64,000 nucleotides of DNA from contig NZ_JQMQ01000005.1 in the NCBI RefSeq assembly GCF_000744815.1, positions 6,715,801-6,779,800 of the forward strand, written 5' to 3'. A program made the translations under genes and the position numbers. The notes under the pieces were generated by a model. It made no database searches, was not told the DNA's origin, and saw only the letters and a program-made list of their open reading frames with translations. Of this stretch, positions 1 to 64,000 are shown piece by piece (the stretch's first letter is position 1; every line of letters begins with the position of its first letter). The stretch comes from Phaeacidiphilus oryzae TH49 (GTDB taxonomy: Bacteria > Actinomycetota > Actinomycetes > Streptomycetales > Streptomycetaceae).

Positions 1-803
1 AGCTCCGGATACGGCCGGATCGAGTCGACGGCCTCGGCGAGGCCCAGCCAGGTCCGCCCGCCGTCGCGCTTGATCAGCCTCGCCAGCGAGACGTCGTCGA
101 TGACCGCGCCCCGGATCGCCGCCACGCCCCCCGCGCGCTCCAGCGCGTCCGCGCGGACCAGCGAGCAGCCGCCCGCCGCGGCGGCCGTCCGCGTCCCCGG
201 CCGGTTGCTCCAGCGGAAGGGGTATAGCTGGGCGAAGAAGTAGACGAAGGCCGGGACGATGAGCTTCTCCCAGCGGGTGCTGGTCCGCAGCCGGGCCATC
301 TGGGAGACCATGGCCAGGCCGCTGGTCTCGGCCGCGGAGACCAGGTCGGCGAGGGAGTCCGGGCCGTGGGCGATGTCCGCGTCGGTGAGCAGCAGGTAGA
401 CCGGGGTGCCCTGGCGCTCCGCCAGTTCGACGCCGTGCCGCAGCGCCCAGAGCTTCCCGGTCCAGCCGGCCGGCGGCTCACCTGGGGTGGTGACGGTGAG
501 CGGCAGGGAGCCCTCGGCCTCGGCGAGGCGGCGGGCGATGTCGCCGGTGCCGTCGGTGGAGTTGTCGTCGACCAGCACCACCCGCGCCCGCCCCGGGTAC
601 TTCTGCGCCAGCAGCGAGCCCAGCGAGGACTCCAGGACCTCGGCCTCGTCCCTGGCCGGGACCACCACCGCCACCTCGGGCCAGCTGCGCGGCGGCCGCC
701 GTTCCGGTAGCCGCTGGTCGGTCCGCCAGAAGAAGCCCTGGCCGAGCAGCAGCCAGAGCCAGGCGAGCAGCGAGACGAGTGAGATCCAGGTCAGTGCGGT
801 CAC
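1..803 (-). CDS. hpnB: HpnB-type family 2 glycosyltransferase (3' part missing)
   Basis: The gene starts at a GTG at 803 and runs off the left edge, so only about 267 N-terminal residues are present. An N-terminal membrane helix (ALTWISLVSLLAWLWLLL) is followed by a GT-A fold: VVVPARDEAE, the nucleotide-binding VVLVDDNSTDGTGD, a TDADI metal-binding motif and the acceptor-side AVIDDVSLARLIK. The stretches PPAGWTGKLWA and AAAAGGCSLVRADALERAGG are typical of hopene-associated glycosyltransferase HpnB. HpnB proteins are membrane-anchored and encoded with hopanoid genes in many bacteria; their exact acceptor is not settled. No other hopanoid gene is visible, but the left flank is cut off. It is divergent from the racemase at 857, with a 53-base shared promoter region. 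Confidence 0.85.
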   Translation of the reverse strand, partial: MTALTWISLVSLLAWLWLLLGQGFFWRTDQRLPERRPPRSWPEVAVVVPARDEAEVLESSLGSLLAQKYPGRARVVLVDDNSTDGTGDIARRLAEAEGSLPLTVTTPGEPPAGWTGKLWALRHGVELAERQGTPVYLLLTDADIAHGPDSLADLVSAAETSGLAMVSQMARLRTSTRWEKLIVPAFVYFFAQLYPFRWSNRPGTRTAAAAGGCSLVRADALERAGGVAAIRGAVIDDVSLARLIKRDGGRTWLGLAEAVDSIRPYPE

Positions 804-814
804 GGCACAAGAGT

Positions 815-842
815 CTGACGCATCGTCGGCGGACCGATCGGT
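815..842. promoter_or_regulatory. Palindromes between divergent hpnB and racemase genes
   Basis: Two short symmetric elements lie in this 53-base divergent promoter region. CTGACGCATCGTCGG (815-829) matches 13 of 15 positions of the perfect palindrome at 26614-26628. ACCGATCGGT (833-842) is a perfect 10-bp palindrome. Both could be TetR- or MarR-type operators. That they are bound by a regulator is inference only. Confidence 0.3.
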
Positions 843-856
843 TAGGGTCTGGCGTT

Positions 857-1645
857 GTGAAGATCGCACTCATGGACTCGGGCATCGGGCTGCTCGCCGC
901 CGCGGCGGCGCTGCGTGAGCTGCGGCCGGACGCCGACCTGGTGCTGTCCAGCGACCCGGACGGCATGCCCTGGGGGCCGCGTACCCCGGAGGACGTCACG
1001 GCCCACGCGCTGGCCGTGGCCCGCGCCGCGGCGGCCGAGGGGCCGGACGCGCTGATCGTCGCCTGCAACACGGCCTCGGTGCACGCGCTGGAGGCGATTC
1101 GGGCGGAGCTGGAGCCGGAGATCCCGGTGGTCGGCACGGTGCCGGCGATCAAGCCGGCGGCGGCGGGCGGCGGCTCGGTGGCCATCTGGGCCACCCCGGC
1201 GACCACCGGAAGCCCCTACCAGAGCGGTCTGATCGACGAGTTCGGCGGTGCCGCCGAGATCGTCGAGGTGGCCTGCCCGGGGCTGGCCGACGCGGTGGAC
1301 CGGGCGGACCAGCCGGCCGTCTCCCGGGCAGTGGCCGACGCGGCCTCGCGCACCCCGGAGCGGGTGCGGGCGCTGGTGCTGGGCTGCACCCACTACGAGT
1401 TGGTGGCGGACCAGATCCGGGCGGCGGTCGGCGCCGGGCCGGTGTTCTTCGGCTCGGCCGGCGCGGTGGCCGCGCAGGCGGTGCGCCGGGTGGCGGCCGG
1501 GGCACGGGAGCGGCAGGGCGGCGGGCGACTGCTGGTGCTGCGCAGCGGGCGGGTGGAGCCGCTGCCGCCCGAGGCCCTCAGGTACCCCGCCGGGCGGGCG
1601 ATCGCGGCCGAGGACTCGGTGGTGGCCGCCCGGGTCCGGCACTGA
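857..1645 (+). CDS. Aspartate/glutamate racemase family protein (glutamate racemase-like)
   Basis: This is a 262-residue protein. The GTG at 857 is chosen because the conserved fold begins at once (VKIALMDSGIG). Both catalytic cysteines of the cofactor-independent racemases are in context: ACNTAS near residue 73 and GCTHYELV near residue 176. Glutamate racemases interconvert L- and D-glutamate for peptidoglycan. However, the usual DSGVGGL loop is altered here to DSGIGLL. Streptomycetes normally carry a main murI elsewhere, so this may be a second, specialised racemase. It is convergent with the LysR gene, and a strong hairpin lies between them. Confidence 0.8.
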   Translation: MKIALMDSGIGLLAAAAALRELRPDADLVLSSDPDGMPWGPRTPEDVTAHALAVARAAAAEGPDALIVACNTASVHALEAIRAELEPEIPVVGTVPAIKPAAAGGGSVAIWATPATTGSPYQSGLIDEFGGAAEIVEVACPGLADAVDRADQPAVSRAVADAASRTPERVRALVLGCTHYELVADQIRAAVGAGPVFFGSAGAVAAQAVRRVAAGARERQGGGRLLVLRSGRVEPLPPEALRYPAGRAIAAEDSVVAARVRH

Positions 1646-1666
1646 CCCGGCGGCTCCGGCTGACAG

Positions 1667-1686
1667 GGCCGGCCGGCAGGCCGGCC
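1667..1686. terminator. Bidirectional hairpin terminator
   Basis: GGCCGGCC, a GGCA tetraloop and GGCCGGCC form a perfect 8-bp stem. It sits 21 bases after the racemase stop and just beyond the stop of the convergent LysR gene. No U-tract is present, as is common in high-GC actinomycetes. Confidence 0.65.
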
Positions 1687-1690
1687 GGGG

Positions 1691-2593
1691 TCACCGCCGC
1701 TTGCCGGTGATCGCGGCCAGGAGTTCGGCCGGGGGGCCGACCAGGCGGCGGCCGCCGGGCCAGACCGCGCGCAGCGAGCGGGAGAGGTCGAGCCCCTCCA
1801 CCTGCACGGTGGTCAGCCGGCCGTCCGCGACGTCGGAGATCACCGCGAGCTCGCTCATCACGGCGGGCCCGGTGCCGTCCGCCACGGCGCTGCGGATCGC
1901 CGCCGAGGAGCCCACCTCGAGCAGCGGCGGGGCCATCGCCGCGCCGGCCCGGCTCAGGGCGAGCTCCAGGGTGTCCCGGGTGCCCGAGCCGGGTTCCCTG
2001 GCGACCAGCGGGGTGGCGGCGAGTTCGGCGGCGGAGAGCGGGGCGCGGCGGCGGGCCCAGGGGTGGTTCGGCGCGACCACCACGACCAGGCGGTCCCTGG
2101 CCACCCGGCGGGTGGAGAGGTCGCGGGGCGGGCGCGGCGACTCGATGAACCCCAGGTCCACCGCACCGGACCGGACCAGCCCTGGCACATGCTCGCTGTT
2201 GGTCACCTGAAGCCCGACGTAGAGGCCCGGATGGCGGCGGCGCAGCTCGCCGACCCAGGCCGGGACCAGGTGCTCGGCCAGCGTCATGCTGGCGGCCACC
2301 CGCAGCTCCGCGTTGCGCTGCGAGCGCAGCGACTCGGCGCCGGAGAGGAGGTTGTCCAGCTGGGTGAGGACCCGCTGGGCCCAGCCGGCTACCACCCGGC
2401 CTGCGGGGGTGAGCCGGGTGCCCTGCCGGGTGCGGTCGGCGAGGGTGAGGCCGAGGCCGCGCTCCAGGGTGGAGAGCCGCTTGCTGGCGGCCGGCTGGGA
2501 GAGGCCGAGCGCCGCGGCGGCACCGCTGAGGCTGCCGGACTCGTCGATGAGGACCAGCAGGCGCAGCGACTCCGGGTCCGGGGTGTAGGCCAT
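1691..2593 (-). CDS. LysR family transcriptional regulator (YeiE/CysB-like)
   Basis: With the ATG at 2593 the protein has 300 residues. It has an N-terminal winged helix-turn-helix (SGSLSGAAAALGLSQPAASKRL) and a type 2 periplasmic-binding-like effector domain. An in-frame ATG at 2629 would give a 312-residue form. That start lies inside a perfect LysR-type inverted repeat (2628-2642), so the downstream ATG is preferred. The gene is divergent from a YeiH-family exporter, as in the enterobacterial yeiE-yeiH pair, so it probably controls that exporter and itself. The effector is unknown. Confidence 0.85.
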   Translation of the reverse strand: MAYTPDPESLRLLVLIDESGSLSGAAAALGLSQPAASKRLSTLERGLGLTLADRTRQGTRLTPAGRVVAGWAQRVLTQLDNLLSGAESLRSQRNAELRVAASMTLAEHLVPAWVGELRRRHPGLYVGLQVTNSEHVPGLVRSGAVDLGFIESPRPPRDLSTRRVARDRLVVVVAPNHPWARRRAPLSAAELAATPLVAREPGSGTRDTLELALSRAGAAMAPPLLEVGSSAAIRSAVADGTGPAVMSELAVISDVADGRLTTVQVEGLDLSRSLRAVWPGGRRLVGPPAELLAAITGKRR

Positions 2594-2627
2594 GACCACG
2601 TAATTTAGCCGCTCGGCGGGCGGTGTC

Positions 2628-2642
2628 ATAACCCGGCGTTAT
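2628..2642. promoter_or_regulatory. LysR-type operator
   Basis: ATAACCCGGCGTTAT is a perfect ATAAC-N5-GTTAT dyad that satisfies the T-N11-A LysR box. It lies between the LysR start (2593) and the exporter start (2701), where an autoregulated divergent LysR protein normally binds. Confidence 0.65.
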
Positions 2643-2700
2643 AACGTCAGCGAATATCCGGGGCTACCGGGACGACCGGTCCGCCCGCAGAGTGTCGATC

Positions 2701-3875
2701 ATGAGCAGCGAAGTGGGTTCCTCCTCCAGCCGGGTGCACAGGGAAGCGCGGTCGCGGTCGCGGTCGCAGTCGCAGCCGCGGTCCCGGCCGGCCTGGCCGG
2801 TGCGCCGCTGGGAGGGGGTCCGGCGGCGGGCTCCGGGGCTGGCGCTGGCGGTCGCGGTGGCGGTGGCGGCCACCCTCGTGGGGCGGCTGGCGCCGACGGT
2901 CGGGGCTCCGGTGACGGCGATCGTGATCGGCGCGGTGATCGCCGCGCTGGCCAAGCCGGGGGAGCGGCTGAAGCCGGGGATCGCCACCGCTGCCAAGCCC
3001 GTCCTCCAGGTCGCCGTGGTGGCGCTGGGGGCGCAGCTCTCACTGCTGCAGGTGGTCCGGGTGGGCGCCGGTTCGCTGCCGGTGATGCTCGGCACCCTGG
3101 CCGTCTGCCTGGGTGCGGCGGCGCTGGTCGGGCGGCGGATGGGGGTCCCCTCGGACCTCCGCACCCTGGTCGGTGTGGGCACCGGGATCTGCGGGGCCTC
3201 GGCGATCGCCGCGGCGGCGCCGGTGATCGCCGCCGCGGAGGTCGACATCGCCTACGCGGTCTCCACCATCTTCGTCTTCAATGTGGCCGCGGTACTGATC
3301 TTCCCGACGCTGGGGCATCTGCTCGGGATGAGCCAGCAGGCGTTCGGGCTGTTCGCCGGGACCGCCGTCAACGACATGTCCTCGGTGGTGGCCGCGGCCA
3401 GTGTGTACGGGCACGCGGCGGCGAACCACGCGGTGGTCGTCAAGCTCACCCGGACGCTGCTGATCATCCCGATCTGCCTGGGCCTGGCGGCGCTGACGGC
3501 CCGCCGGGCGCGCGGGGCGGAAGCGCGGGAGGGAGCAGGGGCCGGAGCACGGGAGGGGCGCGGACCGGAGCGCGGGCGCAGAACGGGCCGGGCGCGGGCC
3601 GGGTGCGGCCGCTCAGGCTGGTCCCCTGGTTCCTGGTCGGCTTCCTGCTGCTGGCCGGGCTCAACACCGCGGGCGGCATCCCGTCGGCCGCCCATGGGCC
3701 GCTGAGCACCCTGGCGGTCTTCCTGATCACGGTGGCGCTGGCCGGCATCGGGCTCTCCACCGACCTCGCCGGGCTGCGCCGGGCGGGCGTCCGGCCGATC
3801 CTCCTCGGCGGCGTCCTGTGGGTGGTCGTCACCGCGACCAGCATCGGACTCCCCTACGTCTTCGGCTCCGCCTGA
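2701..3875 (+). pseudogene. YeiH/PSE-family putative sulfate exporter, frameshifted
   Basis: This multi-pass membrane protein resembles the YeiH family (annotated as putative sulfate exporters). The first frame runs from ATG 2701 and shows the family core: TGICGASAIAAAAPVI, then the helix ending in FVFNVAAVLIFPTLGHLLGMS and GTAVNDMSSVVAAASVYG. Near 3510-3603, in a charged Arg/Gly-rich loop, the frame is lost. It resumes one frame over as RPLRLVPWFLVGFLLLAGL and ends at 3875 with the final helices. A one-base loss (or two-base gain) in a GC run explains it. The protein is otherwise full length, so this is either a recent mutation or a sequencing error. The N-terminus carries an Arg-Ser/Gln hexamer repeat. 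Probably controlled by the divergent LysR. Confidence 0.75.
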
Positions 3876-3968
3876 GCGCTGACACGCCGCCCCCAAGCGC
3901 GCGGAGTCCCGGCTGAACTGGTGTACTGGCCCGGTCAGATGATCGCCGGTCAGCATCCGGAGGAGACT

Positions 3969-5717
3969 GTGGCGGACTCCAGCGTCGCGGAGCAGATGAT
4001 CACCGTACTGCGCCAGGCCGGCGTGAAACGGATCTACGGGGTGGTGGGGGACAGTCTCAACCCCGTCGTCGACGCGATCCGGCGCAGCGACGGGGCCATC
4101 GAGTGGGTGCACGTCCGCAACGAGGAGGCCGGCGCCTTCGCCGCGGCCGCCGAGGCGGAGACCACCGGCCGGCTCGCGGTCTGCGCGGGGTCCTGCGGCC
4201 CCGGCAACACCCACCTCATCCAGGGGCTGTACGACGCCCACCGGAACAACGTGCCGGTGCTCGCGCTGGCCTCGCACATCCCGTCCGCGCAGATCGGCAC
4301 CGGCTACTTCCAGGAGACCCACCCCACCCGGGTCTTCGAGGACTGCTCCGGCTACTGCGAGATGGCCGGCACCCCGGCCCAGCTGCCCCGGGTGCTGCGC
4401 ACCGCGATCCAGCACACCCTCGGCGGCGGCGGGGTGTCGGTGATCGCCTTCCCCGGCGACGTCGCCGCGCTGGCCCCGGCCAACCCGACCGGGGAGAGCT
4501 CCTTCCTCACCGAGTTCGCCACCCCCGTCCCGCGGGACTCGCAGGTGGAGGCGCTCGCGGAGCTGCTCAACCGGGCGCGGAAGCCGGTGCTCTTCGCCGG
4601 CGCCGGGGTGCGCAACGCCCACGGCGAGGTGATGCAGCTGGCCGGCACGGTGCAGGCACCGGTCGGCCACTCGCTGCGGGGCAAGGAGTGGATCCAGTTC
4701 GACAACCCGTACGACGTCGGGATGAGCGGACTGCTCGGCTACGGCGCCTGCGACGAGGCGCTGCGCGAGGCGGACCTGCTGGTGCTGCTCGGCACCGACT
4801 TCCCGTACGACACCTTCCTGCCCGGGCGGAACACCGTGCAGATCGACCACGACGCGACCAGGCTCGGCCGGCGCACGCCGCTGGACCTGGCCGTCCACGG
4901 GGACGTCGGGGCGGTGCTGCGGGCCGTGCAGCCGCTGCTGAAGCAGCGTCAGGACCGGTCGTTCCTGGACTCGATGCTGCGCAAGCACGCCCGCGCGCTG
5001 GAGAACGTGGTCGGCGCGTACACCAGGAACATCGAGCGGCACACCCCGATCCACCCCGAGTACGTGGCCTATGTGCTGGACGAGGTCGCCGCAGACGACG
5101 CGGTCTTCACCGTGGACACCGGGATGAACAACGTGTGGGCCGCCCGCTACCTGACCCCGAACGGCCGGCGCCGGGTGATCGGCTCGTTCCTCCACGGCTC
5201 GATGGCCAACGCGCTGCCGCACGCGATGGGTGCCCAACTCGCCCACCCGGGGCGGCAGGTGGTCTCGATGTCCGGGGACGGCGGACTAGGCATGCTGATG
5301 GGCGAGCTGCTGACGGTCGCCAAGTACCGGGAGCGGATGCCGGTGAAGATCGTGGTCTTCAACAACGGCGCGCTCGGCATGATCAAGCTGGAGATGATGG
5401 TCTCCGGGTACCCGGAGTACGAGATCGACAACGGCGCGGTGGACTACGCCTCGATCGCCAGGGTCTGCGGCTTCCACGGGGTGCGGGTCACCCAGCCCGG
5501 CGAGGTGCGGGACGCCCTCACCGAGGCCTTCGCCGCTCCGGGGCCGGCCCTGGTGGACGTGGTCACCGATCCCAACGCCCTCTCCCTGCCGCCGCACATC
5601 ACGGCCGCCCAGGTGAAGGGCTTCGCGCTGGCCGCCGGCCGGACGGTGCTGGACGGCGGGGTGGGGAAGATGATCGACATGGCCCGGAGCAACCTCCGGA
5701 ACATCCCGCGCCCCTGA
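3969..5717 (+). CDS. poxB: Pyruvate dehydrogenase (quinone) / pyruvate oxidase, thiamine-diphosphate enzyme
   Basis: The protein has 582 residues, close to E. coli PoxB (572). The GTG at 3969 is preceded by GGAGGAG at ideal spacing; an upstream ATG at 3921 lacks such a site. The catalytic Glu lies in RNEEAGAFAAAAE. The ThDP/Mg site is GDGGLGMLMGELLT through VVFNNGALGMIKLE. A central domain carries the FAD/ADP-binding type of fold. The C-terminus (PPHITAAQVKGFALAAG) resembles the membrane-associating tail of the PoxB/Pqo group. PoxB decarboxylates pyruvate to acetate and CO2 and passes electrons to menaquinone at the membrane. A cytosolic pyruvate oxidase is less likely given this tail. Confidence 0.88.
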   Translation: MADSSVAEQMITVLRQAGVKRIYGVVGDSLNPVVDAIRRSDGAIEWVHVRNEEAGAFAAAAEAETTGRLAVCAGSCGPGNTHLIQGLYDAHRNNVPVLALASHIPSAQIGTGYFQETHPTRVFEDCSGYCEMAGTPAQLPRVLRTAIQHTLGGGGVSVIAFPGDVAALAPANPTGESSFLTEFATPVPRDSQVEALAELLNRARKPVLFAGAGVRNAHGEVMQLAGTVQAPVGHSLRGKEWIQFDNPYDVGMSGLLGYGACDEALREADLLVLLGTDFPYDTFLPGRNTVQIDHDATRLGRRTPLDLAVHGDVGAVLRAVQPLLKQRQDRSFLDSMLRKHARALENVVGAYTRNIERHTPIHPEYVAYVLDEVAADDAVFTVDTGMNNVWAARYLTPNGRRRVIGSFLHGSMANALPHAMGAQLAHPGRQVVSMSGDGGLGMLMGELLTVAKYRERMPVKIVVFNNGALGMIKLEMMVSGYPEYEIDNGAVDYASIARVCGFHGVRVTQPGEVRDALTEAFAAPGPALVDVVTDPNALSLPPHITAAQVKGFALAAGRTVLDGGVGKMIDMARSNLRNIPRP

Positions 5718-5787
5718 GCCCGGCCCTCGGGAGCGTCCGAGAGCCGGGACCGCCGGCGCGCGCCGACCGCGGGCGCGCACCGGCGGA

Positions 5788-5839
5788 CGCCGGGCCGAAG
5801 TACCCGTCGACCCTGATCGGAGGGTACTTCGGCCCGGCG
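5788..5839. terminator. Perfect 18-bp stem bidirectional terminator
   Basis: The arms 5788-5805 and 5822-5839 are perfect reverse complements (core CCGGGCCGAAGTACCC), with a 16-base loop. It lies between poxB and the convergent binding-protein gene, so it can end both transcripts. Confidence 0.8.
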
Positions 5840-5873
5840 CGGTGGCCCGACCTGCCGCGGGGAGGCGGGAAGG

Positions 5874-7589
5874 TCAGGAGTTCGGCTTCAGGTGCAGCAC
5901 CAGGTACTCGTAGTTCTGGTCGTTCGGTGCCGGGTTGACGTACGGGTTGGACTCGTTGGCCCAGCCGGTGAAGTTGGCCGTGGAGTACTCGTACCAGCCG
6001 GCGCCGTACAGGATCGGGGTGCTGGGCGCGTCCGCCGCGATCTGCTCCTGCAGCTTGTTGAGGGCGGCCTGCGCCTGGTCGGTGGTGGTGGCGCTCTCAT
6101 AGGTCTTCACCGCGGCGTCCGCGGCCGCGGACTGGTAGCGCTCCAGGTCGCCCGCCGCCGGCTGGCCGACGGGCGCGCTCTGCGCCGAGTCGGCGATGAA
6201 CTGCAGCCGCTGGAACGGCGTGCCGCCCTGGCCCCAGTGGATGCTGGCGTCGTACTTGCCGTTGGTGACCGCGTCGCTCCAGGTGTTCGGGTCGTACGCG
6301 CCGTTCGCGGTGACGTCGAAGCCCTCGGCGTTCAGCTGCTTGGCGATCTGCTGGGCGCCGCACCAGTAGTCGCTGAAGGAGTTGGGGTCGATGATGGTGA
6401 ACTTGACGGTCTGGCCGCCCTTGGTCCACTTGCCGCCGGTCTTGGTGTAGCCGGCGCCCTGCATCAGCGAGGTGACCTTGGCCGAGTCGGTGGTCGGCTT
6501 GAGGTCGTCGGAGACCTTCGAGTCCAGGAAGGCCTTGTCCATCGGCAGGGTCAGTCCGCCGGAGGAGGACGCGGGCAGCTCGTAGTTGGTCTCGCACTGG
6601 GTGGCGAGGGCCTGCCGGTCGACGCCGGCGCTGATCGCCTTGCGGACGCCGGCGTCGGCGAGCGCCGGGGCGCTGGTCGACTTGTTGTTGAGCAGCAGGA
6701 CCACCGTGTTGGTGCCGGGGAAGTACGGCGGCTTCTCCATGAACAGGTGGTTGGTGCTCGGGTTCTTGGCGACGAAGGTGTTCTCGACGTTGTTGATGTT
6801 GTTGCCGGCCAGGTCGATCTGCCCGGAGGAGAGCGCCAGGGTGGCCGCGTCGTTGTTGGCGTAGGCGGGCAGCGAGACCGCCTTCACCTTCGGCGCGCCG
6901 CCCCAGTAGCCGTTGTTGGCCTTGTAGGTGATGTTCTGCGGGGTGAACTTGTCCACCAGGAACGGGCCGGTGCCGATCGCCTTGCTGGTGGCTATCACCG
7001 CGGTGGCCGGGTTGGTGACGCTGGACCAGATGTGCTGCGGAACGATCAGCGTGTTGCCGATGTTGGCCAGCGCGGCCGACTGCGGGGTGGAGTAGTTCAG
7101 CACCACGGTGTTGGCGTCAGGGGTGCTGACCGAGGAGACGTTGGGCACGCCCCAGCGGTTCGCGCCGGGGTTCTTCGCCAGCAGCTGCATCGTGAACTTG
7201 ACGTCGGCCGAGCTGAACGCCTGGCCGTCGGACCACTTCACGCCCTGCTTCAGGCTCAGCGTGAGGGTCTTGTTGCCGTTGCTCCAGGCCCACTTGGTGG
7301 CCAGCCACGGGATGGGCGGCTGGGCCGAGTTGAGGGTGTTGTACTGCAGCAGGGGCTCGTAGACCAGCGCGTTGGTGTTCTCGTCGCTGCTGGACGACTT
7401 GGTGTCGAACGGGTTGAAGTCGTTGGTGAAGGACGAGATCGGGTTGTCCTCGATGACCAGCGGCTTCGCCGAGCCCCCGGAGGCGCCCGACGACGAGTTC
7501 GAGCTCGGGCTGGAGCTGGAACAGGCCGCGGCCCCCAGGGCCAGGGCGGCGACGATCGCCATCCCCGTGACGGTGGATCTGCGACTCAT
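5874..7589 (-). CDS. ABC transporter substrate-binding lipoprotein, family 5 (Opp/Dpp type)
   Basis: The protein has 571 residues. The start ATG at 7589 has GAGGAG upstream. The signal peptide MSRRSTVTGMAIVAALALGA ends in the lipobox AAAC (Cys23), so it is a membrane-tethered exported lipoprotein. The rest matches the family 5 solute-binding fold: LVIEDNPISSFTNDFNPF, EPLLQYNTLN, and LKQGVKWSDGQAFSSADVKFT near the family signature. It is the last gene of the operon led by the GH1 beta-glucosidase. Family 5 proteins usually bind peptides, but some bind cello-oligosaccharides or other beta-glucosides. Gene context favours a sugar ligand here; the sequence alone does not decide. Confidence 0.88.
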   Translation of the reverse strand: MSRRSTVTGMAIVAALALGAAACSSSSPSSNSSSGASGGSAKPLVIEDNPISSFTNDFNPFDTKSSSSDENTNALVYEPLLQYNTLNSAQPPIPWLATKWAWSNGNKTLTLSLKQGVKWSDGQAFSSADVKFTMQLLAKNPGANRWGVPNVSSVSTPDANTVVLNYSTPQSAALANIGNTLIVPQHIWSSVTNPATAVIATSKAIGTGPFLVDKFTPQNITYKANNGYWGGAPKVKAVSLPAYANNDAATLALSSGQIDLAGNNINNVENTFVAKNPSTNHLFMEKPPYFPGTNTVVLLLNNKSTSAPALADAGVRKAISAGVDRQALATQCETNYELPASSSGGLTLPMDKAFLDSKVSDDLKPTTDSAKVTSLMQGAGYTKTGGKWTKGGQTVKFTIIDPNSFSDYWCGAQQIAKQLNAEGFDVTANGAYDPNTWSDAVTNGKYDASIHWGQGGTPFQRLQFIADSAQSAPVGQPAAGDLERYQSAAADAAVKTYESATTTDQAQAALNKLQEQIAADAPSTPILYGAGWYEYSTANFTGWANESNPYVNPAPNDQNYEYLVLHLKPNS

Positions 7590-7609
7590 GTGAAACGTCT
7601 CCTCGGTGA

Positions 7610-8706
7610 CTACGCCTCAGCGGCTGTGTCGGACTCAGGACCTGACGGAAATTCAGGTGCCGTGGGTGGTTGGGGTGTTGCTGGTGCACCTGCGGAAAGC
7701 CAGCAGGCCGCCACCTGCCGTCCGCCGTCCGGCGCGGTTCCGATCGGGAACGGCGGCGGGGTCTGCTCCCGGCAGACGTCCATGGCGAACGGGCAGCGCG
7801 GATGGAACCGGCAGCCGCTGGGCGGCGCGACCAGGCTGGGTGGAGCTCCCCGGCCGCGCAGTTCGACGGGCTCCTGCCGCTCCGGGTCCGGGGCGGCGCT
7901 CAGCAGGAGCTGGGTGTAGGGGTGCTTGGGGTCGTCGGTGATCCGGGCCGCCGGGCCCGACTCGACGACCTGGCCCGCGTACATCACCACCACGCAGTCC
8001 GCGAGGTAGCGGGCGGAGGCGATGTCGTGGGTCACGTACAGGACCGCGAGCCGCTCGCGCTCCCGCAGTTCGTCCAGCAGGTTGAGGACGCCCAGCCGGA
8101 TCGAGACGTCCAGCATGGAGACCGGCTCGTCGGCCAGCAGCACCCGCGGGTTGACCGCCAGCGCGCGGGCGATCGCCACCCGCTGCCGCTGGCCGCCGGA
8201 GAGCTCGTGCGGGTACTTGTCCAGATAGGTGGAGGCGGGATGCAGCGCCACCCGCTCCAGCAGCTCCAGCGAGCGCTGCTCCACCTGCGAGCGCGGGGTG
8301 CCGTGCAGCCGCAGCGGGCGGGAGAGGTGGTAGCGGACGCTGTGCGCGGCGTTCAGCGAGGAGAACGGGTCCTGGAGGACCATCTGCACCTGGCCGGTGT
8401 AGTCCCGCCGGGAGCGGCCGTCCGCGCCCACCGGGGCGCCGTCCAGCAGGAGTTCGCCCGAGGTGGGCTTGATCAGCCGGGTCAGCATCCGGGTCAGCGT
8501 CGACTTGCCGCTGCCGCTCTCGCCGACCACGGCGGTGACCGTGCCGTACGGCAGCGCCAGCGAGACGTCCTCGACGGCGTGGACGACCTGCCGGGGGCCG
8601 CGGCCCAGCGAGTGCACCGGGAAGTGCTTGGTGAGATGGCGGGCCTCCAGCGCCGGGACGCCGGAGGCGGGCGGGCCGTGGACCACCTCGGGGGACACGG
8701 TGGTGG

Positions 8707-8710
<4 letters not shown>
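7610..8710 (-). CDS. ABC transporter ATP-binding protein, OppF/DppF type
   Basis: This 366-residue ATPase has Walker A GESGSGKST near residue 63, signature LSGGQRQRVAIARAL and Walker B VLLADEPVSMLD. The C-terminus has the oligopeptide/dipeptide extension containing the cysteine-bearing CRFHPRCPFAMDVC, typical of DppF/OppF. Its ATG overlaps the stop of the upstream ATPase gene (ATGA at 8707-8710), implying translational coupling. It pairs with that ATPase to power the importer. Confidence 0.9.
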
Positions 8711-9932
<1,222 letters not shown>

Positions 9933-9933
<1 letters not shown>

Positions 9934-11092
9934 CAGCGGACTCCTCCGTCCTGCGCCTCCGCCGGACCCTCGGCGCGGATCTCGCCGGGGGCTCCAGAGA
10001 CGGGGGCCTGGGTTGTGCGGGCGGCCTCCGCCGCTGCGGCCCGGTGCCGGCCGGGCCTGGCGCCCGCGCCGGTGGTGCCGGAGCCCGGGGCCGTGCCGGT
10101 CGCCGCGCCGGCGGCGCCGCGGGTACGGACCACGGGGGTGAGGCCCAGCTCGAAGCGGGGGCCGCCGCGCCGGCGACGGGCGGAGCGCAGCCGGGGGTTG
10201 ATCACCTCGTCGATGCCGAAGTTGAGGAGGGCGAGCGCGATGCCGACCAGCGCCACGCAGATCGACGGCATCAGGTACCACCACCAGTAGCCGCTGATCA
10301 GCGCCGAGTCGGCCTGCGCCGAGTTGAGCATGGTGCCCCAGGTGACCTTCGCCGGTTGATCACGCCGAGCCAGGCCAGCGCCACATAGGTGCCGATGCCG
10401 TAGATCACCGTGAAGATGAAGGACGAGGCCAGGATCGGCAGCAGGTTGGGCAGGATCTCGAAGACCATGATCCGCCGGCGGGACTCGCCGATCACCCGCG
10501 CCGACTCCACGTAGTCCTGCCCGCGCAGGGAGAGCGTCTGGGCGCGCATCACCCGCGCGCCCCAGGCCCAGGCGGTGACCGCGATCACCGCGCCGATCAG
10601 CAGCGGGTTCGAGGTCGAGGTGGGCGGAAGCGGCCGCATCAGCACCATCAGGATCAGCAGGCCGGGCAGCGCCAGGAAGATGTTGGTGAGCGCGGAGAGC
10701 ACCTCGTCCACCCAGCCGCCCATGTATCCGGCGGTGACCCCGATGGCGACCGAGAGGAAGCTCGCCACCACGCCCGCGACCAGCGCGATCAGCAGGGTGT
10801 CCCGGCCTCCGGAGAGCACCTGGGAGAAGATGTCGTGCTGCTGCTGGTCGGTGCCGAACCAGAACTTGCCGCTCGGCGGAAGCGGGGTGGAGCTGGTGGT
10901 GTTCGCCTGCCAGTCGGCGGCGTGCGGGGCCACCATCGGGCCGAAGATCGCCAGCAGCACGAAGAAGAGGAGGATCGCCCCGCCCACGTACACCTTGCCG
11001 GAGGAGGGCAGCGGTATCCGCCGGCGTCGCCTGCCGGAGGCCGGCGGGGCGCCGGAAGGCGCCTCCGCGGTCGCTGCGGTCTGGATGACCAT
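9933..11092 (-). pseudogene. ABC transporter permease, OppC/DppC type, with single-base frameshift
   Basis: From ATG 11092 the protein follows DppC: a basic N-tail, a first helix at VGGAILLFFVLLAIFGP, and an EAA-type loop (DYVESARVIGESRRRIMVFEILPN). After AWLGVIN, at about 10352-10355, the frame fails and would stop at 10298. Adding one C on the coding strand restores PAKVTWGTMLNSAQ and the last helices (WWWYLMPSICVALVGIALAL), continuing to 9933 with a long Ala/Gly/Thr-rich tail. All other operon genes are intact, so a miscalled CCC run is quite possible. If the mutation is real, the importer lacks a functional second permease. Confidence 0.8.
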
Positions 11093-11095
11093 GGG

Positions 11096-12085
11096 TCAGG
11101 CCTCCCTGCGGGCACGGGGGTCGAGGAGCACGTACACGATGTCCGCGAGCAGGTTGGCGCCCAGCACGGTGAAGGTGACCACCAGCAGGATGCCCTGCAT
11201 CAGCGGGTAGTCGGTGGATGTCACCGCTTGGTAGATCTGGTAGCCGACGCCCGGGTAGCTGAAGACGATCTCGGTGATGATGGAGCCGGTCACCACCAGC
11301 GAGATGGAGAGCGCGAAGTTGGAGATGCTGGGCAGGATCGCGTTCCGCGCGGCCACCCAGACCACCTGCCGCCGCGGCAGCCCCTTGGCCGCCGCGACCA
11401 GGACGTAGTCCTCGTCCATGGTGGTGATCATCATGTTCCGCATGCCGATGATCCAGCCGGCGATCGAGGCCAGCGCGACCGTCAGGGCGGGCAGCACGCC
11501 GTGCTGCAGGACGCTGGAGATGAACGGCCAGTTCCACCCCGTGGTGAGGGCGGTGCCGTGACCCGCCGTCGTGTAACCGCCGTTCAGCGGGAACCACTTG
11601 AGGTAGAAGCCGCCGGTCATCAGCAGCAGCATGGCCAGGATGAAGTAGGGGATGGACTGGAAGAAGGTCGCCGTCGGCAGCAGCGCGTCCAGCAGGCCGC
11701 TGCGCTTCCAGCCGGCGATGATCCCCAGCAGGGTGCCGAGGAGGAACGCCAGCACCGTCGCCAGGCCGACCAGGCCGATCGTCCACGGCACGGTGGCCGA
11801 GAGCAGGGCGCCGACCGGGGTGTTGCGCGAGGTCGAGGTGCCCAGGTCACCGGTGAAGACGTTGCCCAGATAGGTCCCGTACTGCGCGGCCAGGGACTGG
11901 TGGGAGAAGCCGTACTGAGCGGCCAGCGCCTGAAGCTGGCCGGGGGTCAGGGTGGCCGACTTCATGGTGCCGAGCAGGCTCTGCAGGGCGCTGCCGGGGA
12001 GCATCCGGGGCAGGAAGAAGTTGATCGTGATGGCGGCGAAGGCGGCGACCGCGTAGAAGCCGAGCCTGCGGAGCAGCGTCGTCAT
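11096..12085 (-). CDS. ABC transporter permease, OppB/DppB type
   Basis: The protein has 329 residues and about six membrane helices. It opens with the usual OppB layout MTTLLRRLGFYAVAAFAAI and a long extracytoplasmic segment (residues 32-95). The cytoplasmic EAA loop is DEDYVLVAAAKGLPRRQVVWVAARNAILP, which contacts the ATPase. It ends four bases before the next permease starts. In this operon it forms half of the membrane channel. Confidence 0.9.
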   Translation of the reverse strand: MTTLLRRLGFYAVAAFAAITINFFLPRMLPGSALQSLLGTMKSATLTPGQLQALAAQYGFSHQSLAAQYGTYLGNVFTGDLGTSTSRNTPVGALLSATVPWTIGLVGLATVLAFLLGTLLGIIAGWKRSGLLDALLPTATFFQSIPYFILAMLLLMTGGFYLKWFPLNGGYTTAGHGTALTTGWNWPFISSVLQHGVLPALTVALASIAGWIIGMRNMMITTMDEDYVLVAAAKGLPRRQVVWVAARNAILPSISNFALSISLVVTGSIITEIVFSYPGVGYQIYQAVTSTDYPLMQGILLVVTFTVLGANLLADIVYVLLDPRARREA

Positions 12086-12169
12086 CGTCGGGCTGCCAAT
12101 CGTGAGAGGAGCAATCGTGTGAAGGGCATTGGTCCCAGGAGCGTTGTGCGGGTGGTCACGAGCAAGGCC

Positions 12170-13741
12170 TCAGAATGCCGTTCGGGGCAGGGACCGGTCG
12201 GTGGGCCGGATGGGCCGTTCGCCGGGCCGCTCGGACCCCTCGGCTGGTTGCCCGGACGGCAGCTCGGCCCGGCGGTCCACCGGCGGTACGGCGTTCTGCC
12301 TGGCCGCCAGCGCGTACCAGTGGGCGCTCGCCTTGGGGATCCGCCGCTGGGTCGCGTAGTCCACATAGACCGCGCCGAAGCGCTGGCTGTAGCCGTAGGC
12401 CCATTCGAAGTTGTCCAGCAGGGACCACTGGAAGTAGCCGCGGACGTCGGCGCCGTCCTCGATCGCCCGGTGGACGGCCAGCAGGTGGTCGTGGAGGTAG
12501 GCGATCCGCTCCGGATCGGCGACCCGGCCCTCGGGGTCGACGTAGTCGTGGAAGGCGGCGCCGTTCTCGGTGACCACCAGGGGCAGCCGGGGGTGGGCGC
12601 GGTGGAGGCCGACCAGCAGGTCGTGGAGTCCGGACGGGTCGATGTTCCAGCCCATCGCGGTGACCGGGCCCGGCGGCTGGTGGTGGAGGACGTCCTCGGC
12701 GCCGGGCCAGGGCGAGCCGGCCCCGGTGCCGTGGGCGGTGCTCAGCCGCGGAGCCGGGCGGTCCTGTTCGGCGGCCGACGGCGGGGCGGACACCAGGGTG
12801 GGGGTGTAGTAGTTGACGCCGAGCTGGTCGATGGGGGCGCCGATGGCCGCGATGTCGCTGTGCTGCACCAGCCGGTCCCAGTCGACCAGGTGGGCGGTGT
12901 CGCTCAGCAGGTCCTCGGGGTAGCCGCCGTCCAGGATCGGGCCGGTGAAGATCCGGTTGCCGACCGCGTCGATCCGGCGGGCCGCCTCGGCGTCGGCCGC
13001 GGAGGGGGTCAGCGGGCGGACCGCGTGGAGGTTGAGGGTGAGCCCGGCCTCCCGGACGCCGGCCGCGCGCAGCGCCGCCATCCCCCGCCCGTGCGCCAGG
13101 TTGAGGTGGTGGGCGGCGCGCAGGGCGTCGGAGGGGTTGGTGCGGCCGGGGGCGTGCACCCCGGAGCCGTAGCCGAGGAAGGCGCTGCACCAGGGCTCGT
13201 TCAGGGTGCTCCAGGTCTTCACCCGGTCCGCCAGCGCCTCGGCGACCAGGTGGGCGTACTCGCCGAAGCGCTCGGCGGTCTCCCGTACCGGCCAGCCGCC
13301 GGCGTTCTCCAGGTCCTGCGGCAGATCCCAGTGGTAGAGGGTGGCCACCGGGGCGATCCCGGCCTCCAGCAGGGTGTCCACCAGGCGGCGGTAGAAGTCC
13401 AGGCCGCGCTCGACGGCCGGGCCGTGGCCGGTGGGCTGGACGCGTGGCCAGGAGACGGAGAAGCGGTAGGCGCCCAGTCCGAGTTCCGACATCAGCCGGA
13501 CGTCGTCGCGCCAGCGGTGATAGTGGTCGACCGTGATATCGCCGGTGTCCCCGTTGTGCACCTTGCCGGGAGTGTGGCTGAACTTGTCCCAGATCGACGG
13601 GGTGCGCCCGTCCTCCGCGACCGCGCCCTCGATCTGGTACGCGGCCGTCGCCGCCCCCCACAGGAAGCCGGGCGGGAAGGAGGGCCAGCCGGGCGGGGCG
13701 GCACTGTTTCCCTGGGGTTTGAGCGATTCGACCGAAGTCAT
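12170..13741 (-). CDS. GH1 family beta-glucosidase
   Basis: This 523-residue protein has no signal peptide, so it should be cytoplasmic. The GH1 N-terminal signature [15 protein letters not shown] is at residues 26-40. The acid/base glutamate is E182 in TLNEPW and the nucleophile is E392 in VVTENGAAF, so the double-displacement machinery is intact. It should cleave beta-glucosides or cello-oligosaccharides brought in by the ABC importer encoded just downstream. It heads the operon, and two CebR-type boxes lie at its 5' end, one of them overlapping the Shine-Dalgarno region. The last 30 or so residues are a polar tail. Confidence 0.93.
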
Positions 13742-13742
13742 G

Positions 13743-13756
13743 GAGGAGCGCTCCCA
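13743..13756. promoter_or_regulatory. CebR-like box overlapping the beta-glucosidase ribosome-binding region
   Basis: The GGAGCGCTCCCA core matches 12 of 14 positions of the CebR consensus TGGGAGCGCTCCCA. It lies immediately upstream of the GH1 start codon. Binding here would block translation-start-proximal transcription. Confidence 0.6.
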
Positions 13757-13793
13757 TCGGAGGTACGCGGATCTTGGGTATGGTGCTGCACAT

Positions 13794-13815
13794 CTCGTGG
13801 GAGCGCTCCCACGAG
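13794..13815. promoter_or_regulatory. Perfect CebR operator
   Basis: TGGGAGCGCTCCCA (13798-13811) is exactly the CebR consensus of streptomycetes. It is embedded in a 22-bp perfect palindrome spanning 13794-13815. It lies between the GH1 operon and the divergent cebR-like gene. In known species CebR releases this site when cellobiose is bound. Confidence 0.85.
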
Positions 13816-13917
13816 GTTGGCCATAACGGTGCTGCCGGACCGGGCTTATGTCAAGAGTTGAAGCCGGATCAGTTGTCGGCCTGTAATGGGCGACCGGTGG
13901 ACTGCGAGAGGTGGACG

Positions 13918-14973
13918 ATGAGTCGGACGGATGGCGCCGCCGGGGCCCGTGCGCGGGATGGGGCCGGAGCGCGGCCGACGCTGGAGGCAGTGGCCGAGCG
14001 GGCCGGTGTCGGGCGCGGCACGGTGTCGCGGGTGATCAACGGATCGCCGCGGGTCAGCGAGCGGGCGAAGGCCGCCGTCGAGCAGGCGATCGCCGAGCTG
14101 GGGTACGTCCCCAACCGGGCCGCGAGGGCTCTCGTCACAAGTCGAACGGACTCGATCGCCGTGGTCGTCCCGGAGACCGAGACCCGTTTGTTTTCCGAAC
14201 CTTACTTCTCCGAGATAATCCGCGGAGCGGTGGCGGAGCTGTCCGACGCGGACAAGCAGGCGCTGCTGATCCTGGTGCGCACCGAGCGGGAGCGGACCCG
14301 GCTGGCCGACTACCTCGCGGCCCAGCGGGTGGACGGGGTGCTGCTGGTCTCCGTGCACGGGCACGACCCGCTGCCGGGGATGCTGGAGCGGCTCGGCCTG
14401 CCCACCGTGCTGGGCGGCCGCCGGAACGACGCCGAGACCTTCAGCTACGTCCACGCGGACAACGTGGGCGGCGCGCGGGCGGCCGTCCGCCACCTCGCCG
14501 GCCGGGGGCGGCGGGTGATCGCCACGATCACCGGCGACCTGGACCAGGAGGGCGCCAGGGCCCGACTGGACGGCTGGCGGGCGGCGCTGGCCGAAGCGGG
14601 GCTGGACGCGGACGACTCGCTGGTCGGCGTCGCCGACTTCAGCGAGCGGCAGGGCGAGGCGGCGATGCGCGAGCTGCTGGCGCGGCGGCCGGAGCTGGAC
14701 GCGGTCTTCGTGGCCAGCGACGTGATGGCGGCGGCCGCGATCCGGGTGCTGCGGGCGGAGGGGCTGCGGGTGCCGGAGGACGTCGCGGTGGTGGGCTTCG
14801 ACGACTCCTTCATCGCCCGCCACACCGAGCCGCCGCTGACCTCCGTCCGGCAGCCGACGGAGGAGATGGGCCGGGCGATGGCCCGCATCCTCCTCTCCCA
14901 GCTGACCGACCCGGAACGGGTCCATGAGCAGGTCGTCCTCGGCACGGAACTGGTGGTGCGGGGCTCGGCGTGA
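13918..14973 (+). CDS. cebR: CebR-like LacI family repressor of cello-oligosaccharide use
   Basis: With the ATG at 13918 (GAGAGG upstream) the protein has 351 residues. The HTH reads [20 protein letters not shown] and is followed by the hinge [20 protein letters not shown], both very close to characterised Streptomyces Ceb[22 protein letters not shown] opens the type 1 periplasmic-binding-like effector domain. The neighbouring perfect TGGGAGCGCTCCCA site supports the assignment. It faces the GH1/importer operon and should repress it, and probably itself, until cellobiose appears. Confidence 0.88.
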
Positions 14974-14980
14974 CGAAACG

Positions 14981-14996
14981 GCGGCCGCGAGGCCGC
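14981..14996 (+). terminator. Hairpin after cebR
   Basis: GCGGCC-GCGA-GGCCGC gives a perfect 6-bp stem with a tetraloop, eight bases after the cebR stop. Its position fits a GC-type terminator. Confidence 0.45.
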
Positions 14997-15089
14997 GGCC
15001 GCGGCTGCGGTCATCGGCTCGGGGGCTGCGCCTGCGCCCCCGTCGTCGGCCGGACCGGTCGGTGGCGGGCGCCTGGGCCGGGGCGAGGC

Positions 15090-15206
15090 GGGTGCGCCGA
15101 CGGGGCGGGTGCGCCGACGGGGCGGGTGCGCCGGTAGGGCGGGCGCCACGACAGGGCGCTGCGCCGACAGGGCGCTGCGCCGGCAGGGCGGGTGCGCGGG
15201 ACGGGC
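15090..15206. repeat. Minisatellite of seven 16-17-bp units
   Basis: Seven head-to-tail units derive from GGGTGCGCCGACGGGGC. The first two are identical (15090-15106 and 15107-15123); the rest differ by a few bases or are one base shorter. Unit length is not a multiple of three, so it is not a coding repeat. It occupies part of a 474-base gene-free spacer (14974-15447). The rest of that spacer (15207-15447) is GC-rich sequence in which I see nothing recognisable. Confidence 0.75.
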
Positions 15207-15447
15207 GTGCGGCGGGGGCCGGCGCGGAACTCGGAGCGGGCGCCGACCGGGGCACCGAGAGCGGGCCGAGGCGGCCGATGGGCCGTGGACGTCGTCGGCA
15301 CGGCTGGGGGTGGCCTCGGCGGTGCAGGAGAGGTGGCCGGGGGGCGCCGTCGGGGCGGTGGTGTTAGGCCGGGGACGGGCCCGGTGGGGCTGCGGTCTGC
15401 GGGCCGGCGCGGGGGGCGGGGCTGGGCCCCAGGGCGCGGGCGCGGGG

Positions 15448-16548
15448 TCAGGCGGAGCGGCCGGCGGGGGGCTGGAGGCCGGAGAGGATGTTGTCGAAGC
15501 GGCGGCGCGAGGTGGTGGACTGGACCCGCAGGCGGCTGATCCGGAACGGGTCGGGTGACCCGTCCGCGGACTCGCGGTGGTCGAAGAGGGCGTGGTCGTC
15601 CAGGAAGGCCGACCGGTAGCCGAGTTCGCCCAGCACCGCCGCCGCCCGCGGATCGGCCGCGCCGTCCGGATAGGCGAAGGCGGTCGGCGCCGTGCCGGTG
15701 AGGCGGGTCAGCGTGCGGTGGGCGTCGGTGATCTCCGCGCGGACCGTCGCGTCGTCGCAGCGCGTCAGCAGCGCGTAGGACTGCGACTGGCTGCCGATCT
15801 CCACCCCGCCGTCCCGCAGCAGGCCGAGGTCCGCGGCGGTCAGCTGGAGCCGCCCCGGCGCCTGCCGGCGGGTGCTCACCCGCAGCTCGGCCAGCGTCCG
15901 GTGCCGGTCCGGATCGGGCATGGCGCGCAACTGCCGCAGCACGTCCGCCGGATCGGCGGACGGCAGGGCGCGGGCGCGTCCGCCGTTCGCGGCCAGGAAG
16001 GCCGCCTCCTCCCACCACAGCGGCCGCTCGGTGCCGAGCAGCCCGGCCACCACGAAGGCCACCGCGGGCACTCCGGCCCGGGCCAGCACCGGCAGGGCGT
16101 CGGTGACCGCCGAGCGGTGGCCCTGGTCCAGGGTGACCAGCACGGCGTGCGGCGGCAGCGGTTCGCCGCCGGCCAGGGACTCCTCGACCCGGGCCAGCGA
16201 GACCGGATTGGCCTGCGAGGCCACCCGCTCCATCTGGGCGCGGAACGACTCCCGGTCGTCCACCCCCTGGTAGGAGAGGACGGCCAGCCGCCTGGCCGCG
16301 CGCTTGCGGAGGATCGGCTGCATCGGCGAGCGGCCGAGGAGCGCGCCGAGCCCGCGCCGGCGGGCGAGTATCCCGCGCTCGCCGCGCTCGCCGGGCTCGT
16401 CGCCCCAGGTGGAGTCGCCCACCGGCCGGGCCGGCGGCGAGGTCGTGCGGTCCGCCCGTGTGGGGGCGGCGGCAGCGCCGTGCGTCGCCGCGACCCAGGG
16501 TGGCGGTGCCGCGGGGCGGTTGGCGGTCATGGTGTTCGGCTGTCGCAC
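15448..16548 (-). CDS. Polysaccharide deacetylase (CE4/NodB) homologue with degenerate active site
   Basis: The GTG at 16548 follows GAAGGGGAAACC; the protein has 366 residues and no signal peptide. The CE4 fold is recognisable: PVLARAGVPAVAFVVAGLLG after strand 1, LWWEEAAFLAANGG, and TAFAYPDGAADPRAAAVLGELGY. The catalytic motifs are altered. TFDDG has become TLDQG (139-143), the metal-binding HSxxH region is GSQSQSY (252-258), and the usual YHSV near the N-terminus is YQGVDD. The metal ligands are therefore largely lost, and a hydrolase function is unlikely. It may be a binding or regulatory pseudoenzyme. Stop is at 15448, and no obvious partner gene is adjacent. Confidence 0.75.
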   Translation of the reverse strand: MRQPNTMTANRPAAPPPWVAATHGAAAAPTRADRTTSPPARPVGDSTWGDEPGERGERGILARRRGLGALLGRSPMQPILRKRAARRLAVLSYQGVDDRESFRAQMERVASQANPVSLARVEESLAGGEPLPPHAVLVTLDQGHRSAVTDALPVLARAGVPAVAFVVAGLLGTERPLWWEEAAFLAANGGRARALPSADPADVLRQLRAMPDPDRHRTLAELRVSTRRQAPGRLQLTAADLGLLRDGGVEIGSQSQSYALLTRCDDATVRAEITDAHRTLTRLTGTAPTAFAYPDGAADPRAAAVLGELGYRSAFLDDHALFDHRESADGSPDPFRISRLRVQSTTSRRRFDNILSGLQPPAGRSA

Positions 16549-16918
16549 GGTTTCCCCTTCCGTCGAGCCGAAGCGACCGCACGGGGTGGTCGGTCGCGTA
16601 TGCATGACCCGCACCCTCCGACGAAGGTTGTACGCCCGGGGGCGATATCGCGGTTGTCCGCGAGGTCTCCCCATGCTGCGCCGGTCCATCCCAGTCCCTT
16701 CGCCGGACCGCCACGCCGGGGTGAAGGCCGGTGAGCGAAGGGTGGGGGTTCCACCAGCGGATTCTTCGAGGATCGTCACGCGGGATCACCGATGGGCGAC
16801 AAGGAGTGCCCGCCCTCGGCGGCCCCGCCGTAGCGTGGTCGGCGTCAGCGGCGGCGGCCCGGAGAGGGGCGGGTCCGCGGAGCGCGAGCGGGGTGTGGCG
16901 AGGCTCGGAGGGAGCGCC
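16549..16918. other. 370-base intergenic region between divergent genes
   Basis: This is the shared 5' region of the deacetylase homologue and the membrane protein at 16919. A perfect 7-bp stem, GCGACCG (16573-16579) with CGGTCGC (16591-16597), lies 25 bases upstream of the deacetylase GTG and could fold in its leader. I find no convincing riboswitch consensus or small gene. Confidence 0.4.
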
Positions 16919-17479
16919 ATGAGCAGCGGTACGGCATCGGCGGGCGCGCCGGCAGCGGCGGGCGGCGCGATGGAGTGGACGGGGAGCGCGCGCAACTGGT
17001 GGCAACTGGTGCTGGGCGCCGTCGCGGGGGTGTGCGTGGCGATCGGGGTGCTGGTGGTGCTGGACGTGCAGGACGCGGCGTCCGGTACGGCGATGGCGAT
17101 GACCGCCGCCGGCAGCCTGGCGGCGGGGCTGCTCCTCGGGGCCGGCGCGCTCGCCTTCCTCTGGGTGCGGGTCGGCGTGGACGGGGAGGGGGTGACCGTG
17201 CGCTGCGGCGCCGGCGGGCTGCCGCGGGCGCGGTTCCGGCTGGCGGATGTGGCGGACGCGTCCCGCGCCGAGGTCTCGCCGCTCACCTGGGGCGGCTGGG
17301 GCTACCGCTTCCGCGGGGCCGGCCGGGAGCGGGCGTACGTCATCCGGGGCGGGCCCGCGCTGGTGCTCCGACTCGGCGACGGCCGGCGGGTGACGGTCAC
17401 GGTGGACGACCCGGACGGCGCTGTCGCGGCGATCGCCGCGGCGCGGGCGGCGACGACGGCCGGCGGCCGCGAGAGCTGA
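16919..17479 (+). CDS. Two-helix membrane protein with PH-like C-terminal domain
   Basis: The protein has 186 residues; the ATG is preceded by GGAGGGAG. Two helices (WQLVLGAVAGVCVAIGVLVV and MTAAGSLAAGLLLGAGALAF) are followed by a soluble beta-rich stretch, VRVGVDGEGVTVRCGAGG through RFRLADVADASRAEV. The layout resembles bacterial PH-domain membrane proteins: helical hairpin, then a short beta domain with an RVTVTVDDPDGAVAAI end. No enzymatic motif is seen, and the role is unknown. Confidence 0.65.
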   Translation: MSSGTASAGAPAAAGGAMEWTGSARNWWQLVLGAVAGVCVAIGVLVVLDVQDAASGTAMAMTAAGSLAAGLLLGAGALAFLWVRVGVDGEGVTVRCGAGGLPRARFRLADVADASRAEVSPLTWGGWGYRFRGAGRERAYVIRGGPALVLRLGDGRRVTVTVDDPDGAVAAIAAARAATTAGGRES

Positions 17480-17520
17480 TCGGGCGCCCGCTTCCGGGCC
17501 CCGGGCCGTGGTCGCGGACC

Positions 17521-17556
17521 CCGTGCGGTGGTTGCGGACCCGTGCGGTGGTTGCGG
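17521..17556. repeat. 17-bp direct repeat in intergenic spacer
   Basis: CCGTGCGGTGGTTGCGG occurs at 17521-17537 and again at 17540-17556, with a weaker third copy just before it. It lies in the 291-base spacer 17480-17770 between convergent genes. Confidence 0.6.
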
Positions 17557-17702
17557 CGCCCGTCATCCGCCCCCCAGGCGCTCGGAGTTCGCTTGCGCCG
17601 GGGGCACCCGCGCGAGGGCCGCTCGGCGGCACGATGGCTGCGGTGTCCGGCAGCCACCCTCGCCGCCTCGCCGAGAGGCCCGGGTAGGTCCCCTGCGAAG
17701 GC

Positions 17703-17751
17703 CTTTCGACGGTGCGCCGAAAGCACGCACCGGACGCCGAGGGCTTCGGCG
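17703..17751. terminator. Two adjacent hairpins between convergent genes
   Basis: CTTTCG/CGAAAG (17703-17708 and 17718-17723) and CGCCGA/TCGGCG (17735-17740 and 17746-17751, five-base loop) are perfect 6-bp stems. They lie just downstream of the minus-strand membrane-protein stop at 17771 and can serve as its terminator. Confidence 0.5.
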
Positions 17752-17770
17752 CAAGGTCCGCATCCCCGCC

Positions 17771-19102
17771 CTAGCGGGGCGCGGCGGGTGGTGGCTCGGG
17801 GCGGGCGGTGGTGAGGCCGAGGAGGAGGCCGGTGGCGGCGGCGACCAGGGGGGTGGTGAGGGCGTCGGCGGTGGCGGCCTCGACGGCGAGGAAGGTGAGG
17901 GCCGCGGCGCCGGTCAGCGCCTGCGGTGCCGGGGCGGGGGCCAGCAGCAGGGCGTACTGGCCCCAGACGTATGCGGCGCCGAGCAGCAGCAGGCCGGGGA
18001 GGCCGAGCTGGGCGCCGGCGCGGAGGAGGGCGGGGACGGCGGTGGGGGAGTCCAGCAGTCCCGGGCCGAGGCCGCGCAGCGGGTGCGCGGCGAGCTGCGC
18101 GTACGCGGGATGCCAGGCCGGCAGGAGTCCCTGACGGGCGGTCAGCAGTGCCCCGGCGGCGATCGCCGCGCCGAGGGTGCCGAGCAGCAGGATTCCGCCG
18201 AGCCGGTGCCGGGCCCGTACGCCGGCCGCGCAGACCAGCACGGTGCCGACGGCGGCGATCGTGCCCGGTGAGAGGCCGGCGGTGAGGGCGAGCTGGGCGG
18301 TGGTCAGCAGCGCGACCAGGAAGAGTGCCCGGCGGGCTGCCCAGCGGTCGGCCCGCAGCGCGGCCAGGCAGAGCAGCGCCACGGCGAGTGCGGAGAGCGC
18401 GGCCGTGGGCGGGGAGGCGGCGATCGACGGCCGGACGGCGGGTGCCGGGACGGCGTCCGGGGCGAGGGCGGAACCCGTCAGCGCGGGGACGAAAGCCGCC
18501 AGGGCGGCGAGCACGGCCAGGGCCAGCCCCGCCGCGGCCGGCGCGGCGGCCGGGCGGACGGCGCCGGCGATCCTGCCCACCGCGAAGCCGGCGGTCGCCG
18601 CAAGCAGCGCGATCAGCGGGTCCTCGGGGCGGGCGTCCCGCCCCGCCGAGCAGTACACCACCCAGGATGCGCAGGCGACGAGCAGCAGCAGCCCGGTGAC
18701 GTCGGCGGAGAGCGGCGGCGGCGCGGGCAGGCTCCTGGGGGCGTGCTGGGCCGCGGGCGGGTCGGGCCCCTCGGGCGGGCCGGATGCGCCCGCCGACGCC
18801 GGCGGGTCGGCGGCGCTGGGGCGGTCGCGGGGCGAGGCCGGAGCGAAGGTGCGAGCCGCGCCCGTGGGAGCGCTCGCCGCCTCCCCCGCGCCCTCGTCCG
18901 GGGCCGATACCGCGGGCAGCGGCGCCCCGCTCTCCGGCGAATCGTTCCGCCGCCTGCTGTGCGGGTTGTGCCGGCCGCCCGGCTCGTGCGGGTCACCCGG
19001 CGTGGGCGGGCCGTCCGGCTCGTGCGGGTCACCCGTCGGGGGAGCGGTGCTCGGCGGGGTCGGTTCGGCGTTGGTGTGCGGTGGTTGATGCATCGTCGAC
19101 AT
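17771..19102 (-). CDS. Multi-pass membrane protein resembling O-antigen ligase/polymerase proteins
   Basis: Starting at the ATG at 19102 (MSTMHQ) the protein has 443 residues; an alternative ATG lies at 19093, and neither has a strong ribosome-binding site. The first 130 residues are Pro/Gly/His-rich and disordered (GDPHEPDGPPTPGDPHEPGG). About nine to ten hydrophobic helices follow, with a periplasmic-like segment GLLPAWHPAYAQLAAHPLRGLGPG. This His/Arg-containing loop recalls the Wzy/WaaL loop where a glycan is transferred, for example in O-antigen ligase-like proteins of actinomycetes. That family link is moderate, and no substrate can be stated. Confidence 0.6.
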   Translation of the reverse strand: MSTMHQPPHTNAEPTPPSTAPPTGDPHEPDGPPTPGDPHEPGGRHNPHSRRRNDSPESGAPLPAVSAPDEGAGEAASAPTGAARTFAPASPRDRPSAADPPASAGASGPPEGPDPPAAQHAPRSLPAPPPLSADVTGLLLLVACASWVVYCSAGRDARPEDPLIALLAATAGFAVGRIAGAVRPAAAPAAAGLALAVLAALAAFVPALTGSALAPDAVPAPAVRPSIAASPPTAALSALAVALLCLAALRADRWAARRALFLVALLTTAQLALTAGLSPGTIAAVGTVLVCAAGVRARHRLGGILLLGTLGAAIAAGALLTARQGLLPAWHPAYAQLAAHPLRGLGPGLLDSPTAVPALLRAGAQLGLPGLLLLGAAYVWGQYALLLAPAPAPQALTGAAALTFLAVEAATADALTTPLVAAATGLLLGLTTARPEPPPAAPR

Positions 19103-19237
19103 GCGGCCGTCGCCCCCCGTGCTCCCCGTGCGCGGCGGTCTCGGCCCGTCGGAACGCCGCCTTTCCCACGTTAGCGCCCGGGCTCGCCGGTGGTGTCGCT
19201 CCGGAGCCGGGAAAATCCAGCACGTAGGGTCTGGCAC

Positions 19238-19753
19238 ATGCCAGTACCTGAATTCGTGCGCGAGCTGCGCCAGATGATCGGCCGGCACCCCCTCTGGATG
19301 CCCGGGGTGACGGCGGTCGTGCTCGACGACGAGGGCCGGGTGCTGCTCGGCCGCCGGTCGGACACCGGGAAGTGGGCGCTGATCACCGGGATCCTGGACC
19401 CCGGTGAGGAGCCCGCGCTCGGCACCGCCCGCGAGTGCCTGGAGGAGACCGGCGTCGAGGTGGTCGTGGAGCGGCTCACCAGCGTCACCGTCTCCCCGCC
19501 GCTGGTGCATGTGAACGGCGACCGCGCGCAGTACCTCGAACTCACCTTCCGCTGCCGGGCGGTGGGCGGCGAGGCGCGGGTGAACGACGACGAGTCGCTG
19601 GAGGTCGGCTGGTTCTCCCCGGACGACCTGCCGGCGGACGTCGGCCCGCGCCAGCGCCAGCGCCTGGCGCACGCGCTGAGCGGGGCGGCCGAGGCCTGGT
19701 TCGTCGGCGCGGACGGCGAGGCGGACGCGAAGCAGTCGCTCGCCGGCTCCTGA
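19238..19753 (+). CDS. NUDIX hydrolase
   Basis: The protein has 171 residues from the ATG at 19238. There is no Shine-Dalgarno, but a TAGGGT element ends eight bases upstream, compatible with a leaderless transcript. The NUDIX box is complete: GILDPGEEPALGTARECLEE followed by TG (about residues 51-73), with the metal-binding REXXEE. NUDIX enzymes cleave nucleoside diphosphates linked to another group. A VTAVVLDDEGRVLLGRRSDTGKWAL lead-in is common in housecleaning NUDIX proteins, but the substrate is not predictable. It is divergent from the membrane protein and convergent with dhaM. Confidence 0.88.
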   Translation: MPVPEFVRELRQMIGRHPLWMPGVTAVVLDDEGRVLLGRRSDTGKWALITGILDPGEEPALGTARECLEETGVEVVVERLTSVTVSPPLVHVNGDRAQYLELTFRCRAVGGEARVNDDESLEVGWFSPDDLPADVGPRQRQRLAHALSGAAEAWFVGADGEADAKQSLAGS

Positions 19754-19785
19754 GCGGCCGGCCGCGGTCGGACGGACGGCGGCGG

Positions 19786-20208
19786 CTACTTCTGGACGCG
19801 GTAGGCGTCCTCCGCGGCGTCGATGACGGCGGACAGGTCGCCGCCCGCCGAGGCGGTGACGGTGGCCGCCACCGCCCCTTCCAGGAACGGCGCGTTGGCC
19901 AGCCTGGTGGGGAACGGCAGGCCGTTCTCGTCGGCGTCCGCCAGCAGTGTCTTCGCGGTCAGCACGGCGCTGCCGATGTCGGCGACCAGGACCACGCCCT
20001 GGCCCTGGTCGGCGCGCTTGGCCGCGGCCAGCACCAGCTCGCTGCTGGTGCCGAGGCCGCCGCCCTCGACGCCGCCGGCCGGTACCACCGGCGCCGGATC
20101 GCCGGTGCCCACCAGGGCGACGGCGAACTCGGCCACGGCCGCGGCGACGGCGCCGCTGTGCGAGACCAGGACCACGCCGACTCGGTCGGGCGAGGTGGGG
20201 GAGGACAT
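19786..20208 (-). CDS. dhaM: Dihydroxyacetone kinase phosphotransfer subunit DhaM
   Basis: The protein has 140 residues, the size of a single EIIA-mannose-type domain. The phosphorylated histidine is H17 in GVVLVSHSG. GGVEGGGLGTSSELVLAAA and VVLVADIGSAVLTAK complete the DhaM fold. It carries phosphate from the PTS protein HPr to the ADP bound in DhaL. It is the last gene of dhaKLM, and the PTS general enzymes must be encoded elsewhere. Confidence 0.92.
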   Translation of the reverse strand: MSSPTSPDRVGVVLVSHSGAVAAAVAEFAVALVGTGDPAPVVPAGGVEGGGLGTSSELVLAAAKRADQGQGVVLVADIGSAVLTAKTLLADADENGLPFPTRLANAPFLEGAVAATVTASAGGDLSAVIDAAEDAYRVQK

Positions 20209-20275
20209 GACGACTCCTCATTCTCTGTGCGGGTGTTGCGGGTTGAGGCGGGGGGTCGGAGGCGGGCAGCGGGGT

Positions 20276-20923
20276 TCAGTCGCCGCGCGCGGCCCGGACG
20301 AGGGCGTCCAGCAGCAGCGCGGAGGAGGTGGCCCCCGGGTCCTGGTGGCCGATGGAGCGTTCGCCGAGGTAGCTGGCCCGCCCCTTGCGGGCCTGCATCG
20401 GCGTGGTGGCCTCGGCTCCGGACCGGGCCGCCTCCGCCGCCGCCTCCAGCGCCTCGACCAGTCCTGCGCCGGAGCCGATCGCCTCGCGGTAGGCGTCGGC
20501 CGCCGGACGCAGCGCGTCGACCATGGTCTTGTCGCCCGGGGCCGCGCCGCCGAGCTCCTGAACCCCCGTCACGGCCGCGTCCAGGGCCTCGCCGAGGCTC
20601 TCCGGGGTGGGTTCGTCGCCCAGGGCCTTGCCGGCCCGGCGGAGGGCGGTGCCGTAGAGCGGGCCGGAGGCGCCGCCGACCTTGCTGACCAGCTGCCGGC
20701 CGGCGGCGATCAGCACGGCGGGCGGCGCGTCCGGCGGGGTGGCGGCGAGGGCGTCGAGGACGGCGGTGAAGCCGCGGTCCAGGTTGGCGCCGTGGTCGGC
20801 GTCGCCGATCGCGGAGTCCAGCTCGGTGAGGTGGCCGGCCTCCTTGTGCACCGACTCGGCGGTGAGCTGGAGCCAGCGGAGGAAGAAGTCGGTGTCCAGG
20901 GCGGGGGACTGGGGGGATGTCAT
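20276..20923 (-). CDS. dhaL: Dihydroxyacetone kinase ADP-binding subunit DhaL
   Basis: The protein has 215 residues. The Mg-ADP-binding aspartates lie in ELDSAIGDADHGANLDRG (about 34-51). The C-terminal stretch GRASYLGERSIGHQDPGATS closes the nucleotide site and is highly conserved. DhaL phosphorylates the dihydroxyacetone held by DhaK and is recharged by DhaM. It lies between dhaK and dhaM with short gaps. Confidence 0.94.
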   Translation of the reverse strand: MTSPQSPALDTDFFLRWLQLTAESVHKEAGHLTELDSAIGDADHGANLDRGFTAVLDALAATPPDAPPAVLIAAGRQLVSKVGGASGPLYGTALRRAGKALGDEPTPESLGEALDAAVTGVQELGGAAPGDKTMVDALRPAADAYREAIGSGAGLVEALEAAAEAARSGAEATTPMQARKGRASYLGERSIGHQDPGATSSALLLDALVRAARGD

Positions 20924-20956
20924 GGGGGCGGGGGTCTCCTTCCGGTCGCGGGCGGG

Positions 20957-21946
20957 CTACCAGCGCAGGGCGGGGGTGTTCACCGGGGCGTCCCACAGCC
21001 GGAGGAACTCCTCGTCGGCCCGGCACAGGGTGAGGAGGCAGCCGGCCATGTCCAGGCTGGTCACGTAGTTGCCGACGAGGGTGCGGGCGACCCGGATGCC
21101 GCGCGCCCGCAGGATCCGGTCCACCTCGGCGTTGAGGATGTACAGCTCCAGCAGCGGCGTCCCGCCCATGCCGTCGACCAGCAGGAGCACCGGGTCGCCG
21201 TTGTCGTGGAGGTCGCCGAGGATCGCGTCCAGGGAGGCCTCGGCGATCTCGGCGGCGGTCATCATCGGGCGGCGCTCGCGGCCCGGCTCGCCGTGGATGC
21301 CGATGCCCAGCTCCAGCTGGTCGGCGGGGAGGTCGAAGGTGGGGGTGCCCTTGGCCGGGGTGGTCACCGAGGTGAGGGCGACGCCGAAGCTGCGGGAGAG
21401 CTCGTTGGCCTTGCGGGCGGTGGCGGCCACCTCGGCGAGCGGGGCGCCGGCGGCGGCCTGCGCACCGGCCAGCTTCTCCACGAAGAGGGTGCCGCCGGTG
21501 CCGCGGCGGCCCGCGGTGAAGGTGCTGTCCTCGACGGCGACGTCGTCGTCCACCACGACCTGCTGGACCTGGATGCCGTCGTCCTCGGCGAGTTCGGCGG
21601 CCATCCGGAAGTTGAGGACGTCCCCGGTGTAGTTCTTGACGATGTGGAGGACGCCGGCGCCGCCGTCGACGGCCGCGGTCGCGGCGGCCATCTGGTCCGG
21701 CACGGGGGAGGTGAAGACCTCGCCGGGGCAGGCCGCGTCCAGCATCCCGGGGCCGACGAAGCCGCTGTGCAGCGGCTCGTGGCCGGTGCCGCCGCCGGAG
21801 ACCAGGCCGACCTTGCCGCTGACCGGCGCGTCGGCCCGGACCACGATCTGCTGCTCCACATCCACCCGCAACTCCGGGTGCGCCGCCGCGAGTCCGCGCA
21901 GCGCGTCCGAGACCACGCTCTCCGGACTGTTGATCAGCTTCTTCAT
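20957..21946 (-). CDS. dhaK: Dihydroxyacetone kinase substrate-binding subunit DhaK
   Basis: The protein has 329 residues, full family length. GGGTGHEPLHSGFVG (about 50-64) is the conserved N-terminal loop. H217 in ELGIGIHGEPG is the histidine that binds dihydroxyacetone as a hemiaminal. It heads the dhaKLM operon and is divergent from an acyl-CoA dehydrogenase gene. Together the three subunits make dihydroxyacetone phosphate from dihydroxyacetone using phosphoenolpyruvate via the PTS. Confidence 0.95.
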   Translation of the reverse strand: MKKLINSPESVVSDALRGLAAAHPELRVDVEQQIVVRADAPVSGKVGLVSGGGTGHEPLHSGFVGPGMLDAACPGEVFTSPVPDQMAAATAAVDGGAGVLHIVKNYTGDVLNFRMAAELAEDDGIQVQQVVVDDDVAVEDSTFTAGRRGTGGTLFVEKLAGAQAAAGAPLAEVAATARKANELSRSFGVALTSVTTPAKGTPTFDLPADQLELGIGIHGEPGRERRPMMTAAEIAEASLDAILGDLHDNGDPVLLLVDGMGGTPLLELYILNAEVDRILRARGIRVARTLVGNYVTSLDMAGCLLTLCRADEEFLRLWDAPVNTPALRW

Positions 21947-22055
21947 GGCCGGGCCTTCCCTCCGGAGCTTCGACTGGACGCTGGAGCCGGTGCCACTCTC
22001 GCAGGTGATCGCCCGGCGGGGAACATCCCGCGCCGTGCGGCCCCTTCCGGATTAG

Positions 22056-22069
22056 TGGAACAGGTTCTA
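22056..22069. promoter_or_regulatory. KstR-type operator
   Basis: TGGAACAGGTTCTA fits the KstR consensus TNNAACNNGTTNNA at every fixed position. It lies 38 bases upstream of the acyl-CoA dehydrogenase start. KstR represses sterol side-chain and ring catabolism genes in actinobacteria. Confidence 0.6.
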
Positions 22070-22107
22070 GTCTGAGCCGCCCGAGCGGAGCGGAGGGAGT
22101 GGCCGCC

Positions 22108-23304
22108 ATGGACCTGGACTACACGCCGGAGCAGAACCGGCTGCGCAGCGAGGTGCGCGAGTACTTCGCGGAGATCATGCCGGAGGACGCGCACGGCCGG
22201 TTGAACGATCCCAAACGGCAGAAGCGGTTCTACCGCGAGATCAACCGGCGTCTGGGCAGCGACCACTGGCTCGGCGTCGGCTGGCCGACGGAGTACGGCG
22301 GGCGCGGGCTCGGCCCGGTGGAGCAGTTCGTCTTCTTCGACGAGGCGGCGCAGGCGGGCGTGCCGCTGCCGCTGATGGCGCTGAACACGGTCGGCCCCTC
22401 GATCATGAAGTTCGGCACCGAGGAGCAGAAGAACTACTTCCTGCCGAAGATCCTGGCCGGCGAACTGGACATCGCCATCGGCTACTCCGAGCCGGACGCG
22501 GGCACCGACCTGGCCGCGCTGAAGACCCGCGCGGTCCGCGAGGGCGCGGCGGACGACCCGGACGCGGTCTACGTGGTCAACGGACAGAAGATCTGGACCA
22601 CCAACGGAGACACCGCCGACTGGATCTGGCTGGCCGTCAGGACCGACCCGGAGGCCCCGGCGCACAAGGGGATCAGCATCCTGCTGGTGCCGACCGACGA
22701 CCCCGGCTACTCGACCACCGTCATCCGCACCCTCGCCGGGCACGACACCACCGCCAGCTACTACGAGGACATCCGGGTCCCGGCCTCGCGGCGGGTCGGC
22801 GCGGAGAACCAGGGCTGGCGGCTGATCACCAACCAGCTCAACCACGAGCGGGTGACGCTGGCCGCGCACGGCACGATGGCCGTACGGGCGCTGAACGACG
22901 TGCGGCGGTGGGCCGCGGAGACGCCGATCGCGGGCGGGCGGTATGTGATCGACCTGCCGTGGGTGCGGCAGCGGCTGGCCCGGGCGCACTCCCGCCTCGA
23001 CGCCATGAAGCTGCTCAACTGGCAGATGGTGGACGCGATGTCGCGCGGCACCCTGACCCCGCAGGACGCCTCCGCGGTCAAGGTCTACGGCAGCGAGGCG
23101 CGGCGGGACGCCTACTCCTGGCTGCTGGAGGTGGTCGGCGCGGGAGGCGCGCTGAAGGAGGGCTCGGCGGGGGCGGTGCTCCGCGGCGATCTGGAGCGCG
23201 GCTACCGCAGCGCGGTGATCTTCACCTTCGGCGGCGGCAACAACGAGATCCAGCGGGAGATCATCTCCTGGATCGGCCTGGGAATGCCGAGGGTGCGGAG
23301 GTAG
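22108..23304 (+). CDS. Acyl-CoA dehydrogenase (FadE-type)
   Basis: The protein has 398 residues. The ATG at 22108 has GGAGGGAG at good spacing; an in-frame GTG at 22099 would place the Shine-Dalgarno too close. The sequence follows the FadE group: LDYTPEQNRLRSEVREYFAE, GYSEPDAGTDLAALKTRA, NGQKIWTTNGDTADW and the C-terminal FTFGGGNNEIQREIIS. It introduces an alpha-beta double bond in an acyl-CoA, using FAD and electron-transfer flavoprotein. Members of this group include steroid side-chain dehydrogenases, which often work as heteromers. The KstR-type box upstream supports a link to sterol or related acyl chains, but no steroid gene is adjacent. Confidence 0.88.
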   Translation: MDLDYTPEQNRLRSEVREYFAEIMPEDAHGRLNDPKRQKRFYREINRRLGSDHWLGVGWPTEYGGRGLGPVEQFVFFDEAAQAGVPLPLMALNTVGPSIMKFGTEEQKNYFLPKILAGELDIAIGYSEPDAGTDLAALKTRAVREGAADDPDAVYVVNGQKIWTTNGDTADWIWLAVRTDPEAPAHKGISILLVPTDDPGYSTTVIRTLAGHDTTASYYEDIRVPASRRVGAENQGWRLITNQLNHERVTLAAHGTMAVRALNDVRRWAAETPIAGGRYVIDLPWVRQRLARAHSRLDAMKLLNWQMVDAMSRGTLTPQDASAVKVYGSEARRDAYSWLLEVVGAGGALKEGSAGAVLRGDLERGYRSAVIFTFGGGNNEIQREIISWIGLGMPRVRR

Positions 23305-23306
23305 CG

Positions 23307-23347
23307 CCGGCCCGTCGGAAGCGCCCCGCGCGATAGCCGCGGGCCGG
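23307..23347 (+). terminator. Hairpin after acyl-CoA dehydrogenase
   Basis: CCGGCCCG (23307-23314) and CGGGCCGG (23340-23347) are perfect complements around a 25-base GC-rich loop, three bases after the stop. Confidence 0.5.
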
Positions 23348-23422
23348 TCGCGGCCGCCATACTTGAGCCGGCGGGGCCTCCAGGGCCCCGAAGGCGGCGC
23401 GGACGGCGGGGGACACAGCGCG

Positions 23423-26400
23423 GTGGTGGAGGACGGGACGCTCATACAGCGCCGATACCTGCTCAGCGGACTGCTCGGGCGGGGCGGGATGGGCGAGGTG
23501 TGGCGTGCCCGGGACGAGGCGCTGGACCGGATGGTCGCCGTCAAGTGCCTGCGCGCGGCGGCGGTTTCGCGCCGCAGCGGGGGCGCCGGGCATCCGGGGA
23601 GCCCCGAGGGGACGGGGGAGCGCGCCCGGGTCGCCGAACTGCGGGAGCGCTTCCGGCGGGAGGCGCGGGCGGCGGCGCGGCTGCAGCATCCCGGGATCAC
23701 CGTGGTGCACGACTTCGGCGAGTACGAGGGCGTCCCCTACCTGGTGATGGAGCTGCTGGACGGGGAGAACCTGGGGCAGGTGCTGGACGGGCTGCCCGGG
23801 CGGCGGCTCGACATCCCGTCGGTGGTCTCGATCGGCGGCCAGGTCGCCTCCGCGCTGGCGTACACCCATGCCCGGGACGTCATCCACCGGGACCTCAAGC
23901 CGGCCAACGTCATCCGGCTGTCGGACGGCAGCGGTACGGTCAAGATCTGCGACTTCGGGATCGCCCGGCTGGGCGGGGAGATCGGGCTGACCAGGCGTAC
24001 CTCGGTGGCGGGCGGCCCGTGGCTGGGCTCGCCGCACTACATGTCGCCCGAGCAGATCGCGGGGGAGGACGTCGACCTGCGGACCGACCTCTACTCGCTG
24101 GGCTGCGTGCTGTACGAACTCCTCACCGGGGCGCCGCCGTTCGACGTCAGCGACCACTGGGCGGTGATGCTCCACCACCGGGACACCCCGCCGCAGCCGC
24201 TGGCCGCGCGGGGGCGCGGGGACGTGCCGCCGGGCCTGGAGCGCCTGGTGCTCGAACTGCTGGCGAAGTCGCCGGAGGACCGGCCGGCCGACGCGGCGGA
24301 GGTCGGGCGGCGGCTGGCCGCGATCGCGGCGGGCCTGCCGGGGACGATGCCGGGCAGCGGCGGTCCGGCGGGGGCGCCGGGCGGATGGACGGTGGCGCTG
24401 GATCTCGGGGCGATGGGCGGCGCGGGGGGCGCGGGCGGCGGCGCGGGCGATCTCACCCACGCCGGCGTGACGCTGGGGCGGGAGCCGGGCGCGTCCGGGG
24501 AGCCCGTGCCCTCCTGGGCGCGGGACTTCGGCGGCGGGCCGACCGTCGGGCAGCTCGCGGCGGGCGCGGCGCGGGCCTCGCTGCCGCCGGCGGACGGACT
24601 GACCGGCCACTGGACCCTGCCGCCTGCGGCGGGGGCCGCCGCCGTGGACCCCTCGGAGGCCCCGACCGTGCCGAGGCGGGCGCTGCGGTCCGGCGAGTCG
24701 TCCGGTCCGGCCGCCGTCCTGGTGCTGACCGAGCCGCCGGTGCCGGAGCCCGGGACGGGGCCGCCGCCCGCCGAGAGCGAGGCCGGGGACGCGGCGCCGT
24801 CGGAGCCGGAGACGGCGGACGCCCTGTCGGAGGCGGGCTCGGACGCGGAGGCGGGCGCTGACGCGGAGACGGGCGCTGACGCGGAGGCGGGCGCCGACGC
24901 GGAGTCGGAGCGTGCGGCCGTCGGCGGCGGCGCGGAGGCCGAGGCCGGTGGCGGCGCCGGCGCTGAGGCTGACGGCGGCCCCCGCGCCGACGAGGCCGGG
25001 CCCGCCGCCGGCGCCGCTGAGGCCGAACCCGGCGCCGCTGAGGCGGCTGAGGCCCAGGCTGGCGCTGCCGAGGCTCGCGGCGACGCCGCTGACTCCGGCG
25101 CCGGCGCCGCTCGGCTCGCCGAGGCGGGGCAGCCCGACCCGGCGTGCGAACTGCCGCACGCGCCCGCCGATTCGGCAGCCGCGCCGGGCGACGGTGCCGG
25201 GCCCGAGCCCGATCCCGATCCCGCGAGGGGCGGCCGGGCCGCAGCCGGGGCGCTCACTACGGCCGGCGAGGCCGCTCCATCCACCGACGAGGCAGCGAGG
25301 ACGTCCCCACCCGGCGGCACCGAAGCCGCTGCCGCGCCCGAGGGCGCCGGCGGTGCGGCCCGGGATCCGCGTGGGTCGGACGGCGGCGAGGCGACGGGGG
25401 TGGTCGGTGCCGAGGGCGTCGGCGCCGCCGTACGGCGGGACGGTGAGGGCGAGGAGGAGGGCGCGTCCGCCGAGGCGCTGCATCGGGCCGGAATGAGTCT
25501 GGGGCGGCTCGGCCGGTGGGACGAGGCCGTGGACGCGCACGAGGCCGCCGCGCGGCGGCGGGCGGGGTCGCTCGGCGCCGGGCACCCGCAGACCCTGACG
25601 TCCCGGCACGAGGCGGCCTTCGCGCTCGCCCGCGCCGGCAGGCTCCCGGAGGCGCTCGCGGCCCACCGCGCGCTGGCGCAGGCCCGCACCCGCGCGCTCG
25701 GCCCGGAGCACGAGGACACCCTCCGCAGCCGCCAGGAGGTCGCCTTCACCCTGGCCCAGCTGGGCAGGCACGAGGAGGCCGACGCCGCCTACCGGGCGGT
25801 CCTCGCCGACCGCCTCCGCCTCCAGGGCGCGGACCACCCGGACGTGTTGCGCTGCCGGCACAACCTCGGCGTGAACCTGGGCCGGATGGGCCGCCAGGAG
25901 GACTCCCTGCGGGAGATCACCGCCGCCGCGCAGGGCCGCACCCGGGTCCTCGGCCCGGACCACCCCGACACCCTCGCCACCCGCCACGAGCTCGGCTGCT
26001 GCCTGGGCCGCGCGCAGCGCTGGGAGTCCGCGCTGCGGGTCTTCCAGAAGGTCGCCGAGGACCGCGCGGCCGTCCTCGGCCCGGGGGACCCGCAGACCGT
26101 CAACTCCCGCTACGAGACCGCGATCGCGCTCGGCCGGCTGCGCCGCTGCGCCGAGGCGGTCGAGCTGTACGGCGAGGTGGCCGCCGCCCGTGCCGCCCGG
26201 CTCGGGCCGGACCATCCGGAGACCCTGCGGGCCCGGCACGGCCGGGGCGTCAACCTCGGCCGGCTCGGCCGCTGGGAGGAGGCGCTCGACGAGGCCCGCG
26301 CGGTCGGCGCGGCCCGCCGCCGCACCCTCGGCCCGGAGCATCCGGACACCCTCGTCAGCCGCCGCGAGGAGGCCGTCGCGCTGGGCCATCTCGGCCGCTG

Positions 26401-26617
26401 GCAGGAGGCGCTGGTGCAGTACCGGGCGGTCTGCGCGGGCCGTACCCGCGCCCTCGGGCCGGACCATCCGGCCACCCTGGCCGGCCTCAACGACCAGGCG
26501 AACTGCCTGGAGCGGCTCGGCCGGGTCGCCGAGGCGGTGGCGCTCTACCGCCAGGTCGCGGAGATCGAGCGGCGTACCGCCCGGCAGCCGGAGTCGGCCC
26601 GCCGGAACGGAATCTGA
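23423..26617 (+). CDS. Serine/threonine protein kinase with C-terminal TPR array
   Basis: From the GTG at 23423 the protein has 1064 residues; an upstream TTG at 23363 is possible. The kinase domain spans about 9-300: glycine loop GRGGMGEV (19-26), K41 in VAVKCL, HRDLKPAN (155-162) and DFG (177-179), all intact. Residues 300-685 form an Ala/Glu/Gly/Pro-rich linker. It includes tandem ADAEAG hexapeptides (about residues 470-495), encoded by 18-bp direct repeats. Residues from 686 hold about eight TPR-like units (for example LGPDHPDTLVSRREEAVALG). I see no membrane helix, so unlike PknB-type kinases it should be soluble, with the TPRs recruiting targets. Confidence 0.9.
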   Translation: MVEDGTLIQRRYLLSGLLGRGGMGEVWRARDEALDRMVAVKCLRAAAVSRRSGGAGHPGSPEGTGERARVAELRERFRREARAAARLQHPGITVVHDFGEYEGVPYLVMELLDGENLGQVLDGLPGRRLDIPSVVSIGGQVASALAYTHARDVIHRDLKPANVIRLSDGSGTVKICDFGIARLGGEIGLTRRTSVAGGPWLGSPHYMSPEQIAGEDVDLRTDLYSLGCVLYELLTGAPPFDVSDHWAVMLHHRDTPPQPLAARGRGDVPPGLERLVLELLAKSPEDRPADAAEVGRRLAAIAAGLPGTMPGSGGPAGAPGGWTVALDLGAMGGAGGAGGGAGDLTHAGVTLGREPGASGEPVPSWARDFGGGPTVGQLAAGAARASLPPADGLTGHWTLPPAAGAAAVDPSEAPTVPRRALRSGESSGPAAVLVLTEPPVPEPGTGPPPAESEAGDAAPSEPETADALSEAGSDAEAGADAETGADAEAGADAESERAAVGGGAEAEAGGGAGAEADGGPRADEAGPAAGAAEAEPGAAEAAEAQAGAAEARGDAADSGAGAARLAEAGQPDPACELPHAPADSAAAPGDGAGPEPDPDPARGGRAAAGALTTAGEAAPSTDEAARTSPPGGTEAAAAPEGAGGAARDPRGSDGGEATGVVGAEGVGAAVRRDGEGEEEGASAEALHRAGMSLGRLGRWDEAVDAHEAAARRRAGSLGAGHPQTLTSRHEAAFALARAGRLPEALAAHRALAQARTRALGPEHEDTLRSRQEVAFTLAQLGRHEEADAAYRAVLADRLRLQGADHPDVLRCRHNLGVNLGRMGRQEDSLREITAAAQGRTRVLGPDHPDTLATRHELGCCLGRAQRWESALRVFQKVAEDRAAVLGPGDPQTVNSRYETAIALGRLRRCAEAVELYGEVAAARAARLGPDHPETLRARHGRGVNLGRLGRWEEALDEARAVGAARRRTLGPEHPDTLVSRREEAVALGHLGRWQEALVQYRAVCAGRTRALGPDHPATLAGLNDQANCLERLGRVAEAVALYRQVAEIERRTARQPESARRNGI

Positions 26618-26628
26618 CGGATCGTCAG
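26614..26628. promoter_or_regulatory. Palindromic operator upstream of nitronate monooxygenase-ligase operon
   Basis: CTGACGGATCGTCAG is a perfect palindrome apart from its centre. It overlaps the kinase stop codon and lies 44 bases before the next operon's start. Near-identical elements occur at 815, 45243 and 55659. It fits a TetR-type operator, or possibly a small terminator. Confidence 0.5.
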
Positions 26629-26671
26629 AAACCCCTTCCGATCGCACGCCGTCTGCGGCATCCTGCCGCCC

Positions 26672-27778
26672 ATGCGGACAGAACTCGCGGAACAGCTGGG
26701 CATCAGGCACGCCGTCTTCGGTTTCACCCCCTTCCCCGCGGTGGCCGCGGCGATCAGCAGGGCGGGCGGCCTGGGCGTACTCGGCGCCGTGCGCTACGGC
26801 GATCCCGAGGAGCTAGAGCGCGACCTGCAATGGCTGGACGAGCACACCGAAGGCGCCCCGTACGGCGTGGACGTGGTGATGCCGGCGAAGAAGGTGGAGA
26901 ACGTCTCCATCGAGGACGTGGAGGCGATGATCCCGGCCCAGCACCGGGAGTACGTCCGCGGCCTGCTCGCCAAGCACGGCGTCCCGGAGCTGCCCGAGGG
27001 CGAGGGCGGCGGTTGGCGGATCACCGGCTGGATGGAGAACGTCGCCCGCTCCCATGTCGACGTGGCCCTCGAACACCCCATCAGACTGCTGGCCAGCGCG
27101 CTGGGCTCGCCCCCGCCCGACGTCATCGAGCGGGCGCACGCGGCCGGGGTCCAGGTCGCCGCGCTGGCCGGCAGCGCCCGGCACGCCCTGCGGCATGTGG
27201 AGGCCGGCATCGACATCGTGGTCGCCCAGGGGCACGAGGCCGGTGGGCACACCGGCGAGATCGGCACGATGGTGCTGGTCCCCGAGATCGCCGCGGCCGT
27301 CGCGCCCCGCCCGGTGCTGGCCGCCGGCGGCATCGGCAGCGGCGAGCAGGCCGCGGCCGGACTCGCCCTGGGCGCCCAGGGCGTCTGGCTCGGCTCGGTG
27401 TGGCTGACCACGGAGGAGGCCGGGCTGCGCTCGCCGGTGCTGAGGGAGAAGCTGCTCAACGCCGGTTCCGGCGACACCGTCCGCTCCCGGGCGCTCACTG
27501 GCAAGCCCGCGCGCCAGCTGCGCACCGAGTGGACGGACGCCTGGGACGATCCCAGCGGTCCCGGCACCCTGCCGATGCCGCTGCAGGGGCTGCTGGTCGC
27601 GGACGCCATCGACCGCATCCAGCACTACGAGACCCCGCAGCTGATCGGCACCCCGATCGGGCAGATCATCGGCAGCATGCGCGAGGTGCGGCCGGCCGCC
27701 GCCGTGGTGGAGGACATCGTGACCGGCTTCGAGCGGGCCGTCGACCGGTTGGACGCCATGCGAGGTGAGGCGAAGTGA
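26672..27778 (+). CDS. Nitronate monooxygenase (2-nitropropane dioxygenase family)
   Basis: The protein has 368 residues. The TIM-barrel FMN enzyme pattern is clear: an N-terminal FGFTPFPAVAAAISRAGGLG; GIDIVVAQGHEAGGHTGEIGT, which carries the catalytic/FMN-binding region; and AAGGIGSGEQAAAGLALGAQ, which forms the FMN phosphate site. Such enzymes oxidise alkyl nitronates. In actinomycetes many members sit in acyl-CoA clusters, with no proven nitronate substrate. Its stop overlaps the start of the acyl-CoA ligase (GTGA at 27775), so the two are co-translated. Confidence 0.88.
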   Translation: MRTELAEQLGIRHAVFGFTPFPAVAAAISRAGGLGVLGAVRYGDPEELERDLQWLDEHTEGAPYGVDVVMPAKKVENVSIEDVEAMIPAQHREYVRGLLAKHGVPELPEGEGGGWRITGWMENVARSHVDVALEHPIRLLASALGSPPPDVIERAHAAGVQVAALAGSARHALRHVEAGIDIVVAQGHEAGGHTGEIGTMVLVPEIAAAVAPRPVLAAGGIGSGEQAAAGLALGAQGVWLGSVWLTTEEAGLRSPVLREKLLNAGSGDTVRSRALTGKPARQLRTEWTDAWDDPSGPGTLPMPLQGLLVADAIDRIQHYETPQLIGTPIGQIIGSMREVRPAAAVVEDIVTGFERAVDRLDAMRGEAK

Positions 27779-29481
27779 CGAGCTCTCAGCGGACGGACGA
27801 GACGACGCGGGCTGGGCAGGCCGGGCAAAGCCAGCAGGCCGGGCAGGGCGGGCAGGCCGAGCAGGCCGGGCAGGCCGGGCAGGCCGGGCCGAGCCAGCAG
27901 GCCGGGCAGACGGCGCAGACGGCGCCGGCCGTCGCGGCCGAGCAGGCCGGCTTCTGGCGGCAGGCCGCCGCGGACCCGGACAGGATCGCGCTGGTCGCCC
28001 CCGACGGCGAGGAGTGGACCGCCGGCCGGCTGGTCGGCGACGCCCATCGGATGGTGCACGGTCTCCGCGCGGCCGGTCTGGGCCGCGGTGACGCCTTCGC
28101 CATCGTGCTGCCCAACGGCCCGGAGTTCTTCGCCGCCTATCTCGCCGCCACCCAGGCCGGGATGTACCTGGTGCCGATCAACCACCATCTGGTCGGGCCG
28201 GAGATCGGCTGGATCGTCTCGGACAGCGGCGCCAAGGTGCTGATCGCCCACGAGCGGTTCGCGGAGGCGGCCACCGCCGCGGCCGACGAGGCGGGCCTGC
28301 CGGCCGACCACCGGTACGCGGTCGGGGAGATCGACGGTTTCCGCCCGTACGCCGAACTGCTGGCGGGCCGGTCGGCGGAGGAGCCGGCGGACCGGGAGTC
28401 GGGGTGGGTGATGAACTACACCTCGGGGACGACCGGCCGGCCGCGCGGCATCCGCCGTCCGCTCAGCGGGCGCTCGCCGGAGTCGGTCCCGCTCGGCGGG
28501 TTCCTCGGGATCTTCGGGATCCGGGCCGGGGAGGGCCACGTCCACCTGGTCTGCTCGCCGCTGTACCACACGGCGGTCCTCCAGTTCGCGGGCGCCGGGC
28601 TGCACCTGGGGCACAAGGTGGTGGTGATGGACAGGTGGACCGGGGAGGAGATGCTCCGGCTGATGGACCGTCACCGTGCCACCTACACCCACATGGTGCC
28701 GACCCAGTTCCACCGGCTGCTCGCCCTGCCGGAGGAGGTGCGGGCACGGTACGACGTCTCGGCGATGCGGCACGCCATCCACGGCGCCGCGCCCTGCCCC
28801 GAGCATGTGAAGCGGGAGATGATCGAATGGTGGGGCGAGTGTGTGGAGGAGTACTACGCGGCCAGTGAGGGCGGCGGGGCGTACGCCACCGCGCGGGAGT
28901 GGCTGGAGCGGCCGGGGACGGTCGGGAAGGCCTGGCCGATCACCGAGATCAAGATCCTCGACGACGACGGGTACCCCGTCCCCACCGGCGAGTTGGGCAC
29001 GGTCTACATGAATATGAAGACCGGCGGCTTCCAGTACCACAAGGACGCGGAGAAGACGAGGAAGGGCCGGGTCGGCGACTTCTTCACGGTCGGCGACCTC
29101 GGGATGCTGGACGAGGACGGGTATCTCTATCTCCGCGACCGCAAGATCGACATGATCATCTCGGGCGGGGTCAACATCTACCCTGCGGAGGTGGAGAGCG
29201 CCCTCTTCAAGCATCCGGCGGTGGCCGACGCGGCGGTCTTCGGCGTGCCCAACGAGGACTGGGGCGAGGAGGTGAAGGCGGTCGTCCAGCCGGCCGACGG
29301 CTACACCCCTGGCCCGGAACTCGCCGAGGAACTCCTCGCCTTCAGCGCGCGGGAGCTGGCCCGGTACAAGTGCCCGCGGACGGTCGACTTCCTGCCGGAG
29401 CTCCCGCGCGACCCGAACGGCAAGCTCTACAAGCGGCGGCTGCGGGCGCCGTACTGGGAGGAGCGGGACGCGAAGTCCTAG
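27775..29481 (+). CDS. Acyl-CoA synthetase (AMP-forming), FadD family, with QAG-repeat N-terminus
   Basis: The protein has 568 residues and starts with a GTG overlapping the previous stop. Residues 14-52 are a low-complexity QAGQ/EQAGQAGQ tract encoded by near-identical GGGCAGGCC units. The adenylating domain follows: MNYTSGTTGRPRGIRR (P-loop), YYAASEGGGAYAT, and DRKIDMIISGGVNIYPAEVE with the hinge aspartate. The catalytic lysine is in PRDPNGKLYKRRLR. It activates a carboxylic acid to its CoA thioester via an acyl-AMP. The acyl substrate is unknown, and the pairing with nitronate monooxygenase suggests an unusual fatty or sterol-derived acid. Confidence 0.9.
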   Translation: MTSSQRTDETTRAGQAGQSQQAGQGGQAEQAGQAGQAGPSQQAGQTAQTAPAVAAEQAGFWRQAAADPDRIALVAPDGEEWTAGRLVGDAHRMVHGLRAAGLGRGDAFAIVLPNGPEFFAAYLAATQAGMYLVPINHHLVGPEIGWIVSDSGAKVLIAHERFAEAATAAADEAGLPADHRYAVGEIDGFRPYAELLAGRSAEEPADRESGWVMNYTSGTTGRPRGIRRPLSGRSPESVPLGGFLGIFGIRAGEGHVHLVCSPLYHTAVLQFAGAGLHLGHKVVVMDRWTGEEMLRLMDRHRATYTHMVPTQFHRLLALPEEVRARYDVSAMRHAIHGAAPCPEHVKREMIEWWGECVEEYYAASEGGGAYATAREWLERPGTVGKAWPITEIKILDDDGYPVPTGELGTVYMNMKTGGFQYHKDAEKTRKGRVGDFFTVGDLGMLDEDGYLYLRDRKIDMIISGGVNIYPAEVESALFKHPAVADAAVFGVPNEDWGEEVKAVVQPADGYTPGPELAEELLAFSARELARYKCPRTVDFLPELPRDPNGKLYKRRLRAPYWEERDAKS

Positions 29482-29814
29482 GGCCTGGACCGCGATTCGG
29501 CTCGCCGCGACGGCGACGGCGACGGCGGAGGCGGGGCGAGAGCGGGGACGGGTGTGAAGGCGGAGGCGGGGGCGGAGGTTTGACGGTATGTCGACTTCCG
29601 CCTCCGCCTTCGGCGTGCCCGGGGGACGGCCGGTTCGCCCCCGACGCGTGTCCCGCCCGGCCCGAGCCCGCGACGGCGCCGGTCCGCCACGGGGGGCGGG
29701 CGGGGAAGCGGAAGGCGGCCCTGCGGTTCTGCGACTGATTGCTAACGACAGGGGGCGGTCCGGCGGGCACCGTGGGAGGTGGATGTTGTCGAACCACGAA
29801 ACGGGGGTTTCGGA
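29482..29814. other. 333-base gene-free spacer
   Basis: It holds the ligase hairpin at 29556-29611 and an AT-richer patch near 29735-29755 that may be promoter DNA for the CHAP protein. A Shine-Dalgarno-like GGGAGG and an ATG at 29783 open an alternative frame that soon loses coding character, so I do not call a gene there. Confidence 0.4.
29556..29611 (+). terminator. Inverted repeat after acyl-CoA ligase
   Basis: GAAGGCGGAGGCGG (29556-29569) and CCGCCTCCGCCTTC (29598-29611) are perfect complements with a 28-base loop. They lie 75 bases after the ligase stop. Confidence 0.6.
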
Positions 29815-31932
29815 GTGGGCGACGAACAGCAAGCCGATGCCGCGGTCAGAAAGAGGATCGCGGACATCGCGCTCTCCCAGAAGGGCGACACCGCCACCTC
29901 TCACGGCGGTTACTTCTCCAGTGCGCACGGCGACCACGGTGCGCCGGAGGAGTGGTGCGCCGACTTCGCCAAGTGGGTGTGGCAGCAGGCCGGCGCGGAC
30001 GTCGACGGCCTGACGGCGGCTGCCGGGAGCTTCTACCTCTACGGGAAGAACCACGAGTCGTACGCGGAGAAGCCGGCGGTCGGCTCCGCGGTGGTCTTCG
30101 GCTACCGCGGCGGCGGCACTGCCCAGCACGTCGCCATCGTGACCGAGGTGCGGCACGACGGCACCATCGTCACGGTCGGCGGCAATGAGGGCCACAGCGA
30201 CCCGACGGAGGTCAAGGAGGAGGGCCCGTATCCGTCGGCGCTGGGCCCCAACGCGTACATGGGCATGGACATCTCGGGCTACATCGCCCCGGTGGTCCCC
30301 AACAGGCCGGTGGGCGGCCAGCCGCCGCCCGGCTGGTGGCACCGCCTGTTCCCGCCGAAGAAGCCGCACCCGGCACCGCCCCACACCACCACTCCTCCGG
30401 ACCAGTCGAAGAAGGGCACCGTGGCCACTCGGGGAAACGACAAGAACGGCTACAACCTCGACATCGCGCAGACCGTGTACGACGTCGGCAAGCAGATGAA
30501 CGTCGACGACAAGGTGATGCTGGCCGCGTTCGAGACCGGCATCGTCGAGTCCCGGATGCAGAACCTGAAGGGCGGTGACCGCGACTCGGTCGGCGTCTTC
30601 CAGCAGCGCCCGTCCCAGGGCTGGGGCACGGTCGCCCAGTGCGAGGACCCGTCCTACGCCGCCCGGCAGTTCTTCCTGCGGGCGGTGAAGAACGACAAGG
30701 ACAACCCGAAGTACACCGCCGGCCAGCTGGCGCAGAGCGTGCAGCGCTCGGCGTTCCCGGACCGCTACGACAAGATGGAGAGCTCGGCGAAGCAGCTGCT
30801 CGCGGAGGTCGTCGGAGCGCCGGCGCCGAAGCCGACGCCCACTCCCACGCCGACCCCGACACCGCCGCCGAAGCCGACACCCACGCCTACGCCCACCCCG
30901 ACTCCCACGCCCACCCCGACACCGACACCGACACCGAAGCCCACGCCCACCCCGCAGCCGGCGCCGGCGCCCGACCTGGTGAAGGTGCTCTCGCAGCTCG
31001 TCGCCGTGCTGTCCCGGGTGGAGAACGACGAGGCGCGGCTGGCCGGGGCCGCGGAGGCGGTGGACCTCGCGCTGATCGACCCGGCGGCCGTGGGCTCCGG
31101 TCTGGTGGAGTCGCTGTCGACCCTCGGCTCCCGGCTGTCGCGGCTGCGGCAGATGGAGGAGGTGCTGGCGGCCGGCCGTACCGCGGTCACGCTGTGGCAG
31201 CAGGCGGTGGAGGGCTCCGGCCGGATCGAGGTCCCGCTCGCGGCCCTGCCGCAGGCCGGACCGGGCGAACCGGTCGGCCCGGCGGATCCGGCCGAGCCCG
31301 CGGTATCGCTCGAAGTCGCGGACGCCGGAGGCCCGTTGCAGGCCGGCGAGCCCGCCGGGCCCGTCGCGACCGCCGCGACGGCCGCGACCGCCGGGCAGGT
31401 CGAGCTCTTCCGCCGGATCGCCCAGGCGGAGGCCGTCGCGGACTACGAGAGCCGGCGCTTCGTGGCCGCCCGCACGGATCTGACCGCGGCCAACGAGGCG
31501 GCCACGGTGCTCGCGGCCGAGCTGGAGAACACCAGGGTGGAGCTCTTCCGCAGCAGGGAGGAGTTCGAGGAGGCCCGCACGCTGGCCGCCGAGCTGCGGG
31601 CCGAGCTGGACCGGGTGCGGGCCGAGGCCGCCGTGGTGGTCCGGGAGGCACAGGAGAGCCTGGGCGAGCGGGACCGCGAGCAGGCCGCCGCGGACCAGTT
31701 GGCCGCCCGCGCCGAGCTGGTGCAGAGCGAGCTCGCCGAGGTGCGTGCCGAGGCCAGGGCCGAGGCGGAGCGGCTGCGCGAGGACCTGGCCGCGGTCCGG
31801 GCCGAGGCGAAGGCCGCCAGGGAGGCCGAGCGGGCCGAACTGGCCTCCGCCCGCGAGCGCGCGGACGCGGCGACCGCCCGCGCCGACCGGCTGGCCGAGC
31901 AGCTCGACGGGCAGCGCGGTCAGCTGGTCTGA
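29815..31932 (+). CDS. CHAP-domain amidase/peptidase with lytic-type second domain and coiled-coil tail
   Basis: From the GTG at 29815 (GGGGG eight bases upstream) the protein has 705 residues and no signal peptide or membrane helix. The CHAP domain (about 10-150) has C48 in EEWCADFAKWVW and H105 in AQHVAIVTEV, the catalytic pair of peptidoglycan amidases/endopeptidases. A second globular domain (about 205-310; NYNLDIAQTVYDVG-like start, GVFQQRPSQGWG) resembles lysozyme-like domains of actinobacterial lytic proteins. A Pro-Thr repeat hinge spans about 338-383. The C-terminal 170 residues form an Ala/Glu/Arg-rich coiled coil. How it would reach the cell wall is unclear; it may act in the cytoplasm, be released by lysis, or use a specialised secretion route. 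Confidence 0.75.
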   Translation: MGDEQQADAAVRKRIADIALSQKGDTATSHGGYFSSAHGDHGAPEEWCADFAKWVWQQAGADVDGLTAAAGSFYLYGKNHESYAEKPAVGSAVVFGYRGGGTAQHVAIVTEVRHDGTIVTVGGNEGHSDPTEVKEEGPYPSALGPNAYMGMDISGYIAPVVPNRPVGGQPPPGWWHRLFPPKKPHPAPPHTTTPPDQSKKGTVATRGNDKNGYNLDIAQTVYDVGKQMNVDDKVMLAAFETGIVESRMQNLKGGDRDSVGVFQQRPSQGWGTVAQCEDPSYAARQFFLRAVKNDKDNPKYTAGQLAQSVQRSAFPDRYDKMESSAKQLLAEVVGAPAPKPTPTPTPTPTPPPKPTPTPTPTPTPTPTPTPTPTPKPTPTPQPAPAPDLVKVLSQLVAVLSRVENDEARLAGAAEAVDLALIDPAAVGSGLVESLSTLGSRLSRLRQMEEVLAAGRTAVTLWQQAVEGSGRIEVPLAALPQAGPGEPVGPADPAEPAVSLEVADAGGPLQAGEPAGPVATAATAATAGQVELFRRIAQAEAVADYESRRFVAARTDLTAANEAATVLAAELENTRVELFRSREEFEEARTLAAELRAELDRVRAEAAVVVREAQESLGERDREQAAADQLAARAELVQSELAEVRAEARAEAERLREDLAAVRAEAKAAREAERAELASARERADAATARADRLAEQLDGQRGQLV
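30829..30960. repeat. Pro-Thr codon repeat (CCGACNCCCACN)
   Basis: A tract of tandem hexamers/dodecamers encodes a (PT)n hinge inside the CHAP-domain gene. Such in-frame repeats expand and contract easily. Confidence 0.8.
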
Positions 31933-31970
31933 CCGAGCCGCCCGAGCACGATCGGGGCCCGCTACTCCCT

Positions 31971-32002
31971 CCCGCCTTCCCCGTGGGGAGGGGGGAGGCG
32001 GG
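31971..32002 (+). terminator. Hairpin after CHAP-domain gene
   Basis: CCCGCCT (31971-31977) pairs with AGGCGGG (31996-32002), with an inner TCCC/GGGA stem. It lies 39 bases after the stop. The remaining spacer up to 32198 is GC-rich with no gene seen. Confidence 0.6.
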
Positions 32003-32171
32003 CCCGCCGCGCGCCGGGCTTCCGCGCGGGCGCGGTCCCGCCCCGCGCCCCCGCTTCACCCTGCCGGCTGACCGGCCCAGGGCCGGGAACCCGGGCCGTG
32101 GCCGTTGCAGTGGCCGTGGCCGGTACCCGGGCCGGGGTCAGAGCCGCAGCCCGAGGTGCCCCCTCAGCCTG

Positions 32172-32209
32172 CCGCCGGCGTCACCGGCGTCACCGGCGTC
32201 ACCGGCGTC
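32172..32209. repeat. 9-bp tandem repeat over the AraC stop codon
   Basis: Four units of GGCGTCACC run through the 3' end of the AraC gene. On the coding strand this gives in-frame TGA stops every nine bases. Confidence 0.65.
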
Positions 32210-32609
32210 CGCAGCGCCCCAGCGCCCGCAGCGCTCGCGACCGGTGGGCGCTGGGCGGCAGTTGGTACGCGCTGCGGAAGGCTCGGGTGAAGTCCGCCGC
32301 CCGGGGATAGCCCCAGCGGGCGGCGATCACATGGATGGGGGTGCCGCTCTGCGCCGGATCGCCGAGGTCGCGCCGGGCCGCCTCCAGCCGCAGGCGCCGG
32401 ATGTATCCCGCGACGGTGGTGCCCTCCTGCTGGAAGAGGCGGTGCAGCTGGCTGCGCGAGACGTAGTGCGCGGCGGCGATCCGGCTCGGGGTCAGCCCGG
32501 GGTCCTGGAGATGGCGCCGGATGTACGCCTTCAGGTCCCCGCTGCGCGGAACGGAGCCGGCGCCCCCGAGCCGGTCGCCGATCGGTAAGGGCGCCTGGTT
32601 GCAGCTCAT
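32199..32609 (-). CDS. AraC-type DNA-binding protein lacking an effector domain
   Basis: The protein has only 136 residues; the ATG at 32609 follows GGGGGACC. It consists of the two helix-turn-helix motifs of the AraC C-terminal domain: LTPSRIAAAHYVSRSQLHRLFQ and IHVIAARWGYPRAADFTRAF, linked by GYIRRLRLEAARRDL. Typical actinomycete relatives are about 320 residues with an N-terminal ligand domain, which is absent here; the space up to 32742 is non-coding. It is either a stand-alone SoxS-like regulator or the stump of a larger gene. The good Shine-Dalgarno argues for expression. Confidence 0.75.
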   Translation of the reverse strand: MSCNQAPLPIGDRLGGAGSVPRSGDLKAYIRRHLQDPGLTPSRIAAAHYVSRSQLHRLFQQEGTTVAGYIRRLRLEAARRDLGDPAQSGTPIHVIAARWGYPRAADFTRAFRSAYQLPPSAHRSRALRALGRCGRR

Positions 32610-32662
32610 CTGGTCCCCCGACGGAGAATGGCGCGCTGGTGGTGAGGTACACCAGTCAACCG

Positions 32663-32678
32663 CCCGTCGATCAACGGG
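32663..32678. promoter_or_regulatory. Inverted repeat upstream of AraC gene
   Basis: CCCGT and ACGGG flank CGATCA between the M20 peptidase stop and the AraC start. It could be an operator or a weak terminator. Confidence 0.3.
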
Positions 32679-32742
32679 GGATCAATGCCCGCACGGCTGA
32701 CCCACCGTCAACTGCCGTACGGGCAAAGCCCTTTCCGTCGCG

Positions 32743-34137
32743 TCAGTCGGCCGTCCGGGCGTACCGCAGGAGGAAGCGGGCCTCGGCCAGCGCGAGCCGG
32801 CGGATCTCCTCCGGGTGGACGCTCTCGTTCGGGGCGTGGATCAGGCAGGTCGGCTCCTCGACGCCGATCAGCATGATCTCCGCCTCCGGGAAGGCCTCCT
32901 GGAGCGCTCCGCAGAGCGGGATCGACCCGCCCTGGCCCTGGAACTCCAGCGGCTTGCCGTCGAAGGCCTCGGACATCGCCGCGCCGAGCGCCGCGTAGCC
33001 GGGGCCGTCGGTACGGGCCCGGAACGGATCGGCGATGAACTCCGGCTCGATCTCCACCCGGGCGCCCCACGGCACCGCCGCCCGCAGGTGCGCGGCCAGC
33101 GCGTCGTACGCCCGCTGCCCCGCCAGCCCCGGCGGGACGCGCAGGCTGACCCGCGCCTTCGCGGTGGCCGGGACGGCCGCGGCCGAGCCGACCACCGGCG
33201 GGCAGTCGATGCCGAGCACCGTCACCGCCGGCCGCGCCCACACCCGGTCGGCGACCGAGCCTGAGCCGATCAGATGGATCTCGTCGCCGAGCACCCCGGC
33301 GTCGGAGCGGAAGGTCTGCTCGTCATAGCCGGTGCCGTCCCAGGTGGCCTCGGTGAAGTCCGCCAGGCCCTCGATGGCGGTGGTGCCGTCGGGGCGGCGG
33401 AGCGAGTCCAGGGCGCGGATCAGCGCGGCCAGGGCGTCCGGGGCGGCGCCGCCGAAGGCGCCGGAGTGCTGGTCGGCGGCGAGGGTGGAGACCGCGAGGG
33501 TCAGGTTGGCGGCCCCGCGCAGGGTGCTGGTCGCGGTCGGGACGCCGACCGCCGCGTTGCCGGAGTCGGCGATGACGATCGCGTCCGCGCGCAGGTCCTC
33601 GGGGTGCTCGGCGAGGTAGCGCTCCAGGCCGCCGGTGCCCTGCTCCTCCGAGCCCTCGATCACGATCTTCAGCCGGACCGGGATCTCACCGCCGTCGGCG
33701 AGCAGCGCCCGCAGCGCGGTGAGGTGCATCACCAGGTTGCCCTTGCAGTCCGCCGCGCCGCGGCCGTACCAGCGGCCGTCCGGGCGCTCGGTCAGCTCGA
33801 ACGGCGGGGTGGTCCAGCGCTCCTCGCCGAGCGGCGGCTGCACGTCGTAGTGGGCGTAGAGGAGGACCGTGGGGGCGCCCTCCGGGCCGGGGCGCTCGCC
33901 GACCACGGCGTGGGTGCCGTCCGGGGTGAGCGCCAACCGGGCGTCGGCGAAGCCGAGTTCGCGGAAGGCCTCGGCCACCCAGCGGGCCGCCCGCTCGCAC
34001 TCCTCCGGCGGGAACTGCCGCGGGTCGGCCACCGAGGGGATGGCCACCAGTTCGCCGAGATCGGCGCGGGCGCGTCCCATCAGCGCGTCCACGCGCGCGG
34101 TCAACTCCTCGACGGACGGTGAGAGCTCAGCGGTCAT
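32743..34137 (-). CDS. M20 family metallopeptidase (dipeptidase-like)
   Basis: The protein has 464 residues. The dinuclear zinc ligands are all present in order: YAHYDVQP (His-Asp), the bridging Asp in GRGAADCKG, EGSEEQGTG (base Glu and ligand Glu), ADSGN and the late LIHAPNESVH. A dimerisation domain interrupts the catalytic domain at about residues 200-320. It has no signal peptide, so it acts in the cytoplasm on dipeptides or related N-acyl amino acids. The group includes carnosinase-like and Xaa-dipeptidases; exact specificity is unknown. Confidence 0.92.
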   Translation of the reverse strand: MTAELSPSVEELTARVDALMGRARADLGELVAIPSVADPRQFPPEECERAARWVAEAFRELGFADARLALTPDGTHAVVGERPGPEGAPTVLLYAHYDVQPPLGEERWTTPPFELTERPDGRWYGRGAADCKGNLVMHLTALRALLADGGEIPVRLKIVIEGSEEQGTGGLERYLAEHPEDLRADAIVIADSGNAAVGVPTATSTLRGAANLTLAVSTLAADQHSGAFGGAAPDALAALIRALDSLRRPDGTTAIEGLADFTEATWDGTGYDEQTFRSDAGVLGDEIHLIGSGSVADRVWARPAVTVLGIDCPPVVGSAAAVPATAKARVSLRVPPGLAGQRAYDALAAHLRAAVPWGARVEIEPEFIADPFRARTDGPGYAALGAAMSEAFDGKPLEFQGQGGSIPLCGALQEAFPEAEIMLIGVEEPTCLIHAPNESVHPEEIRRLALAEARFLLRYARTAD

Positions 34138-34267
34138 GGGGTGTCCTCTCCTCGGGCCTCCCGCTGGGGCGTGCGGACTTACGTTAACCGCCGCCCGCCC
34201 GGTCGCACTCGGCGGCTCGGCGGGGGGCTCGGCGGAGGGCTCGGCTGAGCGCCCTGCGGGGGGCTCT

Positions 34268-34858
34268 CTACCGTGGGCGTAGCCCGTCTGAGATCAGCGC
34301 GGCGACGCGGGCCCGGGCGGCCCCGTCCTGGCCGGCCTGGGCGGCCGCCTGGCCGGCGCCGATCAGCACCAGCTTGAACTCCTCGGGGGTCACGTCGGAG
34401 CGCACCGCGCCGGACTGCTGGGCGCGCCGGAGCAGGTCGTCCATCACCTCGCGGAGCTGCTGGGCGACGGCCGGGGCGCTCTCGTCCGTGCTGCGGTTGG
34501 CGAGCTCGACCGGGTCCAGTCCGTGGGCGGCGAGCGCCTCGGCGAAGGCGTTCTTGCCCTGGGCGAGGTCGACGGAGAGCTGGAAGAAGTCGAAGAAGGC
34601 CTGGCCCGGGTCGTCCCGGGCGGCCAGCCTGCGGCCCTCGTCCGCGGCCCGGCGCAGCCGCTCCAGGAAGACCGCGGTGAGGAGGTCCTCCTTGGTGGGG
34701 AAGTGCCGGAAGACCGTGCCCACCCCGACGCCCGCCTGCCGGGCGACCTGCTCGGTGGAGGCGCCGGTGCCGTGCTCGGCGAAGACCTCCTCGGCGGCGG
34801 CGAGGACCCGCGCGCGGTTCCGTCGGGCGTCCGCGCGCAGCGGCTTTCCGGTACTCAA
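34268..34858 (-). CDS. TetR family transcriptional regulator
   Basis: The protein has 196 residues from a TTG at 34858 (LSTGKPLRADARRNRARVL); no closer ATG or GTG is available. The N-terminal HTH reads STEQVARQAGVGVGTVFRHFPTKEDLL. The remaining helices form the ligand and dimer domain. It faces two SnoaL-like genes, and two similar palindromes lie between them, so it likely represses both sides. The inducer is unknown. Confidence 0.87.
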   Translation of the reverse strand: MSTGKPLRADARRNRARVLAAAEEVFAEHGTGASTEQVARQAGVGVGTVFRHFPTKEDLLTAVFLERLRRAADEGRRLAARDDPGQAFFDFFQLSVDLAQGKNAFAEALAAHGLDPVELANRSTDESAPAVAQQLREVMDDLLRRAQQSGAVRSDVTPEEFKLVLIGAGQAAAQAGQDGAARARVAALISDGLRPR

Positions 34859-34890
34859 TACGGCTCCCGGGCTTGCTTGGCTCTGGACAA

Positions 34891-34908
34891 ACGGAGTCGC
34901 TAGTCCGT
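34891..34908. promoter_or_regulatory. TetR operator candidate 1
   Basis: ACGGAGTCGCTAGTCCGT has ACGGA/TCCGT arms and shares 14 of 18 positions with the second site 39 bp downstream. It lies between the TetR gene and the SnoaL pair. Confidence 0.6.
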
Positions 34909-34930
34909 ATCGTCCTCCACAGGGACGAAA

Positions 34931-34946
34931 CGGAGTGACTACTCCG
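34931..34946. promoter_or_regulatory. TetR operator candidate 2
   Basis: CGGAGTGACTACTCCG is a perfect CGGAGT-N4-ACTCCG palindrome. It is 29 bases upstream of the first SnoaL start. The pair of sites suggests two bound dimers. Confidence 0.65.
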
Positions 34947-34975
34947 ATCCTACCGGTCGGCCCAGGAGGTCCACC

Positions 34976-35404
34976 ATGAGCGAGAACCGGGTACCCACTC
35001 CGCGCGAGGTCGCGGAGGAGCAGCTCCGGCGGATCGACGCGGCGGAGTTCGACACCGTCGCCGAGCTCTACGCCGAGGACGTCCGCGTCGAGACGCCGTT
35101 CTCCAGGCCGCGCCGGGTGATCGAGAGCCGGGCGCAGGTCGCGGACGGGTTCCGGGCGGCGGCCGGACAGGTGCGGCTGAGCCTGAAGAACCAGGTCCTC
35201 TACACCACCGACGACCCGGAGGTGGTGGTCGCGGAGTACGACCTCCGCGGCGAGGTGCTGTCCACCGGGCGCGAGTTCGAGGGCCGCAATGTGCTGATCT
35301 ACCGGGTGCGCGACGGGCTCATCGTCGAATCGCACGACTACCACGACCATGTCGCGGTCGCGGAGGCGATGGCCGCGGGGGAGGAGAAGGACGATGAGCG
35401 CTGA
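34976..35404 (+). CDS. SnoaL-like / NTF2-fold protein (copy 1)
   Basis: The protein has 142 residues; the ATG follows CAGGAGGT. It has the cone-shaped NTF2/SnoaL fold pattern: AEEQLRRIDAAEFDTVAELYAEDVRVE, a strand-rich middle, and the ending YRVRDGLIVESHDYHDHVAV. Members are polyketide cyclases, isomerases or small ligand-binding proteins. The 11-bp overlap with the next gene, and their clear similarity (PREVAEE, ESHDYHDHVA), indicate a tandem duplication. Likely under the facing TetR repressor. The reaction is unknown. Confidence 0.82.
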   Translation: MSENRVPTPREVAEEQLRRIDAAEFDTVAELYAEDVRVETPFSRPRRVIESRAQVADGFRAAAGQVRLSLKNQVLYTTDDPEVVVAEYDLRGEVLSTGREFEGRNVLIYRVRDGLIVESHDYHDHVAVAEAMAAGEEKDDER

Positions 35405-35825
35405 GGGCGTGCGGACGCCGCGCGAGGTCGCCGAGGAGTGGGTGCGGCTGCGGCGCGAGTGGAACACCGAGGAGACCCTGAAGGCGCTCGTCGAGCTGTA
35501 CGCGGACGACGTCGTCATCGACGTCCCGTTCGCCAAGCCGCGCGGACGCGTCGAGGGCCGCGCGCGACTGGAGGAGATGACCCGCGGGACGGTCGGCCGG
35601 CTGCGGGCCAGGCTGACCGACGCGGTGCTCCACACCGCCGCCGACGACCCCGAGGTGGTCGTGGTCGAGTTCGGCACCCAAGGCGAGGTCCCGGCCACCG
35701 GCCGGAGCTTCGACACCCGCAATGTGGTGGTGATGCGCGTGCGGGACGGGCGCATTGCCGAGTCGCACGACTACCACGACCACGTGGCACTGGGGGAGGC
35801 GATGGGGGCCGGCGCGGACCACTGA
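35394..35825 (+). CDS. SnoaL-like / NTF2-fold protein (copy 2)
   Basis: The protein has 143 residues from the ATG at 35394, which overlaps the end of copy 1. It keeps the same blocks as its neighbour (TPREVAEEWVRLRREWN, LVELYADDVVIDVPF, RVRDGRIAESHDYHDH), so the two probably form a heterodimer or arose by duplication. The His-Asp-Tyr-His cluster near the end would line the pocket. No specific activity can be assigned. Confidence 0.82.
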   Translation: MSAEGVRTPREVAEEWVRLRREWNTEETLKALVELYADDVVIDVPFAKPRGRVEGRARLEEMTRGTVGRLRARLTDAVLHTAADDPEVVVVEFGTQGEVPATGRSFDTRNVVVMRVRDGRIAESHDYHDHVALGEAMGAGADH

Positions 35826-35900
35826 GCACCGCGGCGCGCACTGAGCACCGCGGCGCGGCGCCGGGGCCCGGGGCCCGGGGCAGGGGCCCGGCTAGCCCGG

Positions 35901-36842
35901 CTACTTCACGGCGGGGTGACGCCGGGTGAGCGCCTCGGCCACGGCCACCTCGGTGCCGGCCAGGCCGACCGAGTAGAAGAGGGTGAGCTGGTCGGCGGAG
36001 GTGCGGGCCTCGGCCTCACCGGCCAGCACCGCGCCGAGCTCCAGCATCCGCTCGGCCGGGACCAGCGGCTCGCCGGGTCCGGAGGCGGCCTGCGCCGCCG
36101 AGTCGGTGAGGACCACGTCGGCGCGCTCGGCGAGCGCGGGCGGGATCTCGTGCCGCTCGGCGGTCTTCAGGCCCAGGCAGGAGACGTGGGTGCCGGAGGA
36201 GATCCAGTCGGCCTCCAGGACCGGCTGCTTGCTGCTGGTGGCCGTGATCACCACGTCGCGGTCCCGGACCGCGTCCTCGACGGAGTCCGCCGGGTGCGCG
36301 GTCACGCCCAGTTCGGCGGCCAGCCGGCCGGCGAACTCCCGGGCCCGCTCCGGGCGCCGGGAGGCGACCCGCACCTCCGCGATCCCGCGTAGCGAGAGCA
36401 GCGCCCAGATCTGCGCCCAGGCCTGCGCCCCGGCGCCGACCAGGCCGATCCGCAGCGGCTCCTCGGTCGGGGCCGCGGCGTCCACGGCAAGCGCGCCGAT
36501 CGCGCCGGTCCGGCGCGGCCCCAGCTCGTTGCCGTGCACGATCGCGCTCAGCCGCGGCCCGCCGCCGTCCCTGCCGCGCTCCTCCCAGACGGCGACCAGG
36601 TGCTCACCGCCCACGAAGTCGTTGTACGCCCGAAACCCGAACACCCCCCGGTCGGCCAGCCGCCCACTGGTGAAGACCAGATCCCCGGGCCCGAGCGCCG
36701 CCCGCGACCGCGCCGGCGCCACCAACTCCCCAGCCGCATGGGCAAGCAGTGCCCCCCGCACCGCCTGCACGGCGGTCCCGGCATCCAACCGCTCACGCAC
36801 CTGCGCATCCCCGAGAACCACGGGTCCGGCATGTGTGCTCAT
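35901..36842 (-). CDS. Ornithine cyclodeaminase / mu-crystallin family protein
   Basis: The protein has 313 residues from the ATG at 36842. A Rossmann NAD(P)-binding segment, IGLVGAGAQAWAQIWALLSLRGI, follows an N-terminal dimerisation domain. DRDVVITATSSKQPVLEADW and GTHVSCLGLK match the family. Members include ornithine cyclodeaminase, alanine dehydrogenase, ketimine reductase and enzymes of siderophore or amino-acid synthesis. The residues separating these are not decisive here, so only an NAD(P)-dependent imine/amino-acid reaction can be claimed. Confidence 0.85.
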   Translation of the reverse strand: MSTHAGPVVLGDAQVRERLDAGTAVQAVRGALLAHAAGELVAPARSRAALGPGDLVFTSGRLADRGVFGFRAYNDFVGGEHLVAVWEERGRDGGGPRLSAIVHGNELGPRRTGAIGALAVDAAAPTEEPLRIGLVGAGAQAWAQIWALLSLRGIAEVRVASRRPERAREFAGRLAAELGVTAHPADSVEDAVRDRDVVITATSSKQPVLEADWISSGTHVSCLGLKTAERHEIPPALAERADVVLTDSAAQAASGPGEPLVPAERMLELGAVLAGEAEARTSADQLTLFYSVGLAGTEVAVAEALTRRHPAVK

Positions 36843-37053
36843 CAAGACTCCAATCCGCGCTTCGCCTGCCAGTATCTTGATCCCCGGCCCCCCGGACCCG
36901 GGAACCCGCCCCGGTCGGCGCGCCTTCGCGGCCGGTTCCGGCGATGACCTGGGTGCGGAGGCCGGATCCTGTTTCCGGCCGCGCCGGGCTTCCACATATG
37001 AGGGGTGCGGCTCCGGGCTGACAGGTGGGTGGGGGCGGGGCAGGGTGGGGTGT

Positions 37054-37395
37054 ATGGCGGAGCGCGGTAGTAGGACGACGATCGAGGTCGGGCGGGATGT
37101 CGCCACGTTGATCAACGTGTTCGAGGTGGCGCCGGAGCGGCAGGCCGAGCTGGTTCGGGCCTGGGTGGACATGACGGAGAGGATCATGCAGCACTGCGCA
37201 GGGTTCATCTCGGCCAACGTGCACGCGAGCACCGACGGGCGGCGGGTCGTCAACTACGCGCAGTGGGAGAGTGAGAAGCACTTCCAGGACCTGCTGCGGG
37301 ACCCGGAGGTGCGGGCTGAGTTCGATCGGCTGGGGGCGATCGCCGAGCGGATGGACCCGCATCTCTACACGGTGGAGTCGATCCACCACAGCTGA
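37054..37395 (+). CDS. Antibiotic biosynthesis monooxygenase (ABM) domain protein
   Basis: The protein has 113 residues from the ATG at 37054. The dimeric alpha-beta barrel is evident: LINVFEVAPERQAELVRAWVDMTERI, GFISANVHASTDGRRVVNYAQW and FQDLLRDPEV. ABM proteins are cofactor-free quinone-forming oxygenases or heme-degrading relatives; many are uncharacterised. It is convergent with the PPOX gene, with a 12-base gap. Confidence 0.82.
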   Translation: MAERGSRTTIEVGRDVATLINVFEVAPERQAELVRAWVDMTERIMQHCAGFISANVHASTDGRRVVNYAQWESEKHFQDLLRDPEVRAEFDRLGAIAERMDPHLYTVESIHHS

Positions 37396-37407
37396 CCCCG
37401 GGGCGGC

Positions 37408-37815
37408 TCAGGCCTCCTGCGCGGCCGTGCCGACGACGCGGGTGGGGGTTATCCGGAGGATGACCCGGACGACCTCCGGCGGGAGCGCGAGGTACGCGTC
37501 GCCGGAGCCGGGGCCCTCGTAGGTCTCCTCCAGGGCCACGGCGAAGGCCCGGCCAGCGTCCTCCTCGATGCTCGCCGTGCCGCGGATCTCGGCGTAGCGC
37601 TGCGGGTCCGCGCGGTCGTAGACGGTGAGCGAGACGCGCGGGTCGCGGGCGATGTTGCGCTCCTTGCGCCGGCCGGCCGTGGTGGACAGCAGCAGCTGGT
37701 CGCCCTCGCGGCCGACCCACACCACCGAGGTCTGCGGACTGCCGTCCGGATTGAGCGTGGCCAGCACCGCGGGGTTCGGCTCGTCGAGCAACTTGCGCAC
37801 GGCATCGTTGATCAT
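37408..37815 (-). CDS. PPOX-class (pyridoxamine-phosphate-oxidase-like) flavin/F420 protein
   Basis: From the ATG at 37815 (MINDAVRKLLDEPN) the protein has 135 residues; an upstream ATG at 37845 would add ten. The split-barrel signature is present: AVLATLNPDGSPQTSVVWV, RNIARDPRVSLTVYD and YAEIRGTASI. Its size and motifs fit the actinobacterial F420-dependent PPOX group (TIGR03618 type). It would reduce small molecules using F420H2 or FMN; the substrate is unknown. Divergent from the nicotinate operon. Confidence 0.82.
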   Translation of the reverse strand: MINDAVRKLLDEPNPAVLATLNPDGSPQTSVVWVGREGDQLLLSTTAGRRKERNIARDPRVSLTVYDRADPQRYAEIRGTASIEEDAGRAFAVALEETYEGPGSGDAYLALPPEVVRVILRITPTRVVGTAAQEA

Positions 37816-37870
37816 GCCGCCGAGCGTAGCCGGTGGGTCTGACAACCGCGGCGGCCGGAAAGCGGGAAAT

Positions 37871-37885
37871 CCGTGTGAAACACGG
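37871..37885. promoter_or_regulatory. Palindrome upstream of the nicotinate operon
   Basis: CCGTGTGAAACACGG is a perfect CCGTGT-N3-ACACGG dyad, 56 bases beyond the PPOX start and about 200 bases before nicX. A MarR-family regulator (gene at 48002) is the obvious candidate binder. The rest of the 271-base region 37816-38086 holds no gene. Confidence 0.45.
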
Positions 37886-38086
37886 GGACCTCAGGGTTTA
37901 CCCGATGGTGACGGGTGAGCGGCGTCCGGGGGGTTGCGCGGGGGAGTTGTTACGTGTTCGGATTATCTCGTCGGCGCGCGCCGCCGCGCCCCACGCGCTG
38001 CACCTGCCGCACACGCCGCACGCACCGCACTCGCTCTTCCGGCCTGACTGCTCCACAGCGCATCGACCCAGAGGAGACCGCCCCCC

Positions 38087-39136
38087 ATGTTCGACTACGC
38101 ATCGGCAGATCTCGTCGACGCCTTCACCCGTGAACTCCGGCTCTGCCGGCTCGCCGAGGGCGAGCACGCCGTCGTCCTCAGCGAGCCCGGCAGCCGCGGC
38201 GACTACGTGGCCGCCGCCTTCGCCGCGGCCAAGTCGCTCGGCGCGCACGTCGTGGCCGCCACCGTCCCCGGCGGGTCGCCCGCGCCCATGCCGTCCACCC
38301 ATACCGGCGCCGGCCCCGGCCTGGTCTCGGTGCTGGAGGACCGCACCGCGCAGGACCTGCTGAAGTCCGCCGACCTGGTGGTCGACCTGACCCGGGAGGG
38401 CTTCATCCACGCCCCCCTCCAGCAGGAGATCCTGGACGCGGACACCCGGATCATCTTCGTCTGCGACGCCCCTGACGTGCTGATCCGCAACCTGCCCGAC
38501 CCCGGCGACCGGGAGCGCGCGGAGGGCGCGGCCCGACTCCTCAAGCGCTCGCGGGAGATGACGGTCAGCTCGGCGGCCGGCACCGAGCTCACCGTCTCCC
38601 TGGCCGACAGCCACCCCGGCTTCCAGTGCGGCTATGCCGACACTCCCCGGCGCTGGGACCACTGGCCGAGCACCATGGTGCTGTGCTGGCCCGAGGTCTC
38701 CAACGGCCGGATCGTGCTGGGCGAGGGGGACATCCTGCTGCCGTTCAAGGAGTACGTCCGCCGCCCGGTCAGCCTGGAGGTCGTGGACGGCCGGATCGAG
38801 AAGGTCGAGGGCGGCGCCGAGGCGGAACTGCTGTCGATGTTCTTCGACGACGCCGAGGAGAAGTGGGGCGACCGCTGGGCCCGCCATCTCTCCCACATGG
38901 GCTGGGGGATGATGCGCAGCGCGGACTGGTTCGCCACCGCGATGTACGGCAAGGACGAGCTGATGGGGATGGACGCCCGGGCCTTCGCCGGGAACTTCCT
39001 GTGGTCCACCGGACCGCATCCGTTCCTCCGGCGCGAGTCCTACGCGCACCTCGACATCGCGATGCGCGGCTGCACTGTCCGGGTGGACGGGGCCGAGGTG
39101 GTCGTCGACGGCCGACTCGCCGAGGACGCGGGCTGA
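38087..39136 (+). CDS. nicX: 2,5-Dihydroxypyridine 5,6-dioxygenase (NicX-like)
   Basis: The 349-residue length is nearly identical to Pseudomonas NicX (350). The fold belongs to the M29-like aminopeptidase group. The iron-ligand region is retained: the HLSHMGWG histidines (267, 270) and YAHLDIA (H321, D323). NicX opens the 2,5-dihydroxypyridine ring with O2 to N-formylmaleamate. An ATG with GAGGAG a few bases upstream marks the start. It is the first gene of an operon carrying all the surrounding nicotinate steps, which makes this assignment much firmer than homology alone. Confidence 0.85.
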   Translation: MFDYASADLVDAFTRELRLCRLAEGEHAVVLSEPGSRGDYVAAAFAAAKSLGAHVVAATVPGGSPAPMPSTHTGAGPGLVSVLEDRTAQDLLKSADLVVDLTREGFIHAPLQQEILDADTRIIFVCDAPDVLIRNLPDPGDRERAEGAARLLKRSREMTVSSAAGTELTVSLADSHPGFQCGYADTPRRWDHWPSTMVLCWPEVSNGRIVLGEGDILLPFKEYVRRPVSLEVVDGRIEKVEGGAEAELLSMFFDDAEEKWGDRWARHLSHMGWGMMRSADWFATAMYGKDELMGMDARAFAGNFLWSTGPHPFLRRESYAHLDIAMRGCTVRVDGAEVVVDGRLAEDAG

Positions 39137-39185
39137 GCGTGCGCCGCCTCCTCCCGTACCCCACAGAGACAGAGAGGCTTCGCAG

Positions 39186-40475
39186 ATGGCAATGAGCCAG
39201 TCGTACCGCGTGATCGTGGTCGGTGGTGGACTCGGCGGACTGACCACGGCACTGGCCCTGAGGCACCGCGGGCTCCGGGTCACCGTACTGGAGCGCGCGC
39301 GCCAGTTGGGCGAGGTCGGCGCGGGGATCCAGACCGCTCCCAACGCGAGCCGCATCCTGATCGGACTCGGCCTGCGCCGGCAGCTGGAGGCGATCCGCAC
39401 CCAGCCGGAGGACCAGGTCCGCCGCCGCTGGCAGGACGGCAGCGTCATCGGCCTGACCCGGCTCGGCGCCGAGGTCCAGGAGAAGTACAACGCGCCCTAC
39501 TGGCACTACCACCGCGCCGATCTGCACCGGGTGCTGCTGGACGCCTGCCTCGACCCGGAGGGCCCAGGCCCGCTGGTGGCGGTGCACACCTCCGCGCAGG
39601 TCGTCGAGCTGGACCGGGGCGACCCGCGGCAGCCGGCGGCGATCACCGCCGACGGCCGCCGCTTCGAGGGCGACCTGGTCGTCGGCGCGGACGGAGTCCG
39701 TTCCCAGGTGCGGGACCTGATCGGCGCCGAGGACACCCTCGTCTTCTCCGGGGACATGTGCTATCGCGCGCTCATCCCCGGCGACCTGCTCGCCGCCGAC
39801 CCGGCCACCCGCTTCCTCTTCGACCGCTACCAGTCCACGATCTGGTACGGCCCGGGCCGGCATCTGGTCCACTACCTGATCCGGGGAGGGGAGTGGCTGA
39901 ACGTGGTGGCCTGCGTCCCCGCCTCCGAGGAGGTGGCCAGGGCGGTCGCCGGCGGCGAGGACTGGACCTCGACCGCGAGCGTCCGCGAGCTCTCCGAGGC
40001 CTATCCGGGCTGGGACGACCGGGTGCCGGCGATGCTGTCCAAGGCCAAGGAGGAGGTGGCCTGCTTCGCCCTCTTCCACCGCCGCCAGGACCCCGTCTGG
40101 GTGGACGGCCGGGTGGCGCTGCTCGGCGACGCCGCCCACGCCATGCTGCCCTACCAGGCGCAGGGCGCCTCCCAGGCGATGGAGGACGCGGCGGTGCTGG
40201 CCGAGGAGCTGGGCGCGGTCACCGTCGACCGGGTCGAGGAGGCGCTGCGGCGCTACGTCGACCGGCGGGCCAAGCACGCCGGGATGGTCCAACAGGCCTC
40301 CTTCCGCAACCGCACCTTCTACCGCCTCCCCGAGGGCCCCGAGCAGCAGGCCCGGGACGCCATCCTGGCCGAGCGCTTCGCCGGCGAGTCCGACGTCTCC
40401 TACGACTGGCTGTGGAGCGGCACCCCGCTCGACCAGTCGGACCGGGAGTCCTTCCGCTACCCGATCCACCGTTGA
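39186..40475 (+). CDS. nicC: FAD-dependent monooxygenase (6-hydroxynicotinate 3-monooxygenase-like, NicC)
   Basis: The protein has 429 residues. The FAD-binding Rossmann motif is IVVGGGLGGLTTALALRHRG, and the second FAD motif GRVALLGDAAHAMLPYQAQG is complete. It belongs to the salicylate-hydroxylase-like class A flavoprotein group. NicC hydroxylates and decarboxylates 6-hydroxynicotinate to 2,5-dihydroxypyridine using NADH and O2. Its position directly after nicX supplies NicX's substrate. A gentisate- or salicylate-type substrate is possible by sequence alone, but the context disfavours it. Confidence 0.8.
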   Translation: MAMSQSYRVIVVGGGLGGLTTALALRHRGLRVTVLERARQLGEVGAGIQTAPNASRILIGLGLRRQLEAIRTQPEDQVRRRWQDGSVIGLTRLGAEVQEKYNAPYWHYHRADLHRVLLDACLDPEGPGPLVAVHTSAQVVELDRGDPRQPAAITADGRRFEGDLVVGADGVRSQVRDLIGAEDTLVFSGDMCYRALIPGDLLAADPATRFLFDRYQSTIWYGPGRHLVHYLIRGGEWLNVVACVPASEEVARAVAGGEDWTSTASVRELSEAYPGWDDRVPAMLSKAKEEVACFALFHRRQDPVWVDGRVALLGDAAHAMLPYQAQGASQAMEDAAVLAEELGAVTVDRVEEALRRYVDRRAKHAGMVQQASFRNRTFYRLPEGPEQQARDAILAERFAGESDVSYDWLWSGTPLDQSDRESFRYPIHR

Positions 40476-40484
40476 GGTGACGCC

Positions 40485-42023
40485 ATGTCAGTAACGTCAG
40501 GAACGGCCGGCAGACCACCGGAGACCCCCGTCCAGGGAGCGCGCGACAACGCGAACAACGCGAACAACGGGGCCGCGCTCTCCGCCATCGTCCAGGAACT
40601 GCCGTGGAAGTGGCGGGTGCAGGGCCGGATCTTCGTCATCGGCGGCCTCGGCTACCTCTTCGACGCCTGGGACGTCACCCTCAACGGCTACCTCACCCCC
40701 CTCCTCGGCACCGACTTCCATCTCGGTATGGGCCAGCGCAGCCTGGTGGCCACCGCCAACCTGGTCGGGATGGCGGCCGGCGCGCTGCTCTGGGGCGCGA
40801 TCGCGGACCGGATCGGACGCAAGCGCGCCTTCTCCATCACCCTGCTGGTCTTCGCGCTCTTCTCGGTGCTGGGCGCGGCCGCGCCCGACTACCCGGTCTT
40901 CCTGGTGCTGCGCTTCCTCGCCGGGGTCGGCCTCGGCGGCTGCATCCCGGTGGACTACGCGCTGGTCGGCGAGTTCAGCCCGCGGAAGTACCGGGGGCGG
41001 GTGCTGACCGCGATGGACGCCTGGTGGCCGATCGGCGGCACGTTGTGCGGGCTGGTCTGCACCGGGCTGGTGAGCCTGGCCGGGGGGAGCGAGGGGAGCC
41101 ACGGGGTGTGGCGCTGGCTACTGGTGGTGATGGTGCTGCCCGCGCTGCTGCTCTTCTGGATCCGGCGCGGGGTGCCGGAGTCGCCGGTCTTCCTGGCCCG
41201 CAACGGGCGCGAGGCGGAGGCGCGGGCCGTCATCGCCCGGCTGGTCGAGGAGACCGGGGCCGGTCCGGTGACGTACCCGGCGCCGGCGCCGTCGGAGCCC
41301 GGGCCGAGGGAGGAGCGGGCGGACGGCGCTGTGCCGCCGCCGGCGGGTCGGCCGCTGGCCGCCGGCTGGGCCGGACTCCGCTCCGGGCTGGTCCAGTTGG
41401 GCCTGGTCTGGCGCAGCGCGCCGCGGATCACCTCGGTGGCCTGGGCGCTCTTCGTCACCGTGATGCTGGTCTACTACGCCGCGCTCAGCTGGATGCCGAC
41501 CATCCTCGCCGACCAGGGCTACGCGGAGACCGCGGCCTTCTCCGGCACCACGCTGATGAGCGGGGTCGGGATCGTCGGCGTGCTCACCGCCGCCTGGCTG
41601 GTGGACGTGGTCGGCCGCAAGCCGCTGCTCGGGCTGGCCGCCCCGGTGGCCGCGATCGCGCTGGTGCTCTTCGCCGTACTGCTGCACACCCAGTGGGCGG
41701 CGCTGACCCTGCTCGGGCTCTTCGGGTTCCTGGTGCAGCTGGCCATCCCGCCGCTGTACGCGTACGTGGCCGAGCTTTACCCGACCCGGATCCGGGCCAG
41801 CGGCTTCGGTGCGGCCTCGGCGGCCAGCCGGGTGGCGACCGGCTTCGCCCCGCTGCTCTTCGGCAGCGTGCTGTGGCCGGTGCTGGGGCTGCCGCTGACC
41901 TTCGCCGTGCTGGGCGCGGCGGTCGTCCTGGCGGTGGTCTGGATGGCCTTCGCCGCCCCGGAGACCAAGGGACGCGAACTGGACGCAGAGGAGACGGACA
42001 TGGGAGAGGGGGTGCCGTCGTGA
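40485..42023 (+). CDS. MFS transporter (likely nicotinate or pyridine-carboxylate uptake)
   Basis: The protein has 512 residues and about 12 helices. The MFS motif between helices 2 and 3, GAIADRIGRKRAFS, and the matching DVVGRKPLL in the second half are present. LVGEFSPRKYRGRVLTAMDA is typical of the aromatic acid:H+ symporter/sugar-porter-like group. A long basic, Gly-rich cytoplasmic loop joins the halves. Located between nicC and the hydroxylase subunits, it probably imports nicotinate. That substrate is inferred from context. Confidence 0.8.
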   Translation: MSVTSGTAGRPPETPVQGARDNANNANNGAALSAIVQELPWKWRVQGRIFVIGGLGYLFDAWDVTLNGYLTPLLGTDFHLGMGQRSLVATANLVGMAAGALLWGAIADRIGRKRAFSITLLVFALFSVLGAAAPDYPVFLVLRFLAGVGLGGCIPVDYALVGEFSPRKYRGRVLTAMDAWWPIGGTLCGLVCTGLVSLAGGSEGSHGVWRWLLVVMVLPALLLFWIRRGVPESPVFLARNGREAEARAVIARLVEETGAGPVTYPAPAPSEPGPREERADGAVPPPAGRPLAAGWAGLRSGLVQLGLVWRSAPRITSVAWALFVTVMLVYYAALSWMPTILADQGYAETAAFSGTTLMSGVGIVGVLTAAWLVDVVGRKPLLGLAAPVAAIALVLFAVLLHTQWAALTLLGLFGFLVQLAIPPLYAYVAELYPTRIRASGFGAASAASRVATGFAPLLFGSVLWPVLGLPLTFAVLGAAVVLAVVWMAFAAPETKGRELDAEETDMGEGVPS

Positions 42024-42856
42024 AGCCCGCGGCGTTCTCGTACCACCGGGCCCGGGATCTGGCCGGGGCGGTCGGCCTGCTGCACGAGCTGGGGGAGACC
42101 CGGGGCGAGCAGGCCAAGCCGATCGCCGGAGGGCAGAGCCTGGTCGCGATGATGAACTACCGGCTGGCGCGGCCCGCGCATCTGGTGGACATCGCCCGCG
42201 TTCCCGGCCTGTCCGGCCTGACGCTCGGTCAGGACGCGCTGCGGATCGGCGCCCTGACGACCCATCATGAGGTCGAGCACGCCACCGATGCCGAACTCGG
42301 CCCGTTCCGCGTGCTGCGCGAGGCGATGCGCTGGATCGGCCACCCGCCGATCCGGGTGCGCGGCACGGTCGGCGGCAGCCTGGCGCACGCCGACGCGACC
42401 GCAGAATGGTGCCTGCTCGCGGTGGGTCTGGACGCGCAGGTCGAGGCGCACGGCCCGGGCGGGACGCGGACCATCCCCGCCGCCGACTTCCTCCGCGGCT
42501 GGTACAGCACCGCGCTGGACCCGGACGAGCTGGTCACGGCGGTGCTGTTCCCGCGGCCCGGAGCGGCGCGCGCCGCCGTCACCGAGTTCGCGCTCCGGCA
42601 CGGCGACTTCGCGGTCGTCTCGGCCCTGGTCGACCTGGACGGCGGCCGGGTCGCGCTCGGCGGGGTCGCCCCGGTCCCGATCCGGGTCCCCGAGGCGGAG
42701 GCGGTGCTCGCCGCCGGCGGCTCCTACGCCGACTGCGCGGAGGCCGCCGCGGCCGCGGTGGACCCCCCGTCCGACGCCCGTGCGAGCTCCGCCCACCGGC
42801 GGGCCCTCAGCCGGAACCTGGTCCGCGCAGCCTGTGAGGAGGCGGCCGCCCGATGA
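42020..42856 (+). CDS. Molybdenum hydroxylase FAD-binding subunit (CoxM/NdhF-type)
   Basis: The protein has 278 residues from a GTG at 42020 that overlaps the previous stop (GTGA). KPIAGGQSLVAMMNYRLARP binds FAD, and the second FAD loop is GTVGGSLAHADATAEWCLLA. It transfers electrons from the iron-sulfur subunit to an acceptor. It is co-translated with the Mo subunit (ATGA overlap) and is part of a hydroxylase expected to make 6-hydroxynicotinate. Confidence 0.9.
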   Translation: MKPAAFSYHRARDLAGAVGLLHELGETRGEQAKPIAGGQSLVAMMNYRLARPAHLVDIARVPGLSGLTLGQDALRIGALTTHHEVEHATDAELGPFRVLREAMRWIGHPPIRVRGTVGGSLAHADATAEWCLLAVGLDAQVEAHGPGGTRTIPAADFLRGWYSTALDPDELVTAVLFPRPGAARAAVTEFALRHGDFAVVSALVDLDGGRVALGGVAPVPIRVPEAEAVLAAGGSYADCAEAAAAAVDPPSDARASSAHRRALSRNLVRAACEEAAAR

Positions 42857-45246
42857 ACGATTCGACAACCAGCGCCACCACCGCGAGGGCCGCCGAAGGC
42901 GGTCTGGTCGGCCGGTCCGTGCGGCGGCGGGAGGATCCCCGCCTGCTCAGCGGGCGGGGGAGGTTCACCGACGACATCCACCTGCCGGGGATGCTGCACG
43001 CGCAGTTCGTGCGGAGCACACAGGCGCATGCGCGGGTCCTCGGGGTCGATCTCACGGCGGTGCGGGCCGTGCCGGGGGTCGTCGCCGCGTACACCGCCGA
43101 GGATCTCGCACTGGGCCCGATCACCGCCGAACTCGACCGCCCGCCGGAGGAGTTCGCCCGTACCGAGATGCCGGTGCTGGCCGGGGAGCGGGTGCGGTTC
43201 GCGGGGGAGCCGATCGCGATCGTCCTCGCCGAGGACCCGTACGCCGCCGAGGACGGGGTGGAGGCGGCCGTCGTCCGGTACGAGCCGCTGCCCCCGGTCG
43301 TCGACGCCGGCCAGGCGCTGACCGCCGGGGCCGGGCAGCTGCACCCGGAGGCCCCCGGCAACACCCTGGTCGACGTCACGCTCTTCCCCGGCGAGGGGAT
43401 CGAGGAGGTCTTCGCGCGGGCGGACTGCGTGGTCCGGGTGGAGAGCCGCACCGGCCGGCAGAACGCCCTGCCGCTGGAGACCCGCGCGGCCGTGGCCGAA
43501 TGGGACGAGCGCGCCGGGCAGTTGGTGCTGCACACGCCCAGCCAGGTCCCGCACCAGGTGCGGACGGTGGCCGCCGGCTCGCTCGGGCTGGACGAGCAGG
43601 CGGTGCGGGTGGTGGTGCCCGACATGGGAGGTGGCTTCGGCATCAAGTGCGTGGTGGGCCGGGAGGAGATCGCCACCGCCGCCGCGGCCCGCCGGATCGG
43701 CCGGCCGGTGAAGTGGATCGAGGACCGCAGGGACGCGCTGACCGCCTCCTTCCTGGCCCGCGAGCAGCACTACCGGCTGCGGGCAGCGTTCTCCGCCGAG
43801 GGCAGGATCCTCGCCCTGGACGCGGACGTGGTCTGCGATATGGGCGCCTACTCCTGCTATCCCTTCACCGCCGGGATCGAACCGCTGATGGCGGCGGCCG
43901 AGATGCCGGGCGTCTACCGGGTGCCGGCGTACCGGGCGCGCGGGCGGGCGGTCGCCACCAACAAGGCGCCCAGCGCGCCCTACCGCGGGGTCAGCAGGCC
44001 CCAGTACGTGATGGCGGTGGAACGCCTCTTCGAGCGCGCGGCAAGGGAGTTGGGCATCGACGCGGTGGAACTGCGGCGCCGCAACCTGATCACCGAGTTC
44101 CCGTACCGGGGCGTCAACAACATCACCTACGACCCCGGCTCCTACGTCGAATCGCTCGACCTGTGCGAGCGGCTGCTGCGCGAGGAGGGCTGGTACGACC
44201 GCAGGGCGGCGGCGGAGGCCGAGGGCGACTGGCTCGGCATCGGCTACTCCTGCTTCAGCGAGCGCACCGGCTACGGCACCGCCGCCTTCGCCCAGCGGAA
44301 GATGGCCGTGGTCCCCGGCTACGACCTGGCCGAGGCCCGGATGGACCCGGGCGGCGCGGTCACCGTCACCACCGGGACGCTCAGCCACGGCCAGAGCCAC
44401 GAGACGACCATGGCGCAGATCGCCGCCGACGAACTCCGGCTCCCGCTGGGCAAGGTGATGCTCCGTCAGGGCGACACCGACCGCGTCCCCTACGGCTGGG
44501 GGACCTTCGCCTCCCGTTCGATCGCCATCGGCGGCAGCGCCGTCCGGCTGGCCGCGCGCAACCTCGGCGAGCGGCTGCGGACGCTGGCCGCCCGGCTGCT
44601 GGACGTCCCGGTCGAGGAGACCGTCCTCGACGAGGGCGCCGTACGGGCCTCCGACGGCCGGGCCCTGCCCTACCCCGAGCTGGCCAGGATCGCCCACCTC
44701 CGCGCCGACCTGTTGCCCAAGGGGATCGAGCCGGGGCTGACCGCCACCGCCTCCTTCGACCACTTCGGCGACGGCACCTTCTCCAACGCCACCCACGGCG
44801 TGGTCGTCCGACTCGACCGGGACAGCGGGCGGGTGGAGATCCTCCGCTACCTCTGCGTGGAGGACTGCGGGGTGGCGGTCAACCCCAAGGTCGTGGAGGG
44901 CCAGTGCCGGGGCGGGATCGCTCAGGGCCTGGCCGGGGCGCTCTTCGAGGAGGTGCGGTACGACGCGGACGGCCAGCCCCAGTGCACCGGCTTCCTCGAC
45001 TACCTCACCCCGACCGCGCTGGAGATCCCGGAGATCTCCGTCCACCACCTGGAGACGCCCTGCGCCTTCACCGAGACCGGCGCCAAGGGCGCGGGGGAGG
45101 GCGGCACCATCGGCGCCCCGGCGGCCGTGCTGAACGCGGTCAACGACGCCCTGCGCCGGACCGGCGTGGAGCTCGACGACACCCCGATCCGGCCCGAGGC
45201 CGTGTACTTCGCCATGGACAGGAACAGGGAGCAGACCGAATCATGA
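42853..45246 (+). CDS. Molybdenum hydroxylase large subunit (CoxL/xanthine-dehydrogenase family)
   Basis: The protein has 797 residues. Mo-pterin contacts include VPDMGGGFGIKCVVG, and the catalytic base Glu lies in GAKGAGEGGTIGAP near residue 735. The active-site loop reads APYRGVSRPQ. True CO dehydrogenases have AYRCSFR, so the Cys that binds Cu is missing and this is a hydroxylase, not a CODH. Taken with the neighbours, the likely reaction is nicotinate to 6-hydroxynicotinate. Nicotine or another pyridine carboxylate is an alternative. Overlaps flank it at both ends. Confidence 0.9.
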   Translation: MNDSTTSATTARAAEGGLVGRSVRRREDPRLLSGRGRFTDDIHLPGMLHAQFVRSTQAHARVLGVDLTAVRAVPGVVAAYTAEDLALGPITAELDRPPEEFARTEMPVLAGERVRFAGEPIAIVLAEDPYAAEDGVEAAVVRYEPLPPVVDAGQALTAGAGQLHPEAPGNTLVDVTLFPGEGIEEVFARADCVVRVESRTGRQNALPLETRAAVAEWDERAGQLVLHTPSQVPHQVRTVAAGSLGLDEQAVRVVVPDMGGGFGIKCVVGREEIATAAAARRIGRPVKWIEDRRDALTASFLAREQHYRLRAAFSAEGRILALDADVVCDMGAYSCYPFTAGIEPLMAAAEMPGVYRVPAYRARGRAVATNKAPSAPYRGVSRPQYVMAVERLFERAARELGIDAVELRRRNLITEFPYRGVNNITYDPGSYVESLDLCERLLREEGWYDRRAAAEAEGDWLGIGYSCFSERTGYGTAAFAQRKMAVVPGYDLAEARMDPGGAVTVTTGTLSHGQSHETTMAQIAADELRLPLGKVMLRQGDTDRVPYGWGTFASRSIAIGGSAVRLAARNLGERLRTLAARLLDVPVEETVLDEGAVRASDGRALPYPELARIAHLRADLLPKGIEPGLTATASFDHFGDGTFSNATHGVVVRLDRDSGRVEILRYLCVEDCGVAVNPKVVEGQCRGGIAQGLAGALFEEVRYDADGQPQCTGFLDYLTPTALEIPEISVHHLETPCAFTETGAKGAGEGGTIGAPAAVLNAVNDALRRTGVELDDTPIRPEAVYFAMDRNREQTES

Positions 45247-45743
45247 CGGATCGTCAGCTGATCACCCTCACCGTCAACGGCCGCGACCACGAGCTGGCCG
45301 TCGACCCCAGGCGCACCCTCGCCGACGTGCTCCGGCACGATCTGCTGCTCACCGGTACGCACATCGGCTGCGAGCACGGGGTCTGCGGGGCCTGCACGGT
45401 GCTGCTGGACGGGCAGTCCGTCCGCAGCTGCCTGGTCTTCGCGGTGCAGGCCGAGGGCCGGGGCATCCGGACCGTCGAATCCCTCGGCGAGCCGGGCGAG
45501 TTGAGCGACCTCCAGGAGAGCTTCGCCGAGCACCACGGACTCCAGTGCGGCTTCTGCACGCCCGGATTCCTGATGCTCGCCGAGGGCTTCCTGGCCGAGA
45601 ACCCGGCGCCGAGCCGCGAGGAGATCCGCGAGACCGTCGCGGCCAACCTCTGCCGCTGCACCGGCTACCAGACGATCACCGATGCCATCGAGTCCTGCGC
45701 CGCCGCCCGGCTGGCGCGGGCCGCCGAGGGGAGCACCCTTTGA
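45243..45743 (+). CDS. Molybdenum hydroxylase 2Fe-2S subunit (CoxS-type)
   Basis: The protein has 166 residues. The plant-ferredoxin cluster uses C43, C48, C51 and C63 (GCEHGVCGACTVLLDG). The second cluster uses C102, C105, C137 and C139 (QCGFCTPG, NLCRCTGY). It relays electrons from the Mo site to FAD. The ATG overlaps the Mo-subunit stop. The first codons spell TGACGGATCGTCAG, a palindrome also seen at 26614. Confidence 0.93.
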   Translation: MTDRQLITLTVNGRDHELAVDPRRTLADVLRHDLLLTGTHIGCEHGVCGACTVLLDGQSVRSCLVFAVQAEGRGIRTVESLGEPGELSDLQESFAEHHGLQCGFCTPGFLMLAEGFLAENPAPSREEIRETVAANLCRCTGYQTITDAIESCAAARLARAAEGSTL

Positions 45744-46429
45744 TCCTCGACCACGAGACCGCCGTGGCCGCCGCGCCCGACGAGGTCTTCGACCTGATCT
45801 GCGACGCCGAACGGGTGGCCGGCTGCATGCCGGGCGCGACGCTGGAGGGGCGGGCGGGCGGCGAGAGCGGTGAGGAGGAGGCCTGGAGCGGCCGGGTGAC
45901 CGTCAAGGTCGGTCCGATCACGGCGGGTTACGCCGGCACCGTCCGCTTCCTGGAGACCGACCGGGAGCACCGGCGGCTCCGGCTCCAGGCGCGCGGCGCC
46001 GACACCCACGGCGGCGGGGACGCCGAGGCCGGGGTGGAGCTGGAGGTGGCGGAGAGCGCGGACGGGAGCGGCTCGGTGCTGCGGGTCAAGACCGACCTGG
46101 TGCTGAGCGGCCGTATCGTCCAGTTCGGCAAGGGGCCGATCCTGGCCGTCTCGGACCGGATACTCCGTCAGTTCGCCGACAACCTGGGGCGGTTGCTCTC
46201 CGCCGCGCCGACGGCGGAGGCGGGCGCGGCGGCGGGCCGGGCGCCGACCGCGGTCCGCGTTCCCGCCGCCACTGCCGCTGCCGCGCAGGCTCCGGCCCCG
46301 GCCGAACTCGACGCGCTCGGCGCCCTGTTCGGCCCGAATCTCGGCAGGTACGCCCCGATCGCCGGGGCCTTCGCCTTCGGCGTCGTCGAGGGCTGGCTGA
46401 TCTCCCGCGCCTTCGGCCGCCGTTCGTGA
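45740..46429 (+). CDS. CoxG-like SRPBCC protein with C-terminal membrane anchor
   Basis: The protein has 229 residues from a TTG at 45740 that overlaps the Fe-S stop (TTGA). CoxG domain features are DEVFDLICDAERVAGCMPGA and GRVTVKVGPITAGYAGTVRF. An Ala-rich linker follows, then a hydrophobic segment (PIAGAFAFGVVEGWLISRAF) at the end, suggesting membrane attachment. CoxG recruits CO dehydrogenase to the membrane in Oligotropha. Here it may dock the pyridine hydroxylase near the respiratory chain so that electrons go to quinone. Confidence 0.82.
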   Translation: MILDHETAVAAAPDEVFDLICDAERVAGCMPGATLEGRAGGESGEEEAWSGRVTVKVGPITAGYAGTVRFLETDREHRRLRLQARGADTHGGGDAEAGVELEVAESADGSGSVLRVKTDLVLSGRIVQFGKGPILAVSDRILRQFADNLGRLLSAAPTAEAGAAAGRAPTAVRVPAATAAAAQAPAPAELDALGALFGPNLGRYAPIAGAFAFGVVEGWLISRAFGRRS

Positions 46430-46467
46430 CCCGGAGTACGCGAAGCCCCCGGAACCAGGAGTCAGAG

Positions 46468-48009
46468 ATGCCCCAGCAAGCAGAGCCGGACCCCTCGGCG
46501 GAGATCGCCGCCACCTACCGGCGGGCCGGCTTCGGCGCCGCCGTCCGCCGCGGGCGACGGCCCGCGCTGATCGTCGTCGACCTCACCCGCGGGTTCACCG
46601 AACCCGGCTTCGCCACCGGCGCCGACCTCACCACCGAGGTCGCCGCCGCGGCCGAGCTGGTCGAGGCCGCGCACGCCGCCGGCGCGCCCGTGGTCTTCAC
46701 CGCCATCGCCTATTCGGAGGCCGAACTCGCGGGTGGCGTCGCCTGGTTGGAGAAGTCCCCGGGGATGCGCGCCCTGCGCGAGGGTGACCCCGCGGTCGAA
46801 CTCGACCCGAGGCTGCCGTACCGCCCGGGCGCCGACCATCTGATCGTCAAGAATGGCGCCTCCGCCTACGCCGGGACCGGTCTGGCCGCCCTGCTGGCCT
46901 CGCTCGGCTGCGACACCGCCGTCGTCTGCGGCGCCACCACCAGCGGCTGCGTCCGGGCCACCGCCGTGGACGCCGTGCAGTCCGGCCTCCCGGTGCTGGT
47001 CGCCGCCGCCGCGGTCGGGGACCGGGCGCGGCCGCCGCACGAGGCCGCGCTCTTCGACCTGGACGCCAAGTACGCCGACCTGGTCGGCCAGTCCGAGCTG
47101 CTGGAGTACTTCGCCGGCACCCGCGCCGCCCAGCGCCTCCTCGGCCAGCGGGCGCTGGCCGACCTCGCCGACGCGCCGGCGCGCAGCCGCTGGGTGCGCA
47201 CCGGGGACGGGCTGCGGCTGCACGTCCTCGACTACGGGCCCGCCGACGGCGCCGGAGCCCCCGACCACCGGCCCGCCGCCCTGATCCTGCCCGGCATCAC
47301 CAGCCCGGCCGTCACCTTCGACTTCGTCGCCCGCGAACTGACGGACCTGGTAAGGCCGCTGGTGCTGGACGTGCGGGGCCGCGGGCTCTCCGACGCCGGG
47401 GCGGGCTACACCCTGGAGGACTACGCGCGGGACACCGAGGAGGTGATCCGCCGACTCGGCCTGGAGCGGCCGCTGCTGGTCGGCCATTCGATGGGCGCCC
47501 GGATCGCCGCCGCGACGGCCGCCCGCGGCCGGGTGCCGGTGGCCGGCTCCGTGCTGGTCGACCCGCCGATGAGCGGGCCCGGCGGGCGCGGCCCGTACCC
47601 GACCACGCTGGCCGCCTTCCTCGGCCAGCTCGACCAGGCCCGCCGGGGGACGGACGCCGAGGAGGTGGCCCGCTCCTGGCCGCGCTGGCCGCGGCCCGAG
47701 CAGGAGCTGCGGGCCCGCTGGCTGGCGAGCTGCGACCGGGAGGCGATCGCCGCCACCCACCGCGGCTTCGAGGAGGAGGACTTCTTCGAGCTGTGGCCGT
47801 CCGTCCCCGCGCCCTGCGCACTGCTGTACGGGGAGGAGAGCCCGGTGGTGACGGCGGCGGGCGCGGCCGAGGCGGCCGCGGCCAACCCGGCGGCGCGGGT
47901 GGCCGGGGTGCCGGGGGCCGGGCACATGGTCTTCTGGGACGAGCCCGGGGCCGGTCTCGCCGCCCTGCGTGAGGCGCTGGAGAGCGTGGGAAAGTTGGCG
48001 CATGGCTGA
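46468..48009 (+). CDS. Fusion: maleamate amidohydrolase (NicF) + N-formylmaleamate deformylase (NicD)
   Basis: The protein has 513 residues, with AGGAG upstream of the ATG at 46468. Residues 1-215 are an isochorismatase-type amidase with its full triad: D38 (IVVDLTRGF), K128 (IVKNGAS) and C161 (GATTSGCVRA). Residues 240-513 are an alpha/beta hydrolase with S341 (GHSMGAR), D365 (VLVDPPMSG) and H486 (GAGHMVFWD). The S-D-H spacing of 24 and 145 residues mirrors the NicD triad S101-D125-H245. N-formylmaleamate would be deformylated by the second domain, and the resulting maleamate hydrolysed by the first. In Pseudomonas these are two proteins. Domain order is the reverse of reaction order. Confidence 0.85.
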   Translation: MPQQAEPDPSAEIAATYRRAGFGAAVRRGRRPALIVVDLTRGFTEPGFATGADLTTEVAAAAELVEAAHAAGAPVVFTAIAYSEAELAGGVAWLEKSPGMRALREGDPAVELDPRLPYRPGADHLIVKNGASAYAGTGLAALLASLGCDTAVVCGATTSGCVRATAVDAVQSGLPVLVAAAAVGDRARPPHEAALFDLDAKYADLVGQSELLEYFAGTRAAQRLLGQRALADLADAPARSRWVRTGDGLRLHVLDYGPADGAGAPDHRPAALILPGITSPAVTFDFVARELTDLVRPLVLDVRGRGLSDAGAGYTLEDYARDTEEVIRRLGLERPLLVGHSMGARIAAATAARGRVPVAGSVLVDPPMSGPGGRGPYPTTLAAFLGQLDQARRGTDAEEVARSWPRWPRPEQELRARWLASCDREAIAATHRGFEEEDFFELWPSVPAPCALLYGEESPVVTAAGAAEAAAANPAARVAGVPGAGHMVFWDEPGAGLAALREALESVGKLAHG

Positions 48010-48496
48010 CCATGCACCCGCTGACTCCCCGTCCACCGCCGCCCCCCGCTCCCGCGCGCCCGAGGTGCCGGCGCAGCTGGCCGACGCGCCCGGCTTCCTG
48101 GCCCGCCGGCTCTACCAGGCCTATCTCGCGGTGTGGGTGCGGCATGTGGACTCGGCGCTGACCGGTCCGCAGTTCGCCGTACTCCAGCTCGCGGAGGCCA
48201 ACCCGGGTTCGGACCAGCGGTCCATCGCGGCCCTCGCCGCGCTCGACAACTCCACCATGACGGATGTGGCCCGCCGCCTGGAGGGGCGCGGGCTGCTGGA
48301 CCGCAGAAGCGATCCGGCGGACGGACGGCGGAAGATCATCTCGCCGACCGAGCGCGGCCTCGAAGTGCTGCGCACGGCCAATCGGCACGCCCGCGAACTC
48401 GACGAACTCCTTCTCAAGCCGTACCCCACCGACAGGCGCGCCGAGCTGGTCCGCGAGCTCCAGGCGCTCGCCGACCACTGGGAAGGCCTGACCTGA
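48002..48496 (+). CDS. MarR family transcriptional regulator (NicR-like)
   Basis: The protein has 164 residues from the ATG at 48002, overlapping the fusion gene by eight bases. The winged helix includes QRSIAALAALDNSTMTDVARRLEGRGLLDRR followed by the wing DPADGRRKIISPT. In Pseudomonas the MarR protein NicR represses the nic genes and responds to 6-hydroxynicotinate. Being inside the operon suggests autoregulation, possibly at 37871-37885. Confidence 0.85.
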   Translation: MADHAPADSPSTAAPRSRAPEVPAQLADAPGFLARRLYQAYLAVWVRHVDSALTGPQFAVLQLAEANPGSDQRSIAALAALDNSTMTDVARRLEGRGLLDRRSDPADGRRKIISPTERGLEVLRTANRHARELDELLLKPYPTDRRAELVRELQALADHWEGLT

Positions 48497-48527
48497 CACC
48501 CCGCGACACCCCGCCTCGGAGGCGTAA

Positions 48528-49319
48528 GTGACCACCCATCACATCGGGATGATCGTCCCCAGCTCCAACCTGACCATGGAGACCGAACTGCCCCGGATGC
48601 TGCGGGCGCGCGAGACCCGGCAGCCGGAGGACCGGTTCGTGCTGCACAGCAGCCGGATGCGGATGAAGCAGGTGACGCCCGAGCAGCTGCGGGCGATGAA
48701 CGAGCAGACCGAGCGGGCCGCGGCGGAGCTGGCCGACGCCCGGCCGGACGCGGTGGCCACCGCCTGCCTGGTCGCCATCATGGCGCAGGGGCCCGGCCAC
48801 CACTGCACGGCGGAACGGCAGATCGCCGAGGTGCTGCGGGCCGAGGGCGCGGAGGCGCCGGTCGTCTCCAGCGCGGGCGCGCTGCTGGACGGGATCGCCG
48901 CGCTGGGCGCGCGCCGGGTGGCGGTGATCACCCCGTACCTCAAGCCGCTCACCGCCAAGGTGGTCGAGTACATCGAGGACGCCGGTACGGAGGTCGTCGA
49001 CGCGCTGAGCCTGGAGGTCGCCGACAACCTCGAGGTCGGCCGGCTGGACCCGCAGGACCTGACCGGGCACTGGCGCCGCCTCGACCTCTCGCGCGCGGAC
49101 GCGCTGGTGATCTCCGCCTGCGTCCAGATGCCCTCGCTCGCCGCGATCCCGGCGGTCGAGGCCGCCTGCGGCCTGCCGGTCCTCTCCGCGGCGACGGCCA
49201 CCACCTACCGCCTGCTCGCCGAACTCGGCCTCGACCCGACCGTCCCGGACGCCGGCCGCCTGCTGTCCGGCGACCTCCCGGCGGCCCGGAGGCCGACGCC
49301 GGCCTCTCGGGTCAGCTGA
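48528..49319 (+). CDS. nicE: Maleate cis-trans isomerase (NicE-like)
   Basis: The protein has 263 residues from a GTG at 48528. It belongs to the Asp/Glu racemase superfamily. The two active-site cysteines are C80 (ATACLVAIM) and C198 (SACVQMPSL), the positions expected for maleate isomerases. IVPSSNLTMETELPRM is a family signature. It converts maleate to fumarate, the last step into the TCA cycle. It closes the operon, and its stop lies within the palindrome shared with the next gene. Confidence 0.9.
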   Translation: MTTHHIGMIVPSSNLTMETELPRMLRARETRQPEDRFVLHSSRMRMKQVTPEQLRAMNEQTERAAAELADARPDAVATACLVAIMAQGPGHHCTAERQIAEVLRAEGAEAPVVSSAGALLDGIAALGARRVAVITPYLKPLTAKVVEYIEDAGTEVVDALSLEVADNLEVGRLDPQDLTGHWRRLDLSRADALVISACVQMPSLAAIPAVEAACGLPVLSAATATTYRLLAELGLDPTVPDAGRLLSGDLPAARRPTPASRVS

Positions 49320-49338
49320 CGGTCAGCTGACGGAGAGG
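49303..49338. terminator. Bidirectional terminator built from two GTCAGCTGAC palindromes
   Basis: GTCAGCTGAC occurs at 49311-49320 and again at 49322-49331. CCTCTC/GAGAGG flanks (49303-49308 and 49333-49338) extend the stem to near-complete symmetry over 36 bp. It contains the stop codons of both convergent genes (nicE and the uracil-DNA glycosylase), which are separated by only three bases. Confidence 0.7.
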
Positions 49339-50069
49339 TCCGCCGATCGCGCGGCGGCGGTCAGGACCTCGCGGAGCATGGCCGGGGTGAGGCGGCCGGT
49401 GAAGGTGTTCTGCTGGCTGACGTGGTAGCAGCCGTAGACGTGCAGCGGGGGTTCGGCCGGGTCCATGGCGCGGAGTTCGACGCGCGCGCCGTGGCCGAAC
49501 CGCGGGCGCGGGCGCGGGATCTCCCAGCGGCGGGCGGCCGCGAGCACCGGGAAGAGCGCCTGCCAGCCGAAGCCGCCGAGGACGACGATCGACCGCAGGG
49601 TCGGTTGCAGCAGCTGGAGTTCGCGGGCCAGCCACGGGCGGCAGGTGTCCCGTTCGGCGGGGGTGGGGCGGTTGTCCGGCGGGGCGCAGTGCACCGGTGA
49701 GGTGACGCGGACGCCGTGCAGCCGCAGGCCGTCGTCGGCGCGGACGGCGGTGGGCCGGCTGGCCAGGCCGAGCGCGTGGAGGGCGGCGTAGAGGACGTCG
49801 CCGGAACGGTCGCCGGTGAACATCCGGCCGGTGCGGTTGGCGCCGTGTGCGGCCGGGGCGAGGCCGACGATCAGCAGCGAGGCGTCGACCGGCCCGAAGC
49901 CGGGGACCGGGCGGGCCCAGTACTCCCAGTCCGCGAAGCCGCGCCGGCGCACTCGGCCGATGTGCTCGCGCCACTCCACCAGCCGCGGACAGGCGCGGCA
50001 GTCGATCAGCCGCGCGTCCAGCTGGGCGATGCTGTGCGCCTCCGCGCTCTCCTCCTGTGGGGACTCCAT
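49323..50069 (-). CDS. Uracil-DNA glycosylase, family 5 (UDGb-like)
   Basis: The protein has 248 residues from the ATG at 50069. GLAPAAHGANRTGRMFTGDRSGD is the family 5 motif 1, lacking the catalytic Asp/Asn of other UDG families. The later CYHVSQQN is motif 2. Cysteines in DCRACPRL, PVHCAPP and DTCRPWL would bind a 4Fe-4S cluster. UDGb removes uracil and other deaminated bases, a relevant repair role in a GC-rich genome. Confidence 0.88.
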   Translation of the reverse strand: MESPQEESAEAHSIAQLDARLIDCRACPRLVEWREHIGRVRRRGFADWEYWARPVPGFGPVDASLLIVGLAPAAHGANRTGRMFTGDRSGDVLYAALHALGLASRPTAVRADDGLRLHGVRVTSPVHCAPPDNRPTPAERDTCRPWLARELQLLQPTLRSIVVLGGFGWQALFPVLAAARRWEIPRPRPRFGHGARVELRAMDPAEPPLHVYGCYHVSQQNTFTGRLTPAMLREVLTAAARSADLSVS

Positions 50070-50182
50070 GGCTCCATCCTGCCTCGTGGCCGCGTCCGTC
50101 CGCCCGCCCCCGCGTCGCCCGCGCGCCCGCCCGCCGGCCGGCGGTTGCGGCCCGGTCGCCCCCTCCGGGTGCCGGGCCGGGG

Positions 50183-50308
50183 ATGTACTTCGTCGGCGCG
50201 ATCCTCGCCCATCTGCGGGTCGGCTCCCGCGACATCGTGGGCGGGACCGTCTTCCTGCTGACGGCCGCCGCCGTCCTCGCCCTGAACCTTCTCGCCAACG
50301 GCGGCTGA
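50183..50308 (+). pseudogene. C-terminal remnant of a DoxX-like membrane protein
   Basis: An open stretch of 41 codons (MYFVGAILAHLRVGSRDIVG, then a final hydrophobic helix) resembles the last third of small DoxX-like proteins. The first helices are missing; only about 110 bases separate it from the neighbouring gene start. Probably a truncated leftover. Confidence 0.5.
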
Positions 50309-50450
50309 CGAAAGCCTGCGGGGGCCTGGGGGTCTGGGGTCCTTGGGTCCAGGGATCCCCCGAAAGGGTCTGCCGCCGTGACCTGACCCGCGGCGAGGTC
50401 GTTTGGATCACGACCGGCCGACCCGGGCGGGTGGCGGTGAGGGAGGATCC

Positions 50451-50651
50451 ATGGCAACCGCGGCACCCGCGTCCGCGCTGGTCGTCCTGGTCGTCGCCGC
50501 GGGGCTGGGCCTCGCCGCCGGCGTGACGGTGGCGGTCCGCACCGGCGGCGGCCGCCTCGTCCGCAGGCCCCGCCCGGTCGGGTCCGGCCGCTGCGCCGCC
50601 GCGCCCGTCGACCGGCCGGCGGCGGCGACCGGTGAGACCGTCCGTACCTGA
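50451..50651 (+). CDS. Small single-helix protein
   Basis: The protein has 66 residues. The ATG at 50451 has GGGAGG at good spacing. One hydrophobic helix (ALVVLVVAAGLGLAAGVTVAV) is followed by an Arg/Pro-rich tail. I recognise no family. The good ribosome-binding site is the main support for calling it a gene. Confidence 0.45.
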   Translation: MATAAPASALVVLVVAAGLGLAAGVTVAVRTGGGRLVRRPRPVGSGRCAAAPVDRPAAATGETVRT

Positions 50652-50710
50652 GCGGCGGCCCGCCCGTGCTTGACTCTGACACCGTGTGAGGCGGTGGAGT
50701 CGGGGGCGTC

Positions 50711-51616
50711 ATGTTGAGTATCGGAGACGTCGCCCGCTACGGCCGTGTCTCGGTCCGGATGCTGCGTCACTACGACGCCACCGGGCTGCTGCGCCCGGCC
50801 CGGGTCGACCCCGTCAGCGGCTACCGCTTCTACGCGGCCGGTCAACTCGCCCGGCTGAACCGGGTGATCGCGCTCAAGGAGCTCGGCTTCACCCTCGCCC
50901 AGGTGCGGGCGATCGTGGACGAGGCGGTCGGCACCGAGGAGCTGCACGGCATGCTGCGCCTGCGCAGGGCCGAGCTGGCGGAGGCGATGGCCACCGCCGA
51001 GGCGCGGCTGACGCAGGTCGAGGCGAGGATCCGAGCGATCGAGAGCGAGGGGCGCATGCCCGACCAAGACATCGTCATCAAGAGGATCCCACCCGTCCGG
51101 GTGGCGGAGCTGACCGCGACCGCCGCGAGCTACGACCCGCGGCACATCAGCCCGGTCATCCAGCCGCTCTACCGCGAGCTGTTCGCACGGCTGGCGGCGG
51201 CCGGAGTGCAGCCGTCCGGGCCGGGGATCGCGTACTACGAGAACGCGCCGGGGGAGGGCGAAGCAGCGGAGGGCGAAGGCGCCGGCGAGGGCCGGGTCCG
51301 GATCCACGCCGCCGTCACCGTGCCCGGCTCCGTGCCGCTGCGGCACGACGCGCACGACGGGCACGACGGGGATGACGGAAGCAGCGTGGGCGGCGGCGGG
51401 TTTCGCGTCCTCGACCTGCCTGCCGTGGAGGAGGCGGCGACCATCGTCCACCGCGGCTCGATGGACGCCGTCCTCCCCACCGTGCAGGCGCTGGCCCGCT
51501 GGCTGGACGCCGGTGGCTATCGCTGGACGGCCCACGCCCGCGAGGTCGGCCTCGCGTGCCCGGAGGACCGCGAGGAGTGGGTGACGGAGCTGCAGGTGCC
51601 GATCGCCCCGATCTGA
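50711..51616 (+). CDS. MerR family regulator with GyrI-like effector domain
   Basis: The protein has 301 residues. The N-terminal MerR HTH and wing are clear (SIGDVARYGRVSVRMLRHYDATGLLRP). They are followed by a long coiled coil (residues 80-115) and a GyrI/BmrR-type ligand domain from about 125 onward (IKRIPPVRVAELTAT). This class activates drug-efflux or stress genes on binding lipophilic cations. A Gly/Glu- and His/Asp-rich insertion (HDAHDGHDGDDGSS) sits inside the effector domain. No efflux gene is adjacent except the CDF exporter on the opposite strand. Confidence 0.88.
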   Translation: MLSIGDVARYGRVSVRMLRHYDATGLLRPARVDPVSGYRFYAAGQLARLNRVIALKELGFTLAQVRAIVDEAVGTEELHGMLRLRRAELAEAMATAEARLTQVEARIRAIESEGRMPDQDIVIKRIPPVRVAELTATAASYDPRHISPVIQPLYRELFARLAAAGVQPSGPGIAYYENAPGEGEAAEGEGAGEGRVRIHAAVTVPGSVPLRHDAHDGHDGDDGSSVGGGGFRVLDLPAVEEAATIVHRGSMDAVLPTVQALARWLDAGGYRWTAHAREVGLACPEDREEWVTELQVPIAPI

Positions 51617-51648
51617 ACGCTCAGACGTTCGGGCTCAGGACCGTTCAG
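51613..51648. terminator. Hairpin between convergent merR and CDF genes
   Basis: CTGAACG (51613-51619) and CGTTCAG (51642-51648) pair perfectly. An alternative inner stem, GAACG/CGTTC, uses 51615-51619 and 51626-51630. Both stop codons are within it. Confidence 0.5.
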
Positions 51649-52712
51649 GCCACAGCGGTGTGGTGGGAGAGGCCGGCGTGGGCGTCGGGGGCGTTCCGCG
51701 TCTCGGGGAGGTGGTCGGTGTGGACGGTGGCGGCGGTCAGCCGGGGGACGGCGTGGATCAGGGCGTGTTCGGCGGAGACGGCCAGGGCGTGTGCGCTCAC
51801 CACCGTCAGGTGCGGTTCGACCACGATGTCCGCCTCGGCGCGCAGCGCGTGGCCGATCCAGCGCATCCGCACCTGGCCGATCCCGAGCACGCCGTCGACC
51901 TCGCGGAGCGCCGCCTCGGCCGCGTCCACCAGCGCCGGGTCGACGGAGTCCATCAGCCGGCGGAAGACCTCCCGGGCGGCGCCCTTCAGCACCATCAGGA
52001 TCGCGGCCGTGATCAGCAGCCCGACCACCGGGTCCGCCCAGCGCCAGCCGAGGGCGGCGCCGCCGGCGCCGAGCAGCACGGCCAGTGAGGTGAACCCGTC
52101 GGTGCGGGCGTGGAGCCCGTCGGCGACCAGGGCGGCGGAGCCGATCCGCCGTCCGGTCCGGATGCGGTAGCGGGCGACCCACTCGTTGCCGGCGAAGCCG
52201 GTCAGCGCCGCTGCCGCGACCGCCCAGAGGTGGCTGACCGGCTGGGGGTCGAGCAACCGGGCCACGGCCTGGTAGCCGGCGAGCGCCGAGGAGGCGGCGA
52301 TGGTCAGCACGATCGCGATCCCGGCGAGGTCCTCGGCCCGGCCGTAGCCGTAGGTGTAGCGGCGGTTGGCCGCGCGGCGGCCGAGGAGGAAGGCGAGGCC
52401 GAGCGGCAGCGCGGTGAGGGCGTCGGCGGCGTTGTGGATGGTGTCGCCGAGCAGTGCGACCGAGCCGGAGAGGGTGACGATCGCGGCCTCCACGAGGGTG
52501 GTCAGACCGAGGATCCCGAACGACAGCCACAGCGTCCGCATGCCCTCGCGGGAGGCGGTGACGGCGGAGTCGACCTTGTCCATCGCCTCGTGGCTGTGCG
52601 GGGTGAGGGCGTGGGCGAGCCGATGGCGTATCCGGGCCCGGCGGGACGGCCGGGGGTGGTGGTGATGCCCGTGCTCATGCCCGTGCTCGTGGGGGTGGGA
52701 GTGCTCGCTCAC
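51645..52712 (-). CDS. Cation diffusion facilitator (zinc/divalent metal exporter)
   Basis: The protein has 355 residues. A His-rich N-terminal tail (HPHEHGHEHGHHHH) binds metal. Six helices follow with the two CDF metal motifs, DTIHNAADALT (helix 2) and HARTDGFTSL (helix 5), and the cytoplasmic metallochaperone-like C-domain begins near VDPALVDAAEAAL. It exports zinc or a similar metal by proton exchange. The divergent ArsR sensor gene 58 bases away probably controls it. Confidence 0.92.
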   Translation of the reverse strand: MSEHSHPHEHGHEHGHHHHPRPSRRARIRHRLAHALTPHSHEAMDKVDSAVTASREGMRTLWLSFGILGLTTLVEAAIVTLSGSVALLGDTIHNAADALTALPLGLAFLLGRRAANRRYTYGYGRAEDLAGIAIVLTIAASSALAGYQAVARLLDPQPVSHLWAVAAAALTGFAGNEWVARYRIRTGRRIGSAALVADGLHARTDGFTSLAVLLGAGGAALGWRWADPVVGLLITAAILMVLKGAAREVFRRLMDSVDPALVDAAEAALREVDGVLGIGQVRMRWIGHALRAEADIVVEPHLTVVSAHALAVSAEHALIHAVPRLTAATVHTDHLPETRNAPDAHAGLSHHTAVA

Positions 52713-52764
52713 GGTGGACGCCCTTCGGACTGGACTGGACTCGGCCTGCTGCCTCCCCCATTAT

Positions 52765-52780
52765 GTGCGTATGAACGCAC
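52765..52780. promoter_or_regulatory. ArsR-type operator over the arsR start codon
   Basis: GTGCGTATGAACGCAC is a perfect GTGCGT-N4-ACGCAC palindrome. The four central bases include the ATG of the ArsR gene. It lies between that gene and the divergent metal exporter. Confidence 0.6.
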
Positions 52781-53139
52781 GCATGCACCTATCAACTGCG
52801 CATGCCTCGCAGGAGCACAAGGACGGCGGCGAGCCCGGAGAGCGCCTCGCCGTGGCGGTGGAGGTGCTCGGACTCCTCGCCGACCGCACCCGGCTCGCCC
52901 TCCTGCTGCGGCTCGGTGAAGGCGAGGCCGACGTCGGCACCCTCACCGAGGCCTCGGGGGCGAGCCGTACCTCGGTGAGCCAGCACCTCGCCAGATTGCG
53001 GCTGGCCGGGATGGTCGGCACCCGCAAGGACGGTCGCCGGGTCGTCTACTCCCTCCGCCACGGCCACCTCCGCCGCCTGGTCGACGAGGCCCTCAACGTC
53101 GCCGACCACCAGCTCCGCCGGCTTCCGCCGCACGACTGA
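52771..53139 (+). CDS. ArsR/SmtB family metal-responsive repressor
   Basis: The protein has 122 residues from the ATG at 52771; a second in-frame ATG is at 52783. The winged HTH reads VGTLTEASGASRTSVSQHLARLRLAGMV with the wing TRKDGRRVVYSLR. The C-terminus has His/Asp residues (HGHLRRLVDEALNVADHQ) placed like the alpha-5 zinc site of SmtB/CzrA. It probably derepresses the CDF exporter when zinc binds. Confidence 0.9.
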   Translation: MNARMHLSTAHASQEHKDGGEPGERLAVAVEVLGLLADRTRLALLLRLGEGEADVGTLTEASGASRTSVSQHLARLRLAGMVGTRKDGRRVVYSLRHGHLRRLVDEALNVADHQLRRLPPHD

Positions 53140-53272
53140 CCTCCGGTTGCGCGGTTCGCGTCGAATTACGGTGCGGAATTCGTGAGCTGTTCTTGAGGAA
53201 ACGGTCGTTATCCGGCTCGTAGTAGCCTGGCGAATCTGCTCCGGCCGGGAGTACGAGTCGATCCAGGAAGGT

Positions 53273-53929
53273 ATGGCGCAAATGATTCGCGGTAATTCAC
53301 GTTGGAGGGCCATGGGATTGGGCGGCGGCGCTCTGCTGCTCGGCGGACTGCCGCTGCTGGCGGGTTGTTCCAGCGGGTCGTCCGCCTCCGCCGGTGCCAG
53401 TGCCGCCCCCAGCGCGAGCGGGAGTGCGTCGTCCGGTGCGGCGGGCGGGTCGCGGGCGCCGGGTTCGGCGGGGGCTCCGGCCTCCGGGGCTCCGGCCTCC
53501 GGGACGCCCCTGGACCGGGGGACCGCGCAGGGAGCCGTGGCCACCTGGATCACCGCGATCATCAAGAACGACTCGACGCAGCTGTGCTCGGTCATGCTGA
53601 ATCCGGGGCAGGGCTCGGCCTCCCCGCAGCCGGTGAGTCCCCAGCAGTGCGCGAGCGGTGCGCCGCAGATTCTGAAGACCTATCACCCGATGCTGACGCC
53701 GAAGGGCGAGTCGGGATCGCCGGAGGTGAAGGTCGCCGGGCCCGCGGCCACCGGCGACACCGCGAACTTCCCGGCCCGGGAGATCCATGTGGACGGAAAG
53801 CCCCTGCGGGCGGTTCTGAACGCCACCTCCTCCGGGCTCACGCCGGCTCAGCAGAACAAGCAGAAGTTCGTGGTCAACGCGAGCCGCCACGGCAGTTCCT
53901 GGTATGTGACGGGAATCGACGGAATCTGA
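53273..53929 (+). CDS. Secreted lipoprotein of unknown function
   Basis: The protein has 218 residues; the ATG at 53273 sits close to AGGAAGG, and ATG 53282 is an alternative start. The lipobox is LLAGC (Cys near residue 32), followed by a Ser/Ala/Gly-rich tether of about 50 residues. The distal domain has two cysteines (LCSVMLNPGQG, QQCASG) that may form a disulfide. Overall it resembles a small NTF2-like secreted domain (AVATWITAIIKNDSTQLCSVM). No family is certain. Confidence 0.78.
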   Translation: MAQMIRGNSRWRAMGLGGGALLLGGLPLLAGCSSGSSASAGASAAPSASGSASSGAAGGSRAPGSAGAPASGAPASGTPLDRGTAQGAVATWITAIIKNDSTQLCSVMLNPGQGSASPQPVSPQQCASGAPQILKTYHPMLTPKGESGSPEVKVAGPAATGDTANFPAREIHVDGKPLRAVLNATSSGLTPAQQNKQKFVVNASRHGSSWYVTGIDGI

Positions 53930-53938
53930 AACGGATCC

Positions 53939-54020
53939 GGTCCGCGGTCCGTCTTCCGCGGTCCGCGGTCCGCCGTCCGCGGTCCGCCGACCGCCGACCG
54001 CCGCCCCGTCGTCCGCCGTC
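53939..54020. repeat. GGTCCGC/CCGACCG simple repeats
   Basis: Irregular tandem 7-bp units (GGTCCGC and variants) fill the gap between convergent genes. The mirrored CCGACC/GGTCCG content lets it fold and may end transcription. Confidence 0.5.
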
Positions 54021-54025
54021 CCGGT

Positions 54026-55600
54026 TCAGTCCTGGAACCGCTTGCGCAGTTCCGTCTTGAGCACCTTGCCCAGGGTCTCGTTGCGCGGCAGCCGGTCGAC
54101 CACCTCCACCTGCTCCGGCAGTTTGTAGACGGCCAGCTGACGGTCTTTCAGGAAGCCGGTCAGCTCGGCGAGATCGGGCAGCGCCGCGCCGGCCGCCGGT
54201 TCGAGCACCGCGCAGACCCGCTCCCCGCGCTCGGGGTCCGGCAGGCCGATGACTGCGGCCTCGGCGATCGCGGGGTGCTGGGCGAGGAGGTCCTCTATCT
54301 CCTTGGCCGAGATGTTCTCGCCCTTGCGGATGATGATGTCCTTCCGGCGGCCGGTGAGCACCAGGTGCCCGGACGGGGTCAGCCGGCCGACGTCGCCGGT
54401 GATCAGGAAGCCGTCCCGGTCGAAGGACTCGGCGGTCTGGCCCGGGTCGAGGTAGCCGCGGCAGACCGCATCGCCGCGCAGCCGTACGTCGCCCTCGGTG
54501 CCCGGGGGCAGCGGCCTGCCGTCGGGGTCCACGATCCGGATCTCCATGTCGGCGGCGGGCCGGCCCTCCGTGCCGGCGAGGTTCTCCTCGGTGTCGTCGG
54601 GGGAGTTCATGGTGATCATCGGGGCCTCGGTCATCCCGTATCCGTGGCAGAGCCCGCAACCGAGCTCGCGGACGACGGCGCGGTAGAGCTCCGGCGGCTT
54701 GGGGGCGCCGCCGCCGGCCAGCAGCCGCAGGTCGGGGAGGAGTCTGCGGCCGGGCTGCCGGCGCTGCTCGGTGAGGAACATCTGGTAGAAGGCGGTGGAT
54801 CCGCCGGCGATGGAGACCCGGTGCCGCCGGTAGCCGTCCAGCGCCTCGGGCATGGCGAACCGCTCGAACATCACCGCGGGGAAGCCGCGGAGCAGCTGCA
54901 TGACGAAGTAGTCGGGGCCGGCGATATGGGCGTAGGGAAAGGCCATCGACCCGACGTCGGCGCCGGTCGCCCGCAGTGCGTCGGCGAGGCAGCGGCCGCC
55001 GGAGATCAGGGTGCGGTCGGTGTGGAGGACGCCCTTGGGCGCCGAGGTGGTGCCGGAGGTCCAGTAGACCCAGCGGTTCTCGGCGGCGTCGGCCGGGGGC
55101 GGCGGCAGTTCGCCGGGGACGGCCTCGGGAAGGCCGTTCGGGAACTCCAGGACGCGGGGCGCCGGGGCGAGCCCGGCCGCGAGCCGGTGCGCCATCGCGG
55201 TGTGGTCGAAGCCTTTGGACTCCCCGTGGGCCACGTGGTACTCCGCGCGGAACTCCCGCAGGATGTGGCCCACTTCGCGGTCCCGGTAGCCGGGGATGAC
55301 GGGTGACTGGACGGCCCCGAGCCGGGCCAGCGCGAGGGAGAGGACCGCGGTGTCGATCCGGGTGGGCAGCTGCCAGGCGACCCGGCTGCCGGGGCCGATG
55401 CCGAGCCGGTGCAGCCCGGCGGCCACCCGCTCGGCCCGGGCCGGCAGGGCGCCGAAGGCGATCCGGCGGTCCTCCTCCGGGGTTCGGCCGGCCTCGATCA
55501 GCGCGGTGACGTCCGGGGAGGCCTTCGCGCGCTCCTTGACGAGCCGCCAGAGGGTCGTCTCCGGACCGGGGGTGAGCTGCTCCGAAGGCTGCGACGGCAT
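54026..55600 (-). CDS. AMP-dependent acyl-CoA/aryl-CoA ligase
   Basis: The protein has 524 residues. Adenylation motifs are YWTSGTTSAPKGVLH (P-loop), CHGYGMTEAPMITMN, LTGRRKDIIIRKGENISAKE and the catalytic lysine in NETLGKVLKTELRK. It resembles the cyclohexanecarboxylate/benzoate CoA-ligase group, which activates medium-chain or aromatic acids. A CTGATGGGTCGTCAG palindrome lies upstream, close to that before the nitronate monooxygenase-ligase operon. Transcribed alone. Confidence 0.88.
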   Translation of the reverse strand: MPSQPSEQLTPGPETTLWRLVKERAKASPDVTALIEAGRTPEEDRRIAFGALPARAERVAAGLHRLGIGPGSRVAWQLPTRIDTAVLSLALARLGAVQSPVIPGYRDREVGHILREFRAEYHVAHGESKGFDHTAMAHRLAAGLAPAPRVLEFPNGLPEAVPGELPPPPADAAENRWVYWTSGTTSAPKGVLHTDRTLISGGRCLADALRATGADVGSMAFPYAHIAGPDYFVMQLLRGFPAVMFERFAMPEALDGYRRHRVSIAGGSTAFYQMFLTEQRRQPGRRLLPDLRLLAGGGAPKPPELYRAVVRELGCGLCHGYGMTEAPMITMNSPDDTEENLAGTEGRPAADMEIRIVDPDGRPLPPGTEGDVRLRGDAVCRGYLDPGQTAESFDRDGFLITGDVGRLTPSGHLVLTGRRKDIIIRKGENISAKEIEDLLAQHPAIAEAAVIGLPDPERGERVCAVLEPAAGAALPDLAELTGFLKDRQLAVYKLPEQVEVVDRLPRNETLGKVLKTELRKRFQD

Positions 55601-55658
55601 GGCGGCTCCTTCGCTCGCGGCGGCGGCCCGGGGCGGCGGGCGGATTCCCTATCTGTAC

Positions 55659-55673
55659 CTGATGGGTCGTCAG
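55659..55673. promoter_or_regulatory. Palindromic operator upstream of CoA ligase
   Basis: CTGATGGGTCGTCAG differs at two positions from CTGACGGATCGTCAG at 26614. It lies 59 bases upstream of the ligase start, so the same regulator may control both ligases. Confidence 0.5.
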
Positions 55674-55698
55674 ATCACCACGTCCCGGACCTCCGTGA

Positions 55699-55971
55699 GA
55701 AGAAACCGACCAGTCGGGCGGGCCCGGTGGCGCCGGGGTCCTCTGGGCGGCGGCGCTCGCCGTCGCGCTGGCCTTCAGGGGTCGCGGGCGGCTGCCGGCG
55801 GCGGGTGTCGCCCTCGCGGTGCTGCCCGGCGCTCTGCAGTTCACGGTGCCGCTGCTGGACCCGTTCCTGCCGGTGGGAGGCGTGGCGCTGCTGCTGGTGG
55901 CGCTCGGCGGGGCGGTGTCCCTGGTGCTCGGGGCCCGGAAGCGGCGCGTCGAGATCGACAGTCTGTCCTGA
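55699..55971 (+). pseudogene. C-terminal remnant of a membrane protein
   Basis: A 90-codon open stretch without an ATG or early GTG encodes hydrophobic segments (AAALAVALAFRGRG, PAAGVALAVLPGALQF, VGGVALLLVALGGAVSLVLG) and ends in a basic tail. It looks like the end of a transporter-type protein whose 5' part is gone. A very short gene with an unusual start cannot be excluded. Confidence 0.4.
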
Positions 55972-55989
55972 AGGTCTTAGCATGGGGAG

Positions 55990-56424
55990 ATGACCGAGAT
56001 CTCGGAGACCGCGGCGCGGGGCGCCAGCGCCCTGCGGGTGCTGATCGGACGGCTGCGCAGGCGGCTTCAGGAAGTGTACGACGTTTCCGACTTCACCCCG
56101 TCGCAGACCTCCGTGCTGTCCCGGCTCTCCAAGGACGGCCCGGCCTCGGCGAGCGACCTGGCCGCGGCCGAGCGGGTGCGGCCGCAGTCCATCGCCGCCA
56201 CCCTGGCGGTCCTCGGCGAGCGGGGGATGATCCAGCGGCGGCCGGATCCGAACGACGGCCGCCGCCAGGTGATCTCGCTCAGCGAGAACGCCCACGAGCA
56301 CATCCGGTCCGGCCGGGCGGCCCGCAACGAGTGGCTGAGCCGCCAGCTGGAGGACCGCTACACCGAGGAGGAGCGCCAGAAGATCCTCGAGGTCCTGGCG
56401 CTCCTCGAACGGCTCACCGACTGA
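55990..56424 (+). CDS. MarR family transcriptional regulator
   Basis: The protein has 144 residues. The ATG follows TGGGGAG. Its winged HTH is SDLAAAERVRPQSIAATLAVLGERGMIQRR with the wing DPNDGRRQVISLS. MarR dimers respond to small lipophilic or phenolic molecules. The genes it regulates are not obvious; the remnant membrane gene just upstream may once have been its target. Confidence 0.87.
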   Translation: MTEISETAARGASALRVLIGRLRRRLQEVYDVSDFTPSQTSVLSRLSKDGPASASDLAAAERVRPQSIAATLAVLGERGMIQRRPDPNDGRRQVISLSENAHEHIRSGRAARNEWLSRQLEDRYTEEERQKILEVLALLERLTD

Positions 56425-56516
56425 CTGGCTGCCCGACCGACCGACTGCCTGCCCCACTGCCTGCCCGACTGGCTGCCCGGCGACTGTCGGGCGGCCGTCG
56501 GCAGCCGTCGGGCGCC
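56423..56516. repeat. GACTGGCTGCCCG-type repeats with terminator potential
   Basis: Copies of GACTGGCTGCCCG occur at 56423-56435 and 56467-56479, with ACTGCCTGCCC variants between. GCCCG/CGGGC (56475-56479 and 56488-56492) and later GTCGGGC units can pair with the CCCGAC units. It fills the space between MarR and the convergent GH3 gene. Confidence 0.5.
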
Positions 56517-59500
56517 TCAGCCCGTGGTCAGGCGGAAGGTCGAGACGTCCGCCTGGCCGTCGAAGCTGAGGTAGAGCGTCCGGTGGCCGGCCGACGGCAG
56601 TCCGGTGAGCGCCGAACCGACCGTCGTGTACTGGTACTTGCCGCCGGTCGGTGGCACCGTCAGCCGGCCGGCCACCGGCCCGGAGGTCGGGGAGTCCAGC
56701 CGGACGGTGACGGTGACGGGGGAGTCGCCCGGGTTGGCCGCCTGCGCGGTGATCCCGGTCAGTCCCGGGCGCAGCGCGGTGTCCGCGAAGGACACCCAGC
56801 CGCCGGCCGCGCCGGCCACCGAGGTGCCGGCCGCCTTGCTGGTGTCGGTGAGGGTCACCCCCGCGTAGTCGTCGAAGTTCTGCGCCTCGGTGGTGCGGGT
56901 GAGGTCGCGCGGCGGAATGGTGCTGCCGTGCACCGCGAGCGAGGCGCCCAGCGGCAGGTCGTCGGCGTTGGAGCCGATCCGCAGCCGGTAGTCGCCGGAC
57001 TCCACCACGTACCGGCTCCGCGTCACGTCCCAGACCCGCAGCTGGGAGGCGTCCAGGGTGACGGTCGCGGTCCGGGTGGCGTGGGCGGGCACGGTCACCC
57101 GGGCGAAGCCGGCCAGCTGCTCGGCGGGACGCCCGGTGACCCGGGACGGGCCGGTCCGGCTGGTGTACAGCTGGACGGTGTCGGTCCCGGCCCGGTCGCC
57201 GGTGTCGGTGACGTCCACGCTGGCCCGGACCGTTCCGGCGGCGCCCACCGAGGGGGCGGAGAGCCGCAGGTCCGAGTACCGGAAGCCGGTGTAGGAGAGG
57301 CCGTAGCCGAACGGGTAGAGCGGCGTCCCTCGGTAGTACTGGTAGGTCATGCCGGACTTGGAGATGTCGTAGTCGGACATCGGGGGCAGGTCGGAGTCCG
57401 AGGCGTACCAGGTCTGGGTGAGCCGCCCGCTCGGGTCGTAGTCCCCGAAGAGGACGTCGGCCAGCGCGTCGCCGGTCTCCTGGCCGGCGTGGGTGGTGTG
57501 GAGGATGGCCGGGACGTGCCGCTGCTCCCAGCCGATGGTGTCCGGGTAGCTGTTCTCCAGCACCACCACGGTCCGCGGATTGGCCGCGGTGACCGCCTTG
57601 ACCAGCGCCTCCTGCGCGGGCGGCAGGGCGGTGGAGGTGCGGTCGTCGGCCTCCCGGCCGTTGATGAACGGCATGCTGCCGACCACCACCACAGCCGCGT
57701 CCTTGCCCTTGACGGCGGCGACCGCGCTGTCGATCCCGCTGCTGACCACCGTCCTGCCGAAGTGGGTGGCGGCGGCCGGGGTGGCCGCGCCGACCGTCAC
57801 CGTTCCGTCCGCGCCGACCACCGCGTACCTGTTCGGACCGAACCAGGACTGGCTCGCGTCGTTGCCCGCGTACTCCAGGACGTAGCTGCCGTCGCTCTGC
57901 GGGTCCAGCTTGAACTGCTGCTGGACGAACCAGCCGTTCGGCTGCTTCTCGCTGTTGACCAGGGTGTGGTCGGAACCCAGGGTCAGGTAGCGGGAGTTGG
58001 CGGCGGAGCGCAGGGTGAGCAGGCCCGAGCCCCAGTCGAAGACGTCGAAGGACTGGTCGGTGCCGGCCGAGTCGCCGCTCGCGGTGAGCGCGGCGCCGCC
58101 GGCGGCCGTCGAGGCCGTCAGGTACCTGCCGCTGGAGAGGTCCTTGAGGGCGATCCGGTCCACCCCCTCGGTCGCGCTGACCCGGCCGCCGGAGCCGAGC
58201 CGGGCGGCGATGCCCTGACGGGGCGTCACCGCGTAGGGGAGCGAGCCGGAGTACCAGTCCGTGTAGAGGGTGTCCTCCAGCGGGCCGACCACCGCGACCT
58301 GCCTGTCCTTGGCGGCGTCCAGCGGCAGTGCCCCGGCGGAGTTCTTCAGCAGCACCATCTGCTCGTCGGCTGCCTTGCGGGCCAGCGCGCGATGGGCGGC
58401 GTCGTCGATCACGGACGGGCCGATGCCCGCGTACGGGTTGGTGCCGGGAGGATCGAAGTCGCCGAGGCGGAAGCGGACGGTCAGGATGTCGGTGGCCGCG
58501 CGGTCCACGTCCGCGGTGCTCAGCAGGCCCTGGGAGAGCGCCTGTTCGACGGCGTTCACGGTGATCGACGAGTTGGTGTCGTCGGTGGTGAAGCTGTCGA
58601 TCCCGGCCTTGATCGCGGCCGCGTCGGCCTCCGGCTGGGTGGCGTAGTAGCCCTCGGAGCCGGTGAGGTTGTTCGGGGCTCCGGCGTCCGTGACGTTCAT
58701 CAGGGTCTGCCCGGACTTCGCGGCCCACTGCCGCTCGACCGTCGCCAGATCCGGACTCACCGTGTCGGGCCGGCCGTTGACCAGGTTGTAGGAGGCCATC
58801 ACGCCGGTGGCGGCGCCCGCCGCCAGGGCGGGCTGGAAGGCCGCCTGGTCGTAGTCGTGGAGGATGCTCGGCGGGACGATCGAGTCGGAGGTGTCCCGGT
58901 TCGTCTCGTTGTTGTAGGCCAGATAGTGCTTGAGGGTGGGCGCGGCCTGGAGGTGGTTCGGGTCCGGGCCCTCGATCCCGCTGCCGTACGCGGTGGAGAT
59001 TTGGCCGGTCAGGTACGGGTCCTCGGAGTAGCCCTCCTCGTTGCGGCCCCAGCGCGGGTCGCGGAGGAGGTTCACCACCGGCGCCCACAGATTGAGGCCC
59101 CACACGCCGGGGTTCTCCGCGTGGAAGCCGCGGGCCTCCTGGCCCACGGCGTCGCCGACCTGCTTGATCAGCGCCGGGTCCCAGGTCGAGGCGAGGCCCA
59201 CGGCCTGCGGGAAGACCGTCCCGTCGGCGGTCACCACAGCGCCGCCGTTGGCGACGTCGGTGGACCAGGCGATCCCGTGCAGTGCCTCGGTCCCGGTCTT
59301 GAACGCGGGGACGCCGAGCCGGGGAATGGCCGGTTCGTACTGGTGGAGAAGGGAGACCTTCTCCGGCAGTGTGAGCCGGGACAGCAGGTCACCGACCCGC
59401 TGGGCGAGCGGAAGACGCGGGTCCCGGAAGGGATACGGATACGTGCTCGCGCTCGTTCTCGCGCTCGCGCCGGTGGCGACCGCCGTCCCGGGCGCCGCCA

Positions 59501-59630
59501 GTGCCAGGCAGGCGAGCAGCACGGTGAGGATGCGCAGCCGTATGCGGCGCCGCCCTCTTCGCGGGGAATTCGGGTGTGCACGGCCGGACAAGGTGGACCA
59601 CCTCCGAATCGCGGCCGGCGTCCGGCGCAC
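56517..59630 (-). CDS. Secreted GH3 family beta-glycosidase with fascin-like insertion
   Basis: The protein has 1037 residues. A long basic leader and hydrophobic core (LRILTVLLACLALAAPGTAVA, about 32-52) make an export signal. The GH3 N-domain (75-380) has KHYLAY near 234 and the nucleophile D315 in MNVTDAGAP; the alpha/beta C-domain and a fibronectin-III-like domain follow. An inserted beta-trefoil-like unit at about 495-600 (LKDLSSGRYLTASTA, SRYLTLGSDHTLVNSE) resembles fascin. The C-terminal 150 residues resemble a CBM6-like beta-sandwich. It should release sugars outside the cell; the xylosidase versus glucosidase choice is open. Its promoter is shared with the facing LacI gene. Confidence 0.88.
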   Translation of the reverse strand: MRRTPAAIRRWSTLSGRAHPNSPRRGRRRIRLRILTVLLACLALAAPGTAVATGASARTSASTYPYPFRDPRLPLAQRVGDLLSRLTLPEKVSLLHQYEPAIPRLGVPAFKTGTEALHGIAWSTDVANGGAVVTADGTVFPQAVGLASTWDPALIKQVGDAVGQEARGFHAENPGVWGLNLWAPVVNLLRDPRWGRNEEGYSEDPYLTGQISTAYGSGIEGPDPNHLQAAPTLKHYLAYNNETNRDTSDSIVPPSILHDYDQAAFQPALAAGAATGVMASYNLVNGRPDTVSPDLATVERQWAAKSGQTLMNVTDAGAPNNLTGSEGYYATQPEADAAAIKAGIDSFTTDDTNSSITVNAVEQALSQGLLSTADVDRAATDILTVRFRLGDFDPPGTNPYAGIGPSVIDDAAHRALARKAADEQMVLLKNSAGALPLDAAKDRQVAVVGPLEDTLYTDWYSGSLPYAVTPRQGIAARLGSGGRVSATEGVDRIALKDLSSGRYLTASTAAGGAALTASGDSAGTDQSFDVFDWGSGLLTLRSAANSRYLTLGSDHTLVNSEKQPNGWFVQQQFKLDPQSDGSYVLEYAGNDASQSWFGPNRYAVVGADGTVTVGAATPAAATHFGRTVVSSGIDSAVAAVKGKDAAVVVVGSMPFINGREADDRTSTALPPAQEALVKAVTAANPRTVVVLENSYPDTIGWEQRHVPAILHTTHAGQETGDALADVLFGDYDPSGRLTQTWYASDSDLPPMSDYDISKSGMTYQYYRGTPLYPFGYGLSYTGFRYSDLRLSAPSVGAAGTVRASVDVTDTGDRAGTDTVQLYTSRTGPSRVTGRPAEQLAGFARVTVPAHATRTATVTLDASQLRVWDVTRSRYVVESGDYRLRIGSNADDLPLGASLAVHGSTIPPRDLTRTTEAQNFDDYAGVTLTDTSKAAGTSVAGAAGGWVSFADTALRPGLTGITAQAANPGDSPVTVTVRLDSPTSGPVAGRLTVPPTGGKYQYTTVGSALTGLPSAGHRTLYLSFDGQADVSTFRLTTG

Positions 59631-59636
59631 GTCGTG

Positions 59637-59650
59637 TTGAAGCGGTTCGA
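59637..59650. promoter_or_regulatory. LacI-type operator candidate near GH3 start
   Basis: TTGAAGCGGTTCGA follows the GAAnCGnTTC pattern of LacI-family sites and lies 7 bases before the GH3 start codon. Confidence 0.45.
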
Positions 59651-59778
59651 CGGCGCGGCGCTCGGCCCAGGCGGGGTGACGGGTGGTGGAGTTCGGCCAG
59701 GACTATCCCAGCGTTGCGGAGCAGCGGTCAAGGGTCTGCGGGGAATTGCGGGGCGGGGAGGGCCGCCGCGGTTCGTGG

Positions 59779-59792
59779 TCGAAACGCTTGCC
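59779..59792. promoter_or_regulatory. LacI-type operator candidate, central
   Basis: TCGAAACGCTTGCC matches GAAnCGnTT with one weak flank. It lies in the middle of the 263-base divergent region between the GH3 and LacI genes. Confidence 0.4.
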
Positions 59793-59872
59793 TGCGATAT
59801 TCGACAACAGCCTTTTCCGGCAAGGGTCTTGTCCTCCGCTTCCGGTGCTCCTAGATTCACCGGTCGTCGATG

Positions 59873-59884
59873 CGCTTCGAAGCG
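59873..59884. promoter_or_regulatory. Perfect palindrome before the LacI start
   Basis: CGCTTCGAAGCG is a perfect 12-bp palindrome ending ten bases before the LacI GTG. It may be an autoregulatory site. Confidence 0.45.
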
Positions 59885-59893
59885 GGAGGGCCC

Positions 59894-60949
59894 GTGGTGA
59901 CGATCGTGGACGTCGCGGCCGACGCCGGAGTGTCCCCCAGCACGGTCTCGTATGTGCTCTCCGGGAAACGCTCCATCTCCGCGGAGACCCGCCGCCGGGT
60001 GGAGCAGTCCATCCGCCGGCTCGGCTACCACCCGCACGCCGGGGCCCGCGCGCTGGCCAGCAGTCGCAGCAACATCCTGGCGCTGGTGGTGCCGCTGCGC
60101 GTGGACCAGAACGTGCCGGTGGTGATGCAGTTCGTCGAATCCGCCGTCACCGCGGCCCGGGCGTACGACCACGATCTGCTGCTGCTCACCAAGGACGAGG
60201 GGGCGGACGGGCTGCGCCGGGTCGCCAACTCCTCCATCGCCGACGCGCTGATCGTGATGGACGTGGAGGCCGCCGACCCCCGGGTGCCGGTGCTGCGCGC
60301 GCTCAACCGCCCGGTCGTGCTGATCGGGGTGCCCGACCAGCCGGCCGAACTCACCTGTGTGGACCTGGACTTCGTGGCGGCCGGCGCGGTCTGCGCCGCC
60401 CATCTGGCGGACACCGGGCATCGCGAGATAACCCTGATCGGTCCGTCCCCCGCGGTCTACGCCCGGGGCACCAGCTACGCCGGGCGCTTCCTCAAGGGCT
60501 TCGACCGGACCGCCCGGGAACGCGGCCTGCGGGCCGCCTCGCACGCCTGCGCGCCCTCCTACGACGCCGTCCGGGCCTGCGTCGACCGGACCCTCGCGGA
60601 GCAGCCGGGCACCACGGGGCTGGTCGTCCACAACGAGGCGGTGCTCCCCGCCGTCCTCTCCGACCTGCGGCAGCGCGGCCGGACCGTGCCGGACGACATG
60701 GCGGTGGTCGCGGTCTGCCCGGACGACATGGCCGAGAACCAGTCCGTGCCGCTCACCTCGGTGGCCATCCCGGCGGCCGAACTCGGCAGGACCGCCGTGG
60801 AGATGGCGATGCGCCAGCTGAACGGGGAGAGCTATCCGGAGATCCGGCTCCTCTCGCCCCGCTTCACGATCCGTGCCAGCGCGCCGGGCGGCGACCTCGG
60901 CGACCCCGCAGAACACGACGACCCCCACCGAAGGGAACAGGGACGATGA
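59894..60949 (+). CDS. LacI family transcriptional regulator
   Basis: The protein has 351 residues from the first of two adjacent GTG codons at 59894, with GGGAGGG upstream. The HTH is TIVDVAADAGVSPSTVSYVL with hinge LGYHPHAGARALASSRSN, followed by a sugar-binding effector domain. It faces the GH3 gene and overlaps the binding-protein gene (ATGA at 60946), so regulator and importer are co-translated. It probably represses both directions until the GH3 product is present. Confidence 0.9.
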   Translation: MVTIVDVAADAGVSPSTVSYVLSGKRSISAETRRRVEQSIRRLGYHPHAGARALASSRSNILALVVPLRVDQNVPVVMQFVESAVTAARAYDHDLLLLTKDEGADGLRRVANSSIADALIVMDVEAADPRVPVLRALNRPVVLIGVPDQPAELTCVDLDFVAAGAVCAAHLADTGHREITLIGPSPAVYARGTSYAGRFLKGFDRTARERGLRAASHACAPSYDAVRACVDRTLAEQPGTTGLVVHNEAVLPAVLSDLRQRGRTVPDDMAVVAVCPDDMAENQSVPLTSVAIPAAELGRTAVEMAMRQLNGESYPEIRLLSPRFTIRASAPGGDLGDPAEHDDPHRREQGR

Positions 60950-62319
60950 CCGGACCCGAGACACCCGCGAGGGCAGGGACGCACGCGAGGCCAGAGGCGC
61001 TCGCGAGGCCAGAGGCCCACGCGAGGCCAAAGACCTCGTCGGCCCCCGGAAGCCCCCAGAGGTCTCCCCGGCGGGCCGCCGCCTGGGCCTCGGTGGCAGT
61101 GGGGGCGGTGGTCGCCCTGACCGCGACCGCCTGCGGCCCCGGTACGGCCCCCGCCAAGTCCGGTTCCGGCGGCGGCGGAAGCACCGCCGCGGCGGGCTCC
61201 ATCACCGAGCTGGACTACTACACCGACGCCGCCGGCAGCGCCGCCTGGCAGCAGGCGCTCTCCGGCTGCACGGCCAAGACCGGCGTCAAGGTGAAGCGGC
61301 AGAGCGTGCCCACCGACCAGCTGATCCAGAAGGTGCTGCAGGGCGCCGCCTCGCACACCCTCCCCGACCTGGTGCTGGCGGACAACCCGACGCTGCAGCA
61401 GATCGCCGCCACCGGCGCCCTCACCCCGCTCTCCCAGTACGGCATCTCCACCGCGGGCTACTACGACAGCATCGTCAAGGCCGGCACCTACCAGGGGAAG
61501 GTCTACGGGCTCGCGCCCGGCGTCAACGGCCTCGCCCTGATCTACAACAAGGACCTGCTGTCCCGGGCCGGCATCAGCGCCCCGCCCGCCACCTGGGCCC
61601 AGCTCAAGGCCGACGCCGCCAAGCTGACCAAGGGGTCCACCTACGGACTGGCCTTCTCCGCGGTCAACTCCGAGGAGGGCACCTGGCAGTTCCTGCCGTT
61701 CTTCTGGAGCGACGGCGGCGATCTGAGCAAGCTCGACAGCGCCCAGGGCGCCCAGGCGCTCGGCTACGTCCGCGGCCTGGTGGCGTCGGGCTCGGCGTCC
61801 AAGTCGGTGGTGAGCTGGAACCAGAACGACGTGGCGGACCAGTTCACCTCGGGCAATGCCGCCATGATGGTCAACGGCTCGTGGACACTGCCCGCGCTGG
61901 ACCAGCAGAAGAACCTCCACTACGGCGTGGTGCCGCTGCCCACCCCGCAGGCCGGGCAGAAGCCGGTGGTGGCCCTCGGCGGCGAGGTCGGGGCGATCCC
62001 GGCCACCGGGACGGCCACCCAGAAGGCCGCGGCCAAGGTGCTCTCCTGCATCCTCTCCGAACCCACCATGCTCGCCTGGGACAAGTCGCACGCGTACATC
62101 CCGACCCGGCAGAGCACCGCGCAGACCTTCGCCCGGCAGAACCCCGAGCTGTCCTCCTTCGTCGCCGAGGTGGAGACCGCCCGCTCCCGCACCGCCCAGC
62201 TGGGCACCGCGTACCCGAAGATCTCCACCGCGCTGGCGACCGCCCTGCAGTCCGCGCTGACCGGCCAGCAGTCCCCGGCCGCCGCCCTCGCCCAGGCCCA
62301 GAAGCAGGCCTCGGGCTGA
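60946..62319 (+). CDS. ABC sugar-binding lipoprotein, family 1 (CUT1)
   Basis: The protein has 457 residues. An unusually long polar leader with ARPEA-like repeats (residues 8-28) and a basic SPRRAAA precede the hydrophobic core and the lipobox TATAC (Cys near 64); the twin arginine may indicate Tat export. The body has DLVLADNPTLQQIAATGALTPL, YGLAPGVNGLALIYNKDLL and FTSGNAAMMVNGSW, typical of extracellular sugar-binding proteins. It supplies oligosaccharides or monosaccharides freed by the GH3 enzyme. Confidence 0.9.
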   Translation: MTGPETPARAGTHARPEALARPEAHARPKTSSAPGSPQRSPRRAAAWASVAVGAVVALTATACGPGTAPAKSGSGGGGSTAAAGSITELDYYTDAAGSAAWQQALSGCTAKTGVKVKRQSVPTDQLIQKVLQGAASHTLPDLVLADNPTLQQIAATGALTPLSQYGISTAGYYDSIVKAGTYQGKVYGLAPGVNGLALIYNKDLLSRAGISAPPATWAQLKADAAKLTKGSTYGLAFSAVNSEEGTWQFLPFFWSDGGDLSKLDSAQGAQALGYVRGLVASGSASKSVVSWNQNDVADQFTSGNAAMMVNGSWTLPALDQQKNLHYGVVPLPTPQAGQKPVVALGGEVGAIPATGTATQKAAAKVLSCILSEPTMLAWDKSHAYIPTRQSTAQTFARQNPELSSFVAEVETARSRTAQLGTAYPKISTALATALQSALTGQQSPAAALAQAQKQASG

Positions 62320-62339
62320 TCCCGGTGAGGAACGGTTCG

Positions 62340-63374
62340 ATGGACATCAGCAGAACCGAGCCGGGCGGCCACCCGGCCGAGGCGGCGGCGACCGGGCCGT
62401 CCGCCCAGCCCCCGGCCCGGACCGGGCGGAGCGGACGGACCGGGCGAGCCGGAGGGCCCGGGCGGCCGCGTACCCAGCGGTCGCGGCAGCGGCTGGCCGC
62501 CTTCGGCTTCCTCGCGCCCGCACTGGCCTACCTGGCGGTCTTCTTCGGCTATCCGCTGGTGCAGAACATCAGCATGGGCTTCCGGGACTACACCGTCGCC
62601 TCCTTCTACACCGGGGCCGCCCCCTTCACCGGGCTCCGCAACTACACCGAGGTGCTGGGCGATCCGGTCTTCGTCAAGGCACTGGTCAACACCGCGGTCT
62701 TCACCGCCGGTTCGCTGGTCTTCCAGTTCGGCATCGGGCTCGCCCTCGCGGTCTACTTCAACGGCCGGTTCCTCGGCAGCGCGCTGCTCCGCTCGCTGCT
62801 GCTGCTGCCGTGGCTGCTGCCGCTGGTGGTCAGCGGCGCGGTCTGGCGGTGGATGCTGGACCAGGACCACGGGGTGGTCAACACCGCCCTGCGCGCCCTC
62901 CACCTGGCCGGCGGCTCGGCCGGGGTGCCGTGGCTGACCAGCCCCAGTTGGGCGCTGCCGGCGGTGATCCTGGCCAACGTCTGGATCGGCATCCCGTTCA
63001 ACCTGGTGCTGCTGCACGGCGGACTGCGGGCCATCCCGGACGTCCTGTACGAGGCCGCCGAGCTGGACGGCGCCGGGCCGTGGCAGCGCTTCCGGCACGT
63101 CACCTGGCCGCTGCTGAGGCCGGTCAGCGGCGTGGTGCTGATGCTCGGGCTGGTCTACACCGTCAAGGTCTTCGACGTGATCATGGTGGTGACCAGGGGC
63201 GGCCCGGCGAACGCCAGCCAGACCCTGACCACCTGGTCCTACCAGCTCTCCTTCCAGCAGTTCCAGTTCGGGCAGGGGGCCGCGGTGGGCAACCTGCTGA
63301 TCCTGATCACCACCGGGTTCGGGCTGCTCTACCTCCGCTCGGCCCGGGCCGGACTCGCGGAGGCCGCGTCATGA
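62340..63374 (+). CDS. ABC sugar transporter permease, MalF type
   Basis: The protein has 344 residues from the ATG at 62340 (GAGGAA upstream). A disordered basic N-tail of about 55 residues precedes six helices. The EAA loop is YEAAELDGAGPWQRFRHVTWPLL. It is the first membrane subunit of the CUT1 importer and overlaps the next permease by ATGA. Confidence 0.92.
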   Translation: MDISRTEPGGHPAEAAATGPSAQPPARTGRSGRTGRAGGPGRPRTQRSRQRLAAFGFLAPALAYLAVFFGYPLVQNISMGFRDYTVASFYTGAAPFTGLRNYTEVLGDPVFVKALVNTAVFTAGSLVFQFGIGLALAVYFNGRFLGSALLRSLLLLPWLLPLVVSGAVWRWMLDQDHGVVNTALRALHLAGGSAGVPWLTSPSWALPAVILANVWIGIPFNLVLLHGGLRAIPDVLYEAAELDGAGPWQRFRHVTWPLLRPVSGVVLMLGLVYTVKVFDVIMVVTRGGPANASQTLTTWSYQLSFQQFQFGQGAAVGNLLILITTGFGLLYLRSARAGLAEAAS

Positions 63375-64000
63375 CCCTGCTGACATCCGCCGGCCGCTCG
63401 CGGGCGCGCACCGCCGGGGCGGTCGTGATCACCGCGGTGCTGCTCTTCCCGCTGTACTGGATGGTCAACGCCTCCTTCCAGCCCAGCGGTGCGCTGCTCA
63501 AGGCCAGCCCGGACTGGTTCCCGGTGCACGGCACCCTGGCCGGCTACCGGGAGGCGTTCTCCGGCCAGACCGGGCACCTCCTCACCAGCCTGGTCGTGGC
63601 GCTGGGCACGGTCGTGGTCTCGCTGGCGATCGCCCTGCCGGCCGCCTACGCGCTGGCCCAACTCCGGGTGCCGGGCAACCTGCTGGTGGTCTTCGTCTTC
63701 CTCACCGTGCAGATGATCCCGGGGATCGTGATGGCCGACGCGCTGTACACGGTCTTCAGCCGGCTCGGGATGATCGACTCCTATCCGGGGCTGATCCTCG
63801 CCGACTCCACCGCGACCGTGCCGTTCGCCGTGCTGGTGCTGCGGGCCTTCATGGTCTCGCTGCCGAGAGAGCTCTCGGAGGCGGCGCGGGTGGACGGGGC
63901 CGGGTACTGGAGGGTGTTCCGCTCGGTCGTCGTCCCGCTCAGCCGGAACGCGGTGGTGACGGCGGGGCTCTTCTCGTTCCTGTTCGCCTGGGCGGACTTC
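63371..64000 (+). CDS. ABC sugar transporter permease, MalG type (3' end beyond window)
   Basis: The first 210 residues are present; the gene runs off the right edge. Its start overlaps the previous stop (ATGA). Helices begin at AGAVVITAVLLFPLYWMVNA, a PDWFPVHGTLAGYREAF extracytoplasmic loop follows, and the EAA motif is SEAARVDGAGYWRVFRSVVVPL. The second half of the CUT1 channel. In streptomycetes a shared ATPase (MsiK type) often powers such systems. Confidence 0.92.
   Translation, partial: MTLLTSAGRSRARTAGAVVITAVLLFPLYWMVNASFQPSGALLKASPDWFPVHGTLAGYREAFSGQTGHLLTSLVVALGTVVVSLAIALPAAYALAQLRVPGNLLVVFVFLTVQMIPGIVMADALYTVFSRLGMIDSYPGLILADSTATVPFAVLVLRAFMVSLPRELSEAARVDGAGYWRVFRSVVVPLSRNAVVTAGLFSFLFAWADF

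Follow-up and report, generated by a model that had tools for sequence, protein, structure and literature searches.

A predicted bifunctional maleamate amidase-N-formylmaleamate deformylase fusion in an actinomycete 2,5-dihydroxypyridine gene cluster

Known enzymes of the pathway and the gene cluster

In the described systems, Nfo and NicD act as N-formylmaleamate deformylases, and Ami and NicF as maleamate amidases, as set out in the available text of two papers (PMC6122326, PMC5500553). The available text of a 2017 survey states that, among 2806 proteomes, linked ndpHFEG homologues occur only in Gram-negative strains, that the nicotinic-acid route via 2,5-DHP has been reported only in Gram-negative strains, and that Streptomyces rapamycinicus carries linked ndpHFG (PMC5343071). 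A search of open-access papers returned no description of an amidase-deformylase fusion and no published activity for any actinomycete member. Complete 2,5-dihydroxypyridine clusters are present in actinomycetes, and one of them encodes the fusion described here.

The window, which is the whole stretch of 64,000 nucleotides analysed from Phaeacidiphilus oryzae TH49, harbors a 2,5-dihydroxypyridine catabolic cluster on its forward strand, in which the dioxygenase, the deformylase, the amidase, and the maleate isomerase are all encoded. The cluster includes genes for a NicX-like 2,5-dihydroxypyridine 5,6-dioxygenase (38087..39136), whose sole PDB match at 1e-5 is 7cn3 (E 6.5e-63), a NicC-like FAD monooxygenase (39186..40475; Pfam FAD_binding_3), and an MFS transporter (40485..42023; MFS_1), as well as the FAD subunit (42020..42856; FAD_binding_5), the Mo subunit (42853..45246; MoCoBD_1 and MoCoBD_2), and the 2Fe-2S subunit (45243..45743; Fer2_2) of a molybdenum hydroxylase. 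The fusion gene (46468..48009) is flanked by genes for a CoxG-like protein (45740..46429; Pfam COXG, E 4.4e-8), whose start codon, the TTG at 45740, is uncertain, and a MarR-family regulator (47969..48496; Pfam MarR), whose start is also uncertain and which, as drawn, begins within the 3' end of that gene. Two genes on from the fusion lies the gene for a NicE-like maleate isomerase (48528..49319; 4fq7, E 6.3e-74). Nicotinate is a putative entry substrate of the cluster: subunits of a molybdenum hydroxylase and an FAD monooxygenase are encoded, but the monooxygenase matches 8x38 (vanillate 1-hydroxylase, its top PDB match) and 8gsm (4-hydroxybenzoate) better than 8uiq (6-hydroxynicotinate 3-monooxygenase, E 2.8e-43). 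Two loci from genomes of the same family as the source genome (L205 and L206) share the cluster order, with the amidase and deformylase genes separate.

Two side observations concern the cluster and its surroundings. The dioxygenase is 75-78% identical to that of the window in L042, L198, L205, L206, and L208, and 33-37% identical in L038, L040, L200-L204, and L207; by their sequences, the latter loci look as if they use another dioxygenase lineage. Upstream of the cluster, at 35901-37395, an ornithine-cyclodeaminase-like frame on the reverse strand overlaps a forward-strand ORF with an antibiotic-biosynthesis-monooxygenase domain.

Architecture and identity of the two halves

The fusion gene is open from an ATG at 46468 to the stop codon ending at 48009 and encodes a product of 513 aa, in which Pfam recognizes an Isochorismatase domain (residues 33-206, E 3e-31) and an Abhydrolase_6 domain (residues 272-499, E 1.2e-21). 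The sequence-only reading of this DNA, which proposed a single protein composed of an isochorismatase-fold half followed by an alpha/beta-hydrolase half, is borne out by this uninterrupted frame. A longer ORF could start at the GTG at 46426; the ATG at 46468 is preceded by AGGAG six bases upstream. Third-position GC of the gene is 0.90-1.00 in each 50-codon block. Together, the ORF, the Pfam domains, the PDB matches, and an AlphaFold2 model (mean pLDDT 91.4, pTM 0.77, from an alignment of 56 rows) support annotation as a putative fused maleamate amidase-N-formylmaleamate deformylase. In the model, the amidase half (residues 1-221; 46468..47130) closes with helix 208-221, a non-helical hinge of residues 222-226 (47131..47145) follows, and the deformylase half (residues 227-513; 47146..48009) begins with helix 227-235. 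The two domains had earlier been delimited as residues 1-215 and 240-513; their junction moves slightly earlier, since the halves meet at about residues 222-226 of the model.

The junction itself was examined at the nucleotide level. Across residues 205-250 all frames lack stop codons, and the single start-like codon is an in-frame GTG inside an SRWV motif. None of 1368 single-base edits (substitutions, insertions, and deletions) over residues 196-252 yields an amidase stop together with a deformylase start upstream of the ALADL segment, and the same test on a slightly different segment of the window gave both stop and start in 0 of 1272 edits. A single sequencing slip therefore does not explain the fusion in the window.

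For the amidase half, the top PDB match by sequence is 4l07, Ami of Pseudomonas putida S16 (E 3.1e-50), followed by 26st, deposited as an N-carbamoylsarcosine amidohydrolase (E 2.1e-47), and NicF of Bordetella (3ot4) is matched at E 7.1e-35. Because 26st is nearly equal to Ami as a match, the substrate is not fixed by sequence alone. The model matches 4l07 in Foldseek with a TM of 0.93 on the target, and the fold agrees with 4l07, 4l08, and 3uao. The proposed isochorismatase triad of D38, K128, and C161 is found in full at these positions, with C161 aligned to the cysteine mutated to alanine in 4l08, the Ami C149A chain. A quick tree built from 152 amidase-half rows places the half from the window within a 42-row clade with NdpG (SH-aLRT 98), the other rows of which are either NdpG or lie no more than 3.5 kb from a deformylase homologue. 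The Pseudomonas NicF reference belongs to a separate 10-row clade (SH-aLRT 100) of that tree, from which the Bordetella NicF sequence was left out; this reference is a protein annotated as N-carbamoylsarcosine amidohydrolase beside nicD on pBYT1-1 and is called NicF from its context. Of the earlier label NicF-NicD, the maleamate-amidase-like and deformylase-like domains are retained, but the grouping with NicF is not, as the amidase half clusters with NdpG. Judged by the clade criterion of the sequence-only reading itself, the name NicF is thus imprecise, although the proposed reaction is unchanged.

For the deformylase half, the top PDB match by sequence is 4l0c, Nfo of P. putida S16 (E 1.7e-37 when the whole protein is the query, 5e-38 for the half alone), and the model matches its fold with a TM of 0.94 on the target. 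The alpha/beta-hydrolase triad recognized previously (S341, D365, H486) is in place: S341 is aligned to position 94, which is alanine in 4l0c (the Nfo S94A chain), and D365 and H486 are aligned to an Asp and a His that are conserved in both a Sphingobium NdpF and an annotated Pseudomonas NicD. A quick tree built from 78 deformylase-half rows places 39 actinomycete rows, the window among them, as sister to a group with NicD and NdpF; the 70-row group holding the window, NicD, and NdpF (SH-aLRT 94) stands apart from eight distant rows with long branches among them. No NCBIfam model scored above its curated cut-off for either the amidase or the deformylase half. A second actinomycete NicD-like clade of 10 rows (L015, L148, L152, and L189-L195) is 48-53% identical to the deformylase half of the window, and its members have no amidase gene directly adjoining.

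Distribution and origin of the fusion

The sequence-only reading had suggested a census of the fusion across actinomycete genomes. Adjacent pairs in the order amidase, deformylase were examined at 39 actinomycete loci, 34 with separate genes and five fused in frame, a count from which pairs may be missing, as the two 394-genome searches scored only three candidates per genome. The loci came from searches of 394, 61, 394, 398, and 348 genomes (overlapping sets), from contigs of named genomes (80 of 113 relatives kept), and from one plasmid record; one deformylase match (G022:C214), lying at the edge of its contig, was left out. Among the separate pairs, 21 + 12 were assigned from examined junctions and one (L198) from its ORF ends; some have spacers between the genes, and others show a stop-start overlap. 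The halves of the window's protein are 62-72% identical to the stand-alone relatives at the loci tabulated.

Besides the window, the fused loci are L175, L177, L179, and L180, from four genomes of the order of Pseudonocardia acidicola. Their proteins are 86-96% identical among themselves and about 70% identical to that of the window, and these genomes contain no further close copy at E 1e-8, the next best match being 40% identical. The window's version of the fusion is known from one genome, the sole member of its genus among those searched, in which neither half has a second close copy; the next best matches are 33% and 32% identical (E 4.7e-9 and 8.8e-8, respectively). For the other four fusions, the single-base edits that yield both a stop and a start number 1 of 1224 for L175, 259 of 1248 for L177, 2 of 1224 for L179, and 25 of 1224 for L180. 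This makes the test a weak one for two of them, and the case for these fusions rests on the agreement of the four genomes.

In Pseudomonadota, no fusion was found at 18 deformylase places in 16 genomes, of 398 searched; 16 of these places have an amidase-half relative about 1.6-2.0 kb downstream of the deformylase, and the other two have none within the short flank examined. A family-wide fusion was also considered and rejected, as the same-frame matches in L127, L130, and L125 each have a stop between the halves. The fusion is rare, derived, and lineage-specific.

Two further loci deserve mention in their own right. At L055:10001-11433, which is outside the 39 loci counted, an amidase-half relative (52% identity over residues 15-202) is followed, after a stop, by a distantly related alpha/beta hydrolase (25% identity to the half from the window), and this pair perhaps serves a related pathway for another amide. 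At L135, around positions 983-1123, a separate amidase gene encodes, ahead of its stop, a long tail rich in Ala, Ser, and Pro, resembling a linker without a fused partner.

The history of the fusion was inspected in a joined amidase and deformylase tree of 39 rows, built from halves that excluded the junction residues; the tree sets dropped amidase rows with fewer than 150 and deformylase rows with fewer than 190 matched residues, identical rows, and the third and later matches of a locus. The L175, L177, L179, and L180 fusions form a clade (100/99) inside a group of ten, the other six rows of which have separate genes, and the window lies elsewhere, on a long end branch (0.37) and in no starred grouping. 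The fewest changes on this tree are two. A single origin of all five fusions was rejected by the AU test (p-AU 0.0037, with the window's branch being long), and on these alignments the fusion most likely arose twice. Both groups are joined at a similar point, which follows the final amidase helix and precedes the ALADL segment of the deformylase. This shared point and the amidase-deformylase order of the operons indicate that domain order follows gene order. The domain order, remarked on earlier as the reverse of the reaction order, is no puzzle, as it is the gene order of actinomycete operons.

Proposed function and comparison with described systems

From the observed anatomy, homology, gene context, and distribution, we infer both activities and any benefit of the fusion. 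It is highly probable that the protein is an ordinary bifunctional enzyme acting in the breakdown of 2,5-dihydroxypyridine, and probably of nicotinate, produced by a lineage-specific in-frame fusion of neighbouring genes. The ancestral arrangement would have been two adjoining genes, amidase then deformylase, often stop-start overlapped as in relatives; the amidase stop and the deformylase start would both have been lost, leaving about five hinge residues. The C-terminal half (Ser341-Asp365-His486) would take formate off N-formylmaleamate, and the N-terminal half (Asp38-Lys128-Cys161) would next take ammonia off maleamate, yielding maleate for the isomerase whose gene is the second one downstream. 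The main effect of the fusion is probably fixed 1:1 production and tethering of the two enzymes; fixed stoichiometry would be the simplest gain, and there may also be no gain.

The last point corresponds to a neutral fusion, in which a stop and a start were lost by chance in a tight operon and the change was tolerated as both domains fold alone. We regard this as a serious possibility while leaning against it. The stop-start overlaps in relatives, which make an in-frame fusion easy, and the similarity of the halves to stand-alone relatives speak for it, but the fusion has been seen twice and persists in four genomes, with 4-14% divergence between their proteins. A rather unlikely, tentative explanation for two fusions at the same point is that the amidase and deformylase were already a complex in actinomycetes, handing maleamate over directly; if so, the separate amidase and deformylase of other actinomycetes would bind each other. 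That the fusion was selected for channelling, with maleamate from the deformylase site reaching the amidase site while still held by the protein, we consider improbable. Consecutive steps in one chain and two fusions that apparently arose independently at the same point are consistent with it; however, the model, at a pTM of 0.77, does not fix the relative orientation of the two domains, 34 of the 39 loci work with separate genes, and the intermediates of the pathway are not known to be unstable.

It is very unlikely that one or both halves belong to another pyridine pathway and use a different substrate there, for instance an N-carbamoyl compound or some other N-formyl amide. The near-equal match to 26st and a monooxygenase that resembles other decarboxylative hydroxylases more than NicC would fit such a role, but the amidase half lies in the NdpG clade, where the other rows are near a deformylase homologue, and the dioxygenase and maleate isomerase are encoded in the same cluster. 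A sequencing or assembly error that merged two separate genes, conceivable as the window's version comes from one genome, is extremely improbable given the outcome of the single-base edits, the lack of stops in any frame at the junction, and the similar fusions in four further genomes.

Relatives carry the same two enzymes as separate genes, as stop-start-overlapped genes, and as one fused gene; these three arrangements constitute a natural experiment that makes the effect of fusion on flux measurable.

The enzyme type of each half, the chemistry, and the fusion of consecutive ring-cleavage steps are already known. The amidase half resembles Ami of P. putida S16 (4l07, 4l08) and sphingomonad NdpG in fold, position of the active-site cysteine, and proposed reaction, and shares a clade with NdpG; Ami and NdpG are stand-alone proteins, whereas their counterpart in the window is the N-terminal half of a fusion, with 46% identity to Ami (Foldseek). 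NicF (3uao and 3ot4 of Bordetella bronchiseptica, and the Pseudomonas NicF) is likewise similar in fold and proposed reaction, but identity is 39% (Foldseek) and the Pseudomonas plasmid reference falls in a different clade. The deformylase half shares its fold, the Ser-Asp-His positions, and its pathway with Nfo (4l0c), NicD, and NdpF, yet is 34% identical to Nfo and belongs to a sister clade. In addition, the N-terminal ALADL segment, located after the hinge in the window, is present in actinomycete deformylases and absent from the NicD and NdpF references. A parallel in kind is provided by the PcaD-PcaC fusions of protocatechuate breakdown (NCBIfam bifunc_PcaDC and bifunc_PcaCD), in which consecutive ring-cleavage enzymes, one of them an alpha/beta hydrolase, are also joined; these are other enzymes of another pathway, representing the same kind of event rather than relatives of the whole protein.
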